Source of the DNA: an uncultured bacterium
GTDB taxonomy: Bacteria; Planctomycetota; Phycisphaerae; Phycisphaerales; SM1A02
Length of the DNA stretch: 64,000 bases
Reading direction: 5' to 3'
NCBI GenBank assembly: GCA_903891095.1
Contig: CAITDI010000121.1
Location: 1 to 64,000 of the forward strand
In this document: positions 1 through 64,000 of the stretch, piece by piece
Numbering within the stretch: position 1 is the first letter of the stretch
Layout of the letters: each line of letters opens with the position of its first letter
Made by a program: the position numbers and the translations under genes
The notes under the pieces: generated by a model
What the model was told of the DNA's origin: nothing
The model's input: only the letters and a program-made list of their open reading frames with translations
Database searches by the model: none

Positions 1-5
1 GAAAC

Positions 6-60
6 GGTGCCTGGCACGTGTCGTGAGGTGCACGGCACCTCGCGACACGTGCCAGGCACC
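6..60. repeat. REP-like long palindrome, copy 1
   Basis: An 18-bp arm at 6-23 (begins GGTGCCTGGCACGTG) is the exact reverse complement of 43-60, and the inner part (25-31 with 35-41) also pairs, so the whole 55 nt can fold into one hairpin. The same GTGCCTGGCAC core recurs in the next element. It looks like a REP-type extragenic palindrome just beyond the 3' end of the propeller gene that ends at 177. No transposase is visible in the window. Confidence 0.75.
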
Positions 61-119
61 GGCCCAGCTATCTCGGAATCCTGCTCAGACCGCTCAAGAT
101 GCGGCGCACCGCCGTGCTC

Positions 120-167
120 GGCACGTGCCATGTGGTGCCTGGCACCTCTTGGCACGTGCCAGGCACC
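120..167. repeat. REP-like palindrome, copy 2
   Basis: GGTGCCTGGCAC (134-145) pairs with GTGCCAGGCACC (156-167), and a further GGCACGTGCC palindrome sits at 120-129. It shares its core with the hairpin at 6-60 and ends ten bases before the stop codon of the minus-strand gene at 177, so it could also act as a 3' mRNA-end structure. Confidence 0.7.
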
Positions 168-176
168 GTTTCTGAG

Positions 177-1136
177 TCAGCGCAGGGGGCGCCCGGCCAC
201 CGGCTTCCCATCCGTCGACAGCACCTGCACCTCGTGGATGCCCGGCCCGTCCTTCTCGACGAACGTCCACACGACCTTCTTCTCGCGCGTGACCTCGACC
301 AGCTTGGTTCCGCCGTCGCCGATCGCGTAGCTGCAGATCATCGTGTTCCCGTTGGGCAACCTCTGCGCGCCGCACGGGTCGTTCAGCAGCGGCTTGTCGA
401 AGTCGGCGTTCGTGAGCTTCCACACGATCTCGCCCTTGGCGTCGAACTCGACCACCATGTTTCCGTGCGTGCAGTTGACGAGCGTGTTGCCGTTCTCGAG
501 GCGGATCGCGGTAAACGGCCACGAATCCTTCGGTTCTTCCGGCGTCTTCGCCTCCCACACGATGTCGCCCTTGGGCGTGTACTCGCGCACGACCTTGTCG
601 AGGAGCTGCGGTACGAGGTAGTTCCCGTTCGGCAGCGCGCGCGTCATGCGCGACTCCATGTGGTGGTTCGATGTCTGCGACTTGATTGGCGTCTCGCGCA
701 CGATCGCGCCCTTCGCGTCGACCTCGATGATGCGCGGCTTGTCGCCGGCCTCGACGAGCATCGTGTTGCCGTTCGGAAGCCGCTGCGCGGTGTTCACCTC
801 GCTCTGCGTTCCCGCGAACTCGAACACGGTCTTCCCGCCCTTGCCGCTCGGATCAGGCACGACCTCGACCACCGCGCCGTGCGGGCGTGCGTCGCTCTTC
901 GAGAGCGCGATCAGGATGTGGCCGTTGTCGAGCATCTGTCCGTCGCGCGAACTCTCGGGAAACGTCCACGACGTCTTCCCGTCGGCCTCGACGATGCGCG
1001 TCTGCCCGCCGAACGCGAGAAAGCGATGCGTGACGGCTTCGGCGCCGAAGGCCGAGCCCGCCACCATCATCGAAAGTGCGGCAAAGAACGGGCACCGCGA
1101 GATGCCCTCCGAAGAACCAGTCGCAAGATGCTTCAT
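177..1136 (-). CDS. Exported beta-propeller protein (PQQ/ASST-like repeats)
   Basis: 319 aa. The N-terminus has a basic and hydrophobic stretch ending near SAFGAEA, which fits a signal peptide. The body consists of about six blade-like repeats with the signatures LPNGNTM, LENGNTL and GEIVWK, typical of PQQ-like or arylsulfotransferase-like propellers; I see no catalytic signature that would make it an enzyme. Its start codon overlaps the stop of the upstream gene as ATGA (1133-1136), so the two are probably translationally coupled. The propeller closely resembles the third domain of that upstream fusion protein, suggesting duplication or gene fission. The start was chosen at 1136 because translation further upstream lacks a signal peptide and runs into the neighbour. 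Confidence 0.8.
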   Translation of the reverse strand: MKHLATGSSEGISRCPFFAALSMMVAGSAFGAEAVTHRFLAFGGQTRIVEADGKTSWTFPESSRDGQMLDNGHILIALSKSDARPHGAVVEVVPDPSGKGGKTVFEFAGTQSEVNTAQRLPNGNTMLVEAGDKPRIIEVDAKGAIVRETPIKSQTSNHHMESRMTRALPNGNYLVPQLLDKVVREYTPKGDIVWEAKTPEEPKDSWPFTAIRLENGNTLVNCTHGNMVVEFDAKGEIVWKLTNADFDKPLLNDPCGAQRLPNGNTMICSYAIGDGGTKLVEVTREKKVVWTFVEKDGPGIHEVQVLSTDGKPVAGRPLR

Positions 1137-3646
1137 CGAATCGTTCCTTCCGGGAGGTCCATGCACCAGCCGGTGCAGAGGTCGTTGCCGAACGCGTTCC
1201 AATCGTCGAGCATCCACACGACCTGCTTGTCGCGCGTGACCTCGACCATCTGCGGGTGATCGGGGCCCGCGTGCGTGTTGCCGAAGACGATGTTGCCGTT
1301 GGGCAGCACCTGCAGGCTCGTGACCCAGCAGAGGTGGATCGGGCGTCCGTCGGGGCGCTTGAGCTCGTCGCGCTCGATCGACCACACGACCTTCTTGTCG
1401 GGCGTCACCTCGAATACGCGGTTGTTGTTTCCGCCGGCGACGAGCGTGTTGCCGTTCTTGAGGCGCACCGCGTTGAACACGCAGGTTCCGTGGCCGTCAT
1501 GTCCGCCCGTCTCGGGCTGGTTGTTGAGATCGATCTTGTATTCCCACACGATCTTGCCCGTCGAGTCGTACTCGCGGATGAGGCCGAGGCCCTCGTGGCA
1601 GGCGATATACGTTCCGGCATCGGTCTTGCGCACGCGGCGCGTGTCGCGGTGCGGGTCGGGATGCTCGACGGTGATCGGCACCTTCTTCACGATCTCGCCC
1701 TTCGGGTTCACCTCGATGATGCGCAGGTTGCTCGTCTCGGCGATCATCGTGTTTCCGTCGGCGAGCCGCTGGAAACCGTGGATTTCCACGCGCTGCGTGT
1801 TGGGCGCCTCGGGCTTGCTCGTCCATTCCCACACGACCTTCTTGTCGCGCGTGACCTCGACGATCTTGTTCGGCGCGGGGTGCAGCAGGAAGTTCCCGTT
1901 CGCGAGCACCTGCAGGTCGTGCGAGTTGTGGCCGCACGCGAACTCCCAGTCGATCGAACCGCTCGGCGAGAGGATGATCACGCGGCCCTTGTCCTGGCCG
2001 ATCACGGTGTGGGTGACGAAGCCGTACTTCTCGCGGATCGCCGCGAGCGAGCCGTCCGACTCCATCTTGCGGAGCTCGCTGGTCACGGCCTCCGCGACCG
2101 ACTTGTCCTGCGCGCGGAACGCGAACACCGTCGGCGCGCGCTCGAGCAGCGCCGACGCGAACACCGGATCGCGCTTGGCGCGCGCGGCGAACACCGCGGC
2201 ATCGCCGAGCACGGCGTCGATCTCGCCCTTCTCGACCTGCGTCGCGAGCGTGCCGATCGGGCCGTCGGCCGCGACCGCCACCGCCTGCGGCGCGTGATCG
2301 CGCAGCCACGATTCCTCGGCGGAACCAGCCGCAACCGCGACCTTCTTGCCCGCGAGCTTCGATGCGTCGGTGATGCCCGCGCCGGCCTTCGTGAGCGCCG
2401 CGATGCCGCTGCCGCCAAAGTACGCGCCGGTCAGCGCGAACTCCTGCGCGCGCGCGGGGCTCGAGCGGAAGCCGTCCGCGATCGCGTCGACTTCACCGTC
2501 GCGCAGCGGCTTCTCCTCGCCGCCGGCGGAGATCGTCTTCTCCTCGAGCTTCCAGCCGAGGCGCTTCGCGAGTTCGGTCCACACGTCCTTGTCGAGGCCG
2601 CGGTTTGCGTCGCGGCGCGTCGCGGGGCGCCAGTACGGCGGATTCGCGGCGGGGCGACCGATGCGCAGCGTGCGCGAGCCCGACTTGAGCGCGTCGAGCG
2701 CGATCGGCGTGAGATCAAAGCGCGGGCTCATCTCCTGCGCGAAGGTTCGCGTGGCGCCGGCGACGAGCGCCGCGGTCTTTGCCGCAAGCACGGGGTCGAT
2801 CTTGTCGACCGTGTCGCTGACCTTGTGGTAGTCCTCATGGTCCTCGCAGCTGAAGAGCACCGCGGGAATTCCCGCGGAAAGGAACGCGCCCTGATCGCTG
2901 CGGTCGAGCCAGTCGGGATGCGTGTCGACGAGCATCTTGAGATCGGCGTCGGGCGCGAGGCGCACGAGGAGATCGACGAGCACCTTGCCCTTCGGCCCGC
3001 CGTCGAGGCGGATCGCGTTGTCGGGCTGGCGCGAGATCATGTCCATGTTGAAGTTGCCGCGGATGCGCGCGACGGGAACCGTCTCTTCCTCGATGAACGC
3101 GCGGCTGCCGATGAGGCCCGCCTCCTCGCCGGTGAACGCGACGAACACGACGCCGACGTTGAGCTTGTCGTTGCGCAGCGCGTTGGCGACGGCGATCACG
3201 CCGCAGGTTCCGCTCGCGTTGTCATCGGCGCCGTTGTAGATGCGGTCGTCGCCCGACTGCTTGGGCGGCAGGTGGTCGTAGTGCGAGCTCACCACGATGT
3301 ACTCGCCGCTCGGCTTCGGGCCCGCGGGCGGCAGCCACGCGACCACGTTCGGCGACGCGTCCTTCATGCGGCCGATCGGGACGAGCATCGTCTCGTGTCC
3401 GTCGTTGTCCTTCACGAGCGGCTTCGCGCCGGCGTCGGCGAGCTTCTTCGCGACCCACTCCGCGGCGCGCTTGCCGTCCTCGCTGCGAAACGACCGGCCG
3501 TTCATCGCGTCGGACGAGAGCTCGGCGACGTTCGCCTTGAGCACCGCGGGATCGATCTTGGGGATGACCGTCGAATCGCCAGCGGCGAGAATCGGCGAGC
3601 AGGTGACGAACGCGAGCAGGGCAGCGGCGCGGGCGAATGGTTGCAT
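1133..3646 (-). CDS. M28 aminopeptidase / SBP family 3 / beta-propeller fusion
   Basis: 837 aa with an N-terminal signal peptide (about 1-22). Residues 30-310 are an M28 zinc peptidase: H122xD124, D141 in GADDNASG, the catalytic pair E174-E175 in FTGEEAG, D202 and H274, so all metal ligands and the general base are present. Residues 325-548 read as a family-3 periplasmic solute-binding protein (GLDKDVWTELAKRLGW, a DGEVDAI segment, KLAGKKVAVAAGS). Residues 552-837 are a propeller with LANGNF, LADGNTM and LPNGNIVF repeats like the downstream gene. It is probably periplasmic: a peptide-cleaving, amino-acid-binding protein with an interaction platform. The three parts are clear; their joint function is inference. 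The reading frame is uninterrupted, and the downstream gene overlaps it by 4 nt. Confidence 0.88.
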   Translation of the reverse strand: MQPFARAAALLAFVTCSPILAAGDSTVIPKIDPAVLKANVAELSSDAMNGRSFRSEDGKRAAEWVAKKLADAGAKPLVKDNDGHETMLVPIGRMKDASPNVVAWLPPAGPKPSGEYIVVSSHYDHLPPKQSGDDRIYNGADDNASGTCGVIAVANALRNDKLNVGVVFVAFTGEEAGLIGSRAFIEEETVPVARIRGNFNMDMISRQPDNAIRLDGGPKGKVLVDLLVRLAPDADLKMLVDTHPDWLDRSDQGAFLSAGIPAVLFSCEDHEDYHKVSDTVDKIDPVLAAKTAALVAGATRTFAQEMSPRFDLTPIALDALKSGSRTLRIGRPAANPPYWRPATRRDANRGLDKDVWTELAKRLGWKLEEKTISAGGEEKPLRDGEVDAIADGFRSSPARAQEFALTGAYFGGSGIAALTKAGAGITDASKLAGKKVAVAAGSAEESWLRDHAPQAVAVAADGPIGTLATQVEKGEIDAVLGDAAVFAARAKRDPVFASALLERAPTVFAFRAQDKSVAEAVTSELRKMESDGSLAAIREKYGFVTHTVIGQDKGRVIILSPSGSIDWEFACGHNSHDLQVLANGNFLLHPAPNKIVEVTRDKKVVWEWTSKPEAPNTQRVEIHGFQRLADGNTMIAETSNLRIIEVNPKGEIVKKVPITVEHPDPHRDTRRVRKTDAGTYIACHEGLGLIREYDSTGKIVWEYKIDLNNQPETGGHDGHGTCVFNAVRLKNGNTLVAGGNNNRVFEVTPDKKVVWSIERDELKRPDGRPIHLCWVTSLQVLPNGNIVFGNTHAGPDHPQMVEVTRDKQVVWMLDDWNAFGNDLCTGWCMDLPEGTIR

Positions 3647-3717
3647 TCGCAGAGCGTAGCGGAGGCTTGCGGGACGTGGGCGCGCGTTCGAATCCGACGG
3701 CGCGATTCAGCGCGCGC

Positions 3718-4545
3718 TCACGTCGGCAAACCGCGCTCGCGCCGCGCGAGTTCGCGCATCTTGACCACGATCATGTACTCGTACATCGCCTGCAGCTTGC
3801 AGTAGGTGTAGCCCGCGCCGCCGTCGAGGAAGCCGCGCTTGAGCACGTACATCCAAAGGAACTTGATCAGCGGCCGCAGCGGCAGCTTGAAGCTGAGCTC
3901 CTTCAGCGCGCGCCGCCGCTCGAACGCGTCGCCAGAGACGATCGCGCCGAAGCCCACGGGCTTCTCGCGCAGCTTCATGCCTTCCATCGCCTCGAACAGG
4001 CTGTACTTGTTGTGCTTGTCGAACCACTCGGTCAGGCCCTTCGAGAAGTTGTAGTGCTCGAAGTAGTTCCTGAGGTAGCCGTGCGGGCCGTCGATCACGG
4101 GCACGGGGTTCACGAGGCGCTCGAAGCGGATCGTGCCCGGCTTGAAGAACCGCATGATCATCCCGGGCGGCATCGCGTGGCGGATCCACTTGCCCATGAA
4201 GAAGTTCTTCCGGCCGCAGTAGAACGCGACCTCGGCGCGCTTGGAGTCGGCGGCGATCGCCTGGATCTCCGCGCGCAGCTCGGGCGTCATGCGCTCGTCG
4301 GCGTCGAGGTAGAAGACCCACGGGTTCTTGAACTGGATGTTGTCCATCGCCCAGTTCTGGTGCGCGGCCCAGTTGTCGAACGGACGCTCGACCACGCGCG
4401 CGCCCTTCGCGAGCGCGATCTCCTTCGTGCGGTCCTTGCTCAGGCTGTCGAACACCACGATGTCGTCGAAGCCCGCGAGCGAGTCGAGGCAGGCGCCGAT
4501 GTTCGTGTCTTCGTTGAGCGTGAGGATGAGGATCGAGATGGACAT
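3718..4545 (-). CDS. Family 2 glycosyltransferase (WaaE/KdtX-like)
   Basis: 275 aa. The N-terminus (ISILILTLNEDTNIGACL) and the YLDADER motif near residue 98 are those of GT-A fold family-2 transferases that move a sugar from a nucleotide donor to a glycan or lipid acceptor; Asp residues of the DxD region are present. The C-terminal third contains amphipathic or hydrophobic helices (FKLPLRPLIKFLWMYVLKRG), typical of the lipopolysaccharide-core glucosyltransferase WaaE/KdtX group, which binds the inner membrane face. The acceptor cannot be predicted. No Shine-Dalgarno is evident before the ATG at 4545. The gene is transcribed in the same direction as its neighbours but separated from both. Confidence 0.85.
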   Translation of the reverse strand: MSISILILTLNEDTNIGACLDSLAGFDDIVVFDSLSKDRTKEIALAKGARVVERPFDNWAAHQNWAMDNIQFKNPWVFYLDADERMTPELRAEIQAIAADSKRAEVAFYCGRKNFFMGKWIRHAMPPGMIMRFFKPGTIRFERLVNPVPVIDGPHGYLRNYFEHYNFSKGLTEWFDKHNKYSLFEAMEGMKLREKPVGFGAIVSGDAFERRRALKELSFKLPLRPLIKFLWMYVLKRGFLDGGAGYTYCKLQAMYEYMIVVKMRELARRERGLPT

Positions 4546-4625
4546 GGAAGGCGGGCCGCGGGCGGGAGATCCTACATCGGCGCGTCAGGGCGACCGAACG
4601 AGCAATTTCGCAGCGTTGCCGCGGG

Positions 4626-4662
4626 CAAAAACGCGACGCCCCCGCGGGAAGCAGGGGCGTCG
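4626..4662 (-). terminator. Intrinsic terminator of the subtilisin gene
   Basis: CGACGCCCC (4634-4642) pairs with GGGGCGTCG (4654-4662). Reading the minus strand, the hairpin is followed by a run of five T (complement of 4627-4631). It lies about 100 nt past the stop at 4761. Confidence 0.8.
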
Positions 4663-4691
4663 GGGGCGATTTGCCGGCGAATTCGCGGGCG

Positions 4692-4771
4692 GGCCTTGAG
4701 TTCGTCAGGCCTCGAGTTCGTCGGGCCTTGAGTTCCTCAAGCCTCGAGTTCGTCGGGCCGTCAGTTCCGGC
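4692..4771. repeat. 16-bp tandem repeat, about 5 units
   Basis: Units of the type GGCCTYGAGTTCGTCG follow each other at 4692, 4708, 4724, 4740 and 4756, with one to three differences each. The last, most diverged unit runs into the 3' end of the subtilisin-like gene (stop codon at 4761-4763). Function unknown; similar 13-17 bp arrays flank other genes in this window. Confidence 0.8.
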
Positions 4772-6797
4772 TGCCTCGGATCGCGACGTTGTCGATCGAC
4801 GCGAACTCGGACAGTGCAAGGTTCGCGCTCGAGCGGAAGCGGATCTTGAGCGCGGCCTGGTTCGCGGCGCCTGCGGGGAGCGCGATCGTCGGCGTGGTCC
4901 ACGCGGTGCTTCCCGTGGTGCCGAGCGATGCCCATGCGGAGCCGTTCCACCATTCGACGGAGAGCAGTTCGCCGATGTCGAAGCCCGTCGTGCGCAGGCT
5001 TGCGGTGAGTGTGATCGAGCTGTATCCCACGGTGCTCAACTGCTTCTGCATCCACGTCGTGCCCTTGAGGCCTGCGCCCCAAAGGCCCGTGAGCCGCATC
5101 GCGGTGCCTGCGCCGGCCTGCGTGTTCTGCACGGTCCATCCGCCGGCGGTGAGGTTGCCGCTCTCGAACGTGTCGGAGAAGAGCACGACGGGCGCGCTCG
5201 GTGTACCCGACGTCGTCACGGTGGCCGAGACCGCTGCGGAGTTTGCCGAGAGGTTGCCCGCGGTGTCCTGCGCGCGGACGACGTAGGAGTACGCCGTTCC
5301 CGCCACGAGACCTGAGTCGGTGAAGGTGCGCGCGGTGATCGCGGCGCTGGTGCGTTCGGTGTAGCCCGTGCCTGGCGTGGTCGTGCGATACACGCGGTAT
5401 CCCGCGAGATCGCTCTCGGTATTCGCGGCCCAGGTCAGCGTGACCGACGCGCCGCTCACGGTGCGTGCGAGCGACGTCGGCGCCGCGGGCGCGGTGGTGT
5501 CGCCGCCCGTTCCGCCGCCAGTTCCGCCACCGCCACCGCCGACGACGCCGCCCGGCGCTGCGGGTGTCGCCGCGAGCGCCGCGCCTGCATTGATGCGGCC
5601 GTAGCCGTAGAGATCGTCCACGCCCGCCGTGCCGAGGTCCTTGCAGGTGCTGCGGAGGATCGACTCGACCTGCGCTGGAGTCAGCGACGGATTGCGCGAC
5701 CAGATCAGTCCGCACACGCCTGCGACCAGCGGCGCGGAGAAGCTCGTCCCCGTCGCCGACGCGTACGCCGTGTCGGTCGAGCTCGATGTCGTCATCACGC
5801 CCACTCCGGGCGCGACGAAATCGACGAGTGATCCGCGATTGGAGAACGCCGCGATCGTGTCGGTCTGGTCCGTCGCGCCGACAACGAGCACGTCGTCATT
5901 GCGCGAGCCCGTCATCGTCGCACCGTCGTTGCCCGCGGCCCAGACGAGGAGCGCGCCCTTGGATCGTATGTAGGTGCCGGTCGTGCGCACGGACGCGGTG
6001 TTCACGCCCGCGTAGCTCACGCTCGCGACCTTGTCGCCGGTGTCCGCGGCAAATCGCGCGGCGGCGGTGAGCGTCGACACCGACGCGCTGCCCGTCGACG
6101 ACTCCGACACGCGGATCATGCGGTGCGAGAGGTTCCAGCCGACGCCCGCGACGCCGACGGCGTTGTTGCCGTTTGCCGCGGCACAGCCGGTGGTCTTGGT
6201 GCCGTGGCCGTTGACGTCGTTGATCGCGCCGCCTGCGTTTTCCCACAGATGCGTGCTCGCGTTGTAGCCCGGCTTGCGGTTGAGCCTGAGGTCGCCGTGC
6301 GTCGTGCGGATGCCCGTGTCGCAGATGGCGACGACGATCGTCGGCGAGCCCGTCTGCAGGTCCCACGCGCCGACGGTGTTCATGCGCGTCGCGGCGTGAT
6401 GCCATTGCGTGGCAAAGCTCGGATCGTTCGGCGTCGTCAGCGGGAACACGATCCAGTCAGGCTCGACGTATGCAAAGTTGCCCGTGGCCATGAGCCGCGC
6501 CGCGACGGTGTTCTCCGTTTCGCCTGCGGGCACCGCGATCCGATACTCGTCGGTCTCGGGCACGTAGCCGCGGATCTGAAAGTTGGTGACCTCGCGCACC
6601 GCGCCCGCGGTCGCTGCATCCACCTGCAGCGGTCGCGCGATCAGCACGCCGCTGAACTCACGCACGCCGACCTTCTCCGCGAAGAGCGGGGCGGGCCCGC
6701 CGGTCTGCGTGATCTGCGCGCGCGCGGCGCTCGCGATCAGGCTCCACACGACGCACGCGAGTACGCCACAACTCCGCACAATCAAACGGCTGGTCAT
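4761..6797 (-). CDS. Secreted subtilisin-like serine protease (S8) with FN3 domain
   Basis: 678 aa. A signal peptide (about 1-28, ending ASAARAQ) is followed by a propeptide-like region (to about 125) and an S8 domain with the full triad: D160 in VAICDTG, H198 in NGHGT and S352 in GTSFSAP; the oxyanion Asn is N290 in AAGND. A Gly/Thr-rich linker near residue 440 leads to a fibronectin type III domain (about 450-540) and a C-terminal jelly-roll-like region beginning SDTFESGN that could bind carbohydrate or cell surface. It has no dockerin-like tail, unlike other secreted proteins here. The ATG at 6797 was chosen because the signal peptide begins there. It is transcribed divergently from MCO1. 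Confidence 0.92.
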   Translation of the reverse strand: MTSRLIVRSCGVLACVVWSLIASAARAQITQTGGPAPLFAEKVGVREFSGVLIARPLQVDAATAGAVREVTNFQIRGYVPETDEYRIAVPAGETENTVAARLMATGNFAYVEPDWIVFPLTTPNDPSFATQWHHAATRMNTVGAWDLQTGSPTIVVAICDTGIRTTHGDLRLNRKPGYNASTHLWENAGGAINDVNGHGTKTTGCAAANGNNAVGVAGVGWNLSHRMIRVSESSTGSASVSTLTAAARFAADTGDKVASVSYAGVNTASVRTTGTYIRSKGALLVWAAGNDGATMTGSRNDDVLVVGATDQTDTIAAFSNRGSLVDFVAPGVGVMTTSSSTDTAYASATGTSFSAPLVAGVCGLIWSRNPSLTPAQVESILRSTCKDLGTAGVDDLYGYGRINAGAALAATPAAPGGVVGGGGGGTGGGTGGDTTAPAAPTSLARTVSGASVTLTWAANTESDLAGYRVYRTTTPGTGYTERTSAAITARTFTDSGLVAGTAYSYVVRAQDTAGNLSANSAAVSATVTTSGTPSAPVVLFSDTFESGNLTAGGWTVQNTQAGAGTAMRLTGLWGAGLKGTTWMQKQLSTVGYSSITLTASLRTTGFDIGELLSVEWWNGSAWASLGTTGSTAWTTPTIALPAGAANQAALKIRFRSSANLALSEFASIDNVAIRGSRN

Positions 6798-7274
6798 CGG
6801 GAATCCTTCCGCATTCTCGGCCTCCGCCTGGACTGGCGAGGCACTGCGGTGGCGTACGACTGCCACGGGGAGAAATGCCCGATCGGCGCGGGATCCTTTC
6901 GGAGTATCGGGCGCGGCGCGGGATTCTTGCTCGGGGCGGTGTCCCGCAATCCGGCGCGTTCGGCATGCGTCGCGTCGCTGGAGGTACGCGATCACGCATG
7001 GGCGCGGCGCGCATAATCCACGGCGTCTGGCGCCGCGGTCCAAGACCAGCCAGCCGCGTGTCCCTGCAGTGATTCTCCTAAGAGCCTGCCGAGTCAATTG
7101 TTAGCGGCCTCGGACATTGGTGTATCCGCAGCATGGTCGACGGTTCTTGTGCCCATACGCGCGGGCGCCGAGTCACCACTCGCCCGCGGACCCGCAGTGT
7201 GTCTAGAGAGAGTCACGAGTAAGCCGTCGCGTGCGGACGCTGACTACGTTCGCCGCTCAAGCAGGAGCCCGCCT
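6798..7274. other. Divergent intergenic region between the protease and MCO1
   Basis: 477 nt that must hold the promoters of both genes. Visible features are a hairpin at about 7161-7190 with inner arms CGAGT and ACTCG, and the string CCGAGTCAA at 7090-7098, which recurs upstream of MCO4 and, in reverse complement, forms the -35 region of both MauG-like genes. I cannot assign a promoter with confidence. Confidence 0.4.
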
Positions 7275-8924
7275 GTGAGCAAGTTTCAATCACCCATGTT
7301 CGGCCGTCGTTCGTTCCTGAAGGCGACCGCTCTCACGAGCGGTGCGTTCTTCATCAACACGCGCTACTCGAGGGCGTGCCTTGCGGCTCCGCCGGCGAGC
7401 CCGCCGACCACGCCGTGGCTGCAGCCGCTCGCGTTCGCGCCGTACGCGGTGCCGCTGGCGCAGGGGCTCGTGCTCGACCCGGTTCCCGATCCCGCGCGGT
7501 TCCAGCGCTACGACGAGTTCCGCCCGCGCAAGTTCTACGAGATCTCGGCGCGCACGGTCATGGCCCGCCCGCATCCGCAGCTCGGGCTGACCGAGTTCAT
7601 GAGCTACGGCGGCTCGGTGCCCGGCGTCACCTTCATGTGCGACTACAGCACGCCGATGATGGTGCGGTTCAAGAACGAACTGCCGCACGAACTCACGGGA
7701 TTCGGCGAGCCCGAGATGATCACGCACGTCCACAACGGCAACAACGCGCCGGAGTCGGACGGCTTTCCCACCGAGCACTACGGCCCTGGCTACTACAAGG
7801 ACCATCACTACCCGAACTACCCCGCGGGCGGCGACCCCAACCAGCGCAAGGGCACGCTGTGGTACCACGACCACACGCACGACTACACCGCGGCGAACAC
7901 CTATCGCGGACTCGCGGGCTTCTACTTCATGTTCGATGAGCGCGACAGCGGCAACGAGAACGATCCGAGCCCGGACGCGTTCCGCCTGCCCAGTGGCATT
8001 CCGAACGGCGGAAACGGCGAGGGTTGCTACGACATCCCGATGGCCTTCGCCGACCGCCAGTTCGACCAGAACGGCATCCTGACGATGGATCCGCTCGACA
8101 TGGACGGCACCATCGGCGACAAGTGGCTCGTGAACGGCCGCGTGCAGCCGTACTTCAACGTCAAGCGCCGCAAGTACCGCTTCCGCTGGCTCGATGCGGG
8201 TCCGGCTCGGTTTTACGACCTCGCGTTCTCGAACGGCATGGAGTTCCAGGTCATCGCGACCGACGGCAACATGCTGCCCGCGCCGCTCACGCTGAACGGC
8301 GTCAAGCTCGGGCCCGGCGAGCGCTTCGACATCGTCGTCGACTTTGCCAAGCTGCCTGCGTCGACGACCGAGCTCTACATCGTCAACCGCGCCGTGCATG
8401 CGACCGGCCGTGGTCCCACGGGTCAGACGCTGCCGCTCAACCGCGCGGAGAAGTTCCTCAAGATCGTCGTCCAGCCCGGCGCTGTCGCCGATCCGAGCCG
8501 CGTGCCCACCACGCTGCGCACGCTGCCGCCGATGAACCTCGCGGGCGCCGTGCGTCGTACCTGGCACTTCGACCGTGCGCAGGGCATGTGGACCATGAAC
8601 GGCAAGGTCTTCGACGAGGCGACTCCTGGCGCGACCATCGTGCAGGGCCGTCCCGAGATCTGGACCTTCAGCACGTCGGGCGGTTGGGCGCATCCCGCGC
8701 ACTTCCACGTCGAGGAAGGCCGCATGCTCTCCTACAACGGCGTGCCGATCAACGGCGGGCTCTACGGCGGACGCAAGGACGTGTTCGCGCTGTATGGCGG
8801 CGACCAGATGGAAGTCGCGCTCACCTACCACGACTGGATCGGCCGCTACGTCATGCATTGCCACAACGGCGTGCATGAGGACCACGGCATGATGACCTGG
8901 CTCAACATCGTGGCGCCGAGCTGA
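7275..8924 (+). CDS. Multicopper oxidase 1 (CotA/phenoxazinone synthase-like)
   Basis: 549 aa from GTG 7275, which has AGGAG 7 nt upstream; ATG 7296 just before the Tat motif is the alternative. The leader GRRSFLKATALTSGAFFINT is twin-arginine-like. All four copper motifs are present: THVHNG, WYHDHTHD, HPAHFHVEEG and the type 1 site HCHNGVHEDHGMM (Cys, two His, axial Met). Length and spacing match three-cupredoxin laccases of the CotA / phenoxazinone synthase group, which oxidise phenols, aminophenols or metal ions and reduce O2 to water. It is the first of four tandem plus-strand paralogues. It is expected to be exported folded through Tat. Substrate unknown. Confidence 0.9.
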   Translation: MSKFQSPMFGRRSFLKATALTSGAFFINTRYSRACLAAPPASPPTTPWLQPLAFAPYAVPLAQGLVLDPVPDPARFQRYDEFRPRKFYEISARTVMARPHPQLGLTEFMSYGGSVPGVTFMCDYSTPMMVRFKNELPHELTGFGEPEMITHVHNGNNAPESDGFPTEHYGPGYYKDHHYPNYPAGGDPNQRKGTLWYHDHTHDYTAANTYRGLAGFYFMFDERDSGNENDPSPDAFRLPSGIPNGGNGEGCYDIPMAFADRQFDQNGILTMDPLDMDGTIGDKWLVNGRVQPYFNVKRRKYRFRWLDAGPARFYDLAFSNGMEFQVIATDGNMLPAPLTLNGVKLGPGERFDIVVDFAKLPASTTELYIVNRAVHATGRGPTGQTLPLNRAEKFLKIVVQPGAVADPSRVPTTLRTLPPMNLAGAVRRTWHFDRAQGMWTMNGKVFDEATPGATIVQGRPEIWTFSTSGGWAHPAHFHVEEGRMLSYNGVPINGGLYGGRKDVFALYGGDQMEVALTYHDWIGRYVMHCHNGVHEDHGMMTWLNIVAPS

Positions 8925-8959
8925 TCGCGGCGTCGTCCGGAAGGCAATTCGCAGACATC

Positions 8960-9002
8960 CAGCGGTTCCAGTCGCACACGCGGCTGGAACCGCTGTCGTT
9001 TT
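8960..9002 (+). terminator. Intrinsic terminator of MCO1
   Basis: CAGCGGTTCCAG (8960-8971) pairs with CTGGAACCGCTG (8984-8995) and is followed by TCGTTTT. It lies 36 nt after the MCO1 stop, so MCO2 probably has its own promoter. Confidence 0.8.
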
Positions 9003-9145
9003 GCTCGCGCTCCACGCGTGGCCGTGCGAGCGTCCGCAAAATCAAGTCTGCGGAGATGTTGATTGAGCGATGTAGCCAGGTGCGAAGTATCAGCCAGGCA
9101 CGCTGCGGCTCAAATGGGGAGCGGGCGTCCCGCTTCGGGCTGTAA

Positions 9146-9165
9146 CCGACTCGCCGTAGAGTCGG
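9146..9165 (+). other. Stem-loop in the MCO2 leader
   Basis: CCGACTC (9146-9152) pairs with GAGTCGG (9159-9165) around a 6-nt loop, 45 nt before the MCO2 start. Other MCO genes here also have a short hairpin 45-120 nt before the start. There is no T tract, so it is not a terminator. Confidence 0.45.
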
Positions 9166-9210
9166 CTGCTCTCGGACCAATCTGCCTGGGCTTCCAAGGA
9201 GCTCTTGACC

Positions 9211-10866
9211 ATGTCGTTCGGGTCAAACCCATGTCATTCCCGCCGCACGTTCATGAAGGCGTCTGCGCTGACTTCGGGCGCGTTCTTCATCAACACGCGC
9301 GTGCGCGCGGGTGCTCTGTTTCAGCCACCGTCGAGCCCGCCGACGACGCCGTGGATGCAGCCGCTGAGCTTCTCGCCGTGGGCCACGCCGACCACGCAGC
9401 TGGTCGGTAGTCCGCCGGTCAATCCTGGCGCGCACCAGCGGTTCGATGAGTTCCTGCCCAAGCACTTCTACGAGATCTCGATCCGCGAGGTCCTCGCGCG
9501 TCCGCACCCGCAGCTCGGCTTGAGCCGCTGGTCTTCGTACAACGGCGTCGTGCCTGGACCGCTCTTCGTGACGCGGCTGGGCGACCCGATCCTCGTGCGC
9601 TTTAAGAACGAGCTGCCGAACACGATCACCGGCTTCGGCAGCCCCGAGGTGATCACGCACGTCCACAACGGCAATCACGCGTCGGAGTCGGACGGCGGTC
9701 CGTGGGACCTCTACGGCCCGGGCAACTACAAGGATCACCACTATCCGAACTACGCCGCGGGCGGCGATCCCGACGAGATGAAGGGCACGCTTTGGTACCA
9801 CGACCACTGCATGGACTTCACCGCGCAGAACACCTACCGCGGCCTCGCGGGCATGTACATCATGTTCGACGTGCTCGACAGCGGCAACGAGAACGATCCG
9901 AATCCCGACGCGCTGCGCCTCCCGAGCGGGCTGCCCAACGGCGCGAACACCGAGAACTGCTACGACATCCCGCTCGCGATCATGGACCGCGGCTTCGACG
10001 CCAACGGCATCCTGAGCATGGACACGCTCAACATGGACGGCATCGTGAGCGACAAGTACCTCGTCAACGGCCGCGTGCAGCCGTACTTCGAGGTCAAGCG
10101 CCGCAAGTACCGCTTTCGCGTGCTCGATGCTGGGCCGGCGCGCTACTACGACTTCTGGTTCTCGAACGCGATGCAGTTCCAGATCATCGGCACCGATGGC
10201 AACCTGCTTCCCGCGCCCGTGAACGCGGTCAATTTCCGCATGGGTCCTGGCGAGCGCTACGACATCGTCGTGGACTTTGCGCAGTTGCCTGAGTCGACGA
10301 CCGTGCTCTACCTCGTCAATCGCACCGACATGCCTGACGGCCGCGGACCGAAGAACAACACGCTGCCGATGTCGGAGGCGCCGCGCATCCTCAAGTTCAT
10401 CGTGCAGCCCGGCGCTGTGCCTGACCCGAGCCGCGTGCCGGCCACGCTGCGCGAGGAGGAACCGATTCTCCCCGCCGACATCGCGCGCGCGACGCGCCGT
10501 CGCTGGCACTTCGACCGCAAGAACGGCATGTGGACGGTCAACAGCAAGCTGTTCGACCCGAACCGCTCCGATGCCACGATCCCGCACCTGCAGCCTGAGA
10601 TCTGGACGATCTCGGCAGCGGGCGGCTGGGCTCATCCCATCCATTTCCATCTCGAGGAAGGCCGCATCCTGAGCTTCAACCGCGCCGAGGAGGAGGACCC
10701 CGTGTTCCTCGGCCGCAAGGACGTCTTCTCGCTGCGCGGTGGCGAGGAGATGGAGATCTTCGTGCGCTTCCACGACTGGGTCGGTAAATATCCGATCCAC
10801 TGTCACAACGGCACGCACGAGGATCACGCGATGATGGTGCGCTTCGATGTCGTCAAGGCGTTGTAA
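9211..10866 (+). CDS. Multicopper oxidase 2 (CotA/phenoxazinone synthase-like)
   Basis: 551 aa from ATG 9211, with AAGGAG at 9196-9201; an in-frame TTG at 9205 is less well spaced. The twin-arginine leader SRRTFMKASALTSGAFFINT is nearly the same as in MCO1. Copper motifs: THVHNGNH, WYHDHCMDFT, HPIHFHLEEG and HCHNGTHEDHAMM. All type 1 and type 2/3 ligands are kept, so it should be an active oxidase. It differs from its neighbours mainly in the segment after the leader and in a Glu-rich insertion before the last cupredoxin motif (FNRAEEEDPVFLGRKD). It is a paralogue of MCO1, MCO3 and MCO4. Confidence 0.9.
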   Translation: MSFGSNPCHSRRTFMKASALTSGAFFINTRVRAGALFQPPSSPPTTPWMQPLSFSPWATPTTQLVGSPPVNPGAHQRFDEFLPKHFYEISIREVLARPHPQLGLSRWSSYNGVVPGPLFVTRLGDPILVRFKNELPNTITGFGSPEVITHVHNGNHASESDGGPWDLYGPGNYKDHHYPNYAAGGDPDEMKGTLWYHDHCMDFTAQNTYRGLAGMYIMFDVLDSGNENDPNPDALRLPSGLPNGANTENCYDIPLAIMDRGFDANGILSMDTLNMDGIVSDKYLVNGRVQPYFEVKRRKYRFRVLDAGPARYYDFWFSNAMQFQIIGTDGNLLPAPVNAVNFRMGPGERYDIVVDFAQLPESTTVLYLVNRTDMPDGRGPKNNTLPMSEAPRILKFIVQPGAVPDPSRVPATLREEEPILPADIARATRRRWHFDRKNGMWTVNSKLFDPNRSDATIPHLQPEIWTISAAGGWAHPIHFHLEEGRILSFNRAEEEDPVFLGRKDVFSLRGGEEMEIFVRFHDWVGKYPIHCHNGTHEDHAMMVRFDVVKAL

Positions 10867-10993
10867 CGCGCGATCTGCGTGTGAGTTGGGCTAGGAGACC
10901 TCGACGGATGCTCGCCGCGTGAGTTGCACGTGCATCAAGCGATCGTGGAACAATTGTCCGTGATTGGTTGCCGGTGCGCGAATCTGTGGCAGT

Positions 10994-11122
10994 GTGATCG
11001 CGAAACTTCCCGCTCGGCTCGCCCGAAGGATCCTCGCCGCGTGCTTCGTCGCACGTGCTGGCTGCGTCTGCAGCGTTCCCTCGCGCGCGTGTCCGGCCCG
11101 AGGTGGTGCGCATGTTCAGTGA
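10994..11122 (+). CDS. Possible leader ORF overlapping the MCO3 start
   Basis: A 42-codon frame from GTG 10994 ends at TGA 11120-11122, overlapping the first 11 nt of MCO3. It lies in the same relative frame as the leader ORFs of MCO6 and MCO7. The peptide would be basic at first, then mildly hydrophobic (RRILAACFVARAGC), with a Cys-rich end (GCVCSVPSRACP). There is no convincing Shine-Dalgarno and only a GTG start, and no sequence similarity to the MCO6/7 leader peptides. It may be chance. Confidence 0.22.
   Translation: MIAKLPARLARRILAACFVARAGCVCSVPSRACPARGGAHVQ
11040..11055 (+). other. Stem-loop in the MCO3 leader
   Basis: CGTGC (11040-11044) pairs with GCACG (11051-11055) around the loop TTCGTC, 56 nt before the MCO3 ATG. 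A nearly identical hairpin sits 63 nt before the MCO4 ATG. No T tract. Confidence 0.4.
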
Positions 11123-12764
11123 TGGCGTTTTCCTGTCGCGTCGAACCTTCGTCAAGGCGTCCGCACTCACCACGGGTGCGTTCTTCATCAACACGCGCGT
11201 GCGAGCGGGGGCGCTGTTCCAGCCGCCTTCGAGTCCGCCGACCACGCCGTTCGTGCAGCCGCTTGCGTTCGCGCCGCACATGCGTCCGATCGAGTCGGTC
11301 AAGCCGTTCGACGTGATGCCTGACCCCGCGGCGTTCCAGCGCTACGACGAGTTCGTCCCCAAGGAGTACTACGAGCTCTCGGTGCGCGAGGTGATGGGTC
11401 GCCCGCACCCGCAGCTTGGGCTGAGCCGTTTCTCGAGCTACAACGGTTCGCTGCCGGGCCCGACATTCATGGCGCGCGCGTGGGATCCCATGATGGTGCG
11501 CATCAAGAACGAGTTGCCGAGCGAGATCAGGGGCTTTGGGTTGCCTGAGATCATCACGCATCTCCACAACGGCAACAACGCGCCCGAGTCGGACGGCGCG
11601 CCGTGGGACCTCTACTCGCCTGGCACGTACAAGGACCATCACTACCCGAACTATCCCGCGGCCGGCAATGTCAACGAGTGCAAGGGCACGCTCTGGTACC
11701 ACGACCACGCGCTCGACTACACCGCGCAGAACACCTACCGCGGGCTCGCGGGGTTCTTCCTCGTCTTCGACAGCATCGACAGCGGCAACGAGAACGATCC
11801 GAACCCCGACGCGCTGCGGCTCCCGAGCGGCGTGCCCGACGGCGAAAACACCGAGAATTGCTACGACATTCCGCTCGCCTTCGCGGATCGCCAGTTCGAT
11901 GCCGACGGCATCCTCACCATGGATCCGTTCGACTTCGACGGCGCGATCGGCGACAAGTTCCTCGTGAACGGCCGCGTGCAGCCGTACTTCAGCGTCAAGC
12001 GCCGCAAGTACCGCTTCCGCTGCGTCGACGCGGGGCCGGCGCGTTTCTACGACTTCGTGTTCAGCAACTCGATGGAGTTCCAGGTCATCGCCAACGACGG
12101 CAACCTGCTGCCGCATCCCGTGACGGTGCGCAACCACACGCTGGGCGCTGGCGAGCGATTCGACATGGTGGTGGACTTTTCCACGCTGCCCGAGTCGACG
12201 ACCGAGGTGTATCTCGTCAACCGCATCACGCACTCGACGGGTCGCGGTCCCAACAGCGGACGCCTGCCCGTCAACGAAGCGCCGCGCATCCTCAAGTTCG
12301 TGATCGAGCCTGGCGCCGTGCCCGATCCGAGCCGCGTGCCGAGCACGCTGCGTCAGCTTGATCCGCTCGATCTCACGGGCGCCGTCCAGCGCGAGTGGCG
12401 ATGGACGCGCAGCAACGGCATGTGGACCGTCAACGGCAGGCTCTTTGACGAGCACCGCTCCGACGCCACGCTGGTGCAGGGCCGCCCTGAGATCTGGAAG
12501 CTCTCCGGCTCCGGCGGCTGGGCGCATCCGATCCACTTCCATGTCGAGGAAGGTCGCCTGCTGTCCTACAACCGTCGCCCCATCACGAGCGGCGTGCTCG
12601 CGGGCCGCAAGGATGTCTTCACGCTGTTCGGCGGCGACGAGATGGTCATCGGCCTGCGCTACAACGACTGGGTCGGCAAGTACGTGATGCACTGCCACAA
12701 CGGTGTGCACGAGGACCACGCGATGATGGTGCGGTTCGATGTCGTGAAGAACGCATCCACGTGA
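11112..12764 (+). CDS. Multicopper oxidase 3 (CotA/phenoxazinone synthase-like)
   Basis: 550 aa from ATG 11112, preceded by GAGGTGG. The leader SRRTFVKASALTTGAFFINT is twin-arginine type. Copper ligands by residue: H150 and H152 (THLHNG), H197 and H199 (WYHDHA), the HPIHFH motif in the third cupredoxin domain, and H527-C528-H529, H533 and M538 (HCHNGVHEDHAMM). The set is complete, so all four coppers can be bound. It is closest to MCO4, with long stretches in common such as LVNGRVQPYF and KRRKYRFRCVDAGPAR. It is separated from MCO2 by 245 nt and probably transcribed from its own promoter. Confidence 0.9.
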   Translation: MFSDGVFLSRRTFVKASALTTGAFFINTRVRAGALFQPPSSPPTTPFVQPLAFAPHMRPIESVKPFDVMPDPAAFQRYDEFVPKEYYELSVREVMGRPHPQLGLSRFSSYNGSLPGPTFMARAWDPMMVRIKNELPSEIRGFGLPEIITHLHNGNNAPESDGAPWDLYSPGTYKDHHYPNYPAAGNVNECKGTLWYHDHALDYTAQNTYRGLAGFFLVFDSIDSGNENDPNPDALRLPSGVPDGENTENCYDIPLAFADRQFDADGILTMDPFDFDGAIGDKFLVNGRVQPYFSVKRRKYRFRCVDAGPARFYDFVFSNSMEFQVIANDGNLLPHPVTVRNHTLGAGERFDMVVDFSTLPESTTEVYLVNRITHSTGRGPNSGRLPVNEAPRILKFVIEPGAVPDPSRVPSTLRQLDPLDLTGAVQREWRWTRSNGMWTVNGRLFDEHRSDATLVQGRPEIWKLSGSGGWAHPIHFHVEEGRLLSYNRRPITSGVLAGRKDVFTLFGGDEMVIGLRYNDWVGKYVMHCHNGVHEDHAMMVRFDVVKNAST

Positions 12765-13101
12765 GCGCTCGCGCTGCGTTGACGATTTTCGGACCCGTAA
12801 CGGCATGAGATTTGTGTTCAGACGCAGCAGAAGGCGCTGGACGCAAGCCGCGATTCGCGCTGGACTTTGTGCATGAGCGTCGGCTTGCAGCGTGCAGCAC
12901 CGCATTCTCTAAAGGAACAGCGGCGCCTGATCTTGCAAATTGCGTTTGCCCGACTCGCGGGTTGGTGACAGGCTTGCCCCGAGTCAATCCAGATCACTGC
13001 GAAGTGATGGCAGCCGGCTGCGTGCGTTCGTTCGCACGGAGCTTTGTCCAGCGTTCGGCGCTTGCCCGCCGTTCCTTCTCCATGTACCGGGTGCGTCGTT
13101 T
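12765..13101 (+). other. Intergenic region upstream of MCO4
   Basis: 337 nt without a supported gene. It contains CCGAGTCAA at 12979-12987 (shared with the MCO1 upstream region) and a stem-loop CGTGCG (13021-13026) / CGCACG (13033-13038) with loop TTCGTT, 63 nt before the MCO4 ATG. A Cys-containing open frame crosses this region and ends inside MCO4 but has no ribosome binding site. Confidence 0.4.
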
Positions 13102-14739
13102 ATGTTCGGACGCGAGTTGTCTGTTTCCCGTCGCTCGTTCGTGAAGGCCTCTGCGCTCACGACTGGTGCGTTTTTCATCAACACCAAGTTCTCGCGGGCG
13201 ATGCTGTCGAATGCGCCGGCGAGTCCGCCGACGACTCCGTGGATGCAGCCGCTGTCCTTCGCGCCGTGGAAGGAGCCGCTCCGCGGCACTTCGCCGTGGA
13301 CCGACATGCCGGATCCTGCGGCGTTCCAGCGCTACGAGGAGTTCATCCCGCGGAAGTACTACGAGCTCACCGCGCAGGAAGTGATCGGCCGTCCGCACCC
13401 GCAGCTCGGTCTCAGCCGCTTCTCGACCTACGACGGCTCCGCGCCCGGCCCGACCTTCATCGCGAAGTGCTGGGAGCCGATCATGGTGCGCATCAAGAAC
13501 GAGCTGCCCGAGGAGATCCAGGGCTTCGGCACGCCGGAGATCATCACGCACCTCCACAACGGCAACAACGGGCCCGAGTCGGACGGCGCGCCGTGGGAGC
13601 TGTACGCGCCGGGCCACTACAAGGATCACCACTACCCGAACTTTCCCGCTGGCGGCAACATCAACGAGTGCAAGGGCTCGCTGTGGTACCACGACCACGC
13701 GCTCGACTTCACCGCGCAGAACACCTATCGCGGACTCGCGGGCTTCTACATCATGTTCGACGCGATCGACAGCGGCAACGAGAACGATCCGAATCCGGAT
13801 GCGCTCCGCCTGCCCAGCGGCGTGCCGAACGGCGGCAACGGCGAGGACTGCTACGACATCCCGCTCGCGTTCGCGGATCGTCAGTTTGATTCCAACGGCA
13901 TCCTCACCATGGATCCGTTCGATTTCGACGGTGCGATCGGCGACAAGTTCCTCGTGAACGGCCGCGTGAATCCGTACTTCAACGTCAAGCGTCGCAAGTA
14001 CCGCTTCCGCTGCGTCGACGCGGGTCCTGCGCGCTACTACGACTTCTGCTTCAGCAACCAGATGGAGTTCCAGGTCATCGCCAACGACGGCAACCTGTTG
14101 CCGCATCCGGTGACGGTGCGCAGCCACTCGCTCGGCGCGGGCGAGCGCTTCGACATGGTGGTCGACTTCTCGACGCTCCCTGAGTCGACGACCGAGGTGT
14201 ACCTGGTCAACCGCCTCACGCACTCGAACGGCCGCGGTCCGAACAGCGGTCGCCTGCCCGTCAACCAGTCGCCGCGCATCCTCAAGTTCGTGATCCAGCC
14301 GGGCGCCGTGCCCGATCCGAGCCGCGTGCCTGCCAACCTGCGCCAGCTCGATCCGCTGGACCTGACCAACGCGGTGCGCCGCGAGTGGAAGTGGACGCGC
14401 AGCAACGGCATGTGGACCGTCAACGGCAACCTCTTCGACGAGCACCGCATCGATGCGCGGATCACCCGCGGGCGTCCCGAGATCTGGAAGTTCTGGACGC
14501 CCGGCGGTTGGGCGCACCCGATTCACTTCCATGTCGAGGAAGGCCGTCTGCTGAGCTACAACCGGACTCCCATCAACGGCGGCGTGCTGTACGGCCGCAA
14601 GGATGTGTTCGCGCTGTACGGCGGCGACGAGATGGTCGTCGGCCTCCGCTACAACGACTGGGTCGGCAAGTATGTGATGCACTGCCACAACGGCGTGCAT
14701 GAGGATCACGCGATGATGGTGATGCTCGAGATCGTGTGA
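13102..14739 (+). CDS. Multicopper oxidase 4 (CotA/phenoxazinone synthase-like)
   Basis: 545 aa from ATG 13102; no strong Shine-Dalgarno. The leader SRRSFVKASALTTGAFFINT carries the twin arginines. Copper motifs: THLHNG, WYHDHALDFT, HPIHFHVEEG and HCHNGVHEDHAMM, all intact. It is the last of the four tandem plus-strand oxidases and the closest paralogue of MCO3. It converges on the minus-strand membrane-protein gene at 14818; the 78-nt gap holds only a short 9-bp tandem repeat. Confidence 0.9.
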   Translation: MFGRELSVSRRSFVKASALTTGAFFINTKFSRAMLSNAPASPPTTPWMQPLSFAPWKEPLRGTSPWTDMPDPAAFQRYEEFIPRKYYELTAQEVIGRPHPQLGLSRFSTYDGSAPGPTFIAKCWEPIMVRIKNELPEEIQGFGTPEIITHLHNGNNGPESDGAPWELYAPGHYKDHHYPNFPAGGNINECKGSLWYHDHALDFTAQNTYRGLAGFYIMFDAIDSGNENDPNPDALRLPSGVPNGGNGEDCYDIPLAFADRQFDSNGILTMDPFDFDGAIGDKFLVNGRVNPYFNVKRRKYRFRCVDAGPARYYDFCFSNQMEFQVIANDGNLLPHPVTVRSHSLGAGERFDMVVDFSTLPESTTEVYLVNRLTHSNGRGPNSGRLPVNQSPRILKFVIQPGAVPDPSRVPANLRQLDPLDLTNAVRREWKWTRSNGMWTVNGNLFDEHRIDARITRGRPEIWKFWTPGGWAHPIHFHVEEGRLLSYNRTPINGGVLYGRKDVFALYGGDEMVVGLRYNDWVGKYVMHCHNGVHEDHAMMVMLEIV

Positions 14740-14752
14740 GCGAGACGCGCGC

Positions 14753-14779
14753 GAACCGCACGGACCGCACGAACCACAC
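14753..14779. repeat. 9-bp tandem repeat, 3 units
   Basis: GAACCGCAC, GGACCGCAC and GAACCACAC follow each other directly between the convergent MCO4 and membrane-protein genes. They are followed by CAAAAACC. Function unknown. Confidence 0.6.
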
Positions 14780-14817
14780 AAAAACCATGTCAGCGCGCGC
14801 GGCGCGCGGACCGAGGC

Positions 14818-15297
14818 TCAGGCCAGTCGGTTCGCGTGCCGCGCGTCCATTGCACGAGCCTTGAACGCGATCGCCAGCCCGATCGCCAGCGGCACCAGCA
14901 GCGCGGGCAGCGGCATCCACGCGGGATGCGGGATCAGCCACAGGTTCGCGCCGATCGCCGCGAGGTTGACGCACATCATGCCGATCGCCAGCTGCATGCG
15001 GTAGAACGGCGCGATCGTCGCCGTCACCAGCACGCTCGCGAGCGTGCCGAGCGACCAGCCCGCGATCAACGCGATGAACGCGCCCAGCGGAACCGTCGGC
15101 AAGGCCGCCGCGATCGCGTCGGTCGCGCCGGGATCGTTCGCCTGCCGCATCGCGAACGCGCGCTCCATTTCCGCACCCAGCGGAAAGAACCGGAACGACA
15201 CGAACTCCGACAGCGACACGGTCAGGAACATGGCCGCGAAGCCCGAGGGAATCGCGAACGCGAGGCGGCGGTTGCGCATGCGGCGAGGATAGCGCAT
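14818..15297 (-). CDS. Small integral membrane protein, unknown function
   Basis: 159 aa with four predicted hydrophobic segments: about 14-35, 70-90 (VPLGAFIALIAGWSLGTLAS), 92-120 and 125-145. I do not recognise a family. Two ATG starts six codons apart (15297 and 15279) are possible, and neither has a good ribosome binding site. It lies downstream of the MauG-like gene on the same strand but beyond a terminator hairpin, so it is probably a separate unit. No copper or heme motif is visible. Confidence 0.65.
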   Translation of the reverse strand: MRYPRRMRNRRLAFAIPSGFAAMFLTVSLSEFVSFRFFPLGAEMERAFAMRQANDPGATDAIAAALPTVPLGAFIALIAGWSLGTLASVLVTATIAPFYRMQLAIGMMCVNLAAIGANLWLIPHPAWMPLPALLVPLAIGLAIAFKARAMDARHANRLA

Positions 15298-15299
15298 CC

Positions 15300-15332
15300 A
15301 AAAACAGACCCGCGGCCGTGCGGCCGCGGGTC
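15300..15332 (-). terminator. Intrinsic terminator of MauG-like gene 1
   Basis: GACCCGCGGCCG (15307-15318) pairs with CGGCCGCGGGTC (15321-15332). On the minus strand it is followed by TTTTT (complement of 15300-15304). It lies 64 nt past the stop at 15397. Confidence 0.8.
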
Positions 15333-15396
15333 CGAGCGGCGATCCGTGTGTGATCGCCGCTTCTCGAGGTATGAGTTGATTGCAGCTCTCACGCGA

Positions 15397-18096
15397 TCAC
15401 GGGCAGGTGCCCCACGATCCGAGGATGAGCGCAAGGTCTCCGCCACCGACCACGCCGTCGCCGTCGATGTCGGCGTTCGGGCTGACGGTGCCCCAGGCAG
15501 CCAGGAGGATGCCCAGGTCTTCGCCATCGACGGCACCGTTGCGGGTGATGTCGCCGGCGCAGAGGTGCTCGCAGGTGTCGAGCACGCCGTTGTGGTTGCG
15601 ATCGAGGGTCGGGTCGACCGTGATCTCGCAATCATCGAGCTGGCCGTTCTGGTCGCAGTCGCCGGCCCACGGATCAGCCGCGAGCAGGTTCTCGATGAAG
15701 GTCGCCATCGGCTTGCCGCAGGTCGCCGCGCGGCCGTCGGCTCCGACCGCCGCGAGCGGCGTGCCATCGGGCAGCGGAAGCGCGGGGTGATCGAACGGCG
15801 CCGCCTCGTTGCGGACGCGCTCGTCGGTGAGCGTGCGGAGGAAGGCCGCCAGCGCCGCGATGTGATCCTCGCTGAGGTTCATGGCGCGCATGTCGCCAGC
15901 GAGGTCAGCCGTGTTGGCATCGTGGAAGTCGCCGCCGCGGTTGTAGAAGCGGATGCAGTCCTCGAGCGTGGCCATGCCGCCGTTGTGGAAGTAGGGGCCC
16001 GTGAGCTCGATGTTGCGGAGCGTGGGCTCCTTGAATGCACCGTCGACGCGCGGGGTGATGCCCATCGAGGCCGACAGATCGCCGTACTCGACCAGGTTGC
16101 CGTCCGTCTGCAGGCGCTTGGCCGGCGAGAGCGGAACGCCATTCGGGTGCGAGCCGCCGAGGCCGAGGTCTTCGCTCGTCGGACGGATGCCGATGTTGTC
16201 GAAGCCCGCTTCGAAGAGCACGCGATCCGACTCATGCACCGTGCCGCGCACCACGCCGTCGATCTTGACCGCGTAGCTCACGCCGATGGGGAAGTCCTCG
16301 ACGCCGAGCTCGAGGGTCATCTGGCCGTTCACGATCTTCATGTCGACGATGAACGCGGAGAACTCGCCCACCGAGGGGACCGGGATCACCGTGTTGCTGT
16401 CGAGGTTCGCGGGATACGCGCGGCGCGGCAGCGTGCCGTAGTGCGCGATCGTCGTGCCCTTGGCGTCGACCAGGTCGATGCCCTTGCCGCGGATGGTGAA
16501 GTTGAGCGGGCGCACGCTCGGCTCGAAGCCGGTCGGGGGCTCGCGGAAGGTCAGCGTGGAGCCGAGCACCGCGTCGATGCCGTGCTCCTCGAGGATCGGC
16601 GACGGCGGGTAGATGCCCGGGACCGTCGGATCGCCCGCGGGAACGTTGAGCGGATCCAGCGGAGCCGGATCGTCGACGTCGGCGATGCCGTCGTTGTCGT
16701 CGTCGGCGTCGGCGTTGTCGCCGACACCGTCGTGATCGGAGTCGAGCCAGTCCTTGGCGTTGTGCGGGAACGCGTCGGCGACATCAGGCACGCCGTCGTC
16801 GTCGCTGTCGGCAGCGCCGGGGAAGAGGCCGATGCCGGGGACGTCGGGTCCGCCCGCACCCTCGACTTCGTACGTCGCGCCGCTAAACAGCGCGCTCATG
16901 TGGCAGAGCTGGCAGTTCGTGCGCGGCAGCGACGGATCCATGTTGAAGAAGAGCCGCATGCCCTTGAGTTCCTGATCGGTCAGGAGCCCAGGTGCGCCGC
17001 CCATCACGCCGTCCTGCTCGATGAACTGGTCGTAACGCGAGTCGTCGGAGACGAGCGTCGCTTCGTACATCTGCACGGCGAGACCGAAGAAGAGCGCCAT
17101 GTTGGCCTGCGTCATCGTCGTGCCGGGGGCGACTTCGGTGTCGGACCACCAGCTCGGGAGGAACGCCGACTTGATCATCTCGTTGTAGGTCGCGCTCACG
17201 CCGCCCGCGGGCGACGCGAACGTGCCGAGCACGCTGTCGTTGGCCGCGATCTTCTGCGTGGCAAGGCCGCGCGTGTTGAGGATCTTCTTGGCGACGTCGG
17301 TCCAGCTGCGGCCGTGCGCGGCCATCTCGACATCGCTGCCCACTGGGCCGACCGCCTGCGAGGCGAGCGACGCGTGGTCGAGCAGGATCTGCACCTGGCT
17401 CGCGGTGCCGGTCGAGGCGTCGTACTTCCACACGCGCGCATCGGGGTCGACGGCGCCGAACGGATTGACGCCGTTGAACCACGCGTTCGCGCGGCCATCC
17501 CAGAACTGGCGGATGTTGAACACCGCGTTGATGACCGACGGCGCGTTGCGGCCGGTGACCTGGCGCTGCGCGCTGCCGTCGGCGGCGATGAAGATCGGTT
17601 CGGTGACCTCGTTGCAGATCTCGCCGCCGACGCCGTTGAGGCCGCCGAAGTTCTCGCGCATCACGCCGGGCGATCCCGCGACATCGTTGATGCTGCGGAG
17701 CTTGGTGCTGTTGCGGTTGGCGGGATTGGAGAACTTCGTCAGCGGATAGAGCGACGCGACCGGACGCGCGCCTGGCGCGATGCCGTTCGAGAACGTGCCA
17801 TCCGCGCCCGGATGGAAGATGCTCGTCGTGCGCGAATCCGCACCAGCCTGGTGGTGGCACGTGGCGCACGCGGTCTGCCCGTCGCTACCGACGCGCACAT
17901 CCCAGTACAGCGCCTTGCCAAGACGAATGGCGGCGGCGCGGTCTGCGACGTACTCGTTGAGCGTCGAGGGCTCGGGGACCTGGATGGTCTTGAGGGACGG
18001 TTCGACGTGGTTCTGCGCGAGGGCTGAACCAGTGACTGCAAGGCCGACCGCCGCGGCCAAGCTGCCGTGCATGCGCACGGAAGACAGGAAAAACAT
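15397..18096 (-). CDS. Exported diheme MauG/cytochrome c peroxidase-like protein 1 with TSP3 and dockerin-like modules
   Basis: 899 aa from ATG 18096, with AGAGGTGG just upstream. A signal peptide ends near TGSALAQ (residue 28). Heme sites are C77-C80-H81 (CATCHH) and C395-C398-H399 (CQLCHM). The peroxidase-type C-terminal motif TGPYFHNGGMATLED is present. An Asp-rich thrombospondin type 3 calcium repeat (about 429-482, DSDDDGVPD, DSDHDGVGD) is inserted after the second heme, and the last 80 residues form dockerin-like calcium loops ending LGSWGTCP. The family (MauG, bacterial cytochrome c peroxidase) reduces peroxide or oxidises protein and small substrates using two c hemes. The 315-residue gap between hemes is longer than the roughly 150 usual in the family. 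Expected location: outside the cytoplasm, perhaps surface-anchored. Confidence 0.9.
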   Translation of the reverse strand: MFFLSSVRMHGSLAAAVGLAVTGSALAQNHVEPSLKTIQVPEPSTLNEYVADRAAAIRLGKALYWDVRVGSDGQTACATCHHQAGADSRTTSIFHPGADGTFSNGIAPGARPVASLYPLTKFSNPANRNSTKLRSINDVAGSPGVMRENFGGLNGVGGEICNEVTEPIFIAADGSAQRQVTGRNAPSVINAVFNIRQFWDGRANAWFNGVNPFGAVDPDARVWKYDASTGTASQVQILLDHASLASQAVGPVGSDVEMAAHGRSWTDVAKKILNTRGLATQKIAANDSVLGTFASPAGGVSATYNEMIKSAFLPSWWSDTEVAPGTTMTQANMALFFGLAVQMYEATLVSDDSRYDQFIEQDGVMGGAPGLLTDQELKGMRLFFNMDPSLPRTNCQLCHMSALFSGATYEVEGAGGPDVPGIGLFPGAADSDDDGVPDVADAFPHNAKDWLDSDHDGVGDNADADDDNDGIADVDDPAPLDPLNVPAGDPTVPGIYPPSPILEEHGIDAVLGSTLTFREPPTGFEPSVRPLNFTIRGKGIDLVDAKGTTIAHYGTLPRRAYPANLDSNTVIPVPSVGEFSAFIVDMKIVNGQMTLELGVEDFPIGVSYAVKIDGVVRGTVHESDRVLFEAGFDNIGIRPTSEDLGLGGSHPNGVPLSPAKRLQTDGNLVEYGDLSASMGITPRVDGAFKEPTLRNIELTGPYFHNGGMATLEDCIRFYNRGGDFHDANTADLAGDMRAMNLSEDHIAALAAFLRTLTDERVRNEAAPFDHPALPLPDGTPLAAVGADGRAATCGKPMATFIENLLAADPWAGDCDQNGQLDDCEITVDPTLDRNHNGVLDTCEHLCAGDITRNGAVDGEDLGILLAAWGTVSPNADIDGDGVVGGGDLALILGSWGTCP

Positions 18097-18192
18097 ACGC
18101 CACCTCTGGCGTCGATGCGAGAAAGATGTCACGCGAAACCCCGGGACGAACGGAATGTCGCGCTGCCGCGCACACTTGGCGCGGACGATCGG

Positions 18193-18220
18193 AACCTAGT
18201 GGTCAATCGATGCGAGTCAA
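18193..18220 (-). promoter_or_regulatory. Predicted sigma70-type promoter of MauG-like gene 1
   Basis: On the minus strand TTGACT (18220-18215), a 16-nt spacer and TAGGTT (18198-18193). The promoter of the paralogue at 21230-21257 has identical hexamers and spacing although the spacer sequence differs, which supports both. Confidence 0.65.
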
Positions 18221-18281
18221 GCGAAGACACACGCGAAGACACGCGATCGCGCACATCGACTTTTCGCGTGATGCATGATGC

Positions 18282-18312
18282 AAACAGCCCGCGACCATGT
18301 GGTCGCGGGCTG
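18282..18312 (-). terminator. Terminator-like hairpin of MauG-like gene 2
   Basis: CAGCCCGCGACC (18285-18296) pairs with GGTCGCGGGCTG (18301-18312), loop ATGT. Only three T follow on the minus strand, so termination may be weak. Confidence 0.65.
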
Positions 18313-18383
18313 GAGGTTGCTGCTGTTTGCGTTCGACTGCGACCGTGCGCGTGGCTGTTGTCAGCGACGCGATTCGCAGCCCA

Positions 18384-21128
18384 TCAGTTGGCGCACGCGC
18401 CCCAGCTGTTGAGCATGAGACTGAGGTCGCCGCCGTCGACGACGCCTGAGCCGTCGATGTCTGCGCCGCCCGCGAACGCGCCGGGCATGCCCCACGCGGC
18501 GAGCAGCACCGCGAGGTCGCCACCGCCGACCATGTGGTCGTGATCGATGTCGGCCGGACAGAGATTCTCGCACGCGTCGAGCACGCCGTTGTGGTTGACA
18601 TCGAGGTGCGTCGGATCCTGCGCGATCTCGAACGAGTCGAGCAGGCCGTTGCGGTCGCAGTCGCCGATCCACGGATCCGCGATGGCGAGGTTCTCCGCAA
18701 AGCTGCGGATCGGCGTGGCGCCGGCAGCCGCGCGGCCGAGCCGTCCGACTGCGGGAACCGTGCCGTAGTCCGGCAGCACCAGCGACGGATGGTCGAACGG
18801 CGCGCTCTCGTTGCGCACGCGCTCGTCGGTCAGCGTCCGGAGGAACGCCGCGAGGTCAGACACGTGCGATTCCTCGAGATCCATCGCGAGAAGCGCGGGG
18901 TGGATGTTCGGCTCGTTCTGCTCATGGAAGTCGCCGCCGCGGTTGTAGAAGCGGATGACGTCCTCGAGCGTGGCCATGCTTCCGTTGTGGAAGTAGGGGC
19001 CCGTGAGCTCGACGTTGCGCAGGGTCGGCGTCTTGAAGCAGCCGTCGACGCGCGGCGCCAGGCCGCCGCCGTTGTAGAGCTGGCCGAACTCGGGCAGGTA
19101 GCTGCTCTGCTGCACGCGGCGCGAGACCGAGAGCGGCGTGCCGTTCGGATGCGTGCCGCCCACGCCGAGGTCGTCGGTCGTCGGCCGCACGCCGATGTTG
19201 TAGAAGCCCGTGTCGTAGACCGAGAGCGCGCGCTGCTGCAGCGTGGCGCGGGTCACGCCGTCGATCTCGACGCGGTAGTCGCCGATCGGCACGTTGAGCA
19301 CGCTGATGCCGAGCGTGAGGTTGCCGTCGCGCACCAGCACGTCGACAAAGAGCGCCGCAGTCGGCCCGAGTCGCGCCATGGGCAGGATCGGCGCGAAGCG
19401 CCAGTTGTTCGGCATCAGGTTGCGCGGCGGCAGCGGGACCCAGACCAGGTGCTTGCCAGCCGGATCGAAGACGGTCACGCCTCCGCCGTTGAGCGGGAAG
19501 TCCAGCAGTCGCACGCTCGGCTCGAAGCCCAGCGGCGGCTCCTTGAACACCACCACGCGCGCCAGTGCATCCTGGTTGTCGTTCATGAACTCGAGCGGCG
19601 CAGGCGGGAACCGGAAGTTCGGCGGCAGCGGCGTCGGCTCGGGGATGTTGCGCGGGTCGAGCGGCCACGGATCGATGATGTCGGGCAGGCCGTCGTTGTC
19701 ATCGTCGAGGTCCTCGTTGTTGCCGATGTGGTCGTGGTCGGTGTCGATCCACTCCGCCGGATCAAACGGGAAGGCGTCGACGATGTCGGGCCAGCCGTCG
19801 TTGTCGGAGTCAGGCGCGCCAGGGAACGCGCCCGCGATCGGACCAGTGTGGTCGCCGTTGCCGTTGTTGTTGACGCCGTTGCCGGCGAGGATCGCCTCGC
19901 CGACATAGCTCGCGCCCGTGAACAGCGGCGTGAAGTGGCAGAGCCGGCAGTTGGTCGCCGGCATCGACGGATCGAGGTTGAAGAACAACCGCAGGCCGCG
20001 GAGCTCCTGCTCGGTCATCACGGTGTTCGCAGTGCCTGCGGGTCCACCTTGCTCGACCCACTGGTCGTATCGCGTGTCGTCGGACACGAGCGTCGCCTCG
20101 TACATCTGCACCGCGAGGCCGAAGAAGAGCGCCATGTTGGCCTCGATCATCTTGGCGCGGCCGGGGACCTGGATGTTCGAGCACCACTCGGGCTTGAACG
20201 CGGCGCGAATCATCTGCTCGTAGGTCTGCGTGAGGCCTGCCGCGCCGGCGGAGTACGCGCCGAGCACGCTGTCGGTCGGGCTCACGCGCTGCGTGGCGAG
20301 CGCCTTCGTGCTCAGCAGCTTGTGGGCGACGTTGACCCAGTTGCGTCCGTGCGCGGCCATCTCGACGTCGTTGTTGACCGGGCCGACCGCCTGCGAGGCG
20401 AGCGACGCATGGTCGATGGAGAGACGCACCTGCACGGCGCGCCCCGTGTTCATGTCGAGCTTCCACACGCGGGCGGTCGTGTCGACCGTGCCGAACGGAT
20501 TCAGGCCGTTGAACCACGCGTTCGCGCGGCCATCCCAGAACTGGCGCACATTGTGCACCGCGTTGATGACCGACGGCGCATTGCGCCCAGTCACCTGCGG
20601 GAATGCCTGGCCGTGGCTGACCCACACGGTCTCCTCGGATTCCGTGCAGCTCTCGGTGTAGTCGGTGTTGACGCCGTTAAAGACCTCGCGGAACACGCCC
20701 TGCGAGCCCGCGACATCGTCGTGGCTCTGCAGCCGCGTGCTGAATCGGTTCGCGGGATCCTCGACATGCGTAAACGGAAACGCAGCCAGCGGCGCACGCG
20801 CGCCTGGCTCGGTGCCCGACTTGAACTGTCCGTTCGTGCCGGGATGGAAGGTGTTGTTGATGCGCGCATCCGCGCCTGCCTGGTGGTGGCATGTGGCGCA
20901 CGCGGTATTGCCGTCGCTGCCGATCCGCACATCCCAGAAGAGCGCCTTGCCCAGGCGGACAGCTGCCTCGCGATTCGCGATGTAGTCGTTGATCGTGGTC
21001 GGTTCGAGAACGGGGACGAGTTTGAGCGACGGCTCGAACGCAGCCTGCCCGAAGGCAGAACCGGTCAAGGCCATTCCAATCGCGATCGTCAAGCTTCCGC
21101 ACAGCCGTGCGGAGAAAAGCTCGAGCAT
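18384..21128 (-). CDS. Exported diheme MauG/cytochrome c peroxidase-like protein 2 with TSP3 and dockerin-like modules
   Basis: 914 aa from ATG 21128, preceded by the same AGAGGTGGC ribosome-binding context as its paralogue. A signal peptide ends near TGSAFGQ. Hemes: C77-C80-H81 (CATCHH) and C394-C397-H398 (CRLCHF). A TSP3 calcium repeat (DSDNDGWPD, DTDHDHIGN) follows the second heme, then TGPYFHNGSMATLED and a dockerin-like end (CPADIDHDHMVGGGDL, then LMLNSWGACAN). Domain order is the same as in gene 1, so the pair arose by duplication. It sits directly downstream of the SCO1-like gene but behind a terminator and has its own promoter. Confidence 0.9.
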   Translation of the reverse strand: MLELFSARLCGSLTIAIGMALTGSAFGQAAFEPSLKLVPVLEPTTINDYIANREAAVRLGKALFWDVRIGSDGNTACATCHHQAGADARINNTFHPGTNGQFKSGTEPGARAPLAAFPFTHVEDPANRFSTRLQSHDDVAGSQGVFREVFNGVNTDYTESCTESEETVWVSHGQAFPQVTGRNAPSVINAVHNVRQFWDGRANAWFNGLNPFGTVDTTARVWKLDMNTGRAVQVRLSIDHASLASQAVGPVNNDVEMAAHGRNWVNVAHKLLSTKALATQRVSPTDSVLGAYSAGAAGLTQTYEQMIRAAFKPEWCSNIQVPGRAKMIEANMALFFGLAVQMYEATLVSDDTRYDQWVEQGGPAGTANTVMTEQELRGLRLFFNLDPSMPATNCRLCHFTPLFTGASYVGEAILAGNGVNNNGNGDHTGPIAGAFPGAPDSDNDGWPDIVDAFPFDPAEWIDTDHDHIGNNEDLDDDNDGLPDIIDPWPLDPRNIPEPTPLPPNFRFPPAPLEFMNDNQDALARVVVFKEPPLGFEPSVRLLDFPLNGGGVTVFDPAGKHLVWVPLPPRNLMPNNWRFAPILPMARLGPTAALFVDVLVRDGNLTLGISVLNVPIGDYRVEIDGVTRATLQQRALSVYDTGFYNIGVRPTTDDLGVGGTHPNGTPLSVSRRVQQSSYLPEFGQLYNGGGLAPRVDGCFKTPTLRNVELTGPYFHNGSMATLEDVIRFYNRGGDFHEQNEPNIHPALLAMDLEESHVSDLAAFLRTLTDERVRNESAPFDHPSLVLPDYGTVPAVGRLGRAAAGATPIRSFAENLAIADPWIGDCDRNGLLDSFEIAQDPTHLDVNHNGVLDACENLCPADIDHDHMVGGGDLAVLLAAWGMPGAFAGGADIDGSGVVDGGDLSLMLNSWGACAN

Positions 21129-21229
21129 GAGCCACCTCTGGCGTCGATCGATGATCCAACAGTGTTCAAGAGGGCCCGGGACGAGCGGTACCTCTGGAAA
21201 CCCGCATACCCACTACGCGAGTTGACAGG

Positions 21230-21257
21230 AACCTATGCCTGAACGGGTCCGAGTCAA
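21230..21257 (-). promoter_or_regulatory. Predicted sigma70-type promoter of MauG-like gene 2
   Basis: TTGACT (21257-21252), 16 nt, TAGGTT (21235-21230) on the minus strand, matching the promoter at 18193-18220. It predicts a 5' leader of about 95 nt. The leader shares CCGGGACGARCGG (plus-strand reading, at 21176-21188) with gene 1. Confidence 0.65.
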
Positions 21258-21312
21258 GGTATTCACAGACAAGACTGCAAAGATCATGCGACCGATACGG
21301 ACCGTACATCCC

Positions 21313-21346
21313 GAAAAAGACAGCGACCACACGTGAGTGTGGTCGC
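21313..21346 (-). terminator. Intrinsic terminator of the SCO1-like gene
   Basis: GCGACCACAC (21323-21332) pairs with GTGTGGTCGC (21337-21346). On the minus strand the hairpin is followed by TGTCTTTTTC. The SCO gene stop is at 21417. Confidence 0.8.
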
Positions 21347-21416
21347 CGTTCCCCGCACGGTCCTCGATCAATAAGTCCCTGAGAGTTGCGCGCGGGATGT
21401 CGTGATGCCTTGAGCC

Positions 21417-22268
21417 TTACAGCGGTTCTCCGCCGAGTGGCTTGCGTGGCTGGTAGTTCGGGATCTTTCGCGAGGTCGCGTCGGGCTCGCGCTCGACGCC
21501 AGGAACGCGAGGTCGGCGATCGGGCGGGATCACCGCGAGCATGCTGCGCGCGGTGAGCAGGGGGTTGCCCAGCGCGGGGCACGACGACCACTTGTCGATG
21601 CGATGGTTGCCGAAGCGCGCCATGCCCGTGTGGCCGTTGAGGTTCCCGTCGAGCTCTTCATCGCGCTCGAAGAAGCCAAACGCCCAACGGATGTCCTTGA
21701 TCGCGGACTTTGGTCCGCTGAAGTAGCGCCAGCCCGGACGGCCGTAGATGCCGTGGTCGATCATGTACTGCTTGAGATCCTCGGGCGAATCCTCGGCCAG
21801 CGAGAACGAGTAGAACTGCACGGGGTTGTCCATCACCGGCTTGAGCAGGTCGTAGGCACCCGCCATGTGCGTGGTCATGTCGAGGCAGATGCCCTTGCAC
21901 TGCACGTACATGAACGTCGCGGCAAAGACCTTGCCGCGGATGAGGTCATCGTTGAAGCGGACGACGTTGCCGTCCTGGTCGACGAGCTCGTGGTTGCGGA
22001 ACGTGCGCGTTCCGTCGGGTTCCATGTGCGTCGCGCCGGGCTCGTCGTCGAACTCGAGCTTCTTCAGGCGCGCCATCGCGTTCTGCGTCTTCTGCGTGGT
22101 GCAGCCGCTCAGGAGCGCTGCGAAAGGCAGCAGCATCGAGCCGAAGGCCTTGCGCCTGCGGAGAGTTTGTTCCTGCGTTGGTTCCGCGGGGGAGCTCACA
22201 TCGCGCGCTTGCGGCGCGTGGTTGTCGACTGACCGCTGGACATCGCGCGGTGCTTCGTCTTGTGCCAT
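21417..22268 (-). CDS. SCO1/SenC-family lipoprotein 1
   Basis: 283 aa from ATG 22268, with GGAG 7-8 nt upstream. The N-terminal 36 residues are polar, then RRRKAFGSMLLPFAALLSGC forms a membrane leader with a lipobox Cys at 56. The thioredoxin-like domain carries the SCO CxxxC pair C124-C128 (QCKGIC) and a later His in GHTGMARF, the third copper ligand position of the family. The Pro usual after CxxxC is missing. SCO proteins deliver copper or keep copper-site cysteines reduced, normally for cytochrome oxidase. Here the gene follows MCO5 on the same strand with a 109-nt gap, which suggests service to the multicopper oxidases. It is the most diverged of the three paralogues. Confidence 0.88.
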   Translation of the reverse strand: MAQDEAPRDVQRSVDNHAPQARDVSSPAEPTQEQTLRRRKAFGSMLLPFAALLSGCTTQKTQNAMARLKKLEFDDEPGATHMEPDGTRTFRNHELVDQDGNVVRFNDDLIRGKVFAATFMYVQCKGICLDMTTHMAGAYDLLKPVMDNPVQFYSFSLAEDSPEDLKQYMIDHGIYGRPGWRYFSGPKSAIKDIRWAFGFFERDEELDGNLNGHTGMARFGNHRIDKWSSCPALGNPLLTARSMLAVIPPDRRPRVPGVEREPDATSRKIPNYQPRKPLGGEPL

Positions 22269-22291
22269 GGTGGACTCCGATTGAAAGACAT

Positions 22292-22333
22292 CCCCATCGA
22301 GCCGCGCCGGACGACGTGGCGGGCCCGACGGGG
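22292..22333 (-). other. Hairpin between MCO5 and the SCO1-like gene
   Basis: An imperfect stem with arms around 22301-22308 and 22318-22324, closed outside by CCCC (22292-22295) and GGGG (22330-22333). The loop reads GGACGACGT on plus, GTCGTCC on the coding strand. The same loop core occurs in the hairpins after MCO6 and MCO7. No T tract follows, so it is more likely a processing or leader structure than a terminator. Confidence 0.45.
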
Positions 22334-22377
22334 AAGTCGATCTCAACTATGTCCTCAATTCGAGGCCGTGCAAATGT

Positions 22378-24057
22378 TTATGGCGTGATGTCCCAACGAA
22401 CCATCATCGCGTGATCCTCGTGGATCAGGTTATGGCAGTGCATCGGGTACTTGCCGAGCCAGTCGCGGAACTTGATGTACACCTGGATCTGGTCGCCCGG
22501 ATAGAGCGGGTGCACATCCTTGCGGCCTTGCAGCGTCGTGCCAGCGACAGGCACGCCGTTGATGCTGAGATAGCGCGGCTCCTCGCAGTGATTATGAAGC
22601 GGATGCGACCATCCGCCCGCGGTGGAGAAGTTCCAGATCTCGGCGGTGTTGATCTTCACGGCCGCGTCGCAGCGGGTCTGATCGAAGATCTGGCCGTTGA
22701 CCTGCCACATGCCGTTGCCGCGCGTGAGCGCGAACGTGCGCTCGCCGACGACGGGGACGTTCATCTCAGGCTGCGCCCGCAGGAACGTCGGCACGCGGCT
22801 GTTGTCGGGCACGCCCGTCTCGGGGCGGATGATGAACTTGAGCAGCTGCGGCGACTGGTTCATCGGCAGCGTGTTGCCGGTGGGCGCGCGGCCGTTGGTC
22901 TGCTCGGCTCGGTTGACCAGGTAGAGCGTCGTCGTCGATGCGGGCAGGCGGCTGAAGTCGATCACGATGTCCGCGCGCTCGGCGACGTGCAGCTTGACGT
23001 TCTGGCGCTCCATCGGCACCGGAAGCATGTTGCCGTCGTTGGCGAGGTACTGGAACGTCATGCCGTTCGACAGCCAGAAGTCGTATGCGCGCGAGATGCC
23101 GCCGTCGAGCAGACGGAAGCGGTACTTGCGGCGCTCGACCTCGAAGTACGGCTGCACGCGGCCGTTCACGAGGAACTTGTCGCCGAGGATGCCGTCCATG
23201 TTCATGAGATCCATGGTCAGGATGCCGTTGGCGTCGAAGTTGCGGTCGGTGAAGACCAGCGGGATGTCGTAGCGGTTCTTCACGCGCTTGCCATCGGGCA
23301 CGCCGCTGGGCAGACGGAACGCATCGGGATTCGGGTCGTTCTCGTTGCCGCTGTCGAGGTCATCGTGCAGCAGCCAGAAGCCCGTGAGGCCGCGGTACAC
23401 GTTCTGCGACGTGAAGTCGAGGCAGTGGTCGTGGTACCAGAGCGTGCCCTTGGCCTCGAGCTTGTCGGGCTGGCCCGTGGTGATGTCGGTCGCGTAGATG
23501 TTGGGCCAGTGGTGGTCGTGGTAGTGACCGGGGCTGTAGATGTTCCACGGGCCGCCGTCGGACTCGGGCGCGTGGTGGCCGTTGTGGACGTGCGTCGTGA
23601 CATCGCAGTTGCCGAAACCAACCGGCGCGGCGGGAAGGCAGTTCGAGATGCGGCAGTGCGTCGGCTCGCCGTACCTCATCATGAAGGTCGGGCCGGGCAC
23701 GCAGCCGTCGTAGGTGAAGAGCGCGCTAAAGCCCAGCTGCGGATGCGGGCGGCAGAGCTGCTCGCATGCCTGCATCTCGTAGAACTTGACGGGACGGAAC
23801 TCGTCGTAGCGCTGGTGGCGCGCCTCGTCGATCGGCTCGCCGGTCACGTACTGCTGGCCGAACGGGATCGGGATCTTCCACGGCGCGAACGCAAGCGGCT
23901 GCATCCACGGCGTCGTGAACGGGCTCGTCGGGTTCTCCGCGAGCATGGACCGCGAGAACTTGGTGTTGATGAAAAACGCTCCCGTCGCGAGGGCGGTGCC
24001 CTGCGCGAACTGGCGTCGCGAGACCTTGGTATCGAGCGGATTGAGCGAACGAGACAA
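22378..24057 (-). CDS. Multicopper oxidase 5 (CotA/phenoxazinone synthase-like)
   Basis: 559 aa from TTG 24057, chosen because AGAGGTG (24068-24062) is well placed and no ATG or GTG lies closer to the Tat motif; the frame stays open further upstream. The leader SRRQFAQGTALATGAFFINT is twin-arginine type. Copper motifs: THVHNGHH, WYHDHCLDFT, HPLHNHCEEP and HCHNLIHEDHAMM, complete. The minus-strand trio MCO5-7 forms a subfamily distinct from MCO1-4: HNHCEEPRY replaces HFHVEEGR, adding a Cys next to a copper-binding His, and NLIHEDH replaces NGVHEDH at the type 1 site. It is followed by the SCO1-like gene. Confidence 0.9.
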   Translation of the reverse strand: MSRSLNPLDTKVSRRQFAQGTALATGAFFINTKFSRSMLAENPTSPFTTPWMQPLAFAPWKIPIPFGQQYVTGEPIDEARHQRYDEFRPVKFYEMQACEQLCRPHPQLGFSALFTYDGCVPGPTFMMRYGEPTHCRISNCLPAAPVGFGNCDVTTHVHNGHHAPESDGGPWNIYSPGHYHDHHWPNIYATDITTGQPDKLEAKGTLWYHDHCLDFTSQNVYRGLTGFWLLHDDLDSGNENDPNPDAFRLPSGVPDGKRVKNRYDIPLVFTDRNFDANGILTMDLMNMDGILGDKFLVNGRVQPYFEVERRKYRFRLLDGGISRAYDFWLSNGMTFQYLANDGNMLPVPMERQNVKLHVAERADIVIDFSRLPASTTTLYLVNRAEQTNGRAPTGNTLPMNQSPQLLKFIIRPETGVPDNSRVPTFLRAQPEMNVPVVGERTFALTRGNGMWQVNGQIFDQTRCDAAVKINTAEIWNFSTAGGWSHPLHNHCEEPRYLSINGVPVAGTTLQGRKDVHPLYPGDQIQVYIKFRDWLGKYPMHCHNLIHEDHAMMVRWDITP

Positions 24058-24178
24058 CACGCACCTCTGTTGCCGCCGAAGCGGCGATATGTCAGCACAC
24101 GCGGCGAACCGCGCTGCGAACGACAGAAGCCCGTCGAGCGACGACCCCTGATTCGCGTGCTGTGTGTTCAAGCTCGTT

Positions 24179-24212
24179 GCAGGGACGACTGCTGCGAGCC
24201 GGGGCAAGCCCC
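24179..24212 (-). promoter_or_regulatory. Two leader hairpins upstream of MCO5
   Basis: On plus, GCAG (24179-24182) pairs with CTGC (24192-24195) around a loop containing GACGACT, and GGGG (24201-24204) pairs with CCCC (24209-24212) around CAAG. The MCO6 leader has the same two hairpins in the same order with different stem bases but the same loops, a covariation pattern expected of a structured RNA leader. About 125-155 nt before the start. Confidence 0.5.
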
Positions 24213-24342
24213 AGATTGACGACGCGATACTGTTGCCCCGAAACAGCGCGTTGCAAACAGCGAGCCCGGAATCCATGCAATTGTGCGGGAGCGCGTGAGC
24301 TGCTGAAGGTCGGTCTGCGCGGCCGAGGCTGGTAAACCGCTG

Positions 24343-24400
24343 GAAAAACGCCGATCCCCGCCGCGCGCACCAGGACGACAATGGCGCGCGCGACGGGGAT
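24343..24400 (-). terminator. Intrinsic terminator of MCO6
   Basis: ATCCCCG (24354-24360) pairs with CGGGGAT (24394-24400), and CGCGCGC (24362-24368) with GCGCGCG (24384-24390). Five T follow on the minus strand (complement of 24343-24347). The loop contains GTCGTCC on the coding strand, as after MCO5 and MCO7. Confidence 0.75.
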
Positions 24401-24418
24401 GCGGACGATCGTGATTGC

Positions 24419-26101
24419 TTACGCGGTGATGTCCCAGCGGACCATCATGGCGTGATCCTCGTGGATCAGGTTGTGGCAGTGCATCGGGTACTTGCCGAGC
24501 CAGTCGCGGAACTTGATGTAGAACCTGATCTGGTCGCCCGGATAGAGCGGGTGCACGTCCTTGCGGCCCTGGTGCTGCGTGCCGACGACGGACTGGCCGT
24601 TGATCGACAGGTAGCGAGGTTCCTCGCAGTGGTTGTGCATCGGGTGCGCCCAACCGCCTGCGGTGGAGAAGTTCCAGATCTCGGCGGTGTTGATCTTCAC
24701 GGCTGCGTCGCAGCGGTTCTGATCAAAGATGTTGCCGTTGACGGTCCACACGCCGTTCGAGCGGGTGAGCGCAAAGGTGCGCTCGCCGACGACAGGCACG
24801 TTCATTTCGGGCTGCTCGCGGAGGAAGGTCGGCACGCGGCTGTTGTCGGTGACAGAGCCCGGACGGATGATGAACTTGAGCAGCTGGTTCGCCTGGTTCA
24901 TCGGCAGCGTGTTGCCGGTGGGGGCGCGGCCGTTGGTCTGCTCGGCGCGGTTGACGAGGTAGAGCTCGGTCGTCGACGCCGGCAGCTGGCTGAAGTCGAC
25001 GATGATGTCCGCGCGCTCGGCGACGAGCAGCTTGACGTTCTGCACTTCCATCGGCACGGGAATCATGTTGCCGTCGTTGGCGAGGTACTGGAACGTCATG
25101 CCGTTCGACAGCCAGATGTCGTATCCGCGCGAGATGCCGCCGTCGAGCAGACGGAAGCGGTACTTGCGGCGCTCGACCTCGAAGTACGGCTGCACGCGGC
25201 CGTTCACGAGGAACTTGTCGCCGAGGATGCCGTCCATGTTCAGGAGGTCCATGGTCTGGACGCCCGTGATGGGATCGAAGTTGCGGTCGGTGAAGACCAG
25301 CGGGATGTCGTAGCGGTTCTTGACGCGCTTGCCATCGGGCACGCCGCTGGGCAGACGGAACGCGTCCGGATTCGGATCGTTCTCATTGCCGCTGTCGAGG
25401 TCATCGAAGAGCAGCCAGAAGCCCGTCAGGCCGCGGTACACGTTCTGCGACGTGAAGTCGAGGCAGTGGTCGTGGTACCAGAGCGTGCCCTTGGCCTCGC
25501 GCTTGTCGGGGTGACCGGTGGTGATGTCGGTCGCGTAGATGTTCGGCCAGTGGTGGTCGTGGTAGCTGCCGGGGCTGTGGATGTTCCACGGGCCGCCGTC
25601 GGACTCGGGCGCGTGGTGGCCGTTGTGGACGTGCGTGGTGACGTCGCAATTGCCGTAGCCCACGGGCGCAGCCGGGAGGCAGTTGGAGATGCGGCAGTGC
25701 GTCGGCTCGCCGTAGCGCATCATGAAGGTCGGACCAGGCACGCAGCCGTCGTAGGTCGACAGCGGGCTGAGCCCGAGCTGCGGATGCAGGCGGCAGAGCT
25801 GCTCGCATGCCTGCATCTCGTAGAACTTGACGGGACGGAACTCGTCGTAGCGCTGGTGGCGCGACTCGTCGATCGGCGAGCCCGTCACGTACTGCTGGCC
25901 GAACGGGATCGGCGTCTTCCACGGTGCGAATGCGAGCGGCTGCATCCACGGCGTGGTCGCCGGGCTCGCAGGCACGTTCGCGAGCATCGACCGCGAGAAC
26001 TTGGTGTTGATGAAGAACGCGCCCGTGGCGAGGGCCGTGCCCTGCGCGAACGTGCGACGCGAGACCTTCGCGTTCAGGGCGTTGAACGGCGAATCAGACA
26101 A
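24419..26101 (-). CDS. Multicopper oxidase 6 (CotA/phenoxazinone synthase-like)
   Basis: 560 aa from TTG 26101, with GGGGG six nt upstream. The start overlaps the end of a 29-codon leader ORF (TTGTCTGA, 8 nt), which points to translational coupling. Leader: SRRTFAQGTALATGAFFINT. Copper motifs: THVHNGHH, WYHDHCLDFT, HPMHNHCEEP and HCHNLIHEDHAMM, all intact. It is nearly the same as MCO5 over most of its length, so the pair is a recent duplication. It is transcribed as its own unit from the 420-nt region behind the second SCO gene, with a terminator after the stop. Confidence 0.9.
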   Translation of the reverse strand: MSDSPFNALNAKVSRRTFAQGTALATGAFFINTKFSRSMLANVPASPATTPWMQPLAFAPWKTPIPFGQQYVTGSPIDESRHQRYDEFRPVKFYEMQACEQLCRLHPQLGLSPLSTYDGCVPGPTFMMRYGEPTHCRISNCLPAAPVGYGNCDVTTHVHNGHHAPESDGGPWNIHSPGSYHDHHWPNIYATDITTGHPDKREAKGTLWYHDHCLDFTSQNVYRGLTGFWLLFDDLDSGNENDPNPDAFRLPSGVPDGKRVKNRYDIPLVFTDRNFDPITGVQTMDLLNMDGILGDKFLVNGRVQPYFEVERRKYRFRLLDGGISRGYDIWLSNGMTFQYLANDGNMIPVPMEVQNVKLLVAERADIIVDFSQLPASTTELYLVNRAEQTNGRAPTGNTLPMNQANQLLKFIIRPGSVTDNSRVPTFLREQPEMNVPVVGERTFALTRSNGVWTVNGNIFDQNRCDAAVKINTAEIWNFSTAGGWAHPMHNHCEEPRYLSINGQSVVGTQHQGRKDVHPLYPGDQIRFYIKFRDWLGKYPMHCHNLIHEDHAMMVRWDITA

Positions 26102-26183
26102 GATGCACCCCCGATGCGGTTCCGCAAAGCGAAACGTGAGCGTGCTGCGACGCAGCACGGCGCACGCCATGAGACGACTTCAT
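26094..26183 (-). CDS. Leader peptide of MCO6 (uORF)
   Basis: 29 aa. AAGGAG (26194-26189) lies 5 nt before ATG 26183, the best ribosome binding site in this locus. The peptide starts MKSSHGVRRAASQHA and has further His and one Cys (HAHVSLCG). Its TGA (26096-26094) overlaps the MCO6 TTG start by 8 nt. The MCO7 leader ORF begins M-x-SSHG-x-R, contains ASQHA near its end, closes on Val-stop and overlaps its oxidase by the same 8 nt, so the two are homologous. The start codon sits in the stem of a hairpin (26166-26186). I infer a translational switch for the oxidase. Precedent: the cutF small ORF upstream of the multicopper oxidase gene cutO in Rhodobacter capsulatus, which has an unrelated sequence. 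Confidence 0.7.
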   Translation of the reverse strand: MKSSHGVRRAASQHAHVSLCGTASGVHLV

Positions 26184-26262
26184 GGCATACTCCTTGGTTG
26201 GTTGTTGAGCTCGAGCAGTGACGACTACTGCAAGCCAGGACGCAAGGTCCTGTGGTGACGAC
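26166..26262 (-). promoter_or_regulatory. MCO6 mRNA leader with three hairpins
   Basis: On plus: GCCATGA (26166-26172) / TCATGGC (26180-26186) with loop GACGACT, containing the leader-peptide ATG in its stem; GCAGT (26215-26219) / ACTGC (26227-26231) with loop GACGACT; AGGAC (26237-26241) / GTCCT (26247-26251) with loop GCAAG. A third GACGAC lies at 26257-26262. The second and third hairpins match those of MCO5 in loop but not stem sequence. This looks like a folded leader that could expose or hide the leader-peptide ribosome binding site. Confidence 0.55.
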
Positions 26263-26388
26263 AATTGAATGTGGGGGCGATTTGTTCGACTGCAAGGAAT
26301 GCGCGCGCGATCCTCAGTTTTCGGATCTTCAGATACAAACTGCAAAGGTCGCGCATCTCCAACCTGACCATCGCGCAACGCAACACGC

Positions 26389-26447
26389 AAAAAGAAGCGC
26401 ACGCGCTCCTTGCCTGGCTCTTGCGAGTTTCGGCGAAGCGCGTGCGC
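26389..26447 (-). terminator. Intrinsic terminator of the SCO2-like gene
   Basis: GCGCACGCGCT (26397-26407) pairs with AGCGCGTGCGC (26437-26447). On the minus strand a TTTTT stretch follows (complement of 26390-26394). The loop is long (29 nt). Confidence 0.65.
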
Positions 26448-26457
26448 TCCCAACCAA

Positions 26458-26496
26458 GGTTCGTTCCGCGGGTTCGTTCTGCGGGTTCGTTTCGCG
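26458..26496. repeat. 13-bp tandem repeat, 3 units
   Basis: GGTTCGTTCCGCG, GGTTCGTTCTGCG and GGTTCGTTTCGCG are directly adjacent, between the SCO2-like stop (26522) and its terminator. A CGCGCG inverted repeat follows at about 26493-26510. Confidence 0.75.
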
Positions 26497-26521
26497 CGAT
26501 GTTTCGCGCGGAATCAGTTCG

Positions 26522-27337
26522 TTACAGCGTCTCCGCATTGAGCGGCGCGCGCTGCTTGTAGCCAGGGATCGGCTTCGTGTTGCCTTCTTGCGGACGCTCG
26601 AGGCCCGCGATCTTGGGGCGCTGGTCGGACGGGAACATCGCGATCATCGCCTGTGCGGTCATGCGCGGCGCGGCGAGCGCGGCGCACGCGGCCCAGCGGT
26701 CGCTCTTGTGGTAGCAGAAGCGCGCCATGCCGGTGTGTCCCGAGAGCGAGCTGTCGACTTCCTCGTTCGGATCGCCAAAGCCGAATGCCCAGCGGATGTC
26801 CTTGATGGTCTCGCGCGACGCCGAGAAGTAGCGCCAGCCCGGACGGCCGTAGATGCCGTGGTCGACCATGAACTGCTTCATCTCCTCGGGCGAGTCCTCG
26901 GCCAGCGAGAACATGTAGAACTTCACGGGGTTGTTCATGATCGGCTTGAGCAGGTCGTAGGTCTCCGCCATGCGCGAAGTCATCGAGCCGCAGATGCCGT
27001 TGCACTTGGCGTACTGGAATGTCGCGGCGAAGACCTGGCCCTCGACGAGATCCTGCTGGAAGTACGCGGTCTTTCCGTCCTGGTCGACGAGCTTGTGATT
27101 GCGGAAGGCACGCGTGCCGTCCGCACGGATCACGAACGCACCGACGCCCTCGGGGATGTCGGCGCCGGACTTCGCGTCCTTGTTGAGCTCCGAGTTGGAA
27201 TCCGTTCCCGACGCGACCTTGAGTCCGCGCGCGCAGCCTCCGAGGAGGAGCGCTGCCGTTGGAAGCATCAGCCCGCCGAGCATGGCACGGCGGTTGAGCG
27301 AGGGCTGTTCGGGCTTGCCGTTGTTGGCGAATGACAT
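26522..27337 (-). CDS. SCO1/SenC-family lipoprotein 2
   Basis: 271 aa from ATG 27337, with AGGAG 6-7 nt upstream. The leader NRRAMLGGLMLPTAALLLGGC has twin arginines and a lipobox Cys at 35, so it may be a Tat-exported lipoprotein. The SCO copper motif is C112-C116 (KCNGIC), with the partner His in GHTGMARF about 110 residues later. The Pro after CxxxC is absent, as in its paralogues. It is closely related to the SCO3-like protein encoded just upstream on the same strand, with shared stretches such as MVDHGIYGRPGWR and DIRWAFGFGDPNEEVDSSL. Probable role: copper insertion or thiol reduction for the exported oxidases. Confidence 0.88.
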   Translation of the reverse strand: MSFANNGKPEQPSLNRRAMLGGLMLPTAALLLGGCARGLKVASGTDSNSELNKDAKSGADIPEGVGAFVIRADGTRAFRNHKLVDQDGKTAYFQQDLVEGQVFAATFQYAKCNGICGSMTSRMAETYDLLKPIMNNPVKFYMFSLAEDSPEEMKQFMVDHGIYGRPGWRYFSASRETIKDIRWAFGFGDPNEEVDSSLSGHTGMARFCYHKSDRWAACAALAAPRMTAQAMIAMFPSDQRPKIAGLERPQEGNTKPIPGYKQRAPLNAETL

Positions 27338-27683
27338 GAAGTCTCCTGCCGCGGGACGATGCGGAGTGGCCTGCTGCGGGTTGGACCAAGGCAAACCTCA
27401 AGCTTGACGCGCTGACGAACGCGCCCAGCTGCCGTGGTCACGGGAACTCCGCATGGTGATGCTGACGCTCGAATGTGCCTCCGAAAGCGGAAGGCGCAAC
27501 TAACTGCTGTCAAATGAGTTGCATCCGATCAATCCGGGCCGCGTGATAATACAGCCCTGTCTTTGCGTTGAAATGCGGCTCAGGCGCGCCAGTCAACCAC
27601 AGGCGCGCAAAGCCCCAAGGGCTGCGCGCGGCCGTGGCATCGATGACGTGTGGCGCGAGCCGAACGTGGCCCGCGAGAGCTGC
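27338..27683 (-). other. Intergenic region between the SCO2- and SCO3-like genes
   Basis: 346 nt without a supported gene. I see a short GCGC stem (27409-27412 / 27421-27424) whose loop reads TTCGTC on the coding strand, and the palindromic string around 27554-27560. The length suggests that SCO2 has its own promoter. Confidence 0.35.
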
Positions 27684-28502
27684 TCAGAGCTGGTTCGCCC
27701 GAAGGGGAGCGCGCGGCACGTAGCCGGGAATCTTGGTCGACGGGATGTCCGCCGGTCGGCAGAGGCCTGCGATCTGCGGGCGCTGGTCCGCGGGGAACAG
27801 CGACACCATCGCGATGGCAGTCTGCTCGGGATTGGCGAGCGCGGGGCACGCGCTCCACTTGTCGAACTTGTGGTGGCCGAAGCGCGCCATCCCGGTGTGG
27901 CCGGTGAGCGAGCTGTCGACTTCCTCGTTCGGGTCGCCGAAGCCGAAGGCCCAGCGGATGTCCTTGATCGCCTCGGGCGAACCCGAGAAGAAGCGCCAGC
28001 CCGGACGGCCGTAGATGCCGTGGTCGACCATGAACTTCTTCATGTCCGCCGGCGCGTCGCTCGCGAGCGAGAAGGCGTAGAACTGCACCGGCTTGTCCAT
28101 GATCGGCTTGAGGAGGTCGTACGCCTCCGCCATGCGCGCGGTCATGCTGCCGCAGATGCCGTTGCACTTGGCGTACTGGAAGGTCGCAGCAAACACGCGG
28201 CCTTCGATGAGGTCGTCCTGGAAGTACGCGACGCGTCCATCCTGGTCGACGAGCTTGTGATTGCGGAACACGCGGGTTCCGTCCGCACGCACCAGCTGTG
28301 CGCCGGGACCTTCGGGGAACTCGATGCCCTTGGCCGCGAGCGGGCGCTCGTCGCTTGTGGCACCGTCGCTGCCGGCCTTGAGCGCGCGCGAGCATCCTCC
28401 CAGCAGCAGCGCCGCGGCGGGAACCAGCATGCTTCCCATCAGCGAGCGGCGGGTAAGCACATGAGGCGACGTTTCCTGTGCGGCGGGATGCTTCGGGATC
28501 AT
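27684..28502 (-). CDS. SCO1/SenC-family lipoprotein 3
   Basis: 272 aa from ATG 28502, with GAAGAGG upstream. The leader TRRSLMGSMLVPAAALLLGG carries a twin-arginine pair, and the lipobox Cys is residue 37. Copper site: C113-C117 (KCNGIC) and the His in GHTGMARF. It is very similar to the SCO2-like protein from about residue 70 onward, so the two are tandem duplicates. It lies 162 nt downstream of MCO7 on the same strand; the gap holds a large hairpin but no T tract on the coding strand, so co-transcription with MCO7 is possible. Confidence 0.88.
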   Translation of the reverse strand: MIPKHPAAQETSPHVLTRRSLMGSMLVPAAALLLGGCSRALKAGSDGATSDERPLAAKGIEFPEGPGAQLVRADGTRVFRNHKLVDQDGRVAYFQDDLIEGRVFAATFQYAKCNGICGSMTARMAEAYDLLKPIMDKPVQFYAFSLASDAPADMKKFMVDHGIYGRPGWRFFSGSPEAIKDIRWAFGFGDPNEEVDSSLTGHTGMARFGHHKFDKWSACPALANPEQTAIAMVSLFPADQRPQIAGLCRPADIPSTKIPGYVPRAPLRANQL

Positions 28503-28565
28503 GCGGACCTCTTCCTGACGTTGCTGTGTGCGGGCAGCGCTTGGCGCGCCGCGGACTTCAAGCCG

Positions 28566-28611
28566 CTATCCGCCGCGCGCGCCAGGACGACTCGGCGCGC
28601 GCGACGGATAG
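28566..28611 (-). other. Large hairpin between MCO7 and the SCO3-like gene
   Basis: CTATCCG (28566-28572) pairs with CGGATAG (28605-28611) and a GC-rich inner stem continues to a loop containing GTCGTCC on the coding strand. It resembles the MCO6 terminator in both stem and loop but is not followed by T on the coding strand. It may attenuate or process the transcript between oxidase and chaperone. Confidence 0.55.
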
Positions 28612-28664
28612 TGCGTTTCTGCTTGCCGGATGTTGAGCCGGCGTGGTTGCTTGCTTGCGACGGC

Positions 28665-30314
28665 TTAGGGCACGATGTCCCAGCGCACCATCATCGCGTG
28701 ATCCTCGTGGATCAGGTTGTGGCAGTGCATCGGATACTTGCCGACCCAGTCGCGGAACTTGATGTACACCGACATGCTCTCGCCTGGCCACATGCCGTGC
28801 ACGTCCTTGCGGGCCTCGTGCGTGGTGCCGGCGACCGGCTGTCCGTTGTAGGTGAGGTAGCGCGGTTCCTCGCAGTGGTTGTGCATCGGATGCGCCCAGC
28901 CGCCCGCGGTGGAGAAGTTCCAGATCTCGGCGGTGCCGATCTTGCAGGCCGCATCGCAGCGGTTCTGGTCGAACAGGTTGCCGTTGACGGTCCACATGCC
29001 GTTGGTGCGCGTGAGGTGCCAGGTGCGCTCGGCGACGACCGGGCGATCCATCGCAGGCAGCGCGCGCAGCGTGGTCGGCACGCGGCTGTTGTCGGGCACG
29101 TTGGTCTCGGGACGGATGATGAACTTGAGCAGCTGGTGCGACTGGTTCATCGGCAGGGTGTTGCCGGTGGGTCCGCGACCGTTGGTCTGCTCGGCGCGAT
29201 TGACGAGGTAGAGCGCGGTGGTCGACGCAGGCAGCTGGCTGAAGTCGACGACGATGTCACCGCGCTCGGCGACGCCAAGCTTGACGTTCTGCAGCGTCAG
29301 CGGCTTGGTGATCATGTTGCCGTCGTTGGCCAGGTACTGGAACGCCATGCCGTTGGAGAGCCACAGGTCCATGTAGCGCGAGATGCCGCTGTTGAGCAGG
29401 CGGAAGCGGTACTTGCGGCGCTCGACCTCGAAGTACGGCTGCACGCGGCCGTTGACGAGGTGCTTGTCGCCGAGGATGCCGTCCATGTTCATCAAGTCCA
29501 TGGTCAGCATGCCGTTCGCGTCGTAGTTGCGGTCGGCAAACACGAGCGGGATGTCGTAGCGGTTCTTGACGCGCTTGCCATCCGGCACGCCGCTGGGGAG
29601 GCGGAACGCATCGGGATTCGGATCGTTCTCATTGCCGCTGTCGCGGTGATCGAACAGCAGGAAGAACCCCGCCATGCCGCGGTACACGTTCTGCGACGTG
29701 AAGTCGTGGCAGTGGTCGTGGTAGAAGAGCGTGCCCTTCGCCTCGAGCTCGTCGCCGCCGGCGTAGATGTTCGGCCAGTGGTGGTCGTGGCAGCAGCCGG
29801 GGTTGTAGAGATCCCAGGGGCCGCCGTCGGATTCAGGGGCGTGGTGGCCGTTGTGGACGTGGGTGATCACGTCGCAGCTGCCGAATCCCTGCACGACCGA
29901 AGGCATGCAGTTGTTGATGCGCGTGAACACGGGCTCGCCGTAGCGCATCATGAAGGTCGGTCCGGGGCACATGCCGTCGTAGCTCGAGTGCGGGCTGAAC
30001 GCCAGCTGCGGGTGTGCGCGGTGCATCGTCTCGCAGACGTTGACCTCATAGAACTTCTGCGGACGGAACTCGTCGAAGCGCTGGAAGTTGGCCTCGTTGA
30101 TCGGCGTGCTGTACTGCTGGCCGAACGGGATCGGGATCTTGTACGGCGCGAACGCGAGCGGCTGCACCCACGGCGTCGTGAACGGGCTCGTCGGCACATC
30201 GGCCAGCATCGAGCGCGAGAACTTGGTGTTGATGAAGAACGCGCCGGTGGCGAGGGCGGAGCCCTGCACGAACGTGCGACGGTTCACGGGCTGGCCGAGG
30301 AATCCGTTAGACAT
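28665..30314 (-). CDS. Multicopper oxidase 7 (CotA/phenoxazinone synthase-like)
   Basis: 549 aa from ATG 30314, with GGAGG about 7 nt upstream. The start overlaps the end of a 36-codon leader ORF by 8 nt (ATGTCTAA). Leader: NRRTFVQGSALATGAFFINT. Copper motifs: THVHNGHH, FYHDHCHDFT, HPMHNHCEEP and HCHNLIHEDHAMM, complete. It belongs to the MCO5-7 subfamily but is the most diverged of it: Trp of WYHDH is replaced by Phe, and the loop after the first copper motif is shorter. It is followed by the SCO3-like gene on the same strand. Confidence 0.9.
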   Translation of the reverse strand: MSNGFLGQPVNRRTFVQGSALATGAFFINTKFSRSMLADVPTSPFTTPWVQPLAFAPYKIPIPFGQQYSTPINEANFQRFDEFRPQKFYEVNVCETMHRAHPQLAFSPHSSYDGMCPGPTFMMRYGEPVFTRINNCMPSVVQGFGSCDVITHVHNGHHAPESDGGPWDLYNPGCCHDHHWPNIYAGGDELEAKGTLFYHDHCHDFTSQNVYRGMAGFFLLFDHRDSGNENDPNPDAFRLPSGVPDGKRVKNRYDIPLVFADRNYDANGMLTMDLMNMDGILGDKHLVNGRVQPYFEVERRKYRFRLLNSGISRYMDLWLSNGMAFQYLANDGNMITKPLTLQNVKLGVAERGDIVVDFSQLPASTTALYLVNRAEQTNGRGPTGNTLPMNQSHQLLKFIIRPETNVPDNSRVPTTLRALPAMDRPVVAERTWHLTRTNGMWTVNGNLFDQNRCDAACKIGTAEIWNFSTAGGWAHPMHNHCEEPRYLTYNGQPVAGTTHEARKDVHGMWPGESMSVYIKFRDWVGKYPMHCHNLIHEDHAMMVRWDIVP

Positions 30315-30417
30315 TCGTGGCCTCCGCGTGCTGGGAGGCGCTGCGCGTGAGCGCGAGAGAGGGACCGACTGCGAAGCCATCACGGTGGGTGAGGCGAGCG
30401 CCATGTGACGACAACAT
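30307..30417 (-). CDS. Leader peptide of MCO7 (uORF)
   Basis: 36 aa from ATG 30417, with GGAG (30429-30426) 8 nt upstream. The peptide begins MLSSHGARLTHRDG and ends SASQHAEATNV; its TAA (30309-30307) overlaps the first codons of MCO7 by 8 nt. Start context, the SSHG-x-R and ASQHA motifs, the Val-stop end, the relative frame and the overlap length all match the MCO6 leader ORF. The start codon again lies in a hairpin, CCATGT (30401-30406) / ACATGG (30414-30419) with a 7-nt loop. Conservation despite different length between the two motifs argues for a translated, functional peptide. Confidence 0.7.
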   Translation of the reverse strand: MLSSHGARLTHRDGFAVGPSLALTRSASQHAEATNV

Positions 30418-30780
30418 GGTTCTTGCTCCGAGGTGTGCATGCAGTTCGACGAGTCCCACTGGGACGACCGGCAGGGTGACGGGAGGGCGTTCCCCGTTAC
30501 TCAGCGAACTGAGCCTTTAGACTTCCCCAAGATGCGGTCTGTGCAAGTTGTGTGGACGGGAATACTTACTTTTTTGCGCTCTGCAGACAATTCGGATTTG
30601 CAAGTGTCGTCTCGCTTCGGTCCGAGTTGTCGCGGCGCGTCTCGTCTCCACAGGAGAGTCGCGAATCGCACTACAGATACGCAACAAAACCAAATCTGGG
30701 TGAATCCGAGTGAATCCGTTTTGGACTGGCGCGCGCGCCAAATGTTGGAGATTGCGGCGTTGCACGGTAGTCTTCGAGGC
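30418..30780. other. Divergent intergenic region, MCO7 versus dockerin-tailed protein
   Basis: 363 nt that must hold promoters of both flanking units. It contains another GACGAC at 30463-30468 next to a small inverted repeat TCCCACTGGGA, and an AT-richer patch around 30660-30730. No gene supported. Confidence 0.4.
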
Positions 30781-31704
30781 ATGCATCGCACCCTGTATCT
30801 CACCGGCGCGCTGGCCATGATGGTGGCCAGCGCAGCGTCCGCAGTCGACATCGTCAACACCTCGTTCGATAAGTACGCGGGAGGCGCGCTCTCGGGTCAG
30901 CTCGCGTGGCTCGGTGTCGCAGGCACCTGGGCCGTGAGCGGCGCGATGAACGCTCCGCAGATCGCGGCCAATGTGATCGGACCCGGCGTCGATCCCGGCA
31001 TCGATCCCGTCGGTGGAACCGGCCGCATGGTGCGTCTCTGCACCGAGCGCTTCAACGCGGGCCGCACGAAGGCGTGGCTTGATCTCCTCAACAGCGGCAA
31101 GTGGGCCGCGGCGAGCGCGGGCGGCAACGGCGTGCTCGAGACCAAGGTCATGATGTACATCCCCAGCGGTCAGCTGCTCACCTCGACCTTTGGCGTGATG
31201 ATCTCGAAGAGCTCGTTCGAGACCTCGGGCGGATTTCTCGTGAGCGCGCAGACGGGCGCGATCTCGCTGCTCAACGGCGGCTATGCGATCACCAACCGCA
31301 CCGCGACGGGCGCGACGGTGGCGCTCAATGCGTGGAACGAGTTCACCTACCGCTGGAAGGTCGCGACCGGCGAAGGCCGCCTCTTCGTGAACGGCGTGTC
31401 GGTCGCGTCGCACACGACGACGCTTTCGGGTGCGATCTACGCGTCGAACTTGTTCTCGACCACCGACACGACGCCTGGCACGCTCAACGCGTTCGGCTAC
31501 TTCGACAACCTCGTGATCGCCGCGGTGCCGTCGCTCGCGCCGCCGTGCGCGGGCGACTTCAACGGCGATGGCACGCGCGACGCTTCGGATCTCGCGACGC
31601 TTCTCGGCGCGTGGGGCGGCGCGGGCGGCGATGTCAACGGCGACGGCACGACGGACGCGTCGGATCTCTCGACGCTGCTGAGCGGCTGGGGCGCTTGCGG
31701 GTGA
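30781..31704 (+). CDS. Secreted concanavalin-like protein with dockerin-like tail
   Basis: 307 aa. A signal peptide (about 1-22, ending ASAASAVD) leads into a beta-rich domain of about 220 residues that reads like a LamG or concanavalin-like jelly roll (LNAWNEFTYRWKVATGEGRL, then FVNGVSVASH). The end is a tandem calcium-loop module: CAGDFNGDGTRDASDLATLL and GGDVNGDGTTDASDLSTLL, closing LSGWGACG. Such tails occur on many planctomycete exported proteins and are thought to mediate anchoring or complex formation. No catalytic residues are evident. It is transcribed divergently from MCO7; a link to the oxidases is possible but not shown. Confidence 0.8.
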   Translation: MHRTLYLTGALAMMVASAASAVDIVNTSFDKYAGGALSGQLAWLGVAGTWAVSGAMNAPQIAANVIGPGVDPGIDPVGGTGRMVRLCTERFNAGRTKAWLDLLNSGKWAAASAGGNGVLETKVMMYIPSGQLLTSTFGVMISKSSFETSGGFLVSAQTGAISLLNGGYAITNRTATGATVALNAWNEFTYRWKVATGEGRLFVNGVSVASHTTTLSGAIYASNLFSTTDTTPGTLNAFGYFDNLVIAAVPSLAPPCAGDFNGDGTRDASDLATLLGAWGGAGGDVNGDGTTDASDLSTLLSGWGACG

Positions 31705-31771
31705 GTGGATGGCCGTTTCGTGCCTGACGAGCGCGTGCGCCATCTCTCCTCGGTGACCGAACGATGACCTC

Positions 31772-31816
31772 GAAAAACACACGCGCCCCCGGCCGATGCC
31801 GGGGGCGCGTGTTCGT
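31772..31816. terminator. Bidirectional terminator between convergent dockerin-tailed genes
   Basis: ACACGCGCCCCCGGC (31779-31793) pairs perfectly with GCCGGGGGCGCGTGT (31798-31812). AAAAA precedes it (T tract for the minus strand) and GTTCGTT follows it. Confidence 0.8.
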
Positions 31817-31845
31817 TGGACTGTCGCGATCAGCGTGTTGCCCGA

Positions 31846-33369
31846 TTACGGGCACGCGCCCCACGCGCCGAGCAGCGCCGCGAGGTCGGCGGCGTCGGTG
31901 ATGCCGTCGCCATTCACATCGCCGCCCGCGCCGCCCCAGTTGCCGAGCAGGGTGGAGAGGTCGGACGCGTTGACGGCGCTGTCGTGGTTGAGGTCGGCCG
32001 GGCACGGCGGCGGCGGGGGAGTCGCCGGGCCCACTGCGCCGAAGCATTCGGTGTGGAAGCGCGAGGGCTTCGCGGGACCAGCCGCAGTGCCATTGGCGTA
32101 GTTGCCGAAGGCGTAGTTCGTGAACACGTCGAGCTCGTTGTACATGCCGAAGCCGAGCCACGAGGCGCCGATCCCGGGCGCGTACACGATGCGCGGTCCG
32201 TTGCTGCCGGCGAGCGTGAGCGAATCGCCGATCAGGCGCGCCGCGACGAAGTAGCCGCCGAGGCCCGCGTTGGTCGCGTTGCTGGTGTTGAGCGCAACGT
32301 GCGGACGGGTCGCGGGGTTCGGGAACTCCCAGGCGACGCGCTCCAGGCTCGTGGCCGTGGTCGCGGCCAGCTGGAAGGTCTGCGATGCCACGACGGTTCC
32401 GGGCGTGTACGCCGCGCCGTCCCAGTTCATCTCGACGAGCGACATCTCCAGGCCAACGGCCGGAGCCGCCGTGGTCGAGGTGCCGCCGCGCAGGATGCCC
32501 ATCACGATCTTGCTCGGCGTGAAGACATCGCCCGCAGCAGCGGGGGTGAAGCAGTTGGAGTACCAGGTCTTCGAACCAACGCCGTCCGCAGCATCGGTGG
32601 GGCGCCAGTACGAGGTGTGCTCGAACGTGCGGCCGTAGAACTGGTCCGCGGGCGCAGCGACCGCGTCGGTCACGACGCCGTACGCGCTGACCATGAAGCG
32701 CGCGGGATTGTCGCGGAGCGTGCCGGTGGTCGCGTCCGCGGTCTGGCCGAACCAGAACGTCGGGGTGAACACGCCGGTGTTCGCATTGAAGATGCCGAAG
32801 TTGTTGATCGCGCGACCAGGGGTCGGCTCGTACACGACGCGCCAGCCGTTGTTGCCGTTCGCCGCGTTGGGACCAGTGAAGCGCACGCCGACCCAGAAGC
32901 CGCCGTAGCCGTTGGCGCCCTGCGTCGTGGTCTGCAGGTTGACGACGGGGCGCGTCGCCACGTCGGGCCAGTTGAGCACGACGTTCTCGGTGTACGCGCT
33001 CTCGCTGGCGGCGAGCTGGCGCGTCTCGGTCGCGACGGTCGCGCCGAGGCCGTAGGTGGTGCCGTTCCAAGTCATCTCGACGACGGTGATCTCAAGGCCG
33101 ACCTCGGGCGCGAGCGTGGTGACGCTGCCGACGCGGCGGATGCCGAGGTTGAGCTGGTTGAGGCGAAGGTGCGAGCCGCCCGATGCGTACACGTAGCAGT
33201 CGGTGTACATGACCGAGTTCGGTCCGTAGGTCGTGGAGCCGTTCGCGTTGTAGCGGGTACCGGACTCGGTGCCTGCCGTGAAGACCGCGGGGTCGAGCTG
33301 CGCCTGCGCGGCACTGGTCAGACCCACGAGCGCAGAGAGCGCGATCGCGAGGGAGCGAGCGTTGAACAT
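31846..33369 (-). CDS. Secreted repeat protein with dockerin-like tail, unknown function
   Basis: 507 aa from ATG 33369, with GAGGAG upstream. A signal peptide ends near TSAAQAQ. The mature part contains two copies of a domain of about 200 residues: VGLEITVVEMTWNGTTYGLG in the first is matched by VGLEMSLVEMNWDGAAYTPG in the second, and the surrounding strands also match. The C-terminus has two calcium loops (DLNHDSAVNASDL, DVNGDGITDAADL) and ends LLGAWGACP. I recognise no enzyme family; it is probably a structural or adhesive surface protein. It converges on the plus-strand dockerin-tailed gene across a shared terminator. Confidence 0.75.
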   Translation of the reverse strand: MFNARSLAIALSALVGLTSAAQAQLDPAVFTAGTESGTRYNANGSTTYGPNSVMYTDCYVYASGGSHLRLNQLNLGIRRVGSVTTLAPEVGLEITVVEMTWNGTTYGLGATVATETRQLAASESAYTENVVLNWPDVATRPVVNLQTTTQGANGYGGFWVGVRFTGPNAANGNNGWRVVYEPTPGRAINNFGIFNANTGVFTPTFWFGQTADATTGTLRDNPARFMVSAYGVVTDAVAAPADQFYGRTFEHTSYWRPTDAADGVGSKTWYSNCFTPAAAGDVFTPSKIVMGILRGGTSTTAAPAVGLEMSLVEMNWDGAAYTPGTVVASQTFQLAATTATSLERVAWEFPNPATRPHVALNTSNATNAGLGGYFVAARLIGDSLTLAGSNGPRIVYAPGIGASWLGFGMYNELDVFTNYAFGNYANGTAAGPAKPSRFHTECFGAVGPATPPPPPCPADLNHDSAVNASDLSTLLGNWGGAGGDVNGDGITDAADLAALLGAWGACP

Positions 33370-33581
33370 TCGAACTGTCTCCTCTGAGGGAACGGATATG
33401 CGGCGATCACGGGAACGCCGCTTGGATCTGGAGACTCTACCGTGAGCGTGGTGATGTTGGATGCGGACAGCGAGCGCCGCGGACACGCGCGCCCGACCGA
33501 CGCAGCGCCAAGTCGCGGCGCGCGCATGAAATCTCGCGCTGCGCGTGGGTTACGCGTTTGATGCACAGCCAGCGCGCGCGA

Positions 33582-34271
33582 TCACGCGACCGGCGCCGTG
33601 TTCCGCAGCAGCACGTCGCCGGGCAGGCGATACACGACTTCGAACGTCGGCATGAGCTCGAGCAGCTTCGCGAGCGACGGTTCGCCCTCGTAGAGTTCCT
33701 CGTTGCTGTACTCGCAGTAGAGGAAGCGCGTGCGCGCGATCGCCTTCGGACCCGCGGTCGCGAGGTCGCCCTCGGCGCCCTGCATGTCGGCCCAGATGAA
33801 GTCGATCGGCCCGGGCGCGTGCTTCGACGCCCAGGTGTCGAGCGTGCGGACCTCGACCGAGATCTTGCGCGTGAACTTGCACCACGGGTACTTCTCGAGG
33901 TGGCCCTTCGGTGTGCGCAGCGAGCCCGACTGGTCCCAGCCCTCGGGGTAGTTCTTCTTGAGGAGGTCCGTCTCCCCCGGCGGGAGGCCGTTGCTCATGT
34001 GGAAGTCCGCGCGGCCGTTGAGGCCGCCGATCGCCATCTGGTAGAGCTTGGAGCGCGGGCTGTTGACCATCTTGCGGTGCACGGCGAACGCGCGCGGATC
34101 GGGCTCGAACGAATGCACGGTCGCGCGCGGAAACGCCTGCATCAGCGCCACCGTGTGATCGCCGTGGTGCGCGCCGACCTCGAGGATGGTGGTCGCGTCG
34201 ACGCCGATCAGCTTCTGCAGGATGGCGCCGGTGATATCGATGTTGGTGACGGGCGGGATGTCGCGTGCCAT
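33582..34271 (-). CDS. FkbM-family SAM-dependent methyltransferase
   Basis: 229 aa from ATG 34271, with AAGGAG 11-12 nt upstream. The Rossmann motif I is TILEVGAHHGDHT near residue 30; HSFEPDPR follows at motif II, and DFIWADMQGAEGD matches the DxxG-type motif of FkbM methyltransferases, which O-methylate sugars or other small molecules. No glycan cluster is adjacent, so the substrate cannot be named. Confidence 0.85.
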   Translation of the reverse strand: MARDIPPVTNIDITGAILQKLIGVDATTILEVGAHHGDHTVALMQAFPRATVHSFEPDPRAFAVHRKMVNSPRSKLYQMAIGGLNGRADFHMSNGLPPGETDLLKKNYPEGWDQSGSLRTPKGHLEKYPWCKFTRKISVEVRTLDTWASKHAPGPIDFIWADMQGAEGDLATAGPKAIARTRFLYCEYSNEELYEGEPSLAKLLELMPTFEVVYRLPGDVLLRNTAPVA

Positions 34272-34428
34272 GTGGATCGGTTCTCCTTCAACGGACGTCG
34301 CCCGCGGCATCGCGAGTCGAGGCGAAATGTAGCTGAGGCGGTGTCGTCGCCATCCCCGCGCCCATTTGCGAAGAAGTTGAGGCCCCAGGCCTCAACGACA
34401 GTCGCAAATGACCATCACGACCCGCTCC

Positions 34429-34472
34429 AAAACGCAGAACGGAAGGCCTCTAGGCCTTCCGTTCTGCGTTTT
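34429..34472 (-). terminator. Intrinsic terminator of tRNA-Gly
   Basis: A 21-bp perfect stem (34429-34449 with 34452-34472) directly follows the tRNA on the minus strand and ends in TTTT. It could also work in the plus direction. Confidence 0.8.
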
Positions 34473-34474
34473 GA

Positions 34475-34546
34475 AGCGGGTGAAGGGATTCGAACCCTCG
34501 ACATTCACCTTGGCAAGGTGACACTCTACCACTGAGCTACACCCGC
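34475..34546 (-). tRNA. tRNA-Gly (anticodon GCC)
   Basis: 72 nt. The minus strand starts GCGGGTGTAGCTCAGTGGTA, the anticodon loop is TTGCCAA with stems CACC/GGTG, the T loop is GGTTCGAAT and the acceptor closes CACCCGC plus T. CCA is not encoded. Confidence 0.97.
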
Positions 34547-34691
34547 ATTTGCCTGTCCGCGGTTGCCCGCGGGTCGGGAAAGATAGCAGAACTTCGGCGG
34601 TCGGCAAGTGGGTTGGTCACCGGGTTCGCAGGTCGGCTCGACTCGTGCATGAACGTCCCGCATAACCCGCACAGACCGCCGTTTGGAGCGG

Positions 34692-35018
34692 TCACCAGCC
34701 TCGGACGACCGCCGCGCCTGCGATCACCCCGCCCAGGATCTTGGCCCCGTGGAAGAGGTCGCCAAGCGGCAGCGGATAGACCGGGTTGAGCACGACCGCC
34801 ATGGCGGCGCAGAGACCGCACCAGATCGCGCTGCCCGCTCCCGCGAACATGATCGCGCCGAACGCGAAGAGCCCGCAGGCCACCCAGCGCGTGATCTCGT
34901 CCGTGACCGTGGTCGGCAGCACATGCAGCGCCTGACACAACAGGAACGCGCTCAGGAGCGCGAGCGGGATCAAGGCTGCCTTACCGATGCCGCCACCACC
35001 ACCAGATTGCTTTGCCAT
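34692..35018 (-). CDS. Small membrane protein (DUF6804-like)
   Basis: 108 aa from ATG 35018. Four hydrophobic segments follow a Gly-rich start: about 13-33, 42-57, 60-80 and 88-105. The pattern WVACGLFAFGAIMFAG ... LNPVYPLPLGDLFHGAKI resembles small uncharacterised membrane proteins of the DUF6804 type, in which a conserved NP-x-x-P lies between the third and fourth helices. Function unknown. The family assignment is from memory of the pattern and uncertain. Confidence 0.65.
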   Translation of the reverse strand: MAKQSGGGGGIGKAALIPLALLSAFLLCQALHVLPTTVTDEITRWVACGLFAFGAIMFAGAGSAIWCGLCAAMAVVLNPVYPLPLGDLFHGAKILGGVIAGAAVVRGW

Positions 35019-35051
35019 GCCTGTCCTATCGGCGCGTGGGCGCGCGTGGCA

Positions 35052-35087
35052 CAAACGAAACAGGGCGGGACCGCGAGGTCCCGCCCT
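35052..35087 (-). terminator. Terminator of the tricorn-like protease gene
   Basis: ACAGGGCGGGACC (35058-35070) pairs with GGTCCCGCCCTGT (35075-35087). On the minus strand it is followed by TTCGTTTG. It lies 37 nt past the stop at 35124. Confidence 0.75.
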
Positions 35088-35123
35088 GTGGAGATTCACA
35101 ACTGGAGATTCACAGCGGATCGA

Positions 35124-38100
35124 TCACTTGTCCGCTTCGGGCAGGCCCATGCCGCTGCGGTTCGGGTACTTCGGCTTCGGCGTCGGCTTGTAGCCGTTGG
35201 TCTCGATCTGCTTGAGCAGGACCTCGACCGCCTTCACGATCTGCGGGTCGGCGCCGTCCTTCATCAGGCCCGGGTCATCGAGCACCTCGATGGTCGGGTC
35301 GATGCCGTGGCCCTCGACGCCCCACGTGCCGTCGGCCTCGTAGAAGCCAAAGCAGGGGACGCTGATCGTGCCGCCGTCCATGAGGCCAGGGTTGCCGGCG
35401 ATGCCGACGAGTCCGCCCCAGGTGCGCGTTCCGATCACGTCGCCAAGCTTGTTGTGCTTGAAGAGCCACGGGAACATGTCGCCGCCCGAACCCGCGAGGC
35501 CGTTGATCAGCATCGCCATCGGGCCACGGTGACCATCCGGCGGCCACGCCTGGTCGCGCGCGTCGCGGCGAGCCCAGAAGTTGGTCACAGGACGGTTGAG
35601 CAGCTCGATGAAGCGCGTCGGAATCTGTCCGCCGCCGTTCCAGCGGTCGTCGATCATGAGCGCGGGCTTGGTGCGCTGGCCGTAGAACTGGCGCACGAGT
35701 TCCGTCTGCCCGTCCACGCCCGTGTTCGGCACGTAGATGTAGCCGATCTTGCCGCCCGAGAGTTCCTCGACGAGCTTGCGCTTCGACTCGACCCACGCGC
35801 GGTAGTGGAGGTTGTCCTCGCTCGCGATCGGCGTGACGACGATGTCCTTCGCGTCCTTGTCCATCACGGGCTTCTTGGAGACCGTGAGCACCGTCGCCTT
35901 GCCCGCGAGGCCGACGAACGGCGCCCACGGATCCTTCGACGTGTCGACCGCGTTGCCGTTGACCGCGAGGAGGTAGTCGCCCTCGCCCACGCCGAGACCC
36001 TGCGCCGCGAGCGGGCTGCGCGCCTCGTTGTCAAAGGTCGCGCCGGTCGGGAACTTCGCGAGCTTCCACGCCTTCGCGGGCGTGCCGTCGTCGTTCATCG
36101 CCGCGGCGAAGTCGACGCCGAGCATGCCGACCGAGCGGCTCGGAACGCTTTCCGTGTCGCCCTGGCCCTGCAGGTACGCGTGGCCGACGTTGAGCTCGGA
36201 GATCATCTCGCTGATGAGGAAGTTGAGGTCCTCGCGCGTGACGACCGCGGGGAGCATCGCCTCGTACTTGGTGCGGATGCCGTTCCAGTCGACGCCGTGC
36301 ATGCCCGGGTCGTAGAAGTAGTCGCGCATGATGCGCCACGCGTCGACGAGGATCTGCTGACGCTCGTGGCGCGGGTGCACGTCGACGAGCATCGGGCTCG
36401 TGACGATCGGCTTCGGCGTTGCGCCGGGGCTGGCCGGAGCGATCGACGCGCCGCCACCACGCATGCCGCCGCCGCCGAGAAGCAGCTTGCGGCCATCGGC
36501 GGAAATCTGGAAGCGCGAGCCGGGAGCGCCGGCCGCTTCCGACGGCGACTTCGACGACAGGTCCATGATGCGCACCGAGCCATCGCGGCCGTAGAGCAGC
36601 TGGTTGTTGTCGCTGAAGGCGATCGAACCGAACGAGCCCGCAGGCGCGGGCAGCTGGATCGCGCGCGCCTCGAAGCCGTCGAGGTCGATGACGAACTCCT
36701 TCTTCGCGGGACGTGCGTCGGCAGGCTTGCCGTCGCCCTTCGCATCAGCAGCCTTCGCCTCGCCGTCCTGCTTCGCGGCGTTCGCGCGCGTCGCGCTGAT
36801 CTCGATCTTCATGCTGCTGCCGTCCGGTCCGCTCGCGGTGGCGGTGCCGTGCATCGCATCGCCCTCAACGATCGCCTCGACGTCGTAATGGGCCTGGCCC
36901 ATCGCGCCGCCGAGCTTGAGGGTCTTGGTGTCGGCCGCCCAGGTTCCCGCGAGATCGATCGTGCCTTCCTTGGTCACCGACTTCGCGGTGACCGCGTTGC
37001 CTTCGCCCATCGTGACTTCGAGCGTGAACTCGACGTTCTCGTGGCCCGGACCGTTGGCGGTTCCCTTCCACGTGCCTGCGGGAGTCGCAGCAGCAGCGGG
37101 GGCGTCGGACTTCTTCTCGTCCTGCACGGTGATCGAGCTTGTGTTCTCGAGGTTCATGTCACCGCGACGACGACCACGACCGCCGGGATTGCCGCCGCCG
37201 GCCGGAGGGCCGCCGGGACCACCAGCGCCACCAGCGCCGGGACCACCGCCGCCCGGACCACCGCCGCCAGCGGGGCGACCATCGTCCTTCTGGCCTTCCT
37301 CATCGCTCGTCGGGAGCCACGGGAGCTTGAAGTCCTTCTTGAGCGGCACCGCCATCAGGACCTGCGAGTTGTTGTAGATCCAAGTCGTGTCGAACTCGCC
37401 GTAGGTCGGCGAGAAGTTGCGCTGGCTGGTGAACACGAGCCACTCGCCCTTGCGGTCGAAGGTCGGATCGCCGTCGCCGTAGAAGCCGCTGGTGACCTGC
37501 GTCGTCGCCTTCGCGGGATCGGTGGCCTTGGTGTCGTGGATGTAGATCGCCTCGAGCTGCGTCTGGTCGCATGAGCGCGACCAGGTGATGTAGCGCGAGT
37601 CGTGCGAGAACGACACGCCCATGCCCTGCGGCGCCTCGGGGTTCTGGTCGAGGTGCGTGCGCGAGCCGTCCTCGAGCTTGATCAGGTCGAGGTTGCCGGC
37701 CTTGTCCTGCAGGGCGAGCGTCTTCGAATCAGGCGACCACGAGATCGAGGTGTAGAACGCGTGCGAGTCCTTGGTGACCTGCTTGATGTCGCCCTTGCCG
37801 TCGCTGCCCTTGCCGTCGGCAGCCATGGTGTAGAGTTCGTACTCGCCCGTCGCGTCGCTGAAGTACGCGAGGGTCTTGCCATCCGGGCTCCACGCGACCG
37901 AGCGCTCGAACGAGGTGTCCGAGTTGGTCAGGTTGCGCGGGGTGCCGTTCTCGGCGGGCGCGGACCAGATGTCTCCGCGCGCGACCACCGCGACGCGCTT
38001 GCCGCTCGGCGAGATCGACGCGCCCTGGATGTTCTCCGCAGCGTCGACGGTCGCGACGCGCAGCGTCTCGCGGTCGCCGGGAACGCGGATGTCGACCGCG

Positions 38101-39011
38101 AACGCGAGGCCCTTGCCGAGCTCCACGCGGTAGATGCGGTCGCCGTGCTGGAGGACCATCTCGCCATCGGTGCCGTCATCGGGGCCGATCGCGGGCCACT
38201 TCACGTCGTGGGTCTTGAAGTGCGTGACCTGCTTGGTCTCGCCCGACTTGGTGTCGTAGCTCCACACGTTGAGCGTGTTCGCCTCGTCGGCGCCGCGGTC
38301 GGACAGGTAGAAGACCTTGCTGCCGTGCCACATCGGGAGCGTGTCGGTGCCTTCCCAGTCGGTGATGCGCTTCGACTCGCCCGTCTTGACGTTGAACAGC
38401 CACACGTCGGTGGCCATGCCGCCGCGGTAGCGCTTCCAAGTGCGGGTGTCGGTCGAGTGCGGGGTGTACGCGAGCCACTCGCCGGTCTTGTCGAGCGAGC
38501 CGTTCGCGCCGTACGGCACGGGGAACTTGGTCGGCAGGCCGCCGGTCGCGGGCATCCAGTAGAGCTTCTGCGCGCGGGCGAGGCCCTCAAGCGCGGCGGT
38601 CGAGTAGATCAGGCCCTGGCCGTCGGGAGTCCAGTCGCACAGACCCTCGGGCGCCGGGTGATGGGTCACGCGCTGCGGGATGCCGCCCTCGGTCGCGATC
38701 GTGTAGATGTCGACGCCCTGGTCGTAGTTCGCGCGGAACGCGATCGTCTGGCCATCGGGCGAGAAGCGCGGCGTGCCCTCGAACCCACGCGGGCTCGCGA
38801 CCGGTCGCGCCTGTCCGCCTTGCTTGGGCACGATCCAGAGGTCGTTCGCGTAGACGAAGACGATCTCGGTCTTGGAGATGTCGGGGTAGCGGCAGAGGCC
38901 GGTGGTCGGGTCGACGCTGTCGGCGGCGACCGGGGTTGTCACGGGGGCGAGCGAGAGAAGCGCAGACGAAAGGATCGACGCGCACGCACATCCAAGCTGG
39001 GCGATAGGCAT
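35124..39011 (-). CDS. Tricorn-type protease (TolB-like propeller, PDZ, peptidase S41)
   Basis: 1295 aa. A signal peptide (about 1-30) is followed by a TolB/WD40-like beta-propeller (about 35-560; repeats such as FSPDGQTIAF, WSPDGKTLAY, WSPDSKTLAL), then a Gly/Pro-rich insert near residue 575-620, a separate beta-rich domain (about 635-740), a second propeller-like segment, the tricorn core (ILVDAWRIMRDYFYDPGMHG), a PDZ domain with LAVNGNAVDTSKDPWAPF, and an S41 domain with the nucleophile Ser in GLAGSGGDMFP. Tricorn homologues cut peptides released by other proteases. The signal peptide places this one outside the cytoplasm. No Shine-Dalgarno is seen at ATG 39011. The extra low-complexity and beta-rich inserts are unusual for the family. 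Confidence 0.88.
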   Translation of the reverse strand: MPIAQLGCACASILSSALLSLAPVTTPVAADSVDPTTGLCRYPDISKTEIVFVYANDLWIVPKQGGQARPVASPRGFEGTPRFSPDGQTIAFRANYDQGVDIYTIATEGGIPQRVTHHPAPEGLCDWTPDGQGLIYSTAALEGLARAQKLYWMPATGGLPTKFPVPYGANGSLDKTGEWLAYTPHSTDTRTWKRYRGGMATDVWLFNVKTGESKRITDWEGTDTLPMWHGSKVFYLSDRGADEANTLNVWSYDTKSGETKQVTHFKTHDVKWPAIGPDDGTDGEMVLQHGDRIYRVELGKGLAFAVDIRVPGDRETLRVATVDAAENIQGASISPSGKRVAVVARGDIWSAPAENGTPRNLTNSDTSFERSVAWSPDGKTLAYFSDATGEYELYTMAADGKGSDGKGDIKQVTKDSHAFYTSISWSPDSKTLALQDKAGNLDLIKLEDGSRTHLDQNPEAPQGMGVSFSHDSRYITWSRSCDQTQLEAIYIHDTKATDPAKATTQVTSGFYGDGDPTFDRKGEWLVFTSQRNFSPTYGEFDTTWIYNNSQVLMAVPLKKDFKLPWLPTSDEEGQKDDGRPAGGGGPGGGGPGAGGAGGPGGPPAGGGNPGGRGRRRGDMNLENTSSITVQDEKKSDAPAAAATPAGTWKGTANGPGHENVEFTLEVTMGEGNAVTAKSVTKEGTIDLAGTWAADTKTLKLGGAMGQAHYDVEAIVEGDAMHGTATASGPDGSSMKIEISATRANAAKQDGEAKAADAKGDGKPADARPAKKEFVIDLDGFEARAIQLPAPAGSFGSIAFSDNNQLLYGRDGSVRIMDLSSKSPSEAAGAPGSRFQISADGRKLLLGGGGMRGGGASIAPASPGATPKPIVTSPMLVDVHPRHERQQILVDAWRIMRDYFYDPGMHGVDWNGIRTKYEAMLPAVVTREDLNFLISEMISELNVGHAYLQGQGDTESVPSRSVGMLGVDFAAAMNDDGTPAKAWKLAKFPTGATFDNEARSPLAAQGLGVGEGDYLLAVNGNAVDTSKDPWAPFVGLAGKATVLTVSKKPVMDKDAKDIVVTPIASEDNLHYRAWVESKRKLVEELSGGKIGYIYVPNTGVDGQTELVRQFYGQRTKPALMIDDRWNGGGQIPTRFIELLNRPVTNFWARRDARDQAWPPDGHRGPMAMLINGLAGSGGDMFPWLFKHNKLGDVIGTRTWGGLVGIAGNPGLMDGGTISVPCFGFYEADGTWGVEGHGIDPTIEVLDDPGLMKDGADPQIVKAVEVLLKQIETNGYKPTPKPKYPNRSGMGLPEADK

Positions 39012-39102
39012 AGGCGGGGATGTTAGGAAATCGTCCTCGCGCCGTTGCGGCCCGAGCCGCGTGCGCGTTGTCTTTTTTCCAAGATCGACAACGGCAGGCC
39101 GA

Positions 39103-39762
39103 TCAGGTCGCGTCGTCGGCGCCGGAGCTGGGCCCCGTGTCGCCGTCGGGCGCACCGCCGCGCTCGCGCCTCGACCGTGGCGCGTCCGACTCCTGCAGCG
39201 TGCGGTCGAGTTCCTCCTGAGACAGCACGCCTTGATCCGCGAGGATCCGCCGGATCTTGATGAGCCCACGCCGCGCGTGCGTCTTGACGGTGCCGAGCGG
39301 CATGCCCGTCGCCGTCGCGATCTGCTCGTGCGAGTAGCCCTGGTGGATCGCCAGCGTCAGGACCTGCTGCTGCTCGGGGCGCAGCTGGTCGAAGGCAAGT
39401 TGCGCAATCGCGCGCTGCTCGGTGAGGTCGGTCTCGTCGGCGCGCTCGCGCACGTCCTCGACGGTCTCGGGAATCTGCGGGACCTCGGGCCTGCGCATCT
39501 TGCGTCGGCCGCGGTCGATCAGCCTGCGCCGCGCGATCATCGCCACGAACGTGGTCTCGCTCGCGATCGATGGATCGAACCGGGCCGCGCTCTTCCAGAG
39601 GTCTATGAAGATCTCCTGGACCGCGTCTTCGGCATCGGCAGGGCTCGAGCAGAGGCGCCGCGCCAGGCTCCACACGAGTCCATTGAACCGCGCGATGCAC
39701 TCAGCGGGAGCGGAGGCATCGCCAGCGGCGACACGCGCGAGGATGGACGGCTCGTCTTGCAC
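39103..39762 (-). CDS. ECF-type RNA polymerase sigma factor
   Basis: 219 aa from GTG 39762, the only plausible start near the conserved region. Region 2 is seen in SLARRLCSSPADAEDAVQEI and FVAMIARRRLIDRGRR; region 4 in LRPEQQQVLTLAIHQGYSHE and GTVKTHARRG. A charged C-terminal extension of about 35 residues follows. ECF sigma factors direct RNA polymerase to stress or envelope genes. No anti-sigma gene is adjacent. It lies 91 nt before the tricorn-like gene on the same strand, so the two may be one unit. Confidence 0.88.
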   Translation of the reverse strand: MQDEPSILARVAAGDASAPAECIARFNGLVWSLARRLCSSPADAEDAVQEIFIDLWKSAARFDPSIASETTFVAMIARRRLIDRGRRKMRRPEVPQIPETVEDVRERADETDLTEQRAIAQLAFDQLRPEQQQVLTLAIHQGYSHEQIATATGMPLGTVKTHARRGLIKIRRILADQGVLSQEELDRTLQESDAPRSRRERGGAPDGDTGPSSGADDAT

Positions 39763-39822
39763 GCAGAGGACCGAAAGTCCCCGCGAGTGTAGCGGAAACG
39801 TTCCGATGCCCACGCGGCGAGT

Positions 39823-39864
39823 CCACGCACGTGGGTCCACGCACGCGGGTCTACGCACGCGGGT
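39823..39864. repeat. 14-bp tandem repeat, 3 units, upstream of the sigma factor
   Basis: CCACGCACGTGGGT, CCACGCACGCGGGT and CTACGCACGCGGGT are directly adjacent, and a partial fourth unit follows. The array lies about 60 nt before the predicted sigma-factor start, within its promoter region, so it could serve as a binding-site array. Confidence 0.75.
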
Positions 39865-39886
39865 CTACGCAATCTGGGGCAGGCCC

Positions 39887-40516
39887 TTAGCTCGGCCGCT
39901 CGGTCGTGAGGCTCGAGGCGATCTCCTTGAGCGTGAGCGACACACGGTCCGCGGAGAGCGCGATCTCGCTGATGGCCTTGTCCAGCGTCTCGCGCACGGC
40001 GGCGGCGGGGCCGATGTTCTGCTCATTCAGGCTCGCCGAGAAGAACGCGCGCAGGTCGGCGAGCTCGTGCGAGTACTCGTCGGTGGCTTTGTAAAGACGG
40101 TCGAGCTCGAGCTTCATGTCGGCGAGCTGGCGCTCGACGGACTCCTTGCGGATGAGCATCGCCGCGCGGAGGTCGGGGTTCTTGATCGTGTCGCGCGTCT
40201 GCGCGTAGGCCTCGAGGTACGAGGCGGCGGACTTCTCGACGCCCTCGATGGCGCGCTTCACGCCGTCGATCGACGAGGTGTACTTCTCGATCGAGCTGCC
40301 GAAGCCCTTGTAGAGCGTCTTGAGGTCGCCGCCTTGCGCGAGCATCGCGTCGTACGCGGCCTTGGCGTCGAGCGTGGCCTGGCGCAGCGTGTCGAGGCTC
40401 TCGGTCGAGCGGGTCATCGAGGCCGCAGCCGAGTTGGCCTTGGTAAACGCAGCCGTGTTGCAGGCGGCAGGAGCAATCACGAGAAACGCCGTGACGATGA
40501 GAGCGAAGGTGCGCAT
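39887..40516 (-). CDS. Coiled-coil lipoprotein (DUF2959-like)
   Basis: 209 aa from ATG 40516. The leader RTFALIVTAFLVIAPAAC ends in a lipobox-like Cys at about 19. The rest is almost entirely helical with heptad-like Leu/Ala spacing (STESLDTLRQATLDAKAAYD, RKESVERQLADMKLELDRLY), like uncharacterised DUF2959 periplasmic proteins. Function unknown. It is transcribed toward the sigma factor with a 124-nt gap. Confidence 0.65.
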   Translation of the reverse strand: MRTFALIVTAFLVIAPAACNTAAFTKANSAAASMTRSTESLDTLRQATLDAKAAYDAMLAQGGDLKTLYKGFGSSIEKYTSSIDGVKRAIEGVEKSAASYLEAYAQTRDTIKNPDLRAAMLIRKESVERQLADMKLELDRLYKATDEYSHELADLRAFFSASLNEQNIGPAAAVRETLDKAISEIALSADRVSLTLKEIASSLTTERPS

Positions 40517-40603
40517 GGGCGCGGAGCGTAAGCGTTCACGCGCCGCCGCGCGAGGTCGGCGGCGGCGTGCGTCGCGGGATCGCCCCATCGTGCCTAGCAC
40601 CAG

Positions 40604-40719
40604 AGGAAGCAGCCGCAGCTGCGACCGCTCAAACCCCGAAGCAGCCGCAGCTGCCGGGCCACCCCAGCATGATTCGCACCAAAGGAAGCAGCCGCAGCTG
40701 CGACCGCTCAAACCACGAA
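40604..40719. repeat. 37-bp direct repeat with 14-bp extra copy
   Basis: 40604-40640 and 40683-40719 are identical except one base; the core reads AGGAAGCAGCCGCAGCTGCG. A partial copy (AAGCAGCCGCAGCTGC) lies between them at about 40639-40654. The array sits between tRNA-Ser and the DUF2959-like gene. GCAGCTGC is palindromic. It could be a recombination footprint or a mobile repeat. Confidence 0.7.
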
Positions 40720-40720
40720 A

Positions 40721-40807
40721 CGGTGGGGGAGGGATTCGAACCCTCGAGACCCTGACGGGTCTGCCGGTTTTCAAGACCGGTACCTTCAACCGCTCGGCCA
40801 CCCCACC
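40721..40807 (-). tRNA. tRNA-Ser (anticodon TGA)
   Basis: 87 nt. The minus strand starts GGTGGGGTGGCCGAGCGGTT; the anticodon stem-loop is CCGGT CTTGAAA ACCGG, followed by a long variable arm (CAGACCCGTCAGGGTCTC), T loop GGTTCGAAT and acceptor CCCCACC plus G. Confidence 0.97.
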
Positions 40808-40842
40808 TGCGGGGCGCGGAGTCTAGCGGAACGCGCGACTGC

Positions 40843-43550
<2,708 letters not shown>

Positions 43551-43554
<4 letters not shown>

Positions 43555-45644
43555 GCGCGTGGGGTTCCGTGCGTGGTTGCCAGCGAGAGCCCTTCGAGCA
43601 GGCAGCCGACGCTCCACGCCTGCATCGGGCAGCCGCGCTGCTCATGCGGCGAATCGCCGTCGGCAACCTCGCCGATCGAACCCATGCCGCCGTCGCGAAG
43701 CTGGCCTGAAAGATCCGCAACCATGAGCCGCGCGAGGTGCGCGCCGCGGTCGCGGTCGTGGAGCGTTTCGGCGATCAGCCGCAAACCCGCGAGAAACGGC
43801 CACGCCGTGCCGTTGTGGTACGCGAAGTCGCGCGAGCGCTGGTCGCCCTCGTAGCGGCCGCGGTATCCGGGCGAGTTCGGCGCGAGCGTGCGCACCGCAA
43901 GCGGCGTCGCGAGCTGCGCGGCGATCTTGGCGAGCGCACGCTTGCGCGCGTCGGCGTCGAGCGGCCACGCGGTCGACGCGAGCGCGAAGAGCTGGTTCGG
44001 GCGCACGAGACGCTCGTCGCCCGCAGGACCGTCGAGCACGTCGATCAGGCAGCCGAGTTCCGCGCTCCAGAAGCGCGCGAACGACGCGCGCGCCTTGGCC
44101 AAGCGCGCCGCGATGTCCGCAGCGGCCGCGTCGTGTCCCGCGAAGCGCCCGGTCGCGAGCGCCTCGCCGATCGCCGCGAGCGACGCGATCCACAGCGCGG
44201 AAAGCTCGACGGGCTTGCCGATGCGCGGCGTCACCACGGTGTCGCCGATCTTCGCGTCCATCCAAGTGAGCTGCAGGCCGTTCTCGCCCGCCCGCACGAG
44301 GCCGTCGGCTTCGTCGATGCGGATGCCGTGCCGCGTGCCGCGCGCGTAGTTGTCCACGATCGAGAGCAGCGCGGGCAGCGCGCGCGCGAACCACGCGTCG
44401 TCCTGCGACGCGCGCCACGCCTTGGCCGCGGCGATGATCGCCAGCAGCGGCGCATCCGCGCTGTGGAACTCGGGCTCGCTCGTCTCGTCGGGAAAGCGGT
44501 TCGGCAGCAGGCCGTCGGAAAGATGCTCGAGGAACGTGTCGAGCACGAGCTTCGCGTCGTCCGCGCGACCCGTCGCAAGCAGCAGTCCTGGCAGCGCGAT
44601 CATCGCGTCGCGGCCCCAGTCCTCGAACCACGGGAATCCCGCGATGATCGAGCGGCCTTCGCTGCCGTCCTTGCGGTGGCGCTGCACGACAAAGCTGTCG
44701 GCCGCGAGGCAGAGCGATTGGAGTTCGGCGGGGCCGCTCGTCAGGTCGGCGCGCGCGAGCAACGCGCGGCGGCGCTCGGACTCGGCGGCGAGTATGCGCG
44801 CGCCGCAGACATCGAGCGTGTCGATATCAGGCGCGAGGCCGATCACGAACGCGCGCGATTCGCCGGGCGCGATGCTCGTGCTCAGTGTCAGCGCGTGGCA
44901 CGCGGAGCCGACCGCGTCGTATCCGCGCGCGCGTTCCTCGGCCAGCTGATGGCGTCGCCACCAGTTCGCCGCGGGCGCAAGCGTGCCGCCTTCGCATGCG
45001 GCAAAGAGCGTGACGGCGTCGGGAAGTTTCGCCGTCTTCGGCAGCACGATGCGCGCGCGCGCGCCGTTCGACGCGGAGTCGACGGTGGACTGCGGCAGCC
45101 AGTTCGCATCGGGATCGAGCTGGTGCTGCCCGCGGTGCTCGACGAATACGCGCGCCGACAGCGAGATCGCCTCGGGCGCGTCGACGAGCGTCCACACGAC
45201 GGCGACGGCGCGCTCGTCGCGGAGCATGACGATGCGCTTCTCCAGGCGCGCGGGACCGGCCTCGAAGGTCCACGTCGGCACGCCGTCCTCGAGCGCAAAG
45301 CCCGAGATCGCGCGATGTCCATCGGGGTCGACCGAGCCGTCCGACCATCGCCGCGTGGCGAGCGAGATGCGCTGCTTGCCGATCGCGACGTCCTCGTCGA
45401 TGAACGGCACGAGCATGCGTCGGCCGATCGGCGCGCGCGCCGCGCCGATGAGCAGCCCGTGGTAGCGGCGCGTCGCGAGCAGCGATGTCGTGCCGAGCGC
45501 GTAGTCGCCCCAGCCGGTCGTCGCGAGCCATTCGCGGCGCGTGCCTTCGGTCAGGTCGCTCGCGGCGTGTCGCCCGAGCGAGATGCGCTGGCTGAATGCA
45601 GCGCCGATGCTCGCGGAGTTGTCGTTGCTTCGATCGTTGGTCAT
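43551..45644 (-). CDS. Glycogen debranching enzyme (amylo-alpha-1,6-glucosidase, GH133)
   Basis: 697 aa from ATG 45644. The N-terminal domain has EWLATTGWGDYALGTTSLLA followed by TRRYHGLLIGA, typical of bacterial and archaeal debranching enzymes; the C-terminal (alpha/alpha)6 domain has AGFPWFEDWGRDAMIALPGL and YHNGTAWPF. It hydrolyses alpha-1,6-linked glucose at branch stubs of glycogen-like polymers. It overlaps the GH63-type gene by 4 nt and lies 52 nt downstream of the ABC ATPase gene on the same strand. Confidence 0.9.
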
Positions 45645-45696
45645 GCGCGTCGCCGGGCCGAGGATCCCGAACGATACTTGAACCGTGCGCGATCGC

Positions 45697-46827
45697 TCAC
45701 CCGATCCGCGATCCTGGCCACGGACCTGCGAAGAGGTGGACATCCGCCTCATGCGCGTGGAAGCGCGCGAACTCGCCGGTCGGCAATTCCTGCGCCTCGG
45801 CGGCGTGGAGGCGAGCGCGCAGGGTGCGGCCGTCGCCGCGCGCTGCGATCACGTCGGTGAACAGCCCCGCGGGTTCGTGCGCGAGGACCTTTGCCTCGAT
45901 CGCGATCGACGGCGCCGCGGGCGTGCCGACGCGCAGATGCCACGGGCGAATGCCGAGGAGGAGCGGGGCGCCGCCCGCCGCCGCCTGCGCGTGCTGCATG
46001 AACGCGGCTTTGAACGCGCAGCCCGCAGCGCGTCCGTCGCCCGTGCACTCGATCACATGCATGCCGAGGTCGTCGACGAGCTGCGCGACCTCGAGGTCGT
46101 TCGGCCGCGCGGCGATGTCGCGTGCGGCGCCGTGGGCGCGCACCTTGCCCGCGATCAGGACGAGCAGGTCGTCCGCGATCGCCAGCGCATCGGTCGGATC
46201 GTGCGTGACCACGATCGCCATCGCGCCCGTCGAGCGCTGCAGTTCGCGCACGAGCTGGCGCACGACGAATCGGTTCGCGCGGTCGAGGTTGGCAAACGGC
46301 TCGTCGAGGAGCACAAGTTCAGGCGAGCGGATGAACGCGCGGCCGATCGCCACGCGACGGCGCTCGCCGGCGGAAAGCGTCGCAGGCTTGCGCGAGACCA
46401 AGGCAGCGAGGCCGAGCGAATCCGCAAGCGCGCGGACGCGCGACGCCCGCCGCTCGCGCGGCTCGTTGCGCGGCATCGCGGCGGAATCGAGGTTCTCCGC
46501 GACCGTGAGATGCTCATGCAGCGCCGCGTCGTCGAACGACATGCCGATGCTGCGCTCGGACGGCGCGCGCGTGGTCCACTCGTCGCCGTTGCAGCGGATC
46601 GCGCCCGCCGCGGGCGACTCGAACCCCGCGATCAGCGAAAGCAGCGTGCTCTTGCCAGCGCCCGATGGCCCGACGATCGCGAGCAAACGCGCGGGCTCCA
46701 GCGCGAACGAGACGCTGTCCAGCACGCGAACCGAGCCGCGCGCACCGCGCCGATCAAACGACACACTCTCGACCGCAAGCCCGCCGCCGCGCATTCCATC
46801 GCGATGGAACGCCGCGCGGTCCGGCAT
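45697..46827 (-). CDS. ABC transporter ATP-binding protein (MalK/PotA-type)
   Basis: 376 aa. Walker A GPSGAGKST (53-61), signature LSAGERRR in place of the usual LSGGQ, Walker B LVLLDEPFANLD and the switch His in VVTHD. The C-terminal part (about 255-376) reads like the TOBE/regulatory region of sugar and polyamine importers (LLLGIRPWHLRV). No permease or binding-protein gene is nearby, so the partner subunits are elsewhere; the sugar-enzyme context suggests saccharide import. Its ATG shares one base with the prfB stop (TGATG at 46825-46829). Confidence 0.85.
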   Translation of the reverse strand: MPDRAAFHRDGMRGGGLAVESVSFDRRGARGSVRVLDSVSFALEPARLLAIVGPSGAGKSTLLSLIAGFESPAAGAIRCNGDEWTTRAPSERSIGMSFDDAALHEHLTVAENLDSAAMPRNEPRERRASRVRALADSLGLAALVSRKPATLSAGERRRVAIGRAFIRSPELVLLDEPFANLDRANRFVVRQLVRELQRSTGAMAIVVTHDPTDALAIADDLLVLIAGKVRAHGAARDIAARPNDLEVAQLVDDLGMHVIECTGDGRAAGCAFKAAFMQHAQAAAGGAPLLLGIRPWHLRVGTPAAPSIAIEAKVLAHEPAGLFTDVIAARGDGRTLRARLHAAEAQELPTGEFARFHAHEADVHLFAGPWPGSRIG

Positions 46828-47934
46828 CAGCCGCGCTCCGCCCGCCGGCGCTTGAGCTCGGCGTCGATGAAGTCGGACACATGCCCGTCGAGCACATGCT
46901 GCGGGTTGCCCACTTCATGGCCCGTGCGGTGGTCCTTCACGCGGTTGTCGTAGAAGACATACGAGCGGATCTGGTTGCCCCAGTCGCGCGAGACCTTGCC
47001 GCCGGTGGCGGCGTTGAGCTCGTTGGCGCGGCGCTCTTCCTCGATCAGCTCGAGCTTGGCCTGGAGCACGGCGAGCGCCTGGGCCTTGTTCTGCGGCTGA
47101 TCGCGGTAGGTGCTGGCGACGACCTGCAGGCCCGTGGGCAAGTGGGTCACGCGGATCGCCGACGCGACCTTGTTCACGTTCTGCCCGCCGGGGCCCGACG
47201 CGCGCACGAACGCGACGATCTCGAGGTCGTTCGCGGGAATCACGAGATCCGTGTGCTCGAACTCGGGCGTCACGTCGACGGTGGCGAAGCTGGTCTGGCG
47301 CTTGCCTTCCGCATTGAACGGCGACACGCGCGCGAGGCGGTGCGTGCCGCGCTCGCAGTTCATGTAGCCGTACGCGAACGGACCGACCACGCGGTACGAC
47401 ACTTCGCTGATGCCCGCCTCAGGCCCGAGGGAACGGCTGATTTCCTCGATCTTGAAGCCCATCTCCTGGAAGTAGTAGAGGTACATGCGCTCGAGCATGC
47501 CCGCCCAGTCTTCGGCTTCGGTGCCGCCTGCGCCCGCCTGGATGGCGACGAAGCAGCTGCGGTGGTCGTGCTTGCCCGAGAGCAGGGACTGCTGCTCGAT
47601 CTTGTCCATCTTGGCCTGGAGGCCGAAGAGGGTCTCGTCGACTTCGGCGAGCATATCTCTGTCGCCTGCTTCCTTGGCCAGCTCGTAGCCGACCTTGGAG
47701 TCCTCGAGCAGGCGGACCGCATCCTCCAGCGGCTCGATCTGAGCGCGGACGATCTTGCTCTCCTGGATGACCTTCTGCGCCGCCTTGGCGTCGTTCCAGA
47801 ACTCGGGAGCATTCATGCGGTCGTTGAACGCCGCGCGCTCCTGCATCTTTTGATCGTAGTTAAAGAGAGTCGCGGAGCGTCAAAATCCGCGCCTCGAGTT
47901 GGTTGATCACCGGCTGGTGAGCGTCGTAATGCAT
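46827..47934 (-). CDS. prfB: Peptide chain release factor 2, expressed by +1 frameshift
   Basis: 368 aa after recoding. The first frame starts at ATG 47934 and encodes 24 residues up to CTT-TAA (47865-47860). Shifting +1 at CTT (skipping 47862) gives NYDQKMQER and the rest of RF2. The anticodon-like SPF motif is at about 204-206 and the catalytic GGQ at about 249-251, positions that match Escherichia coli RF2 (365 aa). RF2 ends translation at UGA and UAA. The in-frame stop here is UAA rather than the common UGA; RF2 reads both, so autoregulation should still work. I see no clear Shine-Dalgarno-like stimulator before the slip site. It starts a minus-strand run of four genes. Confidence 0.93.
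47857..47868 (-). promoter_or_regulatory. prfB: prfB programmed +1 frameshift site
   Basis: On the minus strand TCTCTTTAACTA: CTT (47865-47863) is the slip codon, TAA (47862-47860) the in-frame stop. After the shift the next codons are AAC TAC GAT, matching the Asp/Asn-Tyr-Asp sequence usual after the RF2 frameshift. Confidence 0.88.
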
Positions 47935-47997
47935 GGGGCGCGAAGTGTAGCGGCGATGCGTCTTTCGCGCCGCGTGCGAATCACTACGATTCCGCGC

Positions 47998-49296
47998 ATG
48001 TCGCCCGTCCTCTCTTCGCAGCCTGCGGAGTCGCTCCGCGTGGCAAGCCCGACCTCGATCTCGAGCCACCCGACCATGTTTGTCTCGTCCCGCATCGCGT
48101 CCATGTCCGAGTCCGCCACGCTTGCCGTCGGCGCCAAGGCCGCCGCCGCGCGCGCGAAGGGGCACGATGTGATCGCGTTCGCGATGGGCGAACCCGACTT
48201 CGACACGCCGGACAACATCAAGCGCGTCGCCATCGCCGCGCTCGAGAAGGGCATGACCAAGTACGCGCCCACGCCCGGCGACAAGGCCGCCCGCGAGGCG
48301 ATCGCGCGCAAGCTCACGGTCGAGAACGGCATCGAGACGAGCTTCGAGCAGGTGACCGTGACCGCGGGCGCCAAGCACGCGATCTACATGGCGCTGCAGG
48401 CGATCGTCGAGCCGGGCCGCGGCGACGAAGTGCTCCTGCCGACGCCCGCCTGGGTCTCGTACAAGGCGCTCATCGAGCTCGCTGGCGCGAAGTGCGTCGA
48501 GATCGCGGGCACGGTCGCGAACGGCTTCCGCATCACGCCCGCGCAGCTCGCGGCCGCGGTCACGCCGCGCACCGTCGGCATCGTGTGGAACTCGCCGTCC
48601 AACCCGTGCGGCACCGCGTATCCCGCGGCCGAAGTGCGCGCGCTCTGCGACGTCCTCGCCAAGCACGAGAAGGTCACCGTCATCTCCGACGAGATCTACG
48701 AGAAGCTGATCTACCCCGAGGTCGCGCCGGGGCTGACGCACTTCTCGCCTGGCTCGGTGCCCGCGCTCAAGGACCGCACCATCACGATCAACGGCATGAG
48801 CAAGTCGTACGCGATGACCGGCTGGCGCATCGGCTACATGGCCGCGCCCAAGCCGATGGCGAAGGAGCTCATCAAGCTGCAGGGCCAGATGACGAACTCG
48901 ATCCCGAGCTTCTTCTATCCCGCGATCGTCGAGGCGCTGACCAACAGCGGCGCAGGCGTCGAGGCGATGCGCGTGAAGTTCGCTTCGCGCGCGGCGCTGA
49001 TCAAGCGCGAGCTCGATGCGGTGCCGGGGTTCGTGACCGTGGCGCCGAACGCGGCGTTCTACGCGTTCCCCGATGTCTCGGCGCACTTTGGCAAGACTTC
49101 GCCCGCGGGCGCGCGGATCACGAGCGCGCAGTCGTTTGCCGACGCGCTGCTCGATGAGGCGCATGTCGCGGTCGTGCCCGGCGAGGACTTCGGCGAGTGT
49201 GCGCGCGGGATGATTCGCTTCTCGTTTGCGTGCAGCGATGAGAACATCGTCAAGGGCATTGCGCGCATCCGCGACTGGGTTGCGAAGCTGCGTTGA
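47998..49296 (+). CDS. Aspartate/aromatic aminotransferase (class I, PLP)
   Basis: 432 aa from ATG 47998; an in-frame ATG at 48076 would give 406 aa, closer to the family norm. Fold-type I aminotransferase motifs: [10 protein letters not shown] near the N-terminus, [24 protein letters not shown], the PLP-binding Lys in [17 protein letters not shown] and the substrate Arg in GMIRFSFA. It is probably an aspartate aminotransferase of the subgroup Ib. It is divergent from prfB, with 63 nt between the starts. Confidence 0.9.
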
Positions 49297-49514
49297 GCGC
49301 GCGGTCGGCGGGGGCACGTACGGGGCACGAGCCCCAGTGTTTCGCGCGAGACTCCCGCAGTGAGGCGTCCGCCCTAATCGCGCTCCATCGGCGTCGATCG
49401 TCCATCGATACGAACTCTGGAGTCACGGAGCGCAGCATCTCTGGCGATGTCCGTGCAGTCGCGCAATCGCCCTCGTGGGAAATGCGCGGCGATAGGCCCA
49501 CACGGAGTTCCCGC

Positions 49515-52499
49515 ATGTCGCTGCATTCCCGCTTCGTCGTCAGCATGAGCATCGTCGCGTCGTGGCTCGCCCCCGCGGCGCTTGGAGGCGCCGCAGTCGG
49601 CACCGCCGACGAGGTCGTCGCCGCGCTCAAGGCCGGCAACGCCCGCTTTGTCGCTGGCACCGCACAGAACCCGCATGCAGGCATCGACCGCGTCGTCGAG
49701 ACCAGCACAGGCCAGACGCCGATGGTCACGATCCTCGGCTGCTCCGACTCTCGCGTGCCGCTCGAGCGCGTGTTCGACCAGGGCGTCGGCGACATCTTCG
49801 TCGTCCGCGTCGCGGGCAATGTCGCCGACACCGATGAGATCGGCTCGGTCGAGTACGGAACCGGTCACCTGCACACGCCCGTGATGATCGTGCTTGGCCA
49901 CACCAAGTGCGGCGCCGTGAGCGCCGTCGCCACGGGCGCGGTCGTCCACGGCAGCATTCCCGCGCTGGTCGACAACATCGTTCCCGCCGTCGAGCGTGCG
50001 CGCCACGCGCACCCGGGCGTGGCCGACAAGGACATCATTCCCTTCGCCGTGCGCGAGAATGTGCTCGAGTCGATCGCATCGACCTTCACCCACAGCGAGG
50101 AGATCCGCGATCTCGTCAAGGAAGGCAAGCTGCGCGTGATCGGCGCCGTGTACGACATCGACACGGGTTCCGTCGAATGGCTCGGCGATCATCCCGAGCA
50201 GAGCGCGCTCCTCGTGGCTCCGCCCGCGACGACGGTTGCGCATGCCGATCCTCACGCTGGCGACGCGCACGCCGCCGATACCCACGCGGCCGCCACGCCC
50301 GCCGGCGCCTCCGCAGCCGAGCGCTCGACGCTCGCAGCCACTGGCGCGTTCACGAACCCCGAACTCCAGGTGGCCAAGCGCGCGCCCTTCGGCGCCGCCG
50401 CAGGAAAGGCGCGCGACTTCACCGTCGCCGAGATTCCCGATCATTCGCCGAGCCTGCTGCCGAACGTCTTCGGCGCGGCTGCGATCCTCGCGCTCCTCGT
50501 GACTCTCGTCGCCTGCTGGCGCCTCGCGCGCACGGTGTCGGGCGACGGCAAGGTCTCGCACTCGATCACGCTCGGCGCCAAGCTCGCCGGCGGGTTCGGC
50601 CTCCTCGCGACGGGCATCCTCGCCGTCGCGACCGTTGCGATGCGCTCCAACGACCAGGTCTCCGGCGCGATGCACGAGATGGAATGCCGCGTGTCCGAAG
50701 TCAGCATCATCGAGGCGACCAAGGTCGACCTGTCTGGCATGCGCCTCGCGGTCAAGGGCTTCCTCCTCAGCAACAGCGACCAGGACCTCGCGCATTTCTC
50801 CGATGAAGTCGCCTCGTTCGAGCAGAAGCTCGCCAAGGCCAAGGCGACGATCCGCGATCCCGAGCAGCTCAAGCAGTTCGCCACGATCGAGCAGAACCTC
50901 AAGGAATACGAGGCGAAGTTCACCGATGTCGTCGCCCACATCGACGAGCGCAACGGCGTGATCGACAGCCAGATGAACGTCGCCGCCGCCCGCACCAGCG
51001 CGCTCCTCACCGAGATCGCCACCACCGCGCACGCCGACGGGGATACCGCAAAGGCGCTGCTCACCGCCGAGGCGGGCGAGTACTTCCAGTCCGCGCGGCT
51101 CGGGTTCTTCAAGTACCTGCGCTCGCATGAGGACACGCTCGCCAACGACGCCAAGACCAACGCCGGCAAGATGGGCACGATGGTGCAGGAGCTGCACGCC
51201 GAGATCAAGAATCCCAAGCGCGTCGCCTGGCTCGCCGAGGCCGACGAGGCCGCGCGCTTCTGGACCGCGCGCATGGACCACGCGATCGAGCTGCAGCATG
51301 AGCGCGATGTGCTCGTGAAGCAGGGGCTCGACCAGATCGGACCCAAGATCCACGACCAGTCGTCCACGCTCGCGCAGGCGCTCACCGCCCAGCAGACGGC
51401 CGCCCGCGAGCGCGCGGACACCGCGGCTGCATCGGCGCGCACGCTCGTGACGGCATTCTCGGTGGCGATCGCGATCTTCGCGGTCATCGTCGCCGTGCTC
51501 ATCGTGCGTGGCGTGCTCACGCCGCTCCGCAACCTCGTCGCGAGCATCGTGACGATTCAGGAGACGCGCGACCTGACCCGCCGCACGGGCGTCGCCACGC
51601 TCGACGAGGTCGGCCGCGTGGGCGCGTGCTTCGACGGGCTCGTCGACACATTGCACGGGATCATCCGCGACGTCAGCTCGGGCGCGACCGAGATCGACGC
51701 CGGCGCGACGCAGATCGCGTCCGCCAGCCAGTCGCTCGCCGAAGGCGCAAGCCGACAGGCCGCGAGCCTCGAGGAGATCAGCGCGTCGATCGAGGAGATG
51801 TCGTCGATGACGCGGCAGAACGCCGACAACGCGCGCTCCGCCAACGAGGTCTCCGAGGCCTCGCAGACGGCCGCAGCCAACGGCCAGCGCGAGATGAAGC
51901 AGATGGCCGAGGCAATGTCGGAGATCAAGCAGTCGAGCGCGGAGATCGCCAAGATCATCAAGGTGATCGACGAGATCGCGTTCCAGACCAACCTGCTCGC
52001 CCTCAACGCCGCGGTCGAGGCCGCGCGCGCGGGAGAGGCTGGCAAGGGATTCGCCGTGGTCGCCGAGGAAGTGCGCTCGCTCGCCAAGCGCTCCGCCGAG
52101 GCCGCCAAGAGCACGGCCGAGATGATCGAGGACTCGACCTCGCGGGCCAACCGCGGCGTCGAGATCGCCGCGCGCGTCGGGCAATCGCTCGACGAGATCG
52201 CCGGCGCGACGACGCGCGTCAACTCGCTGCTGTCCGAGATCGCCTCGGCGTGCGACGAGCAGGCGAAGGGCATCACGCAGGTCAACACCGGCGTGACCGA
52301 GCTCGACCGCGTGACGCAGTCGACGGCGGGCAACTCCGAGGAGCTCGCATCGGGCGCCGAGGAAACGGCCTCGCAGATCTCGTCGCTGCAGTCGCTGGTG
52401 AGCCAGTTCAAGACCGACGCGAATGGCGCGGTCTCGATGCGCAAGTCAAGTTCCCACAAGACGCCGTCGCACAAGCTGGAACCGAAGGCCGCGGCCTAG
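49515..52499 (+). CDS. Beta-carbonic anhydrase / methyl-accepting chemotaxis receptor fusion
   Basis: 994 aa from ATG 49515, with ACGGAG 7 nt upstream. A signal peptide (1-26) is followed by a complete beta-carbonic anhydrase (about 30-230): zinc ligands C76 (CSDSR), H129 and C132 (HTKCG) and the D78-R80 dyad, so it should convert CO2 to bicarbonate. A His-rich linker (about 243-259) leads to a membrane helix (314-335), a second (355-377), a helical sensor domain of about 265 residues, a third membrane helix (644-666), HAMP (about 667-720) and a chemoreceptor signalling domain with [20 protein letters not shown]. With a cleaved leader the topology puts the anhydrase and the sensor domain in the periplasm and the signalling hairpin in the cytoplasm. 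No CheR-tethering pentapeptide at the end. The reading frame is unbroken. Confidence 0.93.
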
Positions 52500-52533
52500 G
52501 CGCGGTCGGTGCAATCAGTGAACCACGCATGAA

Positions 52534-52569
52534 CGCGCGCGCGAGGTGATCCACCTCGCGCGCGTGTTT
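52534..52569 (+). terminator. Terminator of the carbonic anhydrase-receptor gene
   Basis: CGCGCGCGAGGTG (52536-52548) pairs with CACCTCGCGCGCG (52552-52564), followed by TGTTT. It also lies just past the convergent esterase gene. Confidence 0.75.
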
Positions 52570-52583
52570 GCATCCTTCGGCGG

Positions 52584-53558
52584 TCACTTGTTGTTCGCGG
52601 CGGCGCCCGCAGCGAGCCTGCGCTGCGCGAACATCCAGTCGATCACGCCGTCGTCGCCAAAGCGGTAGGCCGGCGTCCACGAGTCATGCCCCACCTTGTC
52701 GAACTCGCGATACATCGGGTTCGGCATGCGCTTCGGCATCGGCCGCGGCTTGCCGTCGGCGGGCGGCTTGGCCTTCGCGGCATCTTCACGCGCCGCATCT
52801 GCGCTCGCGCCCGCGATCGCATCACGCATCGCGCGGGACAACCCGACCGGCACGACCGGGTCGTCGCTTCCATGCACGATGTAGAAGGGAATCCGCGCAA
52901 CCGCGCTCGCCGTCGTCGGATCCCCGCCGCCGCAGATCGGGATCGCGCACGCGAACATCGCCGGCCTGCGCGCCGCGAGGTCAAACGTCCCGAATCCGCC
53001 CATCGAAAGCCCCGTCAGGTACACGCGCGACGGATCGACCGCCTTGGTCGCCATCACCTCGTCGATCGCCTGCATCAGCGCGCGCATCGGGCGCGTGGGC
53101 TCGGCGGACTGCTTGGGCATCTCGCCCTTCTCGCGGTACGCCGTCAGGTCGAGCGCCGCCCAGGTCTCGCCCTTCGGGCACTGCATGGCGAGCACATAGC
53201 ACGGGTGCTTCGACTGCAGTTCGTCGGTCGCGCACCAGCCCGCGAAGTGCGTCAGCTGCGCCGCGTTGTCGCCGCCGCGCTCGCCGGCCCCGTGCATGAA
53301 CACCACCAGCGGAACGCGCGCGCCCGGATCGGCGATCGCCTCCGCGCGCGGCTCGATCAGTCGGTAGCGGTACGCCGCATCGATGGAGCCGTCGGCCTTC
53401 TTGAGCACGACCTCACCCGTCGGGATGGCCGCCCACGCGGCTGGAATCGGCGGGAGTGCCGGTGCCGCCGGCGGCGTCTGCTTCGCATCCTGGCCAAAAG
53501 CGAAACCGCCCGCGCAGAGGACTGCGCAGGCGGCGAGAAGACTCGTGAGCATCGTCAT
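52584..53558 (-). CDS. Exported alpha/beta hydrolase (esterase/peptidase-like)
   Basis: 324 aa with a signal peptide ending near GGFAFGQ (22). The oxyanion-region VVFMHGAGERGGDN, the nucleophile S185 in TGLSMGGFG, an Asp in HGSDDPVVP and a His in KVGHDSWTPA form a complete catalytic set. The layout matches small secreted phospholipase/carboxylesterase or polyhydroxybutyrate-depolymerase-like hydrolases of planctomycetes. The substrate is unknown. It converges on the carbonic anhydrase-receptor gene and lies 24 nt after nuoB on the same strand. Confidence 0.85.
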   Translation of the reverse strand: MTMLTSLLAACAVLCAGGFAFGQDAKQTPPAAPALPPIPAAWAAIPTGEVVLKKADGSIDAAYRYRLIEPRAEAIADPGARVPLVVFMHGAGERGGDNAAQLTHFAGWCATDELQSKHPCYVLAMQCPKGETWAALDLTAYREKGEMPKQSAEPTRPMRALMQAIDEVMATKAVDPSRVYLTGLSMGGFGTFDLAARRPAMFACAIPICGGGDPTTASAVARIPFYIVHGSDDPVVPVGLSRAMRDAIAGASADAAREDAAKAKPPADGKPRPMPKRMPNPMYREFDKVGHDSWTPAYRFGDDGVIDWMFAQRRLAAGAAANNK

Positions 53559-53582
53559 GATGCGCGGGATCGTACCGCGCGA

Positions 53583-54170
53583 TCAATTCGGGATGATGAT
53601 CTTGTTCGTCGGCATGCCCAGCGGCACGGGCTGCGGCTGGAGCTCGTAGTTCGGCGTCAGCGCGATGTTCAGCGGCAGACGCTTGCCAGTCGGATCGCGC
53701 GGGATGTTGTCCTCGTCGATCATGCGCTGGATCGCCATGATGCCCTCGATGAGCATCTCGGGACGCGGCGGGCAGCCCGGCACATACACATCGACCGGGA
53801 TGTACTGGTCGACGCCCTGCACGACCGCGTACGTGTCGAACACGCCGCCCGTCGAGGCGCAGGCGCCCATCGAGATGACCCACTTGGGCTCGGCCATCTG
53901 CATGTAGATGCGCTGCAGCACGGGGAGCGTCTTGACGCTCACGCGGCCGGCGACGATCAGCAGGTCGGCCTGGCGCGGCGAGAAGCGCATGACCTCGGCG
54001 CCGAAGCGCGCAAGGTCGAAGCGCGAGCACGCGGTTGCCATCAGTTCGATGCCGCAGCAAGCGGTCGCGAACGGGAGCGGCCACACGCTCGAGCGGCGCG
54101 CCCAGTTGATGACGCGGTTGAGCTGCGTGGTGACGACGCTATCGGTGGGGAGTGCTGCTTCGAGACCCAT
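53583..54170 (-). CDS. nuoB: NADH-quinone oxidoreductase subunit B
   Basis: 195 aa. The four Cys that bind the N2 [4Fe-4S] cluster are present: C38-C39 (TACCGIE), C104 (MGACAS) and C133 (VPGCPPRPE). NuoB sits at the junction of the peripheral and membrane arms of complex I and passes electrons to quinone. No other nuo gene is in the window, so nuoB is detached from its usual operon or is an extra copy. The bases right before the ATG read ACCTCCT, the reverse complement of a Shine-Dalgarno, so initiation does not use a normal one. Confidence 0.94.
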
Positions 54171-54252
54171 AGGAGGTCGACATGGTAGCGGCAGCGACCG
54201 CTCGCGGAAGCAGTGAAATCAAGCCAGTTTTGCAAGCGCGGGCGGCGGCGGC

Positions 54253-54651
54253 TCAGCCCAGGATCGAACCGAGCTCATCCTTGCCGTGGACGATCGTGTA
54301 CTGGCGGTCGATCTTCATCATGCGCAGCAGGTCGAGCAGCGCGCGGCTGGTGCCGAACAGGTACGGCTTGAGCTTCGCGGCGTCGGCCTGGCGCTTGACG
54401 TCGATGCACACGCCGAGGCCCATGCTCATCAGCATGGTCACGTTGGACATGTCCATCACCAGCGAGCTGCCGCGGGGGAGGTTCATGTTCAGGATCGCCT
54501 CGCCGATCTCGGCGGCGATGACCGGCGCCTCGCGCTGACCGATGGTCGGGCACGAGATCTTCGCGTAGAGCCCGCGGGGATGGCGTTCGATCACCACGTA
54601 CTGAGAAAGTGCGTTCTCGCGGTTGTTCGTGGAGATCGAGTGCGGAGTCAT
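54253..54651 (-). CDS. STAS-domain protein (anti-sigma factor antagonist-like)
   Basis: 132 aa from ATG 54651. The STAS pattern is visible in LPRGSSLVMDMSNVTMLMSM and GLGVCIDVKRQADAAKLKP. Such proteins bind anti-sigma kinases and are switched by phosphorylation of a Ser in the DSxG-like loop; here the loop reads MLMSMGLG, with Met at the usual Asp position, so regulation may differ. It lies 82 nt upstream of nuoB; no partner kinase is near. Confidence 0.75.
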   Translation of the reverse strand: MTPHSISTNNRENALSQYVVIERHPRGLYAKISCPTIGQREAPVIAAEIGEAILNMNLPRGSSLVMDMSNVTMLMSMGLGVCIDVKRQADAAKLKPYLFGTSRALLDLLRMMKIDRQYTIVHGKDELGSILG

Positions 54652-54723
54652 GCAGCGTCGATCGGACTTCTCCGGGGCCCACTTGGGTGCAAGTGCGCGA
54701 AGATGCAAAAACCGCCCGATGCG

Positions 54724-54759
54724 AAAACTCCCGGAGCGCGCTGAGGCGGATCCGGGAGT
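54724..54759 (-). terminator. Terminator of the coiled-coil gene
   Basis: ACTCCCGGA (54727-54735) pairs with TCCGGGAGT (54751-54759). On the minus strand TTTT follows directly. Confidence 0.7.
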
Positions 54760-54760
54760 G

Positions 54761-54811
54761 TTGATGTCGTGGGGGCCTTGATGTCGTGAAAGCCTTGATG
54801 TCGTGGGGGCG
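54761..54811. repeat. 17-bp tandem repeat, 3 units
   Basis: TTGATGTCGTGGGGGCC, TTGATGTCGTGAAAGCC and TTGATGTCGTGGGGGCG are adjacent, between the stop of the coiled-coil gene (54827) and its terminator. This is the same position as the 16-bp array after the protease gene and the 13-bp array after the SCO2-like gene. Confidence 0.8.
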
Positions 54812-54826
54812 ACGTCTCGACGGCGA

Positions 54827-56155
54827 TCAGACGCCGAGCTCAAGCGGTCGATTCGTGCTGATAACGGAGCAGAACTCGAACTCCACCGCGGCCGGGGCGA
54901 GGGACGAGGGCGCCGCTGCTGGCCGCGTGTGCGCGCCAAGCCGCGAGACCTCGGTCGCGAACGAGCGCGCGAGGTCCTTCGGATCGATCTGCCTGGCGTC
55001 GAACGGGGCAAGCGTCGGGTCGAGCCGCACCAGCGCAAACGCGTGGTCCGCGCGATCCGCAAACTGCCGCATCGCGCTCGAGAATCCGCGCATGTCCGCG
55101 GCCAGCGAGTCGCGGACGCGACCGACGATCGCGTCGGCGACCGGGCGGATGCTCTCGCGGTCCGCGCCCGAGATCAGCGGCATCCAGGTCGAGAGTTCCT
55201 CGACCATCGGCGCCGCCGCGTCGGTCTGCGCGCGAAGCGCAGCGGCCGAAGCCTTCGCCTTGTCGGCACGCTCGACGAGTTCGCCCGTGAGGCGCTCGCC
55301 GGTCGCGACGAGCCAGCTGAGGTCGTCGCGCATGCGGTTCATCTCGCCCTGCACGACTTCGCGGGATGCCGCGACTTCATGCACGAGGGTGCCGAGCGAC
55401 TCGCGCAGCGCGGCGGCGTCGTTCGAGCGCTGGGAGAGCGACTGGAGCTTGTTCTCGCTGTCGGCGGTGAGCGCAGCGAGCGTGCCCGCGACGCGTTCCG
55501 CGCGATCAAGCGTCTCGGACGCGCCGGAGAGCTGCGCGACCATCGACTCCGCGCGCTCGAGCGAGCGCTCGGCCTGCACGCAGGCGTCGTTCATGCGGCC
55601 AAGGCGCTGGCCGAGTTCGGCGTCGAGCCACGCGAGCTTGCCGTTGGCAGCCTGCTCGATGCGCTCCTCGACCTCGCGCACTCGGTCAAAGCGCCACGCG
55701 AGCTCGCGATCGATCCACTCGAACTTCTCGCGCACGAGGCGCTCGACGAGCTCGTTGATGCGCGACTCGGCGTTGCGCGCGGAATCCTGCAGCTGGCCGT
55801 CGCACTGCGCGACGATCTCCGCCGCGCGCGCCGACGCCTGCTCGCCGCGCTCGACCTGTACGTCGAAGGCCTGCAGCATGCGCACGCCAAGGCGAAGACG
55901 CTCTTCCATCTCGGCGGTCGCGCGCGAGGCGCGTTCCGAAGCGGAGCGTTCCTCGATCAGCCGCGACTCGAGGTGCGCCAGAAGGATCTCCGCGCGCGCG
56001 ACGACATCGCCAAGGCGATTCGGTGCGTGCGAGGCGATCGCAGCCGCGCGCGGCGCGGACACGGAAAGCGGGGCGGAGCCAGATGGCTCGATGCCTTGCG
56101 CGAGGTCGGTTTCGATGTGGATGGTGTTCTGGTCGAGCATGTCCTTCGCTCGCAA
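54827..56155 (-). CDS. Long coiled-coil protein, unknown function
   Basis: 442 aa from TTG 56155, with CAGGA 6-7 nt upstream; ATG 56140 is the alternative but its purine-rich site is too close. After about 45 residues it is nearly all charged helix with heptad spacing (ERLRLGVRMLQAFDVQVERG, ELVERLVREKFEWIDRELAW, SLERAESMVAQL) to about residue 390, then a Pro/Ala-rich end. There is no signal peptide or membrane segment. It may be a cytoskeletal or partition-like scaffold; I recognise no family. Confidence 0.7.
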   Translation of the reverse strand: MRAKDMLDQNTIHIETDLAQGIEPSGSAPLSVSAPRAAAIASHAPNRLGDVVARAEILLAHLESRLIEERSASERASRATAEMEERLRLGVRMLQAFDVQVERGEQASARAAEIVAQCDGQLQDSARNAESRINELVERLVREKFEWIDRELAWRFDRVREVEERIEQAANGKLAWLDAELGQRLGRMNDACVQAERSLERAESMVAQLSGASETLDRAERVAGTLAALTADSENKLQSLSQRSNDAAALRESLGTLVHEVAASREVVQGEMNRMRDDLSWLVATGERLTGELVERADKAKASAAALRAQTDAAAPMVEELSTWMPLISGADRESIRPVADAIVGRVRDSLAADMRGFSSAMRQFADRADHAFALVRLDPTLAPFDARQIDPKDLARSFATEVSRLGAHTRPAAAPSSLAPAAVEFEFCSVISTNRPLELGV

Positions 56156-56263
56156 ACGGCGTCCTGCCTATGTGTTGCGTCGGGCGCGACGCGCCCTGGG
56201 CCGCGGCACAGTATCAATCTTTCGGTTCGTTGCAGCGTCGGTCGCCACAATGTGGCGCGAAGT

Positions 56264-58561
56264 TCAACTTGGCTTGGCAGCGGGCGCCGCGATCGGCGCT
56301 GCGACGGGAGCCGCGACGGGTGCAGGCCCCGAGGCTTCGTCGATGAACACCCAGTCGCGATCGCGCAGGCGCTCGCCGGGCTCCTCGGGGCTCGTGATGC
56401 GCCGGTCATTGCCGCGCGCCGCGGGATAGAGGTCGATCCCCGCAAGGTCGAGGAACAGCGCCAGCGACCCGAGCCCGCCCGCATCGAAGTGGTACTCGTT
56501 GTCCGACGCCGAGCCGATCACGACGCCCGCGCCTCGGTACTGGTCGTTGCCCGCGCGATCGATCGCGATGCCGAGCGCCTGCTGCGCCGACGAACCGATC
56601 GACAGACCGTCGACGCGGTAGCTGTCGTCGCCCGAGGCGTCGACGAAGTAGCCGAGCGACTCGTCCCACGCCGCGCCGACATGGGCGGCGGTGCGACCGA
56701 TGTAGGTGTCGTTCCCGCCAAGGTCGATCGCGATGCCCGCCGACTGGTGCGCGGCAGAGCCGATCCCGTAGCGGTCGCTCGACGAGAGGTCGTCGCCCGC
56801 GCCGTCGAAGAGGATCCCGACGCCGACGTAGTAGCCGCAGCCCTGCGAGAACTCGCCCGAGCGCCGCTGGTCGCGGCCCTCGAAGTCGATGTACGCGCCC
56901 ACGCCGCCAGCCGCCGCGAGCCGGAAGCCGAGCCCGAAGCCCATCCCAAAGCCCGCGTGCTCGCCCGCGACGCCGTAGACGCTCGGTCGCGTACCCAGCG
57001 CGGCGATGTCGTCGCCCGCGAGGTCGATCACCGCGCCCACCGCCGAAGGCCCGCCCACGCCGATCGCCATGCCTTCGCCGTCGAACCGATCGCTGCCAGC
57101 GAGGTCGACGATCACCGCCGCGCCTCCCGCCGCCGCGCCCAGGCTCCACGAGCCGCCGATGTAGACGTCCTCGCCCGCGCGATCCACGATCGCGGAGAGA
57201 CCCAGCGCGCAGCCGCCGGTGAGCGCGCCGCCTTCGTAGCGGTCGTTGCCTGCGCGGTCGTCGATCAGACCGATCCCGCCGAGCGCACCGGCCGGGCCGA
57301 GTTCCGCGCCGCCCGTGTGGACGTCGTCGCCCGCGAGGTCGACGACCAGGCGGTTGGCTGCGGCTGACTGCTTCCATGCGTAGCGGTCGTCGCCGCCGAG
57401 GTCGAGCACGGCCGCGACGCGACCGAGGTCGTAGGTGTTCGGGCCCGTTCCGCCGACGATGAGCCAGCCGAGCTCGGGCACCTCGCTCGCCGCGATGATC
57501 GTGCCGGTCACGGCGCCCGCGAGCGCCTCGGGCAGCTCGATCGGCTCCGCCTTGATCACCTCGGGGCTGATCTGGTCGGTGACATCGCAGTGCGCGAGAA
57601 GCGCAGCGGCGTCGACCGCGGCAAACGACGGAATCGCCTTGAGCGCCTTCATCGCCTCGCGGCTGTTGGAGCCGCGCACGAGCAGATCGTCGAGCCGCTC
57701 GACCACGAGCGGACGCAGTCCCGCGAGCTTCGTATCGTCGGCCGCGACCTTCTCGGCAAACTTCGCGCGCGCGCCGTTGAGCAGGAAGTCGAGGTACCAG
57801 ATCGCGGCATCGGGGTGCTCGATGCGGAAGGTCCCTTGCGGCTCGGGCAGCGCGGCGTCGGCGTGACCGGCGAGCGCCGCGACCAGCTTCGCGGCCGCAC
57901 GGAACGGCGACGCGCGGAACGCATCCGCCTCGGGGATCGCCGCGCGCACGAGCGCCTCGGACTTCGCGGGCTCGGCGAACATCGCGCGCAGCAGCGGGGG
58001 CGTTGCGGGATCGCCATGCTGCGCGGGAATCCCGTCGAGCGACGCGATCAGCTTCTCGCCGCGCGCGCGCGCGACGGGCCCGAGCGCGTCGAGCGCGTGG
58101 GGGAGTGCGGCGCAGTCGACGCCGGCCTTCGCAGGCAGTTCCGCGCGCGGCGCGAGCGTGCCCGACTTCCACTGCCCGTGCCACAGGCGCGCGTCTTCGA
58201 CGGCGACGGTGACCTCGTGCTGCGCACCGTTCGATGCCGGCGTGCCGCGCCATCCGCGGGTCGAACCCTCGCGGTAGCCGATGCGCACCTTCGAGCCAGG
58301 TTCACGCGCCGCGATGGCATTCCACAACGCGAGCGTTGCGGGAGCGCCGTCGATCGATGCGATCAGGTCGCCTCGCGCCACCGACGCGCACTGGAGGAAG
58401 TCGCCGTTCAGCGGCCCAGGCAGCACGCGCCACACCATCAGCCCTTCAGGGCGCTCGACGATGTCGACTCCGATGTATCCGTTTGTGTCTGTGCCAGCGG
58501 CAAATCCGCGCCCGACAACCGCGGCGACGACCGCCGCGACGATCGTGCCAGCGAATCTCAT
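56264..58561 (-). CDS. Exported PDZ protein with Asp-rich GDDxY repeats
   Basis: 765 aa. A signal peptide (about 1-22) is followed by a PDZ-like domain (about 25-110; GYIGVDIVERPEGLMVWRVL, ARGDLIASIDGAPA), a helical middle part, and from about 375 to 735 at least 12 repeats of roughly 24-28 residues built on G-x-D-x-Y: GGDDRYAW, GNDRYEGG, GEDVYIGG, GSDRFDGEG, GDDSYRVDG, GNDQYRGAG. The repeats suggest a beta-helix or beta-roll, possibly calcium-binding, similar in spirit to RTX but not matching GGxGxDxUx exactly. The start overlaps the pseudouridine synthase stop as ATGA. Function unknown; it is probably at the cell surface. Confidence 0.75.
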   Translation of the reverse strand: MRFAGTIVAAVVAAVVGRGFAAGTDTNGYIGVDIVERPEGLMVWRVLPGPLNGDFLQCASVARGDLIASIDGAPATLALWNAIAAREPGSKVRIGYREGSTRGWRGTPASNGAQHEVTVAVEDARLWHGQWKSGTLAPRAELPAKAGVDCAALPHALDALGPVARARGEKLIASLDGIPAQHGDPATPPLLRAMFAEPAKSEALVRAAIPEADAFRASPFRAAAKLVAALAGHADAALPEPQGTFRIEHPDAAIWYLDFLLNGARAKFAEKVAADDTKLAGLRPLVVERLDDLLVRGSNSREAMKALKAIPSFAAVDAAALLAHCDVTDQISPEVIKAEPIELPEALAGAVTGTIIAASEVPELGWLIVGGTGPNTYDLGRVAAVLDLGGDDRYAWKQSAAANRLVVDLAGDDVHTGGAELGPAGALGGIGLIDDRAGNDRYEGGALTGGCALGLSAIVDRAGEDVYIGGSWSLGAAAGGAAVIVDLAGSDRFDGEGMAIGVGGPSAVGAVIDLAGDDIAALGTRPSVYGVAGEHAGFGMGFGLGFRLAAAGGVGAYIDFEGRDQRRSGEFSQGCGYYVGVGILFDGAGDDLSSSDRYGIGSAAHQSAGIAIDLGGNDTYIGRTAAHVGAAWDESLGYFVDASGDDSYRVDGLSIGSSAQQALGIAIDRAGNDQYRGAGVVIGSASDNEYHFDAGGLGSLALFLDLAGIDLYPAARGNDRRITSPEEPGERLRDRDWVFIDEASGPAPVAAPVAAPIAAPAAKPS

Positions 58562-60027
58562 CGCGGACCTCGACGAGACGGACCGCGTGAGGCCGGTCCT
58601 GCGCCGCGCGAAGTCGAACCCGCGCCGCGTGAAGTCGAACCCGCACCGCGTGCGGCCGGTCCCGGACTGCGTCCGCTGGTGCTTGATCCGCGTCCGCCCG
58701 CGCCGCGCGAAGTCGGACCCGCGCCGCGCGAAGTCGATCCCGCGCCGCGCGAAGTCGGACCCGCGCCGCGTGAAGTCGATCCCGCGCCGCGTGAAGTCGG
58801 ACCCGCACCGCGTGTGTTCGAGCTCGCACCGCGGGCGTTCGAACTTCCGCCGCGGCCTTCCGACCTCGAGGGCGAGTTGAATCGCGCCGGACGGCCTCCC
58901 GTGCCGGCAGCCTTGGACTTCGCATGCGACTTGGGTGTGAACTTGGGCGTGAACGCCGAACCGCCCGTCGTGCGCGACTCGCCTTCCTGCGCCGCGAATC
59001 TCGACGGTGCCGCGCTCGACGTGCTCGCCGCATCCCGCGCCGCATCCCGCGGCGCATCCTTCGACTTCGACTTCGACTTCGGCTTGGGCTTCAGGGCTTC
59101 CTTCGCCTTCGCAGCTTCCTTGACCAGACGACGCTGCACGCGGTCGTCGGCAAATTGCTTGGTGAACTTGCTCGGGAACTTGACCGCCGAAGCCTCCGGC
59201 GCCGGTGCGCCCGCGGACTCGCCGCGCGATGCGCGACGCAGCATCTCGACCTCGCGGCCCGTGAGCTCGCGCCACTCGCCGACGCCGAGACCCTTCAGTC
59301 GGATCGGGCCGAACGACGTGCGGCGCATCTTCTTCACGGGGAAGCCGAGCGACAGCATCAGCGGCTTGATCTGCATGTTGCGGTGCTCGCAGAGCTGCAT
59401 GTGCACGACCGACTTCTCCGCGTCGGCCGAGATCAGCTTGAACGAGCTGCGCGGCGCTTCGCCAGCGCGCGACGGTGTGAAGATCTGCCGTTCGATCTCG
59501 GCGATCGCGTTGGCGTCGAGCTTGCCGTCGAGCGTGAGGTCGTAGCCCTTGGTGACTTCGTAGCGCGGATGCGTGAGGCGGTTCGCGAAGTCGCCGTCGT
59601 TGGTCAGCAGCAGCAGGCCCGAGCTGTCGAGGTCGAGGCGGCCGACGCAGTAGAGACGCGCCTGCGACGCATGGTTCACGAGGTCGATCGCGCGCGGGCG
59701 GCCCTCGGGATCGCTGTTCGTGCACACGGTTCCGCGCGGCTTGAACAGGATGATGTAGACGTGCTTCTCCGGCGCGCGCAGCGGACGGCCGTAGACCTCG
59801 ATGCGGTCGCTCGCGGGATCGACCCACGCGGGCAGCGTGTCGATCGTCTTGCCGTTGACGGTCACGGCGCCCTCGATGATCAGCGCCTCGCACTCGCGCC
59901 GCGCGGCGACGCCGGCGTCGGCGAGGACCTTCTGCAGGCGCTCGCCGCGCTCCTTCTGGCGGTATTGCGCCAGCGAGGGGTGAACGTCCTGACCTGACTG
60001 CTTGCGTGGCTTCCGAGAACTGCTCAT
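58558..60027 (-). CDS. RsuA/RluB-type rRNA pseudouridine synthase with RG-rich tail
   Basis: 489 aa from ATG 60027. An S4 RNA-binding domain (about 28-85) and the pseudouridine synthase core with catalytic D132 in GRLDLDSSGLLLLTNDG are complete; the family converts a specific uridine in 16S or 23S rRNA. The core ends near 265. The remaining 225 residues are low complexity: Lys/Ala-rich, then SRGAG-type repeats (GPTSRGAGSTSRGA units), reminiscent of RGG-box RNA-binding tails. RsuA/RluB enzymes are usually 230-300 aa. The next gene overlaps by 4 nt. Confidence 0.9.
   Translation of the reverse strand: MSSSRKPRKQSGQDVHPSLAQYRQKERGERLQKVLADAGVAARRECEALIIEGAVTVNGKTIDTLPAWVDPASDRIEVYGRPLRAPEKHVYIILFKPRGTVCTNSDPEGRPRAIDLVNHASQARLYCVGRLDLDSSGLLLLTNDGDFANRLTHPRYEVTKGYDLTLDGKLDANAIAEIERQIFTPSRAGEAPRSSFKLISADAEKSVVHMQLCEHRNMQIKPLMLSLGFPVKKMRRTSFGPIRLKGLGVGEWRELTGREVEMLRRASRGESAGAPAPEASAVKFPSKFTKQFADDRVQRRLVKEAAKAKEALKPKPKSKSKSKDAPRDAARDAASTSSAAPSRFAAQEGESRTTGGSAFTPKFTPKSHAKSKAAGTGGRPARFNSPSRSEGRGGSSNARGASSNTRGAGPTSRGAGSTSRGAGPTSRGAGSTSRGAGPTSRGAGGRGSSTSGRSPGPAARGAGSTSRGAGSTSRGAGPASRGPSRRGPR
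58570..58860. repeat. 21-bp coding repeat array in the pseudouridine synthase tail
   Basis: About a dozen near-identical 21-bp units (plus-strand core CGCGCCGCGYGAAGTCGGAC) encode the SRGAG(P/S)T heptads at the C-terminus of the RsuA/RluB-like protein. Unit number is likely to vary among strains by slippage without shifting the frame. Confidence 0.75.
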
Positions 60028-60081
60028 CGGGCCAGTGTACGCGCAGGCGATTCCGCAGCGGCTTCCCGCTAGACTGCGGTC

Positions 60082-60327
60082 ATGCCGATTTACGAGTACG
60101 AAGCGATCGAGGACGGAGAAGTCATCGAGATGATGCGTTCCATGAAGGACGCCGACGCGCCGCTGGCGGATCCCGCGGGCAAGGGCCGGACCTTCCGGCG
60201 CAAGATGTCGGTGTTCGGCGTGAGCGGTGCGGCTGCGGCCGGCGCTGCCAGCGCGCCCGCGCCGTCTGGTCACGTGCATTCGTCCGGCTGCGGCTGCGGA
60301 CGCCCGATGGGAAGCTGCGGACTCTAA
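60082..60327 (+). CDS. FmdB-like small zinc-ribbon-family protein
   Basis: 81 aa. It opens MPIYEYEAIEDGEVIE like FmdB-family putative regulatory proteins, but the N-terminal CxxC pair that normally follows MPIYEY is missing. Cysteines occur only at the end (SSGCGCGRPMGSCGL), after an Ala/Pro-rich linker with HVH. It may bind metal through that tail. The stop TAA shares its last base with the ATG of the next gene, so the two are coupled. Confidence 0.7.
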   Translation: MPIYEYEAIEDGEVIEMMRSMKDADAPLADPAGKGRTFRRKMSVFGVSGAAAAGAASAPAPSGHVHSSGCGCGRPMGSCGL

Positions 60328-61151
60328 TGGCACAACCCAACAATCGAATTTCCGCCGCGCCGCGGCCTGTGATCCTGCATGGCGTCGATTTCAGCGGCGC
60401 CGATGGCGGCGGAGCGGCCAAGATCCGCATCGCCGAGCGCGAACTTTCGCCGCGCAGCGCGGTGCATGTCCGCGGGCGCGTCGACCGCAACCTGCTGCGC
60501 CGCGCGATCGTCGAGTCGGCGAGCGACGGCCGCGAGCACCTCTGGCGCATCGACGCGCCGTTCGGTCTTCCGCTCGAGTGCTTTGCGGCTGAGCGGCCTG
60601 AGGGTTTCAGCGATGGCCCCGTCACCTGGCGCGCCGTCGCCGAGTGGATGGCCGGCTTCGGCAGCCCGCGCGAATGGCGCGGCGCCATGCGCGAACTCTC
60701 GCGCCGCGAGCCAAAGCGCGCGTGCGACCGCGAGTTCCGCACGCCGCTCGCACCCATGAACCTGCGCGTGTTCAAGCAGACCTTCACGGTCATCACCGAG
60801 GTGCTGCTGCCGCTGGTCGAGGAAGGCATCGCCATCCCGCCCGTATGCATGCCGGCCGCTGGCTCGCGCGTGCGCGTGTGCGAAGGCTGCCCCGCGAGCG
60901 TGCTGCATCGCCGCGGCTGGCCGGCGAAGGGCTACAAGGGCAACGGCGAGCCACCGCGCGTGGTGCGCGAGGAAATCATCCGCCTGCTCCGCAAGGACGG
61001 GCTCGAGATCCCGTCGCAGGTCGCCGTCGAGGCGATCCACGACGAGGAAGGCGACCTCCTCGACGCGATGATCCTCGTGACCGAGCCGCTCGGCGTCGAG
61101 ATCCCCGCCGAACTCGCCGCGACCGCCGCCGTCGAGGCGTGGGTCTACTGA
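60327..61151 (+). CDS. DUF429-family predicted RNase H-like protein
   Basis: 274 aa. The start VILHGVDFSGADGG and a second acidic strand WRIDAPFGLPLE match the DUF429 family, predicted to have an RNase H-like fold with Asp residues in the first strands. A Cys pair (VRVCEGCPASVLHRRGWPAK, beginning near residue 187) is also seen. Biochemical role unknown. It lies between the FmdB-like gene (1-nt overlap) and queE (15 nt), likely one operon. Confidence 0.75.
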   Translation: MAQPNNRISAAPRPVILHGVDFSGADGGGAAKIRIAERELSPRSAVHVRGRVDRNLLRRAIVESASDGREHLWRIDAPFGLPLECFAAERPEGFSDGPVTWRAVAEWMAGFGSPREWRGAMRELSRREPKRACDREFRTPLAPMNLRVFKQTFTVITEVLLPLVEEGIAIPPVCMPAAGSRVRVCEGCPASVLHRRGWPAKGYKGNGEPPRVVREEIIRLLRKDGLEIPSQVAVEAIHDEEGDLLDAMILVTEPLGVEIPAELAATAAVEAWVY

Positions 61152-61166
61152 CCGCGGACTGATCGC

Positions 61167-61889
61167 ATGGCCGACGCCGTCGAGAACATCGCCAGCACGG
61201 AACTCCTCGCGCAAACGCTGCGGATCAACGAGACCTTCTTCTCGATCCAGGGCGAGTCGACGTGGGCGGGCTGCCCGTGCTTCTTCGTGCGCCTGACGGG
61301 CTGTCCGTTGCGCTGCCACTACTGCGACACCGAGTACGCCTTCCGCGAGGGCGCGCCGCGCACGATCCAGGCGATCCTCGACGAGATCGCCAAGTCGGGC
61401 GCCACGCTGGTCCAGCTCACCGGCGGCGAGCCGCTGGCGCAGAAGCGCGCGTTCGACCTGATCTCGCTGCTCTGCGAGCGCGGGCTCACCGTGCTCATCG
61501 AGACGTCGGGCTCGATCGACATCCGTCCATGCCACCCGCGCGCGATCCGCATCCTGGACATCAAGACGCCTGGCTCCGGCGAGTCGGCGCGCAACCTCTG
61601 GTCGAACCTCGATGACCTCCGTCCGCGCGACGAGATCAAGTTCGTGATCGTCGACCGCGCCGACTACGAGTGGGCGCGCGAGAAGATCCGCGAGCACCGA
61701 CTCGCCGACCGCTGCGCCGCCGTGCTCCTCAGCCCTGCGTTCCCGCAGAAGAAGGGGCTCGAGATCCTCGGCTGCCCAGGCCTCTCGCCGCGCACGCTTG
61801 CCGAGTGGATCCTCGAGGACCGCCTGCCCGTGCGCCAGCAGACCCAGTTGCACAAGCTCATCTGGGATCCGGGCCAGCGCGGCGTCTGA
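61167..61889 (+). CDS. queE: 7-carboxy-7-deazaguanine synthase
   Basis: 240 aa. The radical SAM cluster motif is C46-x3-C50-x2-C53 (TGCPLRCHYCDTEYAF), preceded by FSIQGESTWAG, a hallmark of QueE, and followed by LTGGEPLAQ. The enzyme turns 6-carboxy-tetrahydropterin into 7-carboxy-7-deazaguanine in queuosine biosynthesis. The other que genes are not in this window. It is the last gene of the plus-strand trio and converges on tRNA-Leu. Confidence 0.93.
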   Translation: MADAVENIASTELLAQTLRINETFFSIQGESTWAGCPCFFVRLTGCPLRCHYCDTEYAFREGAPRTIQAILDEIAKSGATLVQLTGGEPLAQKRAFDLISLLCERGLTVLIETSGSIDIRPCHPRAIRILDIKTPGSGESARNLWSNLDDLRPRDEIKFVIVDRADYEWAREKIREHRLADRCAAVLLSPAFPQKKGLEILGCPGLSPRTLAEWILEDRLPVRQQTQLHKLIWDPGQRGV

Positions 61890-61926
61890 GCCGACGCGAT
61901 TCGCAGCCTTCGGAACCATCAACACG

Positions 61927-61964
61927 AAAAACGAAACGGCCGCGATTGCTCGCGGCCGTTTCGT
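61927..61964. terminator. Terminator between queE and tRNA-Leu
   Basis: ACGAAACGGCCGCG (61931-61944) pairs with CGCGGCCGTTTCGT (61951-61964). AAAA before it gives a T tract for the minus-strand tRNA; the stem also ends TTTCGTCT for queE. Confidence 0.75.
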
Positions 61965-61969
61965 CTGAA

Positions 61970-62053
61970 TGCCCAGGAGAGGGCTCGAACCTCCAAGGTT
62001 GTTACACCACCAGCACCTCAAGCTGGCGCGTCTGCCAATTCCGCCACCTGGGC
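61970..62053 (-). tRNA. tRNA-Leu (anticodon GAG)
   Basis: 84 nt. The minus strand begins GCCCAGGTGGCGGAATTGGC; the anticodon stem-loop is CCAGC TTGAGG TGCTGG with GAG in the anticodon; a long variable arm, T loop GGTTCGAGC and acceptor CCTGGGC plus A complete it. Confidence 0.96.
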
Positions 62054-62118
62054 AGGTGGCCTCGATGACGCGTCATCGGGGGACGGAGAGAATACCCAAA
62101 GCCGCCGAGTCGGGCAAG

Positions 62119-62155
62119 GGGCTGAAAGCATGTTGATCGCACATGCTTTCGGCCC
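62119..62155. other. Isolated long hairpin
   Basis: GGGCTGAAAGCATGT (62119-62133) pairs with ACATGCTTTCGGCCC (62141-62155), one G-T wobble. It lies upstream of tRNA-Leu and downstream of the metallopeptidase terminator. No T tract; it could be a small structured RNA or a REP-like element. Confidence 0.45.
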
Positions 62156-62170
62156 AAAGTCGGAGTCTCC

Positions 62171-62205
62171 AAAAACACCGCGGAGGCCCGAGTGGGCCTC
62201 CGCGG
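62171..62205 (-). terminator. Intrinsic terminator of the metallopeptidase gene
   Basis: CCGCGGAGGCCC (62178-62189) pairs with GGGCCTCCGCGG (62194-62205). TTTTT follows on the minus strand (complement of 62171-62175). Confidence 0.8.
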
Positions 62206-62237
62206 CGGATTGAACAGATGACTTGGCGGGACGGGGA

Positions 62238-64000
62238 TCAGCCCCAGTTGCTGAGAAGGATGGCAAGGTCGCTGCCGTCCACACCGCCGTCGCGGTTGAT
62301 GTCGCCCACGCCGATGCCGTTCCAGTTGCTGAGCAGCATCGCGAGGTCCGAGCCATCCACGTGTCCGTCGCCGTTGAGATCGCCCAGGACCGGGACAGCG
62401 CACTGGACGACGCGCATGCGCACCTCGTCGATCGCCGCCTCGATGAGCGAGCCAGTCGCGTCGGTGGCGACGAACTTGACCTTCATCTGGTTGGTCGGCG
62501 AAACGAAGCTCGCGACAGCCAGTTCCTTGAAGATCCAGCCGCCCGCGGTCTCCGCGCCGGTCGGTCCGACCGTCTCGAGCGGAGTCCAGGTCGTGCCGTT
62601 GTTGTTGGAGATGAACACGGTGAACGTGTTGGTGTTGGGCAGGGCGCCTGCGCCGTTCGAGTACCAACGGTAGTAGCTGATGTAGGCGTCGCCACCCGTC
62701 GCGTCCATCGTGGGCGAGATCAGGCTGGTAAAGCCGCCGTCGACATCGGCCGTGCCGGCGGCCGCGCCAACGGCAGCCTGACCCGTGAAGAAGCAGTTCA
62801 CGCCAGGGGCCGCAGTGACGTCGTCCTCAGGCTGGCCGAGGAGTCCGCCGCTGGTGGTGCCGTTCGGGTCGCCGCGCACCCACACGCCGGTGGTTGCGGT
62901 GTCGCCCGTCGTGCCGAGCGACCAACCGAGGTTGGTCTCGACGGTGTCAACGAACGGCGTCGCAACGCTGCTCGCCGAAATCGCGCTGTAGAAGCTGACC
63001 GGAGCAGTCGTCGGGCTCGTGCCGGTCGAACCAGCGGTGGTGCTGGCCGACACGTAGAACTGAACGGTCGATCCGCAGGTCGTGGCCGGAACGGTCGCGA
63101 CGTACTGGTTGGCTGCGGTCTCGGTCATCGGAACGGGGATCCACGCGCCGCTGGTGCCGACGCGGTAGTTGAGCTTGCCAGTGCCCGCGACCGGAGTCTG
63201 GGTCACGCCCGTCACATTGACCGGGAAGGTCGACGTGCCGTTCGGCAGCACCGTGGTCGGCGTGCCGCTCGGGAACGTGAAGTTGAGGAGCTGCAGCGTC
63301 GGACCCGGCAGGTTGTGCGCCGTGAAGCCGCTGTTGATCTGGTTGTAGTGCGGCGTACCGTTGTTGATGTTGCCGTCGTTGTCGTCGAGCGTGAGGAAGT
63401 CGATCGTGATGGAGGCCGTGATCGACGTACCTGCGTGCAGCAGCACCGAACCAGTCGCCAGGCGCGAGAGGATCGACCGGTACGTCGAGGGATCGGACGC
63501 GAGCAAGTTCGCACGCGTGCTCCACACGCAGCCCGAGAGCAGCGTGCCGCAGGCGTGGATTTCAGTGCCCGCCGACGAGCAGCTGCCGGCGATGTAGGTC
63601 ACCGTGTTGTTCGCGTTGCGGATGCCGGTCGTGCAGACCTGGAAGCCGACCGCGAGGTTCGACTCGTCGGTGACGAGCACGCCAATCACGTCGCCGAAGC
63701 CTTCGCCGTATTCACCCTGACCCGAGCCCGCCACGGCAACGATGTGGTGGCCGTACTCGTGGTGGATGACCGGGCCGAACGACGTGTTGTTGCAGCCGCC
63801 GCCCGCGGGGTAGAAGTTGATCGACGAACCGTTGTAGAACGCGTTGCAGGTGCCCGCGACCTGGACGTTGATCGGGAAGTTGAGCTGGCCCGCGATGGTC
63901 GGGAACGCCGGCTGGTAGGCGAGCAGGTAGTCGCGCACGCGGTTGGCCTGCAGGTAGCCGTTGACTTCAGAGCGATCGCTCTCGTCGGTGTTGGCCGCGT
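62238..64000 (-). CDS. Secreted zinc metallopeptidase with dockerin-like tail (5' end outside the window)
   Basis: 587 codons are visible and the frame is open at the window edge, so the N-terminus and the rest of the propeptide lie beyond 64000. The zincin motif HEYGHH with upstream SFGPVIH and downstream EGFGDVIGVL (a Glu/Asp ligand region) is typical of gluzincins such as thermolysin or fungalysin relatives. Beta-sandwich domains follow, including a Ser/Thr/Gly-rich region and a jelly roll (TFTVFISNNNGTTWTPLETV). The end has two calcium loops, GDLNGDGHVDGSDLAMLL and GDINRDGGVDGSDLAILL, closing LSNWG without the Cys seen in other tails here. Confidence 0.85.
   Translation of the reverse strand, partial: AANTDESDRSEVNGYLQANRVRDYLLAYQPAFPTIAGQLNFPINVQVAGTCNAFYNGSSINFYPAGGGCNNTSFGPVIHHEYGHHIVAVAGSGQGEYGEGFGDVIGVLVTDESNLAVGFQVCTTGIRNANNTVTYIAGSCSSAGTEIHACGTLLSGCVWSTRANLLASDPSTYRSILSRLATGSVLLHAGTSITASITIDFLTLDDNDGNINNGTPHYNQINSGFTAHNLPGPTLQLLNFTFPSGTPTTVLPNGTSTFPVNVTGVTQTPVAGTGKLNYRVGTSGAWIPVPMTETAANQYVATVPATTCGSTVQFYVSASTTAGSTGTSPTTAPVSFYSAISASSVATPFVDTVETNLGWSLGTTGDTATTGVWVRGDPNGTTSGGLLGQPEDDVTAAPGVNCFFTGQAAVGAAAGTADVDGGFTSLISPTMDATGGDAYISYYRWYSNGAGALPNTNTFTVFISNNNGTTWTPLETVGPTGAETAGGWIFKELAVASFVSPTNQMKVKFVATDATGSLIEAAIDEVRMRVVQCAVPVLGDLNGDGHVDGSDLAMLLSNWNGIGVGDINRDGGVDGSDLAILLSNWG

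Follow-up and report, generated by a model that had tools for sequence, protein, structure and literature searches.

In an uncultured Planctomycetota bacterium, two short open reading frames that end inside the start of multicopper oxidase (MCO) genes prove to be real upstream ORFs, specific to one MCO clade. The part of their apparent peptide motif that evolution has kept best appears, from the comparison of their sequences, to be a UCGUC-loop RNA hairpin whose stem hides the leader start codon. The ORFs themselves, the predicted hairpins, their conservation, a strand bias of the loop motif and the covariation of a further hairpin behind the MCO genes together carry the mechanism that we favour, with a probability of roughly 0.4: a trans-acting factor would read the UCGUC-loop hairpins and thereby gate translation of the leader and of the oxidase coupled to it.

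Within the window, i.e. the whole stretch of 64,000 nucleotides that was analysed, all the elements discussed here lie on the minus strand. Leader ORF 7 (30307..30417; 36 codons, peptide MLSSHGARLTHRDGFAVGPSLALTRSASQHAEATNV followed by a stop) precedes MCO7 (28665..30314; PF07731 and PF00394, with PF07732 just under the cut-off), and leader ORF 6 (26094..26183; 29 codons, peptide MKSSHGVRRAASQHAHVSLCGTASGVHLV followed by a stop) precedes MCO6 (24419..26101; PF07731 and PF07732), which starts with TTG. Both oxidases have a twin-arginine N-terminus (NRRTFVQG in MCO7). A sequence-only reading had described ORFs of 29 and 36 residues in front of these genes, an overlap of 8 nt with the oxidase start, fair to excellent Shine-Dalgarno (SD) sequences and leader start codons placed in hairpins with a 7-nt loop, and all of this is borne out. 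Translation recovers both ORFs, the length of both overlaps (TTGTCTGA and ATGTCTAA) is exactly 8 nt, the SD sequence is excellent before leader 6 (AAGGAG, 6 nt before the start) and fair before leader 7 (CGGAG, 8 nt before the start), and the hairpin stems measure 11 bp at leader 6 and 6 bp at leader 7. An ATG-initiated DNA pattern for M-x-SSHG matches only these two leaders in the 3.6-Mb genome. The frames of MCO6 and MCO7 are also open upstream of their starts (MACAV... and MALAS...). We rejected an N-terminal extension of the oxidase in place of a leader: in the MCO frame of two orthologous loci (L010 and L011), a stop comes one to two codons ahead of the oxidase start, and therefore the overlapped start is the MCO start there.

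A leader of 34-37 codons is also found before the orthologous oxidase in three more genomes of the genus (G008, G013 and G014), where the start codon, an SD-like sequence and the open frame are retained and the overlaps are 8, 8 and 4 nt, so that at all five loci the leader stop overlaps the MCO start, as in a translationally coupled upstream ORF. The leader occurs in five of the six genes of a well-supported MCO clade, and the tree is accounted for by one gain and one loss; together with the conservation of the leader, this establishes it as a genuine clade-specific upstream ORF. The loss falls on MCO5 (22378..24050), a gene 90% identical to MCO6 in which the leader start codon and the hairpin arms are gone and a GTCGTC remains at 24145. 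Across 16 genomes of the genus, a slightly looser leader pattern retrieved only the MCO leaders and one chance match, in another frame of a predicted 314-aa ORF. When 397 genomes of the class were searched, none of the inspected matches outside the genus (loci L128-L150) resembled an MCO leader, most of them lying within long ORFs or directly against them. In named genomes, the MCO relatives that fall outside the clade with leaders (L044 and L047) carry neither the leader nor the GTCGTC block, and IMG/VR yielded no relatives.

The overlap alone is unremarkable, since a stop overlapping a start in this way is expected by chance with P 0.21-0.32 per locus; at the leaderless paralog L026, an unrelated upstream ORF also ends with an 8-nt overlap. 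Open frames running past the MCO start are likewise common at this composition (0.21-0.96). These values would suit untranslated leaders, the open frame and its overlap being an accident of high G+C content and of the M-S-D/N oxidase N-termini, and the RNA hairpins being all that matters. We hold this to be improbable, as all five leaders are open, preceded by an SD-like sequence and overlapping (P 0.0015 as a product over the five loci), and their presence tracks one clade.

Comparison of the peptides points to the RNA rather than to the protein. The search for the leader motif upstream of related MCO genes confirmed the ORF and its SHG in the three genomes of the genus; ASQHA and the terminal Val-stop are common only to the two window paralogs, and beyond SHG the leaders of the relatives share no common motif. 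The SSHG block itself is the coding image of the hairpin CCAUGN-NGUCGUC-NCAUGG, and all five loci encode the histidine of SHG by CAT, a rare codon (P about 2e-4); the constraint is therefore on the nucleotides. This result, with one compensatory change in the stem, overturns the earlier argument that nucleotide identity could not explain the motif. In leader 7 (30401..30419), the hairpin reads CCAUGU-[UGUCGUC]-ACAUGG with the leader AUG in its 5' arm, as seen in folds and in the comparison of arms, and in leader 6 (26162..26190) it reads GUAUGCCAUGA-[AGUCGUC]-UCAUGGCGUGC (P 0.0002-0.002 versus shuffled arms). The arms CCATG/CATGG are present at all five loci and the GTCGTC loop at four. The predicted probability that the leader AUG is unpaired is 0.00 in both window folds and 0.00-0.02 at four of the five loci, the exception being G008, in which the loop is AUUUUGUCG and the AUG is only half paired. 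Because the arms hardly vary, covariation is limited to one pair, T-A in MCO7 and L009 versus A-T in MCO6. The unpaired probability of the MCO start varies across the five loci (0.63, 0.96, 0.00, 0.64 and 0.00), and that of the MCO SD region is 0.28, 0.42, 0.11, 0.45 and 0.45.

A nascent histidine-rich leader peptide that binds copper or another metal, and thereby alters stalling or termination and in turn oxidase translation, had been suggested by the histidines of both peptides and the cysteine of leader 6. The position of the leader before an MCO gene, its conservation in the genus and the presence of at least three histidines in four of the five leaders (4, 3, 3, 3 and 1) speak for such a sensor, and its principle is demonstrated by CutF of Rhodobacter capsulatus (PMC9973294) and CruR of Bordetella pertussis (PMC9426467). 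However, the hairpin-encoded SHG is the only motif in common, and ASQHA, the Val-stop, the extra histidines and the cysteine are not kept in the relatives: the L011 leader has a single histidine, cysteines occur in two of the five leaders (1, 0, 0, 0 and 2), and MCO5 has no leader at all. CutF is an exported protein with a Sec signal, a CxxxC motif and a proline-rich C-terminus, and a stem-loop shields the SD sequence of cutO (PMC9973294). The likeness to cutF-cutO lies in a small ORF directly before the gene of a Tat-exported MCO and in an RNA stem-loop that, here by prediction, affects translation; in contrast, the present ORFs have only 29-37 codons, overlap the MCO start, and have the leader's own start codon within the hairpin. 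None of the five leader translations contains CxxxC, no Sec-type hydrophobic signal sequence is apparent by inspection in these 29-37-residue leaders, and PP, sought within the last 15 residues, is found nowhere in the five. CruR, a DUF2946 upstream ORF of 145 residues with CXXC and RAPP motifs that acts through Rho-dependent termination (PMC9426467), also precedes copper-related genes, whereas CXXC and RAPP are missing from the five leaders and the two window leaders have no match in Pfam. The case for a peptide sensor is thus weak, and we regard it as very unlikely.

The UCGUC loop is also carried by further hairpins of the cluster. A covarying hairpin of 16-19 bp with a UCGUCC loop stands 3' of five MCO stop codons; in the window, it follows MCO7 (28565..28611; 19 bp, loop AGUCGUCC, 66.8 bits with model R1), MCO6 (24353..24400; 19 bp, loop UUGUCGUCC, 65.6 bits) and MCO5 (22289..22335; loop ACGUCGUCC, 58.2 bits). 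Ten of its 19 pairs are altered on both sides (0 of 500 shuffles), so that compensatory changes preserve the stem as in a structured RNA, and the loop is invariant; G008 has a different loop here as well. Model R1 scores higher on the sense than on the antisense strand (66.8 versus 39.5 and 65.6 versus 40.6 bits), a gap that comes partly from building the model on the sense strand and partly from G-U pairs that become mismatches on the antisense strand, and which fits an RNA element. Among the 41 genomes searched, strong R1 copies occur only at these MCO genes. In Rfam, the window gave only tRNAs above the gathering threshold, a permissive scan of 21-31 kb gave nothing credible, and no family matched the UCGUC(C) loop. 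The invariant palindromic arms with variable inner bases of the start hairpin would also suit a DNA operator, the palindrome CCATG-N9-CATGG being bound by a dimeric transcription regulator and the ORF being incidental. The post-MCO hairpins show the opposite of an operator: they keep the loop, change the arms and include G-U pairs in the sense orientation. The start hairpins sit 3' of the inferred promoter, directly at the SD sequence; an operator is accordingly hard to credit.

Upstream of the oxidases, GTCGTC is invariant in all nine MCO 5' regions of the genus, as in the GGTCGTCCC block of MCO7 (30461..30469). A hairpin at this block is convincing at some loci (P 0.004-0.04), among them the loop block AGTCGTCCC of MCO5 (24182..24190; P 0.004, and 0.107 by a stem-length test) and GCAGU-[AGUCGUC]-ACUGC of MCO6 (26215..26231; P 0.018, and 0.145 by the same test), and unconvincing in MCO7, L009, L010 and L011 (P 0.27-0.8); overall, the stem-length test gave only P 0.026. 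A P1 hairpin upstream of GGTCGTCCC was not significant at most loci and was dropped. Two SCO1/SenC genes (PF02630) belong to the cluster, one downstream of MCO7 (27684..28502) and one (26522..27337) with CCGC-[AUCGUCCC]-GCGG roughly 20 nt upstream of the start codon. In the cluster spacers, RTCGTC occurs 26 times in sense and never in antisense orientation against about 7.7 expected per strand, for a motif picked after the fact and with counts that are not independent because the loci are homologous. The corresponding split for background spacers was discarded, as a rough gene caller had set MCO-region genes on the wrong strand. Concerning the promoter, an invariant TTGC (30543..30546; nine loci, by alignment and pattern match), which we take as a -35 core, lies about 75 nt upstream of GTCGTCCC and by inspection suits a sigma-70-like promoter better than an ECF-sigma one, which was rejected for want of a -35 GGAAC at the right distance. 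As a genome-wide signature, TTGC...GTCGTCCC showed no clear excess over a reversed control, and a GTCGTCCC match in the 5' region of an RCC1-like gene was judged probably a chance hit.

A simpler device, in which leader translation holds the oxidase start open and supplies ribosomes while the hairpin tunes initiation and no signal is regulated, agrees with the MCO-start overlap of all five leaders (8, 8, 8, 8 and 4 nt), with the SD-like sequence before each of them and with a peptide that is free to vary. It does not account, however, for the further cluster hairpins that carry the UCGUC loop, for the strand bias or for the covarying post-MCO hairpin. In addition, the MCO genes carry their own SD-like GGAGG/GAGGT inside the leader 3' end, as do the leaderless paralogs, which cope without a leader. 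Plain coupling is possible, and we judge it rather unlikely. With gating by a trans-acting factor, and if the region is transcribed as drawn, the leader start codon would be locked in a hairpin with the loop (U/A)GUCGUC, and the UCGUC loops would be recognised by a putative factor, either a protein that binds RNA or a small RNA whose seed is of the GGACGA type. This factor would make the start hairpin more stable or open it, and would in this way set ribosome entry into the leader and, through coupling, the level of oxidase translation, since the leader stop lies on the oxidase start; the coupling may be weak because of the SD-like sequence of the MCO genes themselves, and a role of copper is conceivable.

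Hairpins that are read in trans by their loop sequence include iron-responsive elements and the operators of phage coat proteins. The elements described here resemble them in a conserved loop on changing stems and in several copies on the transcripts of one pathway; they differ in that the UCGUC(C) loop has no Rfam family and that the binding factor is putative. By extension, we tentatively consider a new post-transcriptional regulon of this genus, a possibility well short of even odds, in which one trans factor would act on UCGUC-loop hairpins of the multicopper oxidase/SCO/di-haem peroxidase cluster transcripts and clamp the leader start codon at the oxidase.

To conclude, our results point to an undescribed control at the RNA level rather than to a metal-sensing peptide. 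Hardly any RNA regulation has, to our knowledge, been worked out in Planctomycetota. If the proposed mechanism is true, a new family of cis-acting RNAs and its factor would be added to the control of copper enzymes in this phylum, and a conserved leader 'peptide' motif could turn out to be the imprint of an RNA hairpin. The UCGUC loop would then offer a concrete recognition element with which to fish out the factor.

Both short ORFs that the sequence-only reading had placed before the multicopper oxidase genes MCO6 and MCO7 are present, with the coordinates, translations and Shine-Dalgarno-like sequences that it described. Leader 6 (26183-26094, minus strand; translation MKSSHGVRRAASQHAHVSLCGTASGVHLV, then stop) lies 6 nt downstream of AAGGAG and leader 7 (30417-30307, minus strand; MLSSHGARLTHRDGFAVGPSLALTRSASQHAEATNV, then stop) 8 nt downstream of CGGAG; they terminate within TTGTCTGA and ATGTCTAA, respectively, and are the sole matches to the ATG-x-SSHG DNA pattern in a search of the 3.6-Mb genome. 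The 8-nt overlap with the oxidase start is real in both, but by itself it is not remarkable. When the middle of each leader was resampled and its frame randomised, 21-32% of trials per locus placed a stop over the oxidase start (five-locus product 0.0015), and a chance ORF upstream of the leaderless paralog L026 has the identical overlap. Support for the leader therefore comes mainly from the Shine-Dalgarno-like sequence, the joint keeping of frame and the clade distribution.

Near relatives in named collections are lake metagenome-assembled genomes filed under Planctomycetota or Phycisphaerae. Leaders also precede orthologous oxidases in three other genomes of the genus, namely L009 in G013 (MLSSHGVYTVSAPEFSSSSLDNAHLTHASSPIGDMNS, stop; 4-nt overlap), L010 in G008 (MILSHGAHLSSGFAPVVLPVDRMLAPSTPEVTHE, stop; 8 nt) and L011 in G014 (MLSSHGARLSSGCNVLSILAFGLATREFLSEVTCG, stop; 8 nt). 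An in-frame stop 1-2 codons upstream of the oxidase start excludes an N-terminally extended oxidase in L010 and L011. In a tree of 11 proteins, every leader-bearing gene falls in a single clade (support 99/98), which requires a single gain plus one loss, the latter in MCO5; this gene is 90% identical to MCO6, yet it has neither the leader ATG nor the hairpin arms, and a GTCGTC persists. Another homolog, L032 (G013:C6:148719-150347), has one internal in-frame TAA and is a pseudogene or an assembly error.

The peptide itself is poorly kept. ASQHA and Val-stop, proposed as retained motifs, were not found in the leaders of L009, L010 and L011, the middle is unalignable between loci, and conservation is limited to the first codons, which at the nucleotide level read CCATG-N9-CATGG. 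A metal-binding leader peptide, as the His-rich composition had suggested, is less likely, because no metal-ligand motif is kept among the five leaders (His 4, 3, 3, 3, 1; Cys 1, 0, 0, 0, 2). Nor does the argument against nucleotide identity hold: the SHG histidine is CAT in all five loci versus 13-27% of His codons in neighbouring genes (P 2e-4, an optimistic figure since the loci share ancestry), which shows constraint on nucleotides beyond amino acids. Folding bore out the 7-nt-loop hairpin for both window leaders, with the AUG in the 5' arm and (U/A)GUCGUC in the loop. Its inner pair is U-A in MCO7 and L009, A-U in MCO6 and U-G in L011, and is missing in L010; the predicted unpaired probability of the AUG is 0.00-0.02 in four of the five loci and 0.54 in L010.

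The same loop sequence recurs elsewhere. In nine oxidase 5' regions of the genus TTGC is invariant and probably belongs to a -35 element; ∼75 nt further downstream GTCGTC is likewise invariant, in most of them within GGTCGTCCC. Folding with shuffled arms supported a hairpin loop at this block for MCO5, MCO6, L024, L025 and L026 (P 0.004-0.04) and gave no clear hairpin for MCO7, L009, L010 and L011; the signal in a stem-length test was weaker (Fisher P 0.026). In L013, a divergent oxidase gene of G012, a perfect minus-strand hairpin (GAGUAC-AUCGUUCC-GUACUC) ∼255 nt before the Tat motif has a loop one base from RUCGUCC. Past the stop codon (40-75 nt) of MCO5, MCO6, MCO7 and the G013 and G014 orthologs stands a 16-19-bp hairpin with an invariant UCGUCC loop, in which 10 of 19 pairs are altered on both sides (0/500 shuffles); G008 has a hairpin with a different loop there. 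The covariance model of the UCGUCC-loop hairpin scores 66.8 bits in sense and 39.5 in antisense, as expected for RNA with G-U pairs, though it was built on the sense strand; among 41 genomes strong copies occur at these oxidase genes only. RUCGUCC hairpins also precede SCO1 in the window and a peroxidase gene in G008. Across the cluster spacers of four genomes (5.0 kb), RTCGTC occurs 26 times in sense and never in antisense, against an expectation of 7.7 per strand based on 284 kb of the same genome. The counts draw in part on homologous sites and lack independence, and the motif was picked once the first class had been seen.

MCO6 and MCO7 encode multicopper oxidases with a twin-arginine N-terminus, and SCO1/SenC and di-haem CCP_MauG genes accompany them. 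Positions 7098-30314 hold seven oxidase genes in two sets (MCO1-4, plus; MCO5-7, minus), three SCO1/SenC and two CCP_MauG genes; the conserved 5' block GTCGTCCC is absent from MCO1-4. Downstream of SCO1, a strong hairpin followed by a T-run (26388-26455, minus) looks like a putative intrinsic terminator parting MCO7-SCO2-SCO1 from the MCO6 unit, and a near-perfect 21-bp hairpin (GCCTGGCACGTGTCGTGAGGTGC...GCACCTCGCGACACGTGCCAGGC) occupies positions 9-58 (plus) at the contig start.

CutF, the precedent first proposed, remains with CruR the closest functional parallel (PMC9973294, PMC9426467), but their defining CxxxC or CXXC motif, Sec signal and Pro-rich or RAPP end (PMC9973294, PMC9426467) are all absent from the leaders, and membership was rejected. 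Rfam has no family matching the hairpins, and a literature search for the loop found no related bacterial element among the ten listed papers. Judged from its sequence, the leader appears to work as a coupled upstream ORF whose start codon lies in a hairpin. The most economical account, to which plain coupling with no signal is the main rival, takes the UCGUC-loop hairpins as sites at which one shared trans-acting factor acts on copper-enzyme cluster transcripts; here we infer that these regions are transcribed, that such a factor exists, which way it acts and which metal is involved. The oxidase-proximal site would clamp the leader start, opening or binding of this hairpin would control translation of the leader and, by way of the ORF overlap, that of the oxidase.

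Follow-up and report, generated by a model that had tools for sequence, protein, structure and literature searches.

MCPs of the McpS type (2yfa), which carry a helical bimodular (HBM) sensor, have in common with the protein described here the sensor fold, the MCP signalling domain, the position of the HAMP domain (here a match below the Pfam cut-off) and the flanking transmembrane (TM) helices, and to our knowledge none of the other known HBM receptors carries an enzyme. The protein considered in this work is encoded in a stretch of 64,000 nucleotides from an uncultured planctomycete of the SM1A02 lineage (hereafter, the window), and it differs from the McpS type in what precedes the sensor part: an N-terminal carbonic anhydrase (CA), then a linker, the juxtamembrane motif and an additional TM helix. 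Its CA shares the fold and the catalytic residues of the secreted-type β-CAs (NF011765; Rv3588c, 2a5v), from which it is set apart by its fusion to a chemoreceptor and by a score below the curated cut-off of NCBIfam NF011765, the PRK15219 carbonic anhydrase subfamily (141.6 bits versus 221). A β-CA joined to a membrane protein is also found in the SulP transporter fusions; however, the partner there is a transporter and here it is a receptor. Many CA frames of about 757-808 aa in the planctomycete family f32 may be of the SulP-CA type.

How bacteria steer in gradients of CO2 or bicarbonate is poorly known, and we know of no receptor that has an enzyme as its sensing module. The chemoreceptor TlpA of Helicobacter pylori has been reported to respond to bicarbonate or acid, and the accessible portion of that report leaves open whether it senses bicarbonate directly (PMC5245789); its sensor, as far as the accessible text goes, is a dCache domain (PMC8406319), whereas that of the window receptor is of the HBM type. 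In the accessible part of another paper, a CA gene and MCPs are mentioned separately (PMC7691447). Searches of the accessible open literature on CA-chemoreceptors and on CO2 or bicarbonate taxis found no description of a CA-chemoreceptor; domain-architecture databases may list the fusion.

The gene and its domains

The initial annotation had described one unbroken frame of 994 aa joining a β-CA to a chemoreceptor, and this was borne out: the frame is open throughout (Table 1) and Pfam places both a CA and an MCP domain in it. Pro_CA (PF00484) matches residues 72-220 (E 2.2e-37; 129.2 bits, cut-off 25.7) and MCPsignal matches residues 778-934 with the conserved tip present (E 1.1e-49; 169 bits, cut-off 34.6). 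The HBM, 4HB_MCP_1 and CHASE3 profiles overlap at about residues 352-543, HBM (PF16591) scoring 31.8 bits against a cut-off of 29.8, and the region has the six-helix bimodular fold. All five catalytic residues attributed to the CA (C76, D78, R80, H129 and C132) are indeed in place. The receptor had been described as having three TM helices, a HAMP and a signalling domain; the TM helices and the signalling domain hold, while the HAMP match, correctly placed after the last TM helix, reaches 21.7 bits against a cut-off of 25. As for the signal peptide, there is an N-terminal hydrophobic stretch, clearer in several relatives and borderline in the window protein, where its hydropathy is 1.63 against a threshold of 1.6. 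The linker, which had been called His-rich, is only moderately so, with five His in 80 residues (6.2%, versus 2.8% elsewhere).

Table 1. Features of the CA-chemoreceptor gene; positions are those of the window
Feature	Position	Strand	Basis
Likely ribosome-binding site GGAG	49504..49507	+	Sequence, 7 nt before ATG
Whole CA-chemoreceptor gene, 994 aa plus stop	49515..52499	+	Open frame
N-terminal hydrophobic segment, residues 1-29, probable signal peptide/anchor	49515..49601	+	Hydropathy and topology of relatives (inferred)
β-Carbonic anhydrase domain, residues 34-226 (Pfam Pro_CA 72-220)	49614..50192	+	Pfam, structure matches
Cys76 codon, zinc ligand	49740..49742	+	Homology
Asp78-Ser-Arg80 codons, catalytic dyad	49746..49754	+	Homology
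His129 to Cys132 codons, zinc ligands	49899..49910	+	Homology
Linker, low-confidence (disordered), moderately His-rich, residues 233-271	50211..50327	+	Composition and AF2 model
Juxtamembrane motif F..PEL....R..FG..AG, residues 272-300	50328..50414	+	Alignment; CA-less homologues keep it too
Extra TM helix, CA/receptor-proper boundary, residues 315-337	50457..50525	+	Hydropathy, AF2 model
Receptor TM helix, about residues 353-376	50571..50642	+	Hydropathy, AF2 model
Helical bimodular (HBM) sensor; alignment to the McpS LBD covers residues 393-626	50691..51392	+	Pfam, AF2, structure match
Last TM helix, about residues 646-668	51450..51518	+	Hydropathy, AF2 model
HAMP, residues 662-714, under Pfam cut-off	51498..51656	+	Pfam
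MCP signalling domain, residues 735-970 (Pfam 778-934)	51717..52424	+	Pfam, structure matches

Predicted structure

Prediction of the whole chain, which had been proposed as a check, recovered the CA fold and the six-helix sensor in an AF2 model built on 17 sequences (mean pLDDT 76.2, pTM 0.42). In this model, a confident CA fold is followed by a linker (residues 237-272) with pLDDT below 50, a TM helix, a short hairpin and then the sensor, made of six helices of the long type. The solved structure nearest to the modelled CA part is that of Rv3588c (2a5v; Z 25.1, 1.9 Å over 191 residues), and the modelled sensor matches the McpS ligand-binding domain (2yfa; Z 19.1, 1.9 Å over 230 residues), which has been solved with malate or succinate (2yfa/2yfb). 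The C-terminal part resembles the solved chemoreceptor signalling domains 1qu7 and 3zx6. No bicarbonate pocket was identified in the HBM sensor.

Conservation in the genus and the order

Among 16 genomes of the genus, the fused gene is unbroken in five, that of the window included (G000, G001, G005, G008 and G013), with a run of N inside the linker in G008, and in a sixth (G003) it is split by contig ends. A receptor without CA occurs in three (G002, G011 and G012), and neither version was found in the other seven of the 16. In another family of the order, G045 encodes a near-full-length relative that is 39% identical. The sensor alignment matched 58 of 400 genomes drawn from the order, and the CA was in the same frame as the sensor in 12 of the 30 matches that received loci (G003 aside), which are those in which CA presence was checked. 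The two halves might have been separate genes in close relatives, a finding that would have counted against the initial annotation; instead, both the genus and other families of the order have conserved the fusion. An assembly error can be discarded: five genus genomes (that of the window among them) and other families have the frame intact, and records from cultured strains (L104 and L126) also contain the fusion type.

The selection acting on each part could be compared from the dN/dS values of the window gene versus G005, G001 and G008, which were 0.18, 0.11 and 0.16 for the CA domain, 0.25, 0.19 and 0.29 for the sensor, 0.06, 0.06 and 0.09 for the MCP signalling domain and 0.37, 0.57 and 0.97 for the linker, the loosest part. 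The CA is thus under stronger purifying selection than the sensor and under weaker purifying selection than the MCP signalling domain. Comparison with the more distant G013 and G045 goes in the same direction, near saturation.

The same receptor type exists without CA in three of the 16 genus genomes and elsewhere in the order, so it can be presumed to function without the enzyme, and the occurrence of the CA-less form in such close relatives marks the CA as an add-on that is not indispensable to this receptor type. The CA-less homologues retain the juxtamembrane motif and the extra TM helix, and a Pfam scan (E up to 0.01) of ten CA-less receptors found no other domain replacing the CA. The motif, in the form F..P.L....R..FG..AG, is kept with some variation whether or not the CA is present (window 50328-50414, L011, L012, L020, L021 and L144-L158). 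When the signalling domains of G045 and the window are aligned (L004 and L010), that of G045 has two extra stretches of 14 residues, as if a shared front half (CA, motif and sensor) sat on two receptor length classes.

Recurrence across bacteria and integrity of the catalytic site

The CA-to-sensor alignment was run against one genome per species (84,980 species), and the best 80 loci, together with later genome searches, yielded at least 34 different frames in which a CA and an MCP domain occur together, in seven named phyla (Planctomycetota, Verrucomicrobiota, Spirochaetota, Zixibacteria, Thermodesulfobacteriota, Hydrogenedentota and Sumerlaeota); since likeness to the fused protein decided the ranking of the 80 loci, these counts are no frequency. 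Most of the frames come from metagenome bins, and two cultured strains are among the matches listed, Desulfogranum mediterraneum DSM 13871 (L104) and Desulfopila aestuarii DSM 18488 (L126). The fusion is rare in both genome draws. Of 392 genomes drawn from the phylum of the window, three were confirmed to have it (G000, G045 and G530), the examination covering part of the long frames and a minority of those of 555-826 aa. Judged by frame length at E <= 1e-60, it occurs in 1 of 297 genomes drawn around G401, namely G401 itself. The long CA frames of G061 and G671 (961 and 925 aa) have no MCP domain. Other arrangements were also encountered: in L228:4874-10501 (G651), a frame that stays open over at least 1876 aa carries a CA domain at its far end (residues 1656-1852), and two frames of 699 and 690 aa, L357:2180-4276 (G1109) and L358:2821-4890 (G1110), contain a CA (about residues 172-372) and lack an MCP domain.

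All five catalytic residues (C-D-R-H-C) are present in 38 of 39 CA domains from the at least 34 distinct frames. Among the matches listed, the Asp-Arg dyad is found in all 39 fused CA domains and the complete set of three zinc ligands in 38. The exception is the fused CA of L061/L067, which has Ser for Cys76 and Asn for His129, so that two zinc ligands are lost in a domain that is otherwise well kept; it is a natural and probably inactive variant.

The nature of the substrate has to be weighed here, as the input might instead be COS or CS2, taken as substrate by the β-CA fold, or zinc bound by the His-rich linker. COS hydrolase does have the same fold as CA, many of the fusion hosts are, judging by their names, sulfate reducers, and in most of 40 rows, several of them duplicates of one gene, His makes up roughly 4-8% of the linker versus 1-3.5% in the rest of the same frame. 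However, the sequence match to the Rv3588c CA (1.9e-35) far exceeds that to COS hydrolase (2.9e-5), and His is scarce in some linkers, with none in L050, two in L045/L065 and one in 156 residues in L097. We regard such an input as very improbable.

The CA as a recurrently added module

On a quick tree of the CAs, the origin of the fused CAs from one clade was rejected (AU test, p = 0.000187; four distant rows, L003, L027, L031 and L032, omitted), and the state changes between fused and unfused at least 13 times. In this CA tree, L064, which is truncated at the end of its contig, was treated as fused, the partial second CA of L075 was omitted and near-identical cores were merged. On the sensor tree, from which L172 and L174 were dropped, CA presence changes eight times, one of them due to the contig break in G003: its locus L173 was scored as CA-less though the CA lies on another contig, so that the figure becomes seven rather than eight. 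The CA tree places the CA of G045 in a strongly supported group made mostly of CAs from sulfate reducers, with the window CA outside that group. As the two CAs are placed apart although their receptor halves are related, the CA cassette has been swapped or gained separately.

The position of the CA in the chain also varies. In the window type it is N-terminal, followed by the linker, two TM helices, the sensor, a further TM helix and the signalling domain; in five frames (L069, L075, L126, L135 and L141) two tandem CAs precede the receptor; and in three (L097, L116 and L333) the CA is nested between sensor helices. In G1234, a paralogue (L356:2258-4432) is followed 76 nt downstream by the nested receptor (L356:4509-7403, a gene also represented by L333). 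The paralogue is 71% identical and is without the CA stretch of about 230 aa, the two adjacent receptors differing chiefly by the CA insertion. This insertion falls in the loop that follows the third of the long helices of the sensor, with helix boundaries taken from a weak model of L116 (mean pLDDT 45.4, two sequences) that is usable for the rough helix pattern only. The nested CA is flanked on both sides by Ala/Pro/His-rich stretches, and L360 is a further CA-less homologue. This paralogue pair is the plainest sign of the insertion of a CA into a ligand-binding domain. The scatter of the fused CAs over more than one clade, their nesting and the existence of paralogues that differ by the CA together indicate that the CA is a recurrently added module. 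A related case is L313/L355 (L355:4090-6105, G1138), where a sensor with a nested CA ends after the second TM helix with no MCP domain in the frame; it is perhaps truncated, or may work with a partner, and it is not among the 34 CA-MCP frames.

Nesting raises the question of whether the CA could be the receptor itself, with CO2 or bicarbonate occupying its zinc site, or a CA dimer opening and closing with pH, as the event relayed to the helical bundle and turnover being incidental. The CA inside the sensor bundle of the three nested frames, and the fused CA that stays in frame without two zinc ligands, would suit this reading, as would the fact that β-CAs and MCPs are both built from two-fold dimers. 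Nevertheless, the very low confidence of the linker in the window model and the long low-complexity linkers of the nested type leave no evident rigid path for the relay, and the Asp-Arg dyad, which a pure binder would not need, is present in 39 of 39 domains. We consider it unlikely that the CA acts in this manner.

It could also be argued that the receptor merely anchors or places the CA, for instance at the pole, to serve local pH or carbon supply, and that the CA stands outside sensing. This would fit the CA-less versions of the same receptor type and the N-terminal location of the window-type CA on a TM helix of its own. Yet a single TM helix or a lipid anchor would be sufficient for anchoring, the repeated fusion to MCPs whose sensor regions escape the sensor profile is not what mere anchoring would lead one to expect, and for such a purpose a CA nested in a ligand-binding bundle would be odd. 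To us, this is quite an unlikely explanation.

Proposed function

The reading that we prefer, at just under an even chance, is that the protein is a chemoreceptor with a tethered extracytoplasmic β-CA that speeds the exchange between CO2, bicarbonate and protons beside the HBM sensor, whose fold in the solved relative McpS takes small carboxylates as ligands. The CA domain would lie outside the membrane and be enzymatically active, and the ligand would be inorganic carbon or pH. The tethered CA would interconvert CO2 and bicarbonate plus a proton next to the HBM sensor; the sensor, or the pH beside it, would then follow dissolved inorganic carbon during the seconds-long comparison made by a swimming cell, and the signal would pass through the HAMP and the MCP tip to CheA/CheW and the flagella. 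Swimming cells compare concentrations within seconds, a time too short for CO2 to be hydrated without catalysis; with a CA tethered to it, a receptor that reads bicarbonate or pH would therefore keep pace with a CO2 gradient. The flexible-looking linkers of both the window type and the nested type favour local catalysis over rigid mechanical coupling, and we infer that coupling runs through the product made nearby and not through motion of the CA domain, as we infer the direction of taxis.

The chemotaxis kinase partners and the motor are present in the genome of the window, where five CheW matches fall in frames that include both CheA-sized (two, of 899 and 798 aa) and CheW-sized ones, and where there are three flagellin matches. 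The joint sensing role, advanced at the outset as conjecture, is strengthened by the repeated and independent fusions, by the CA nested in the sensor and by the near-complete conservation of the catalytic residues; the CA-less receptors of three of the 16 genus genomes and the one damaged CA count against a simple form of it. A broader proposal, which we deem possible and rather doubtful, is that CA chemoreceptors form a class of CO2/bicarbonate receptors that bacteria have invented repeatedly, with a functional enzyme, added to the ligand-binding domain or inserted in it, that would make or equilibrate the ligand that is read; this would be enzyme-coupled chemoreception. An apparently intact CA that has been joined to chemoreceptors several times, once visibly as an insertion separating neighbouring paralogues, suggests how swimming cells might track CO2 or bicarbonate in solution, and the natural pair with and without CA and the two cultured strains provide direct test systems.

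Stand-alone CAs and their neighbourhood

No CA gene was found beside CA-less receptors with the window-type sensor in the flanks of the loci examined, which are short at contig ends in L147, L148, L151, L152 and others; the exception is L106, where a CA frame precedes, by 27 nt, an MCP frame whose sensor is related. An adjacent MCP gene, always on the same strand, was found at 5 of 84 stand-alone CA loci, three of the five being from Magnetococcales; these 84 are loci with a CA frame without an MCP domain, among them L064, which is probably fused but truncated where its contig ends, as well as a few CAs that end other long frames (L228, L240 and L241). None was adjacent at 40 stand-alone CA loci of the draw around G401 (40 of its 41 non-fused rows). 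Adjacent separate CA and MCP genes are therefore rare overall (5 of 124 loci). MCP frames farther off amount to only 8 in 961 kb, which by hand arithmetic gives a chance expectation of about 0.6 adjacent, in an adjacency set drawn mostly (80 of 107 loci) by likeness to the fused protein. The neighbourhood link between stand-alone CAs and MCP genes is weak.

Besides the fused CA, two further copies are encoded in the genome of the window. In two genomes of the genus, another, stand-alone CA (L175 in G011 and L176 in G008) lies 1.4-2.1 kb from an MCP gene.
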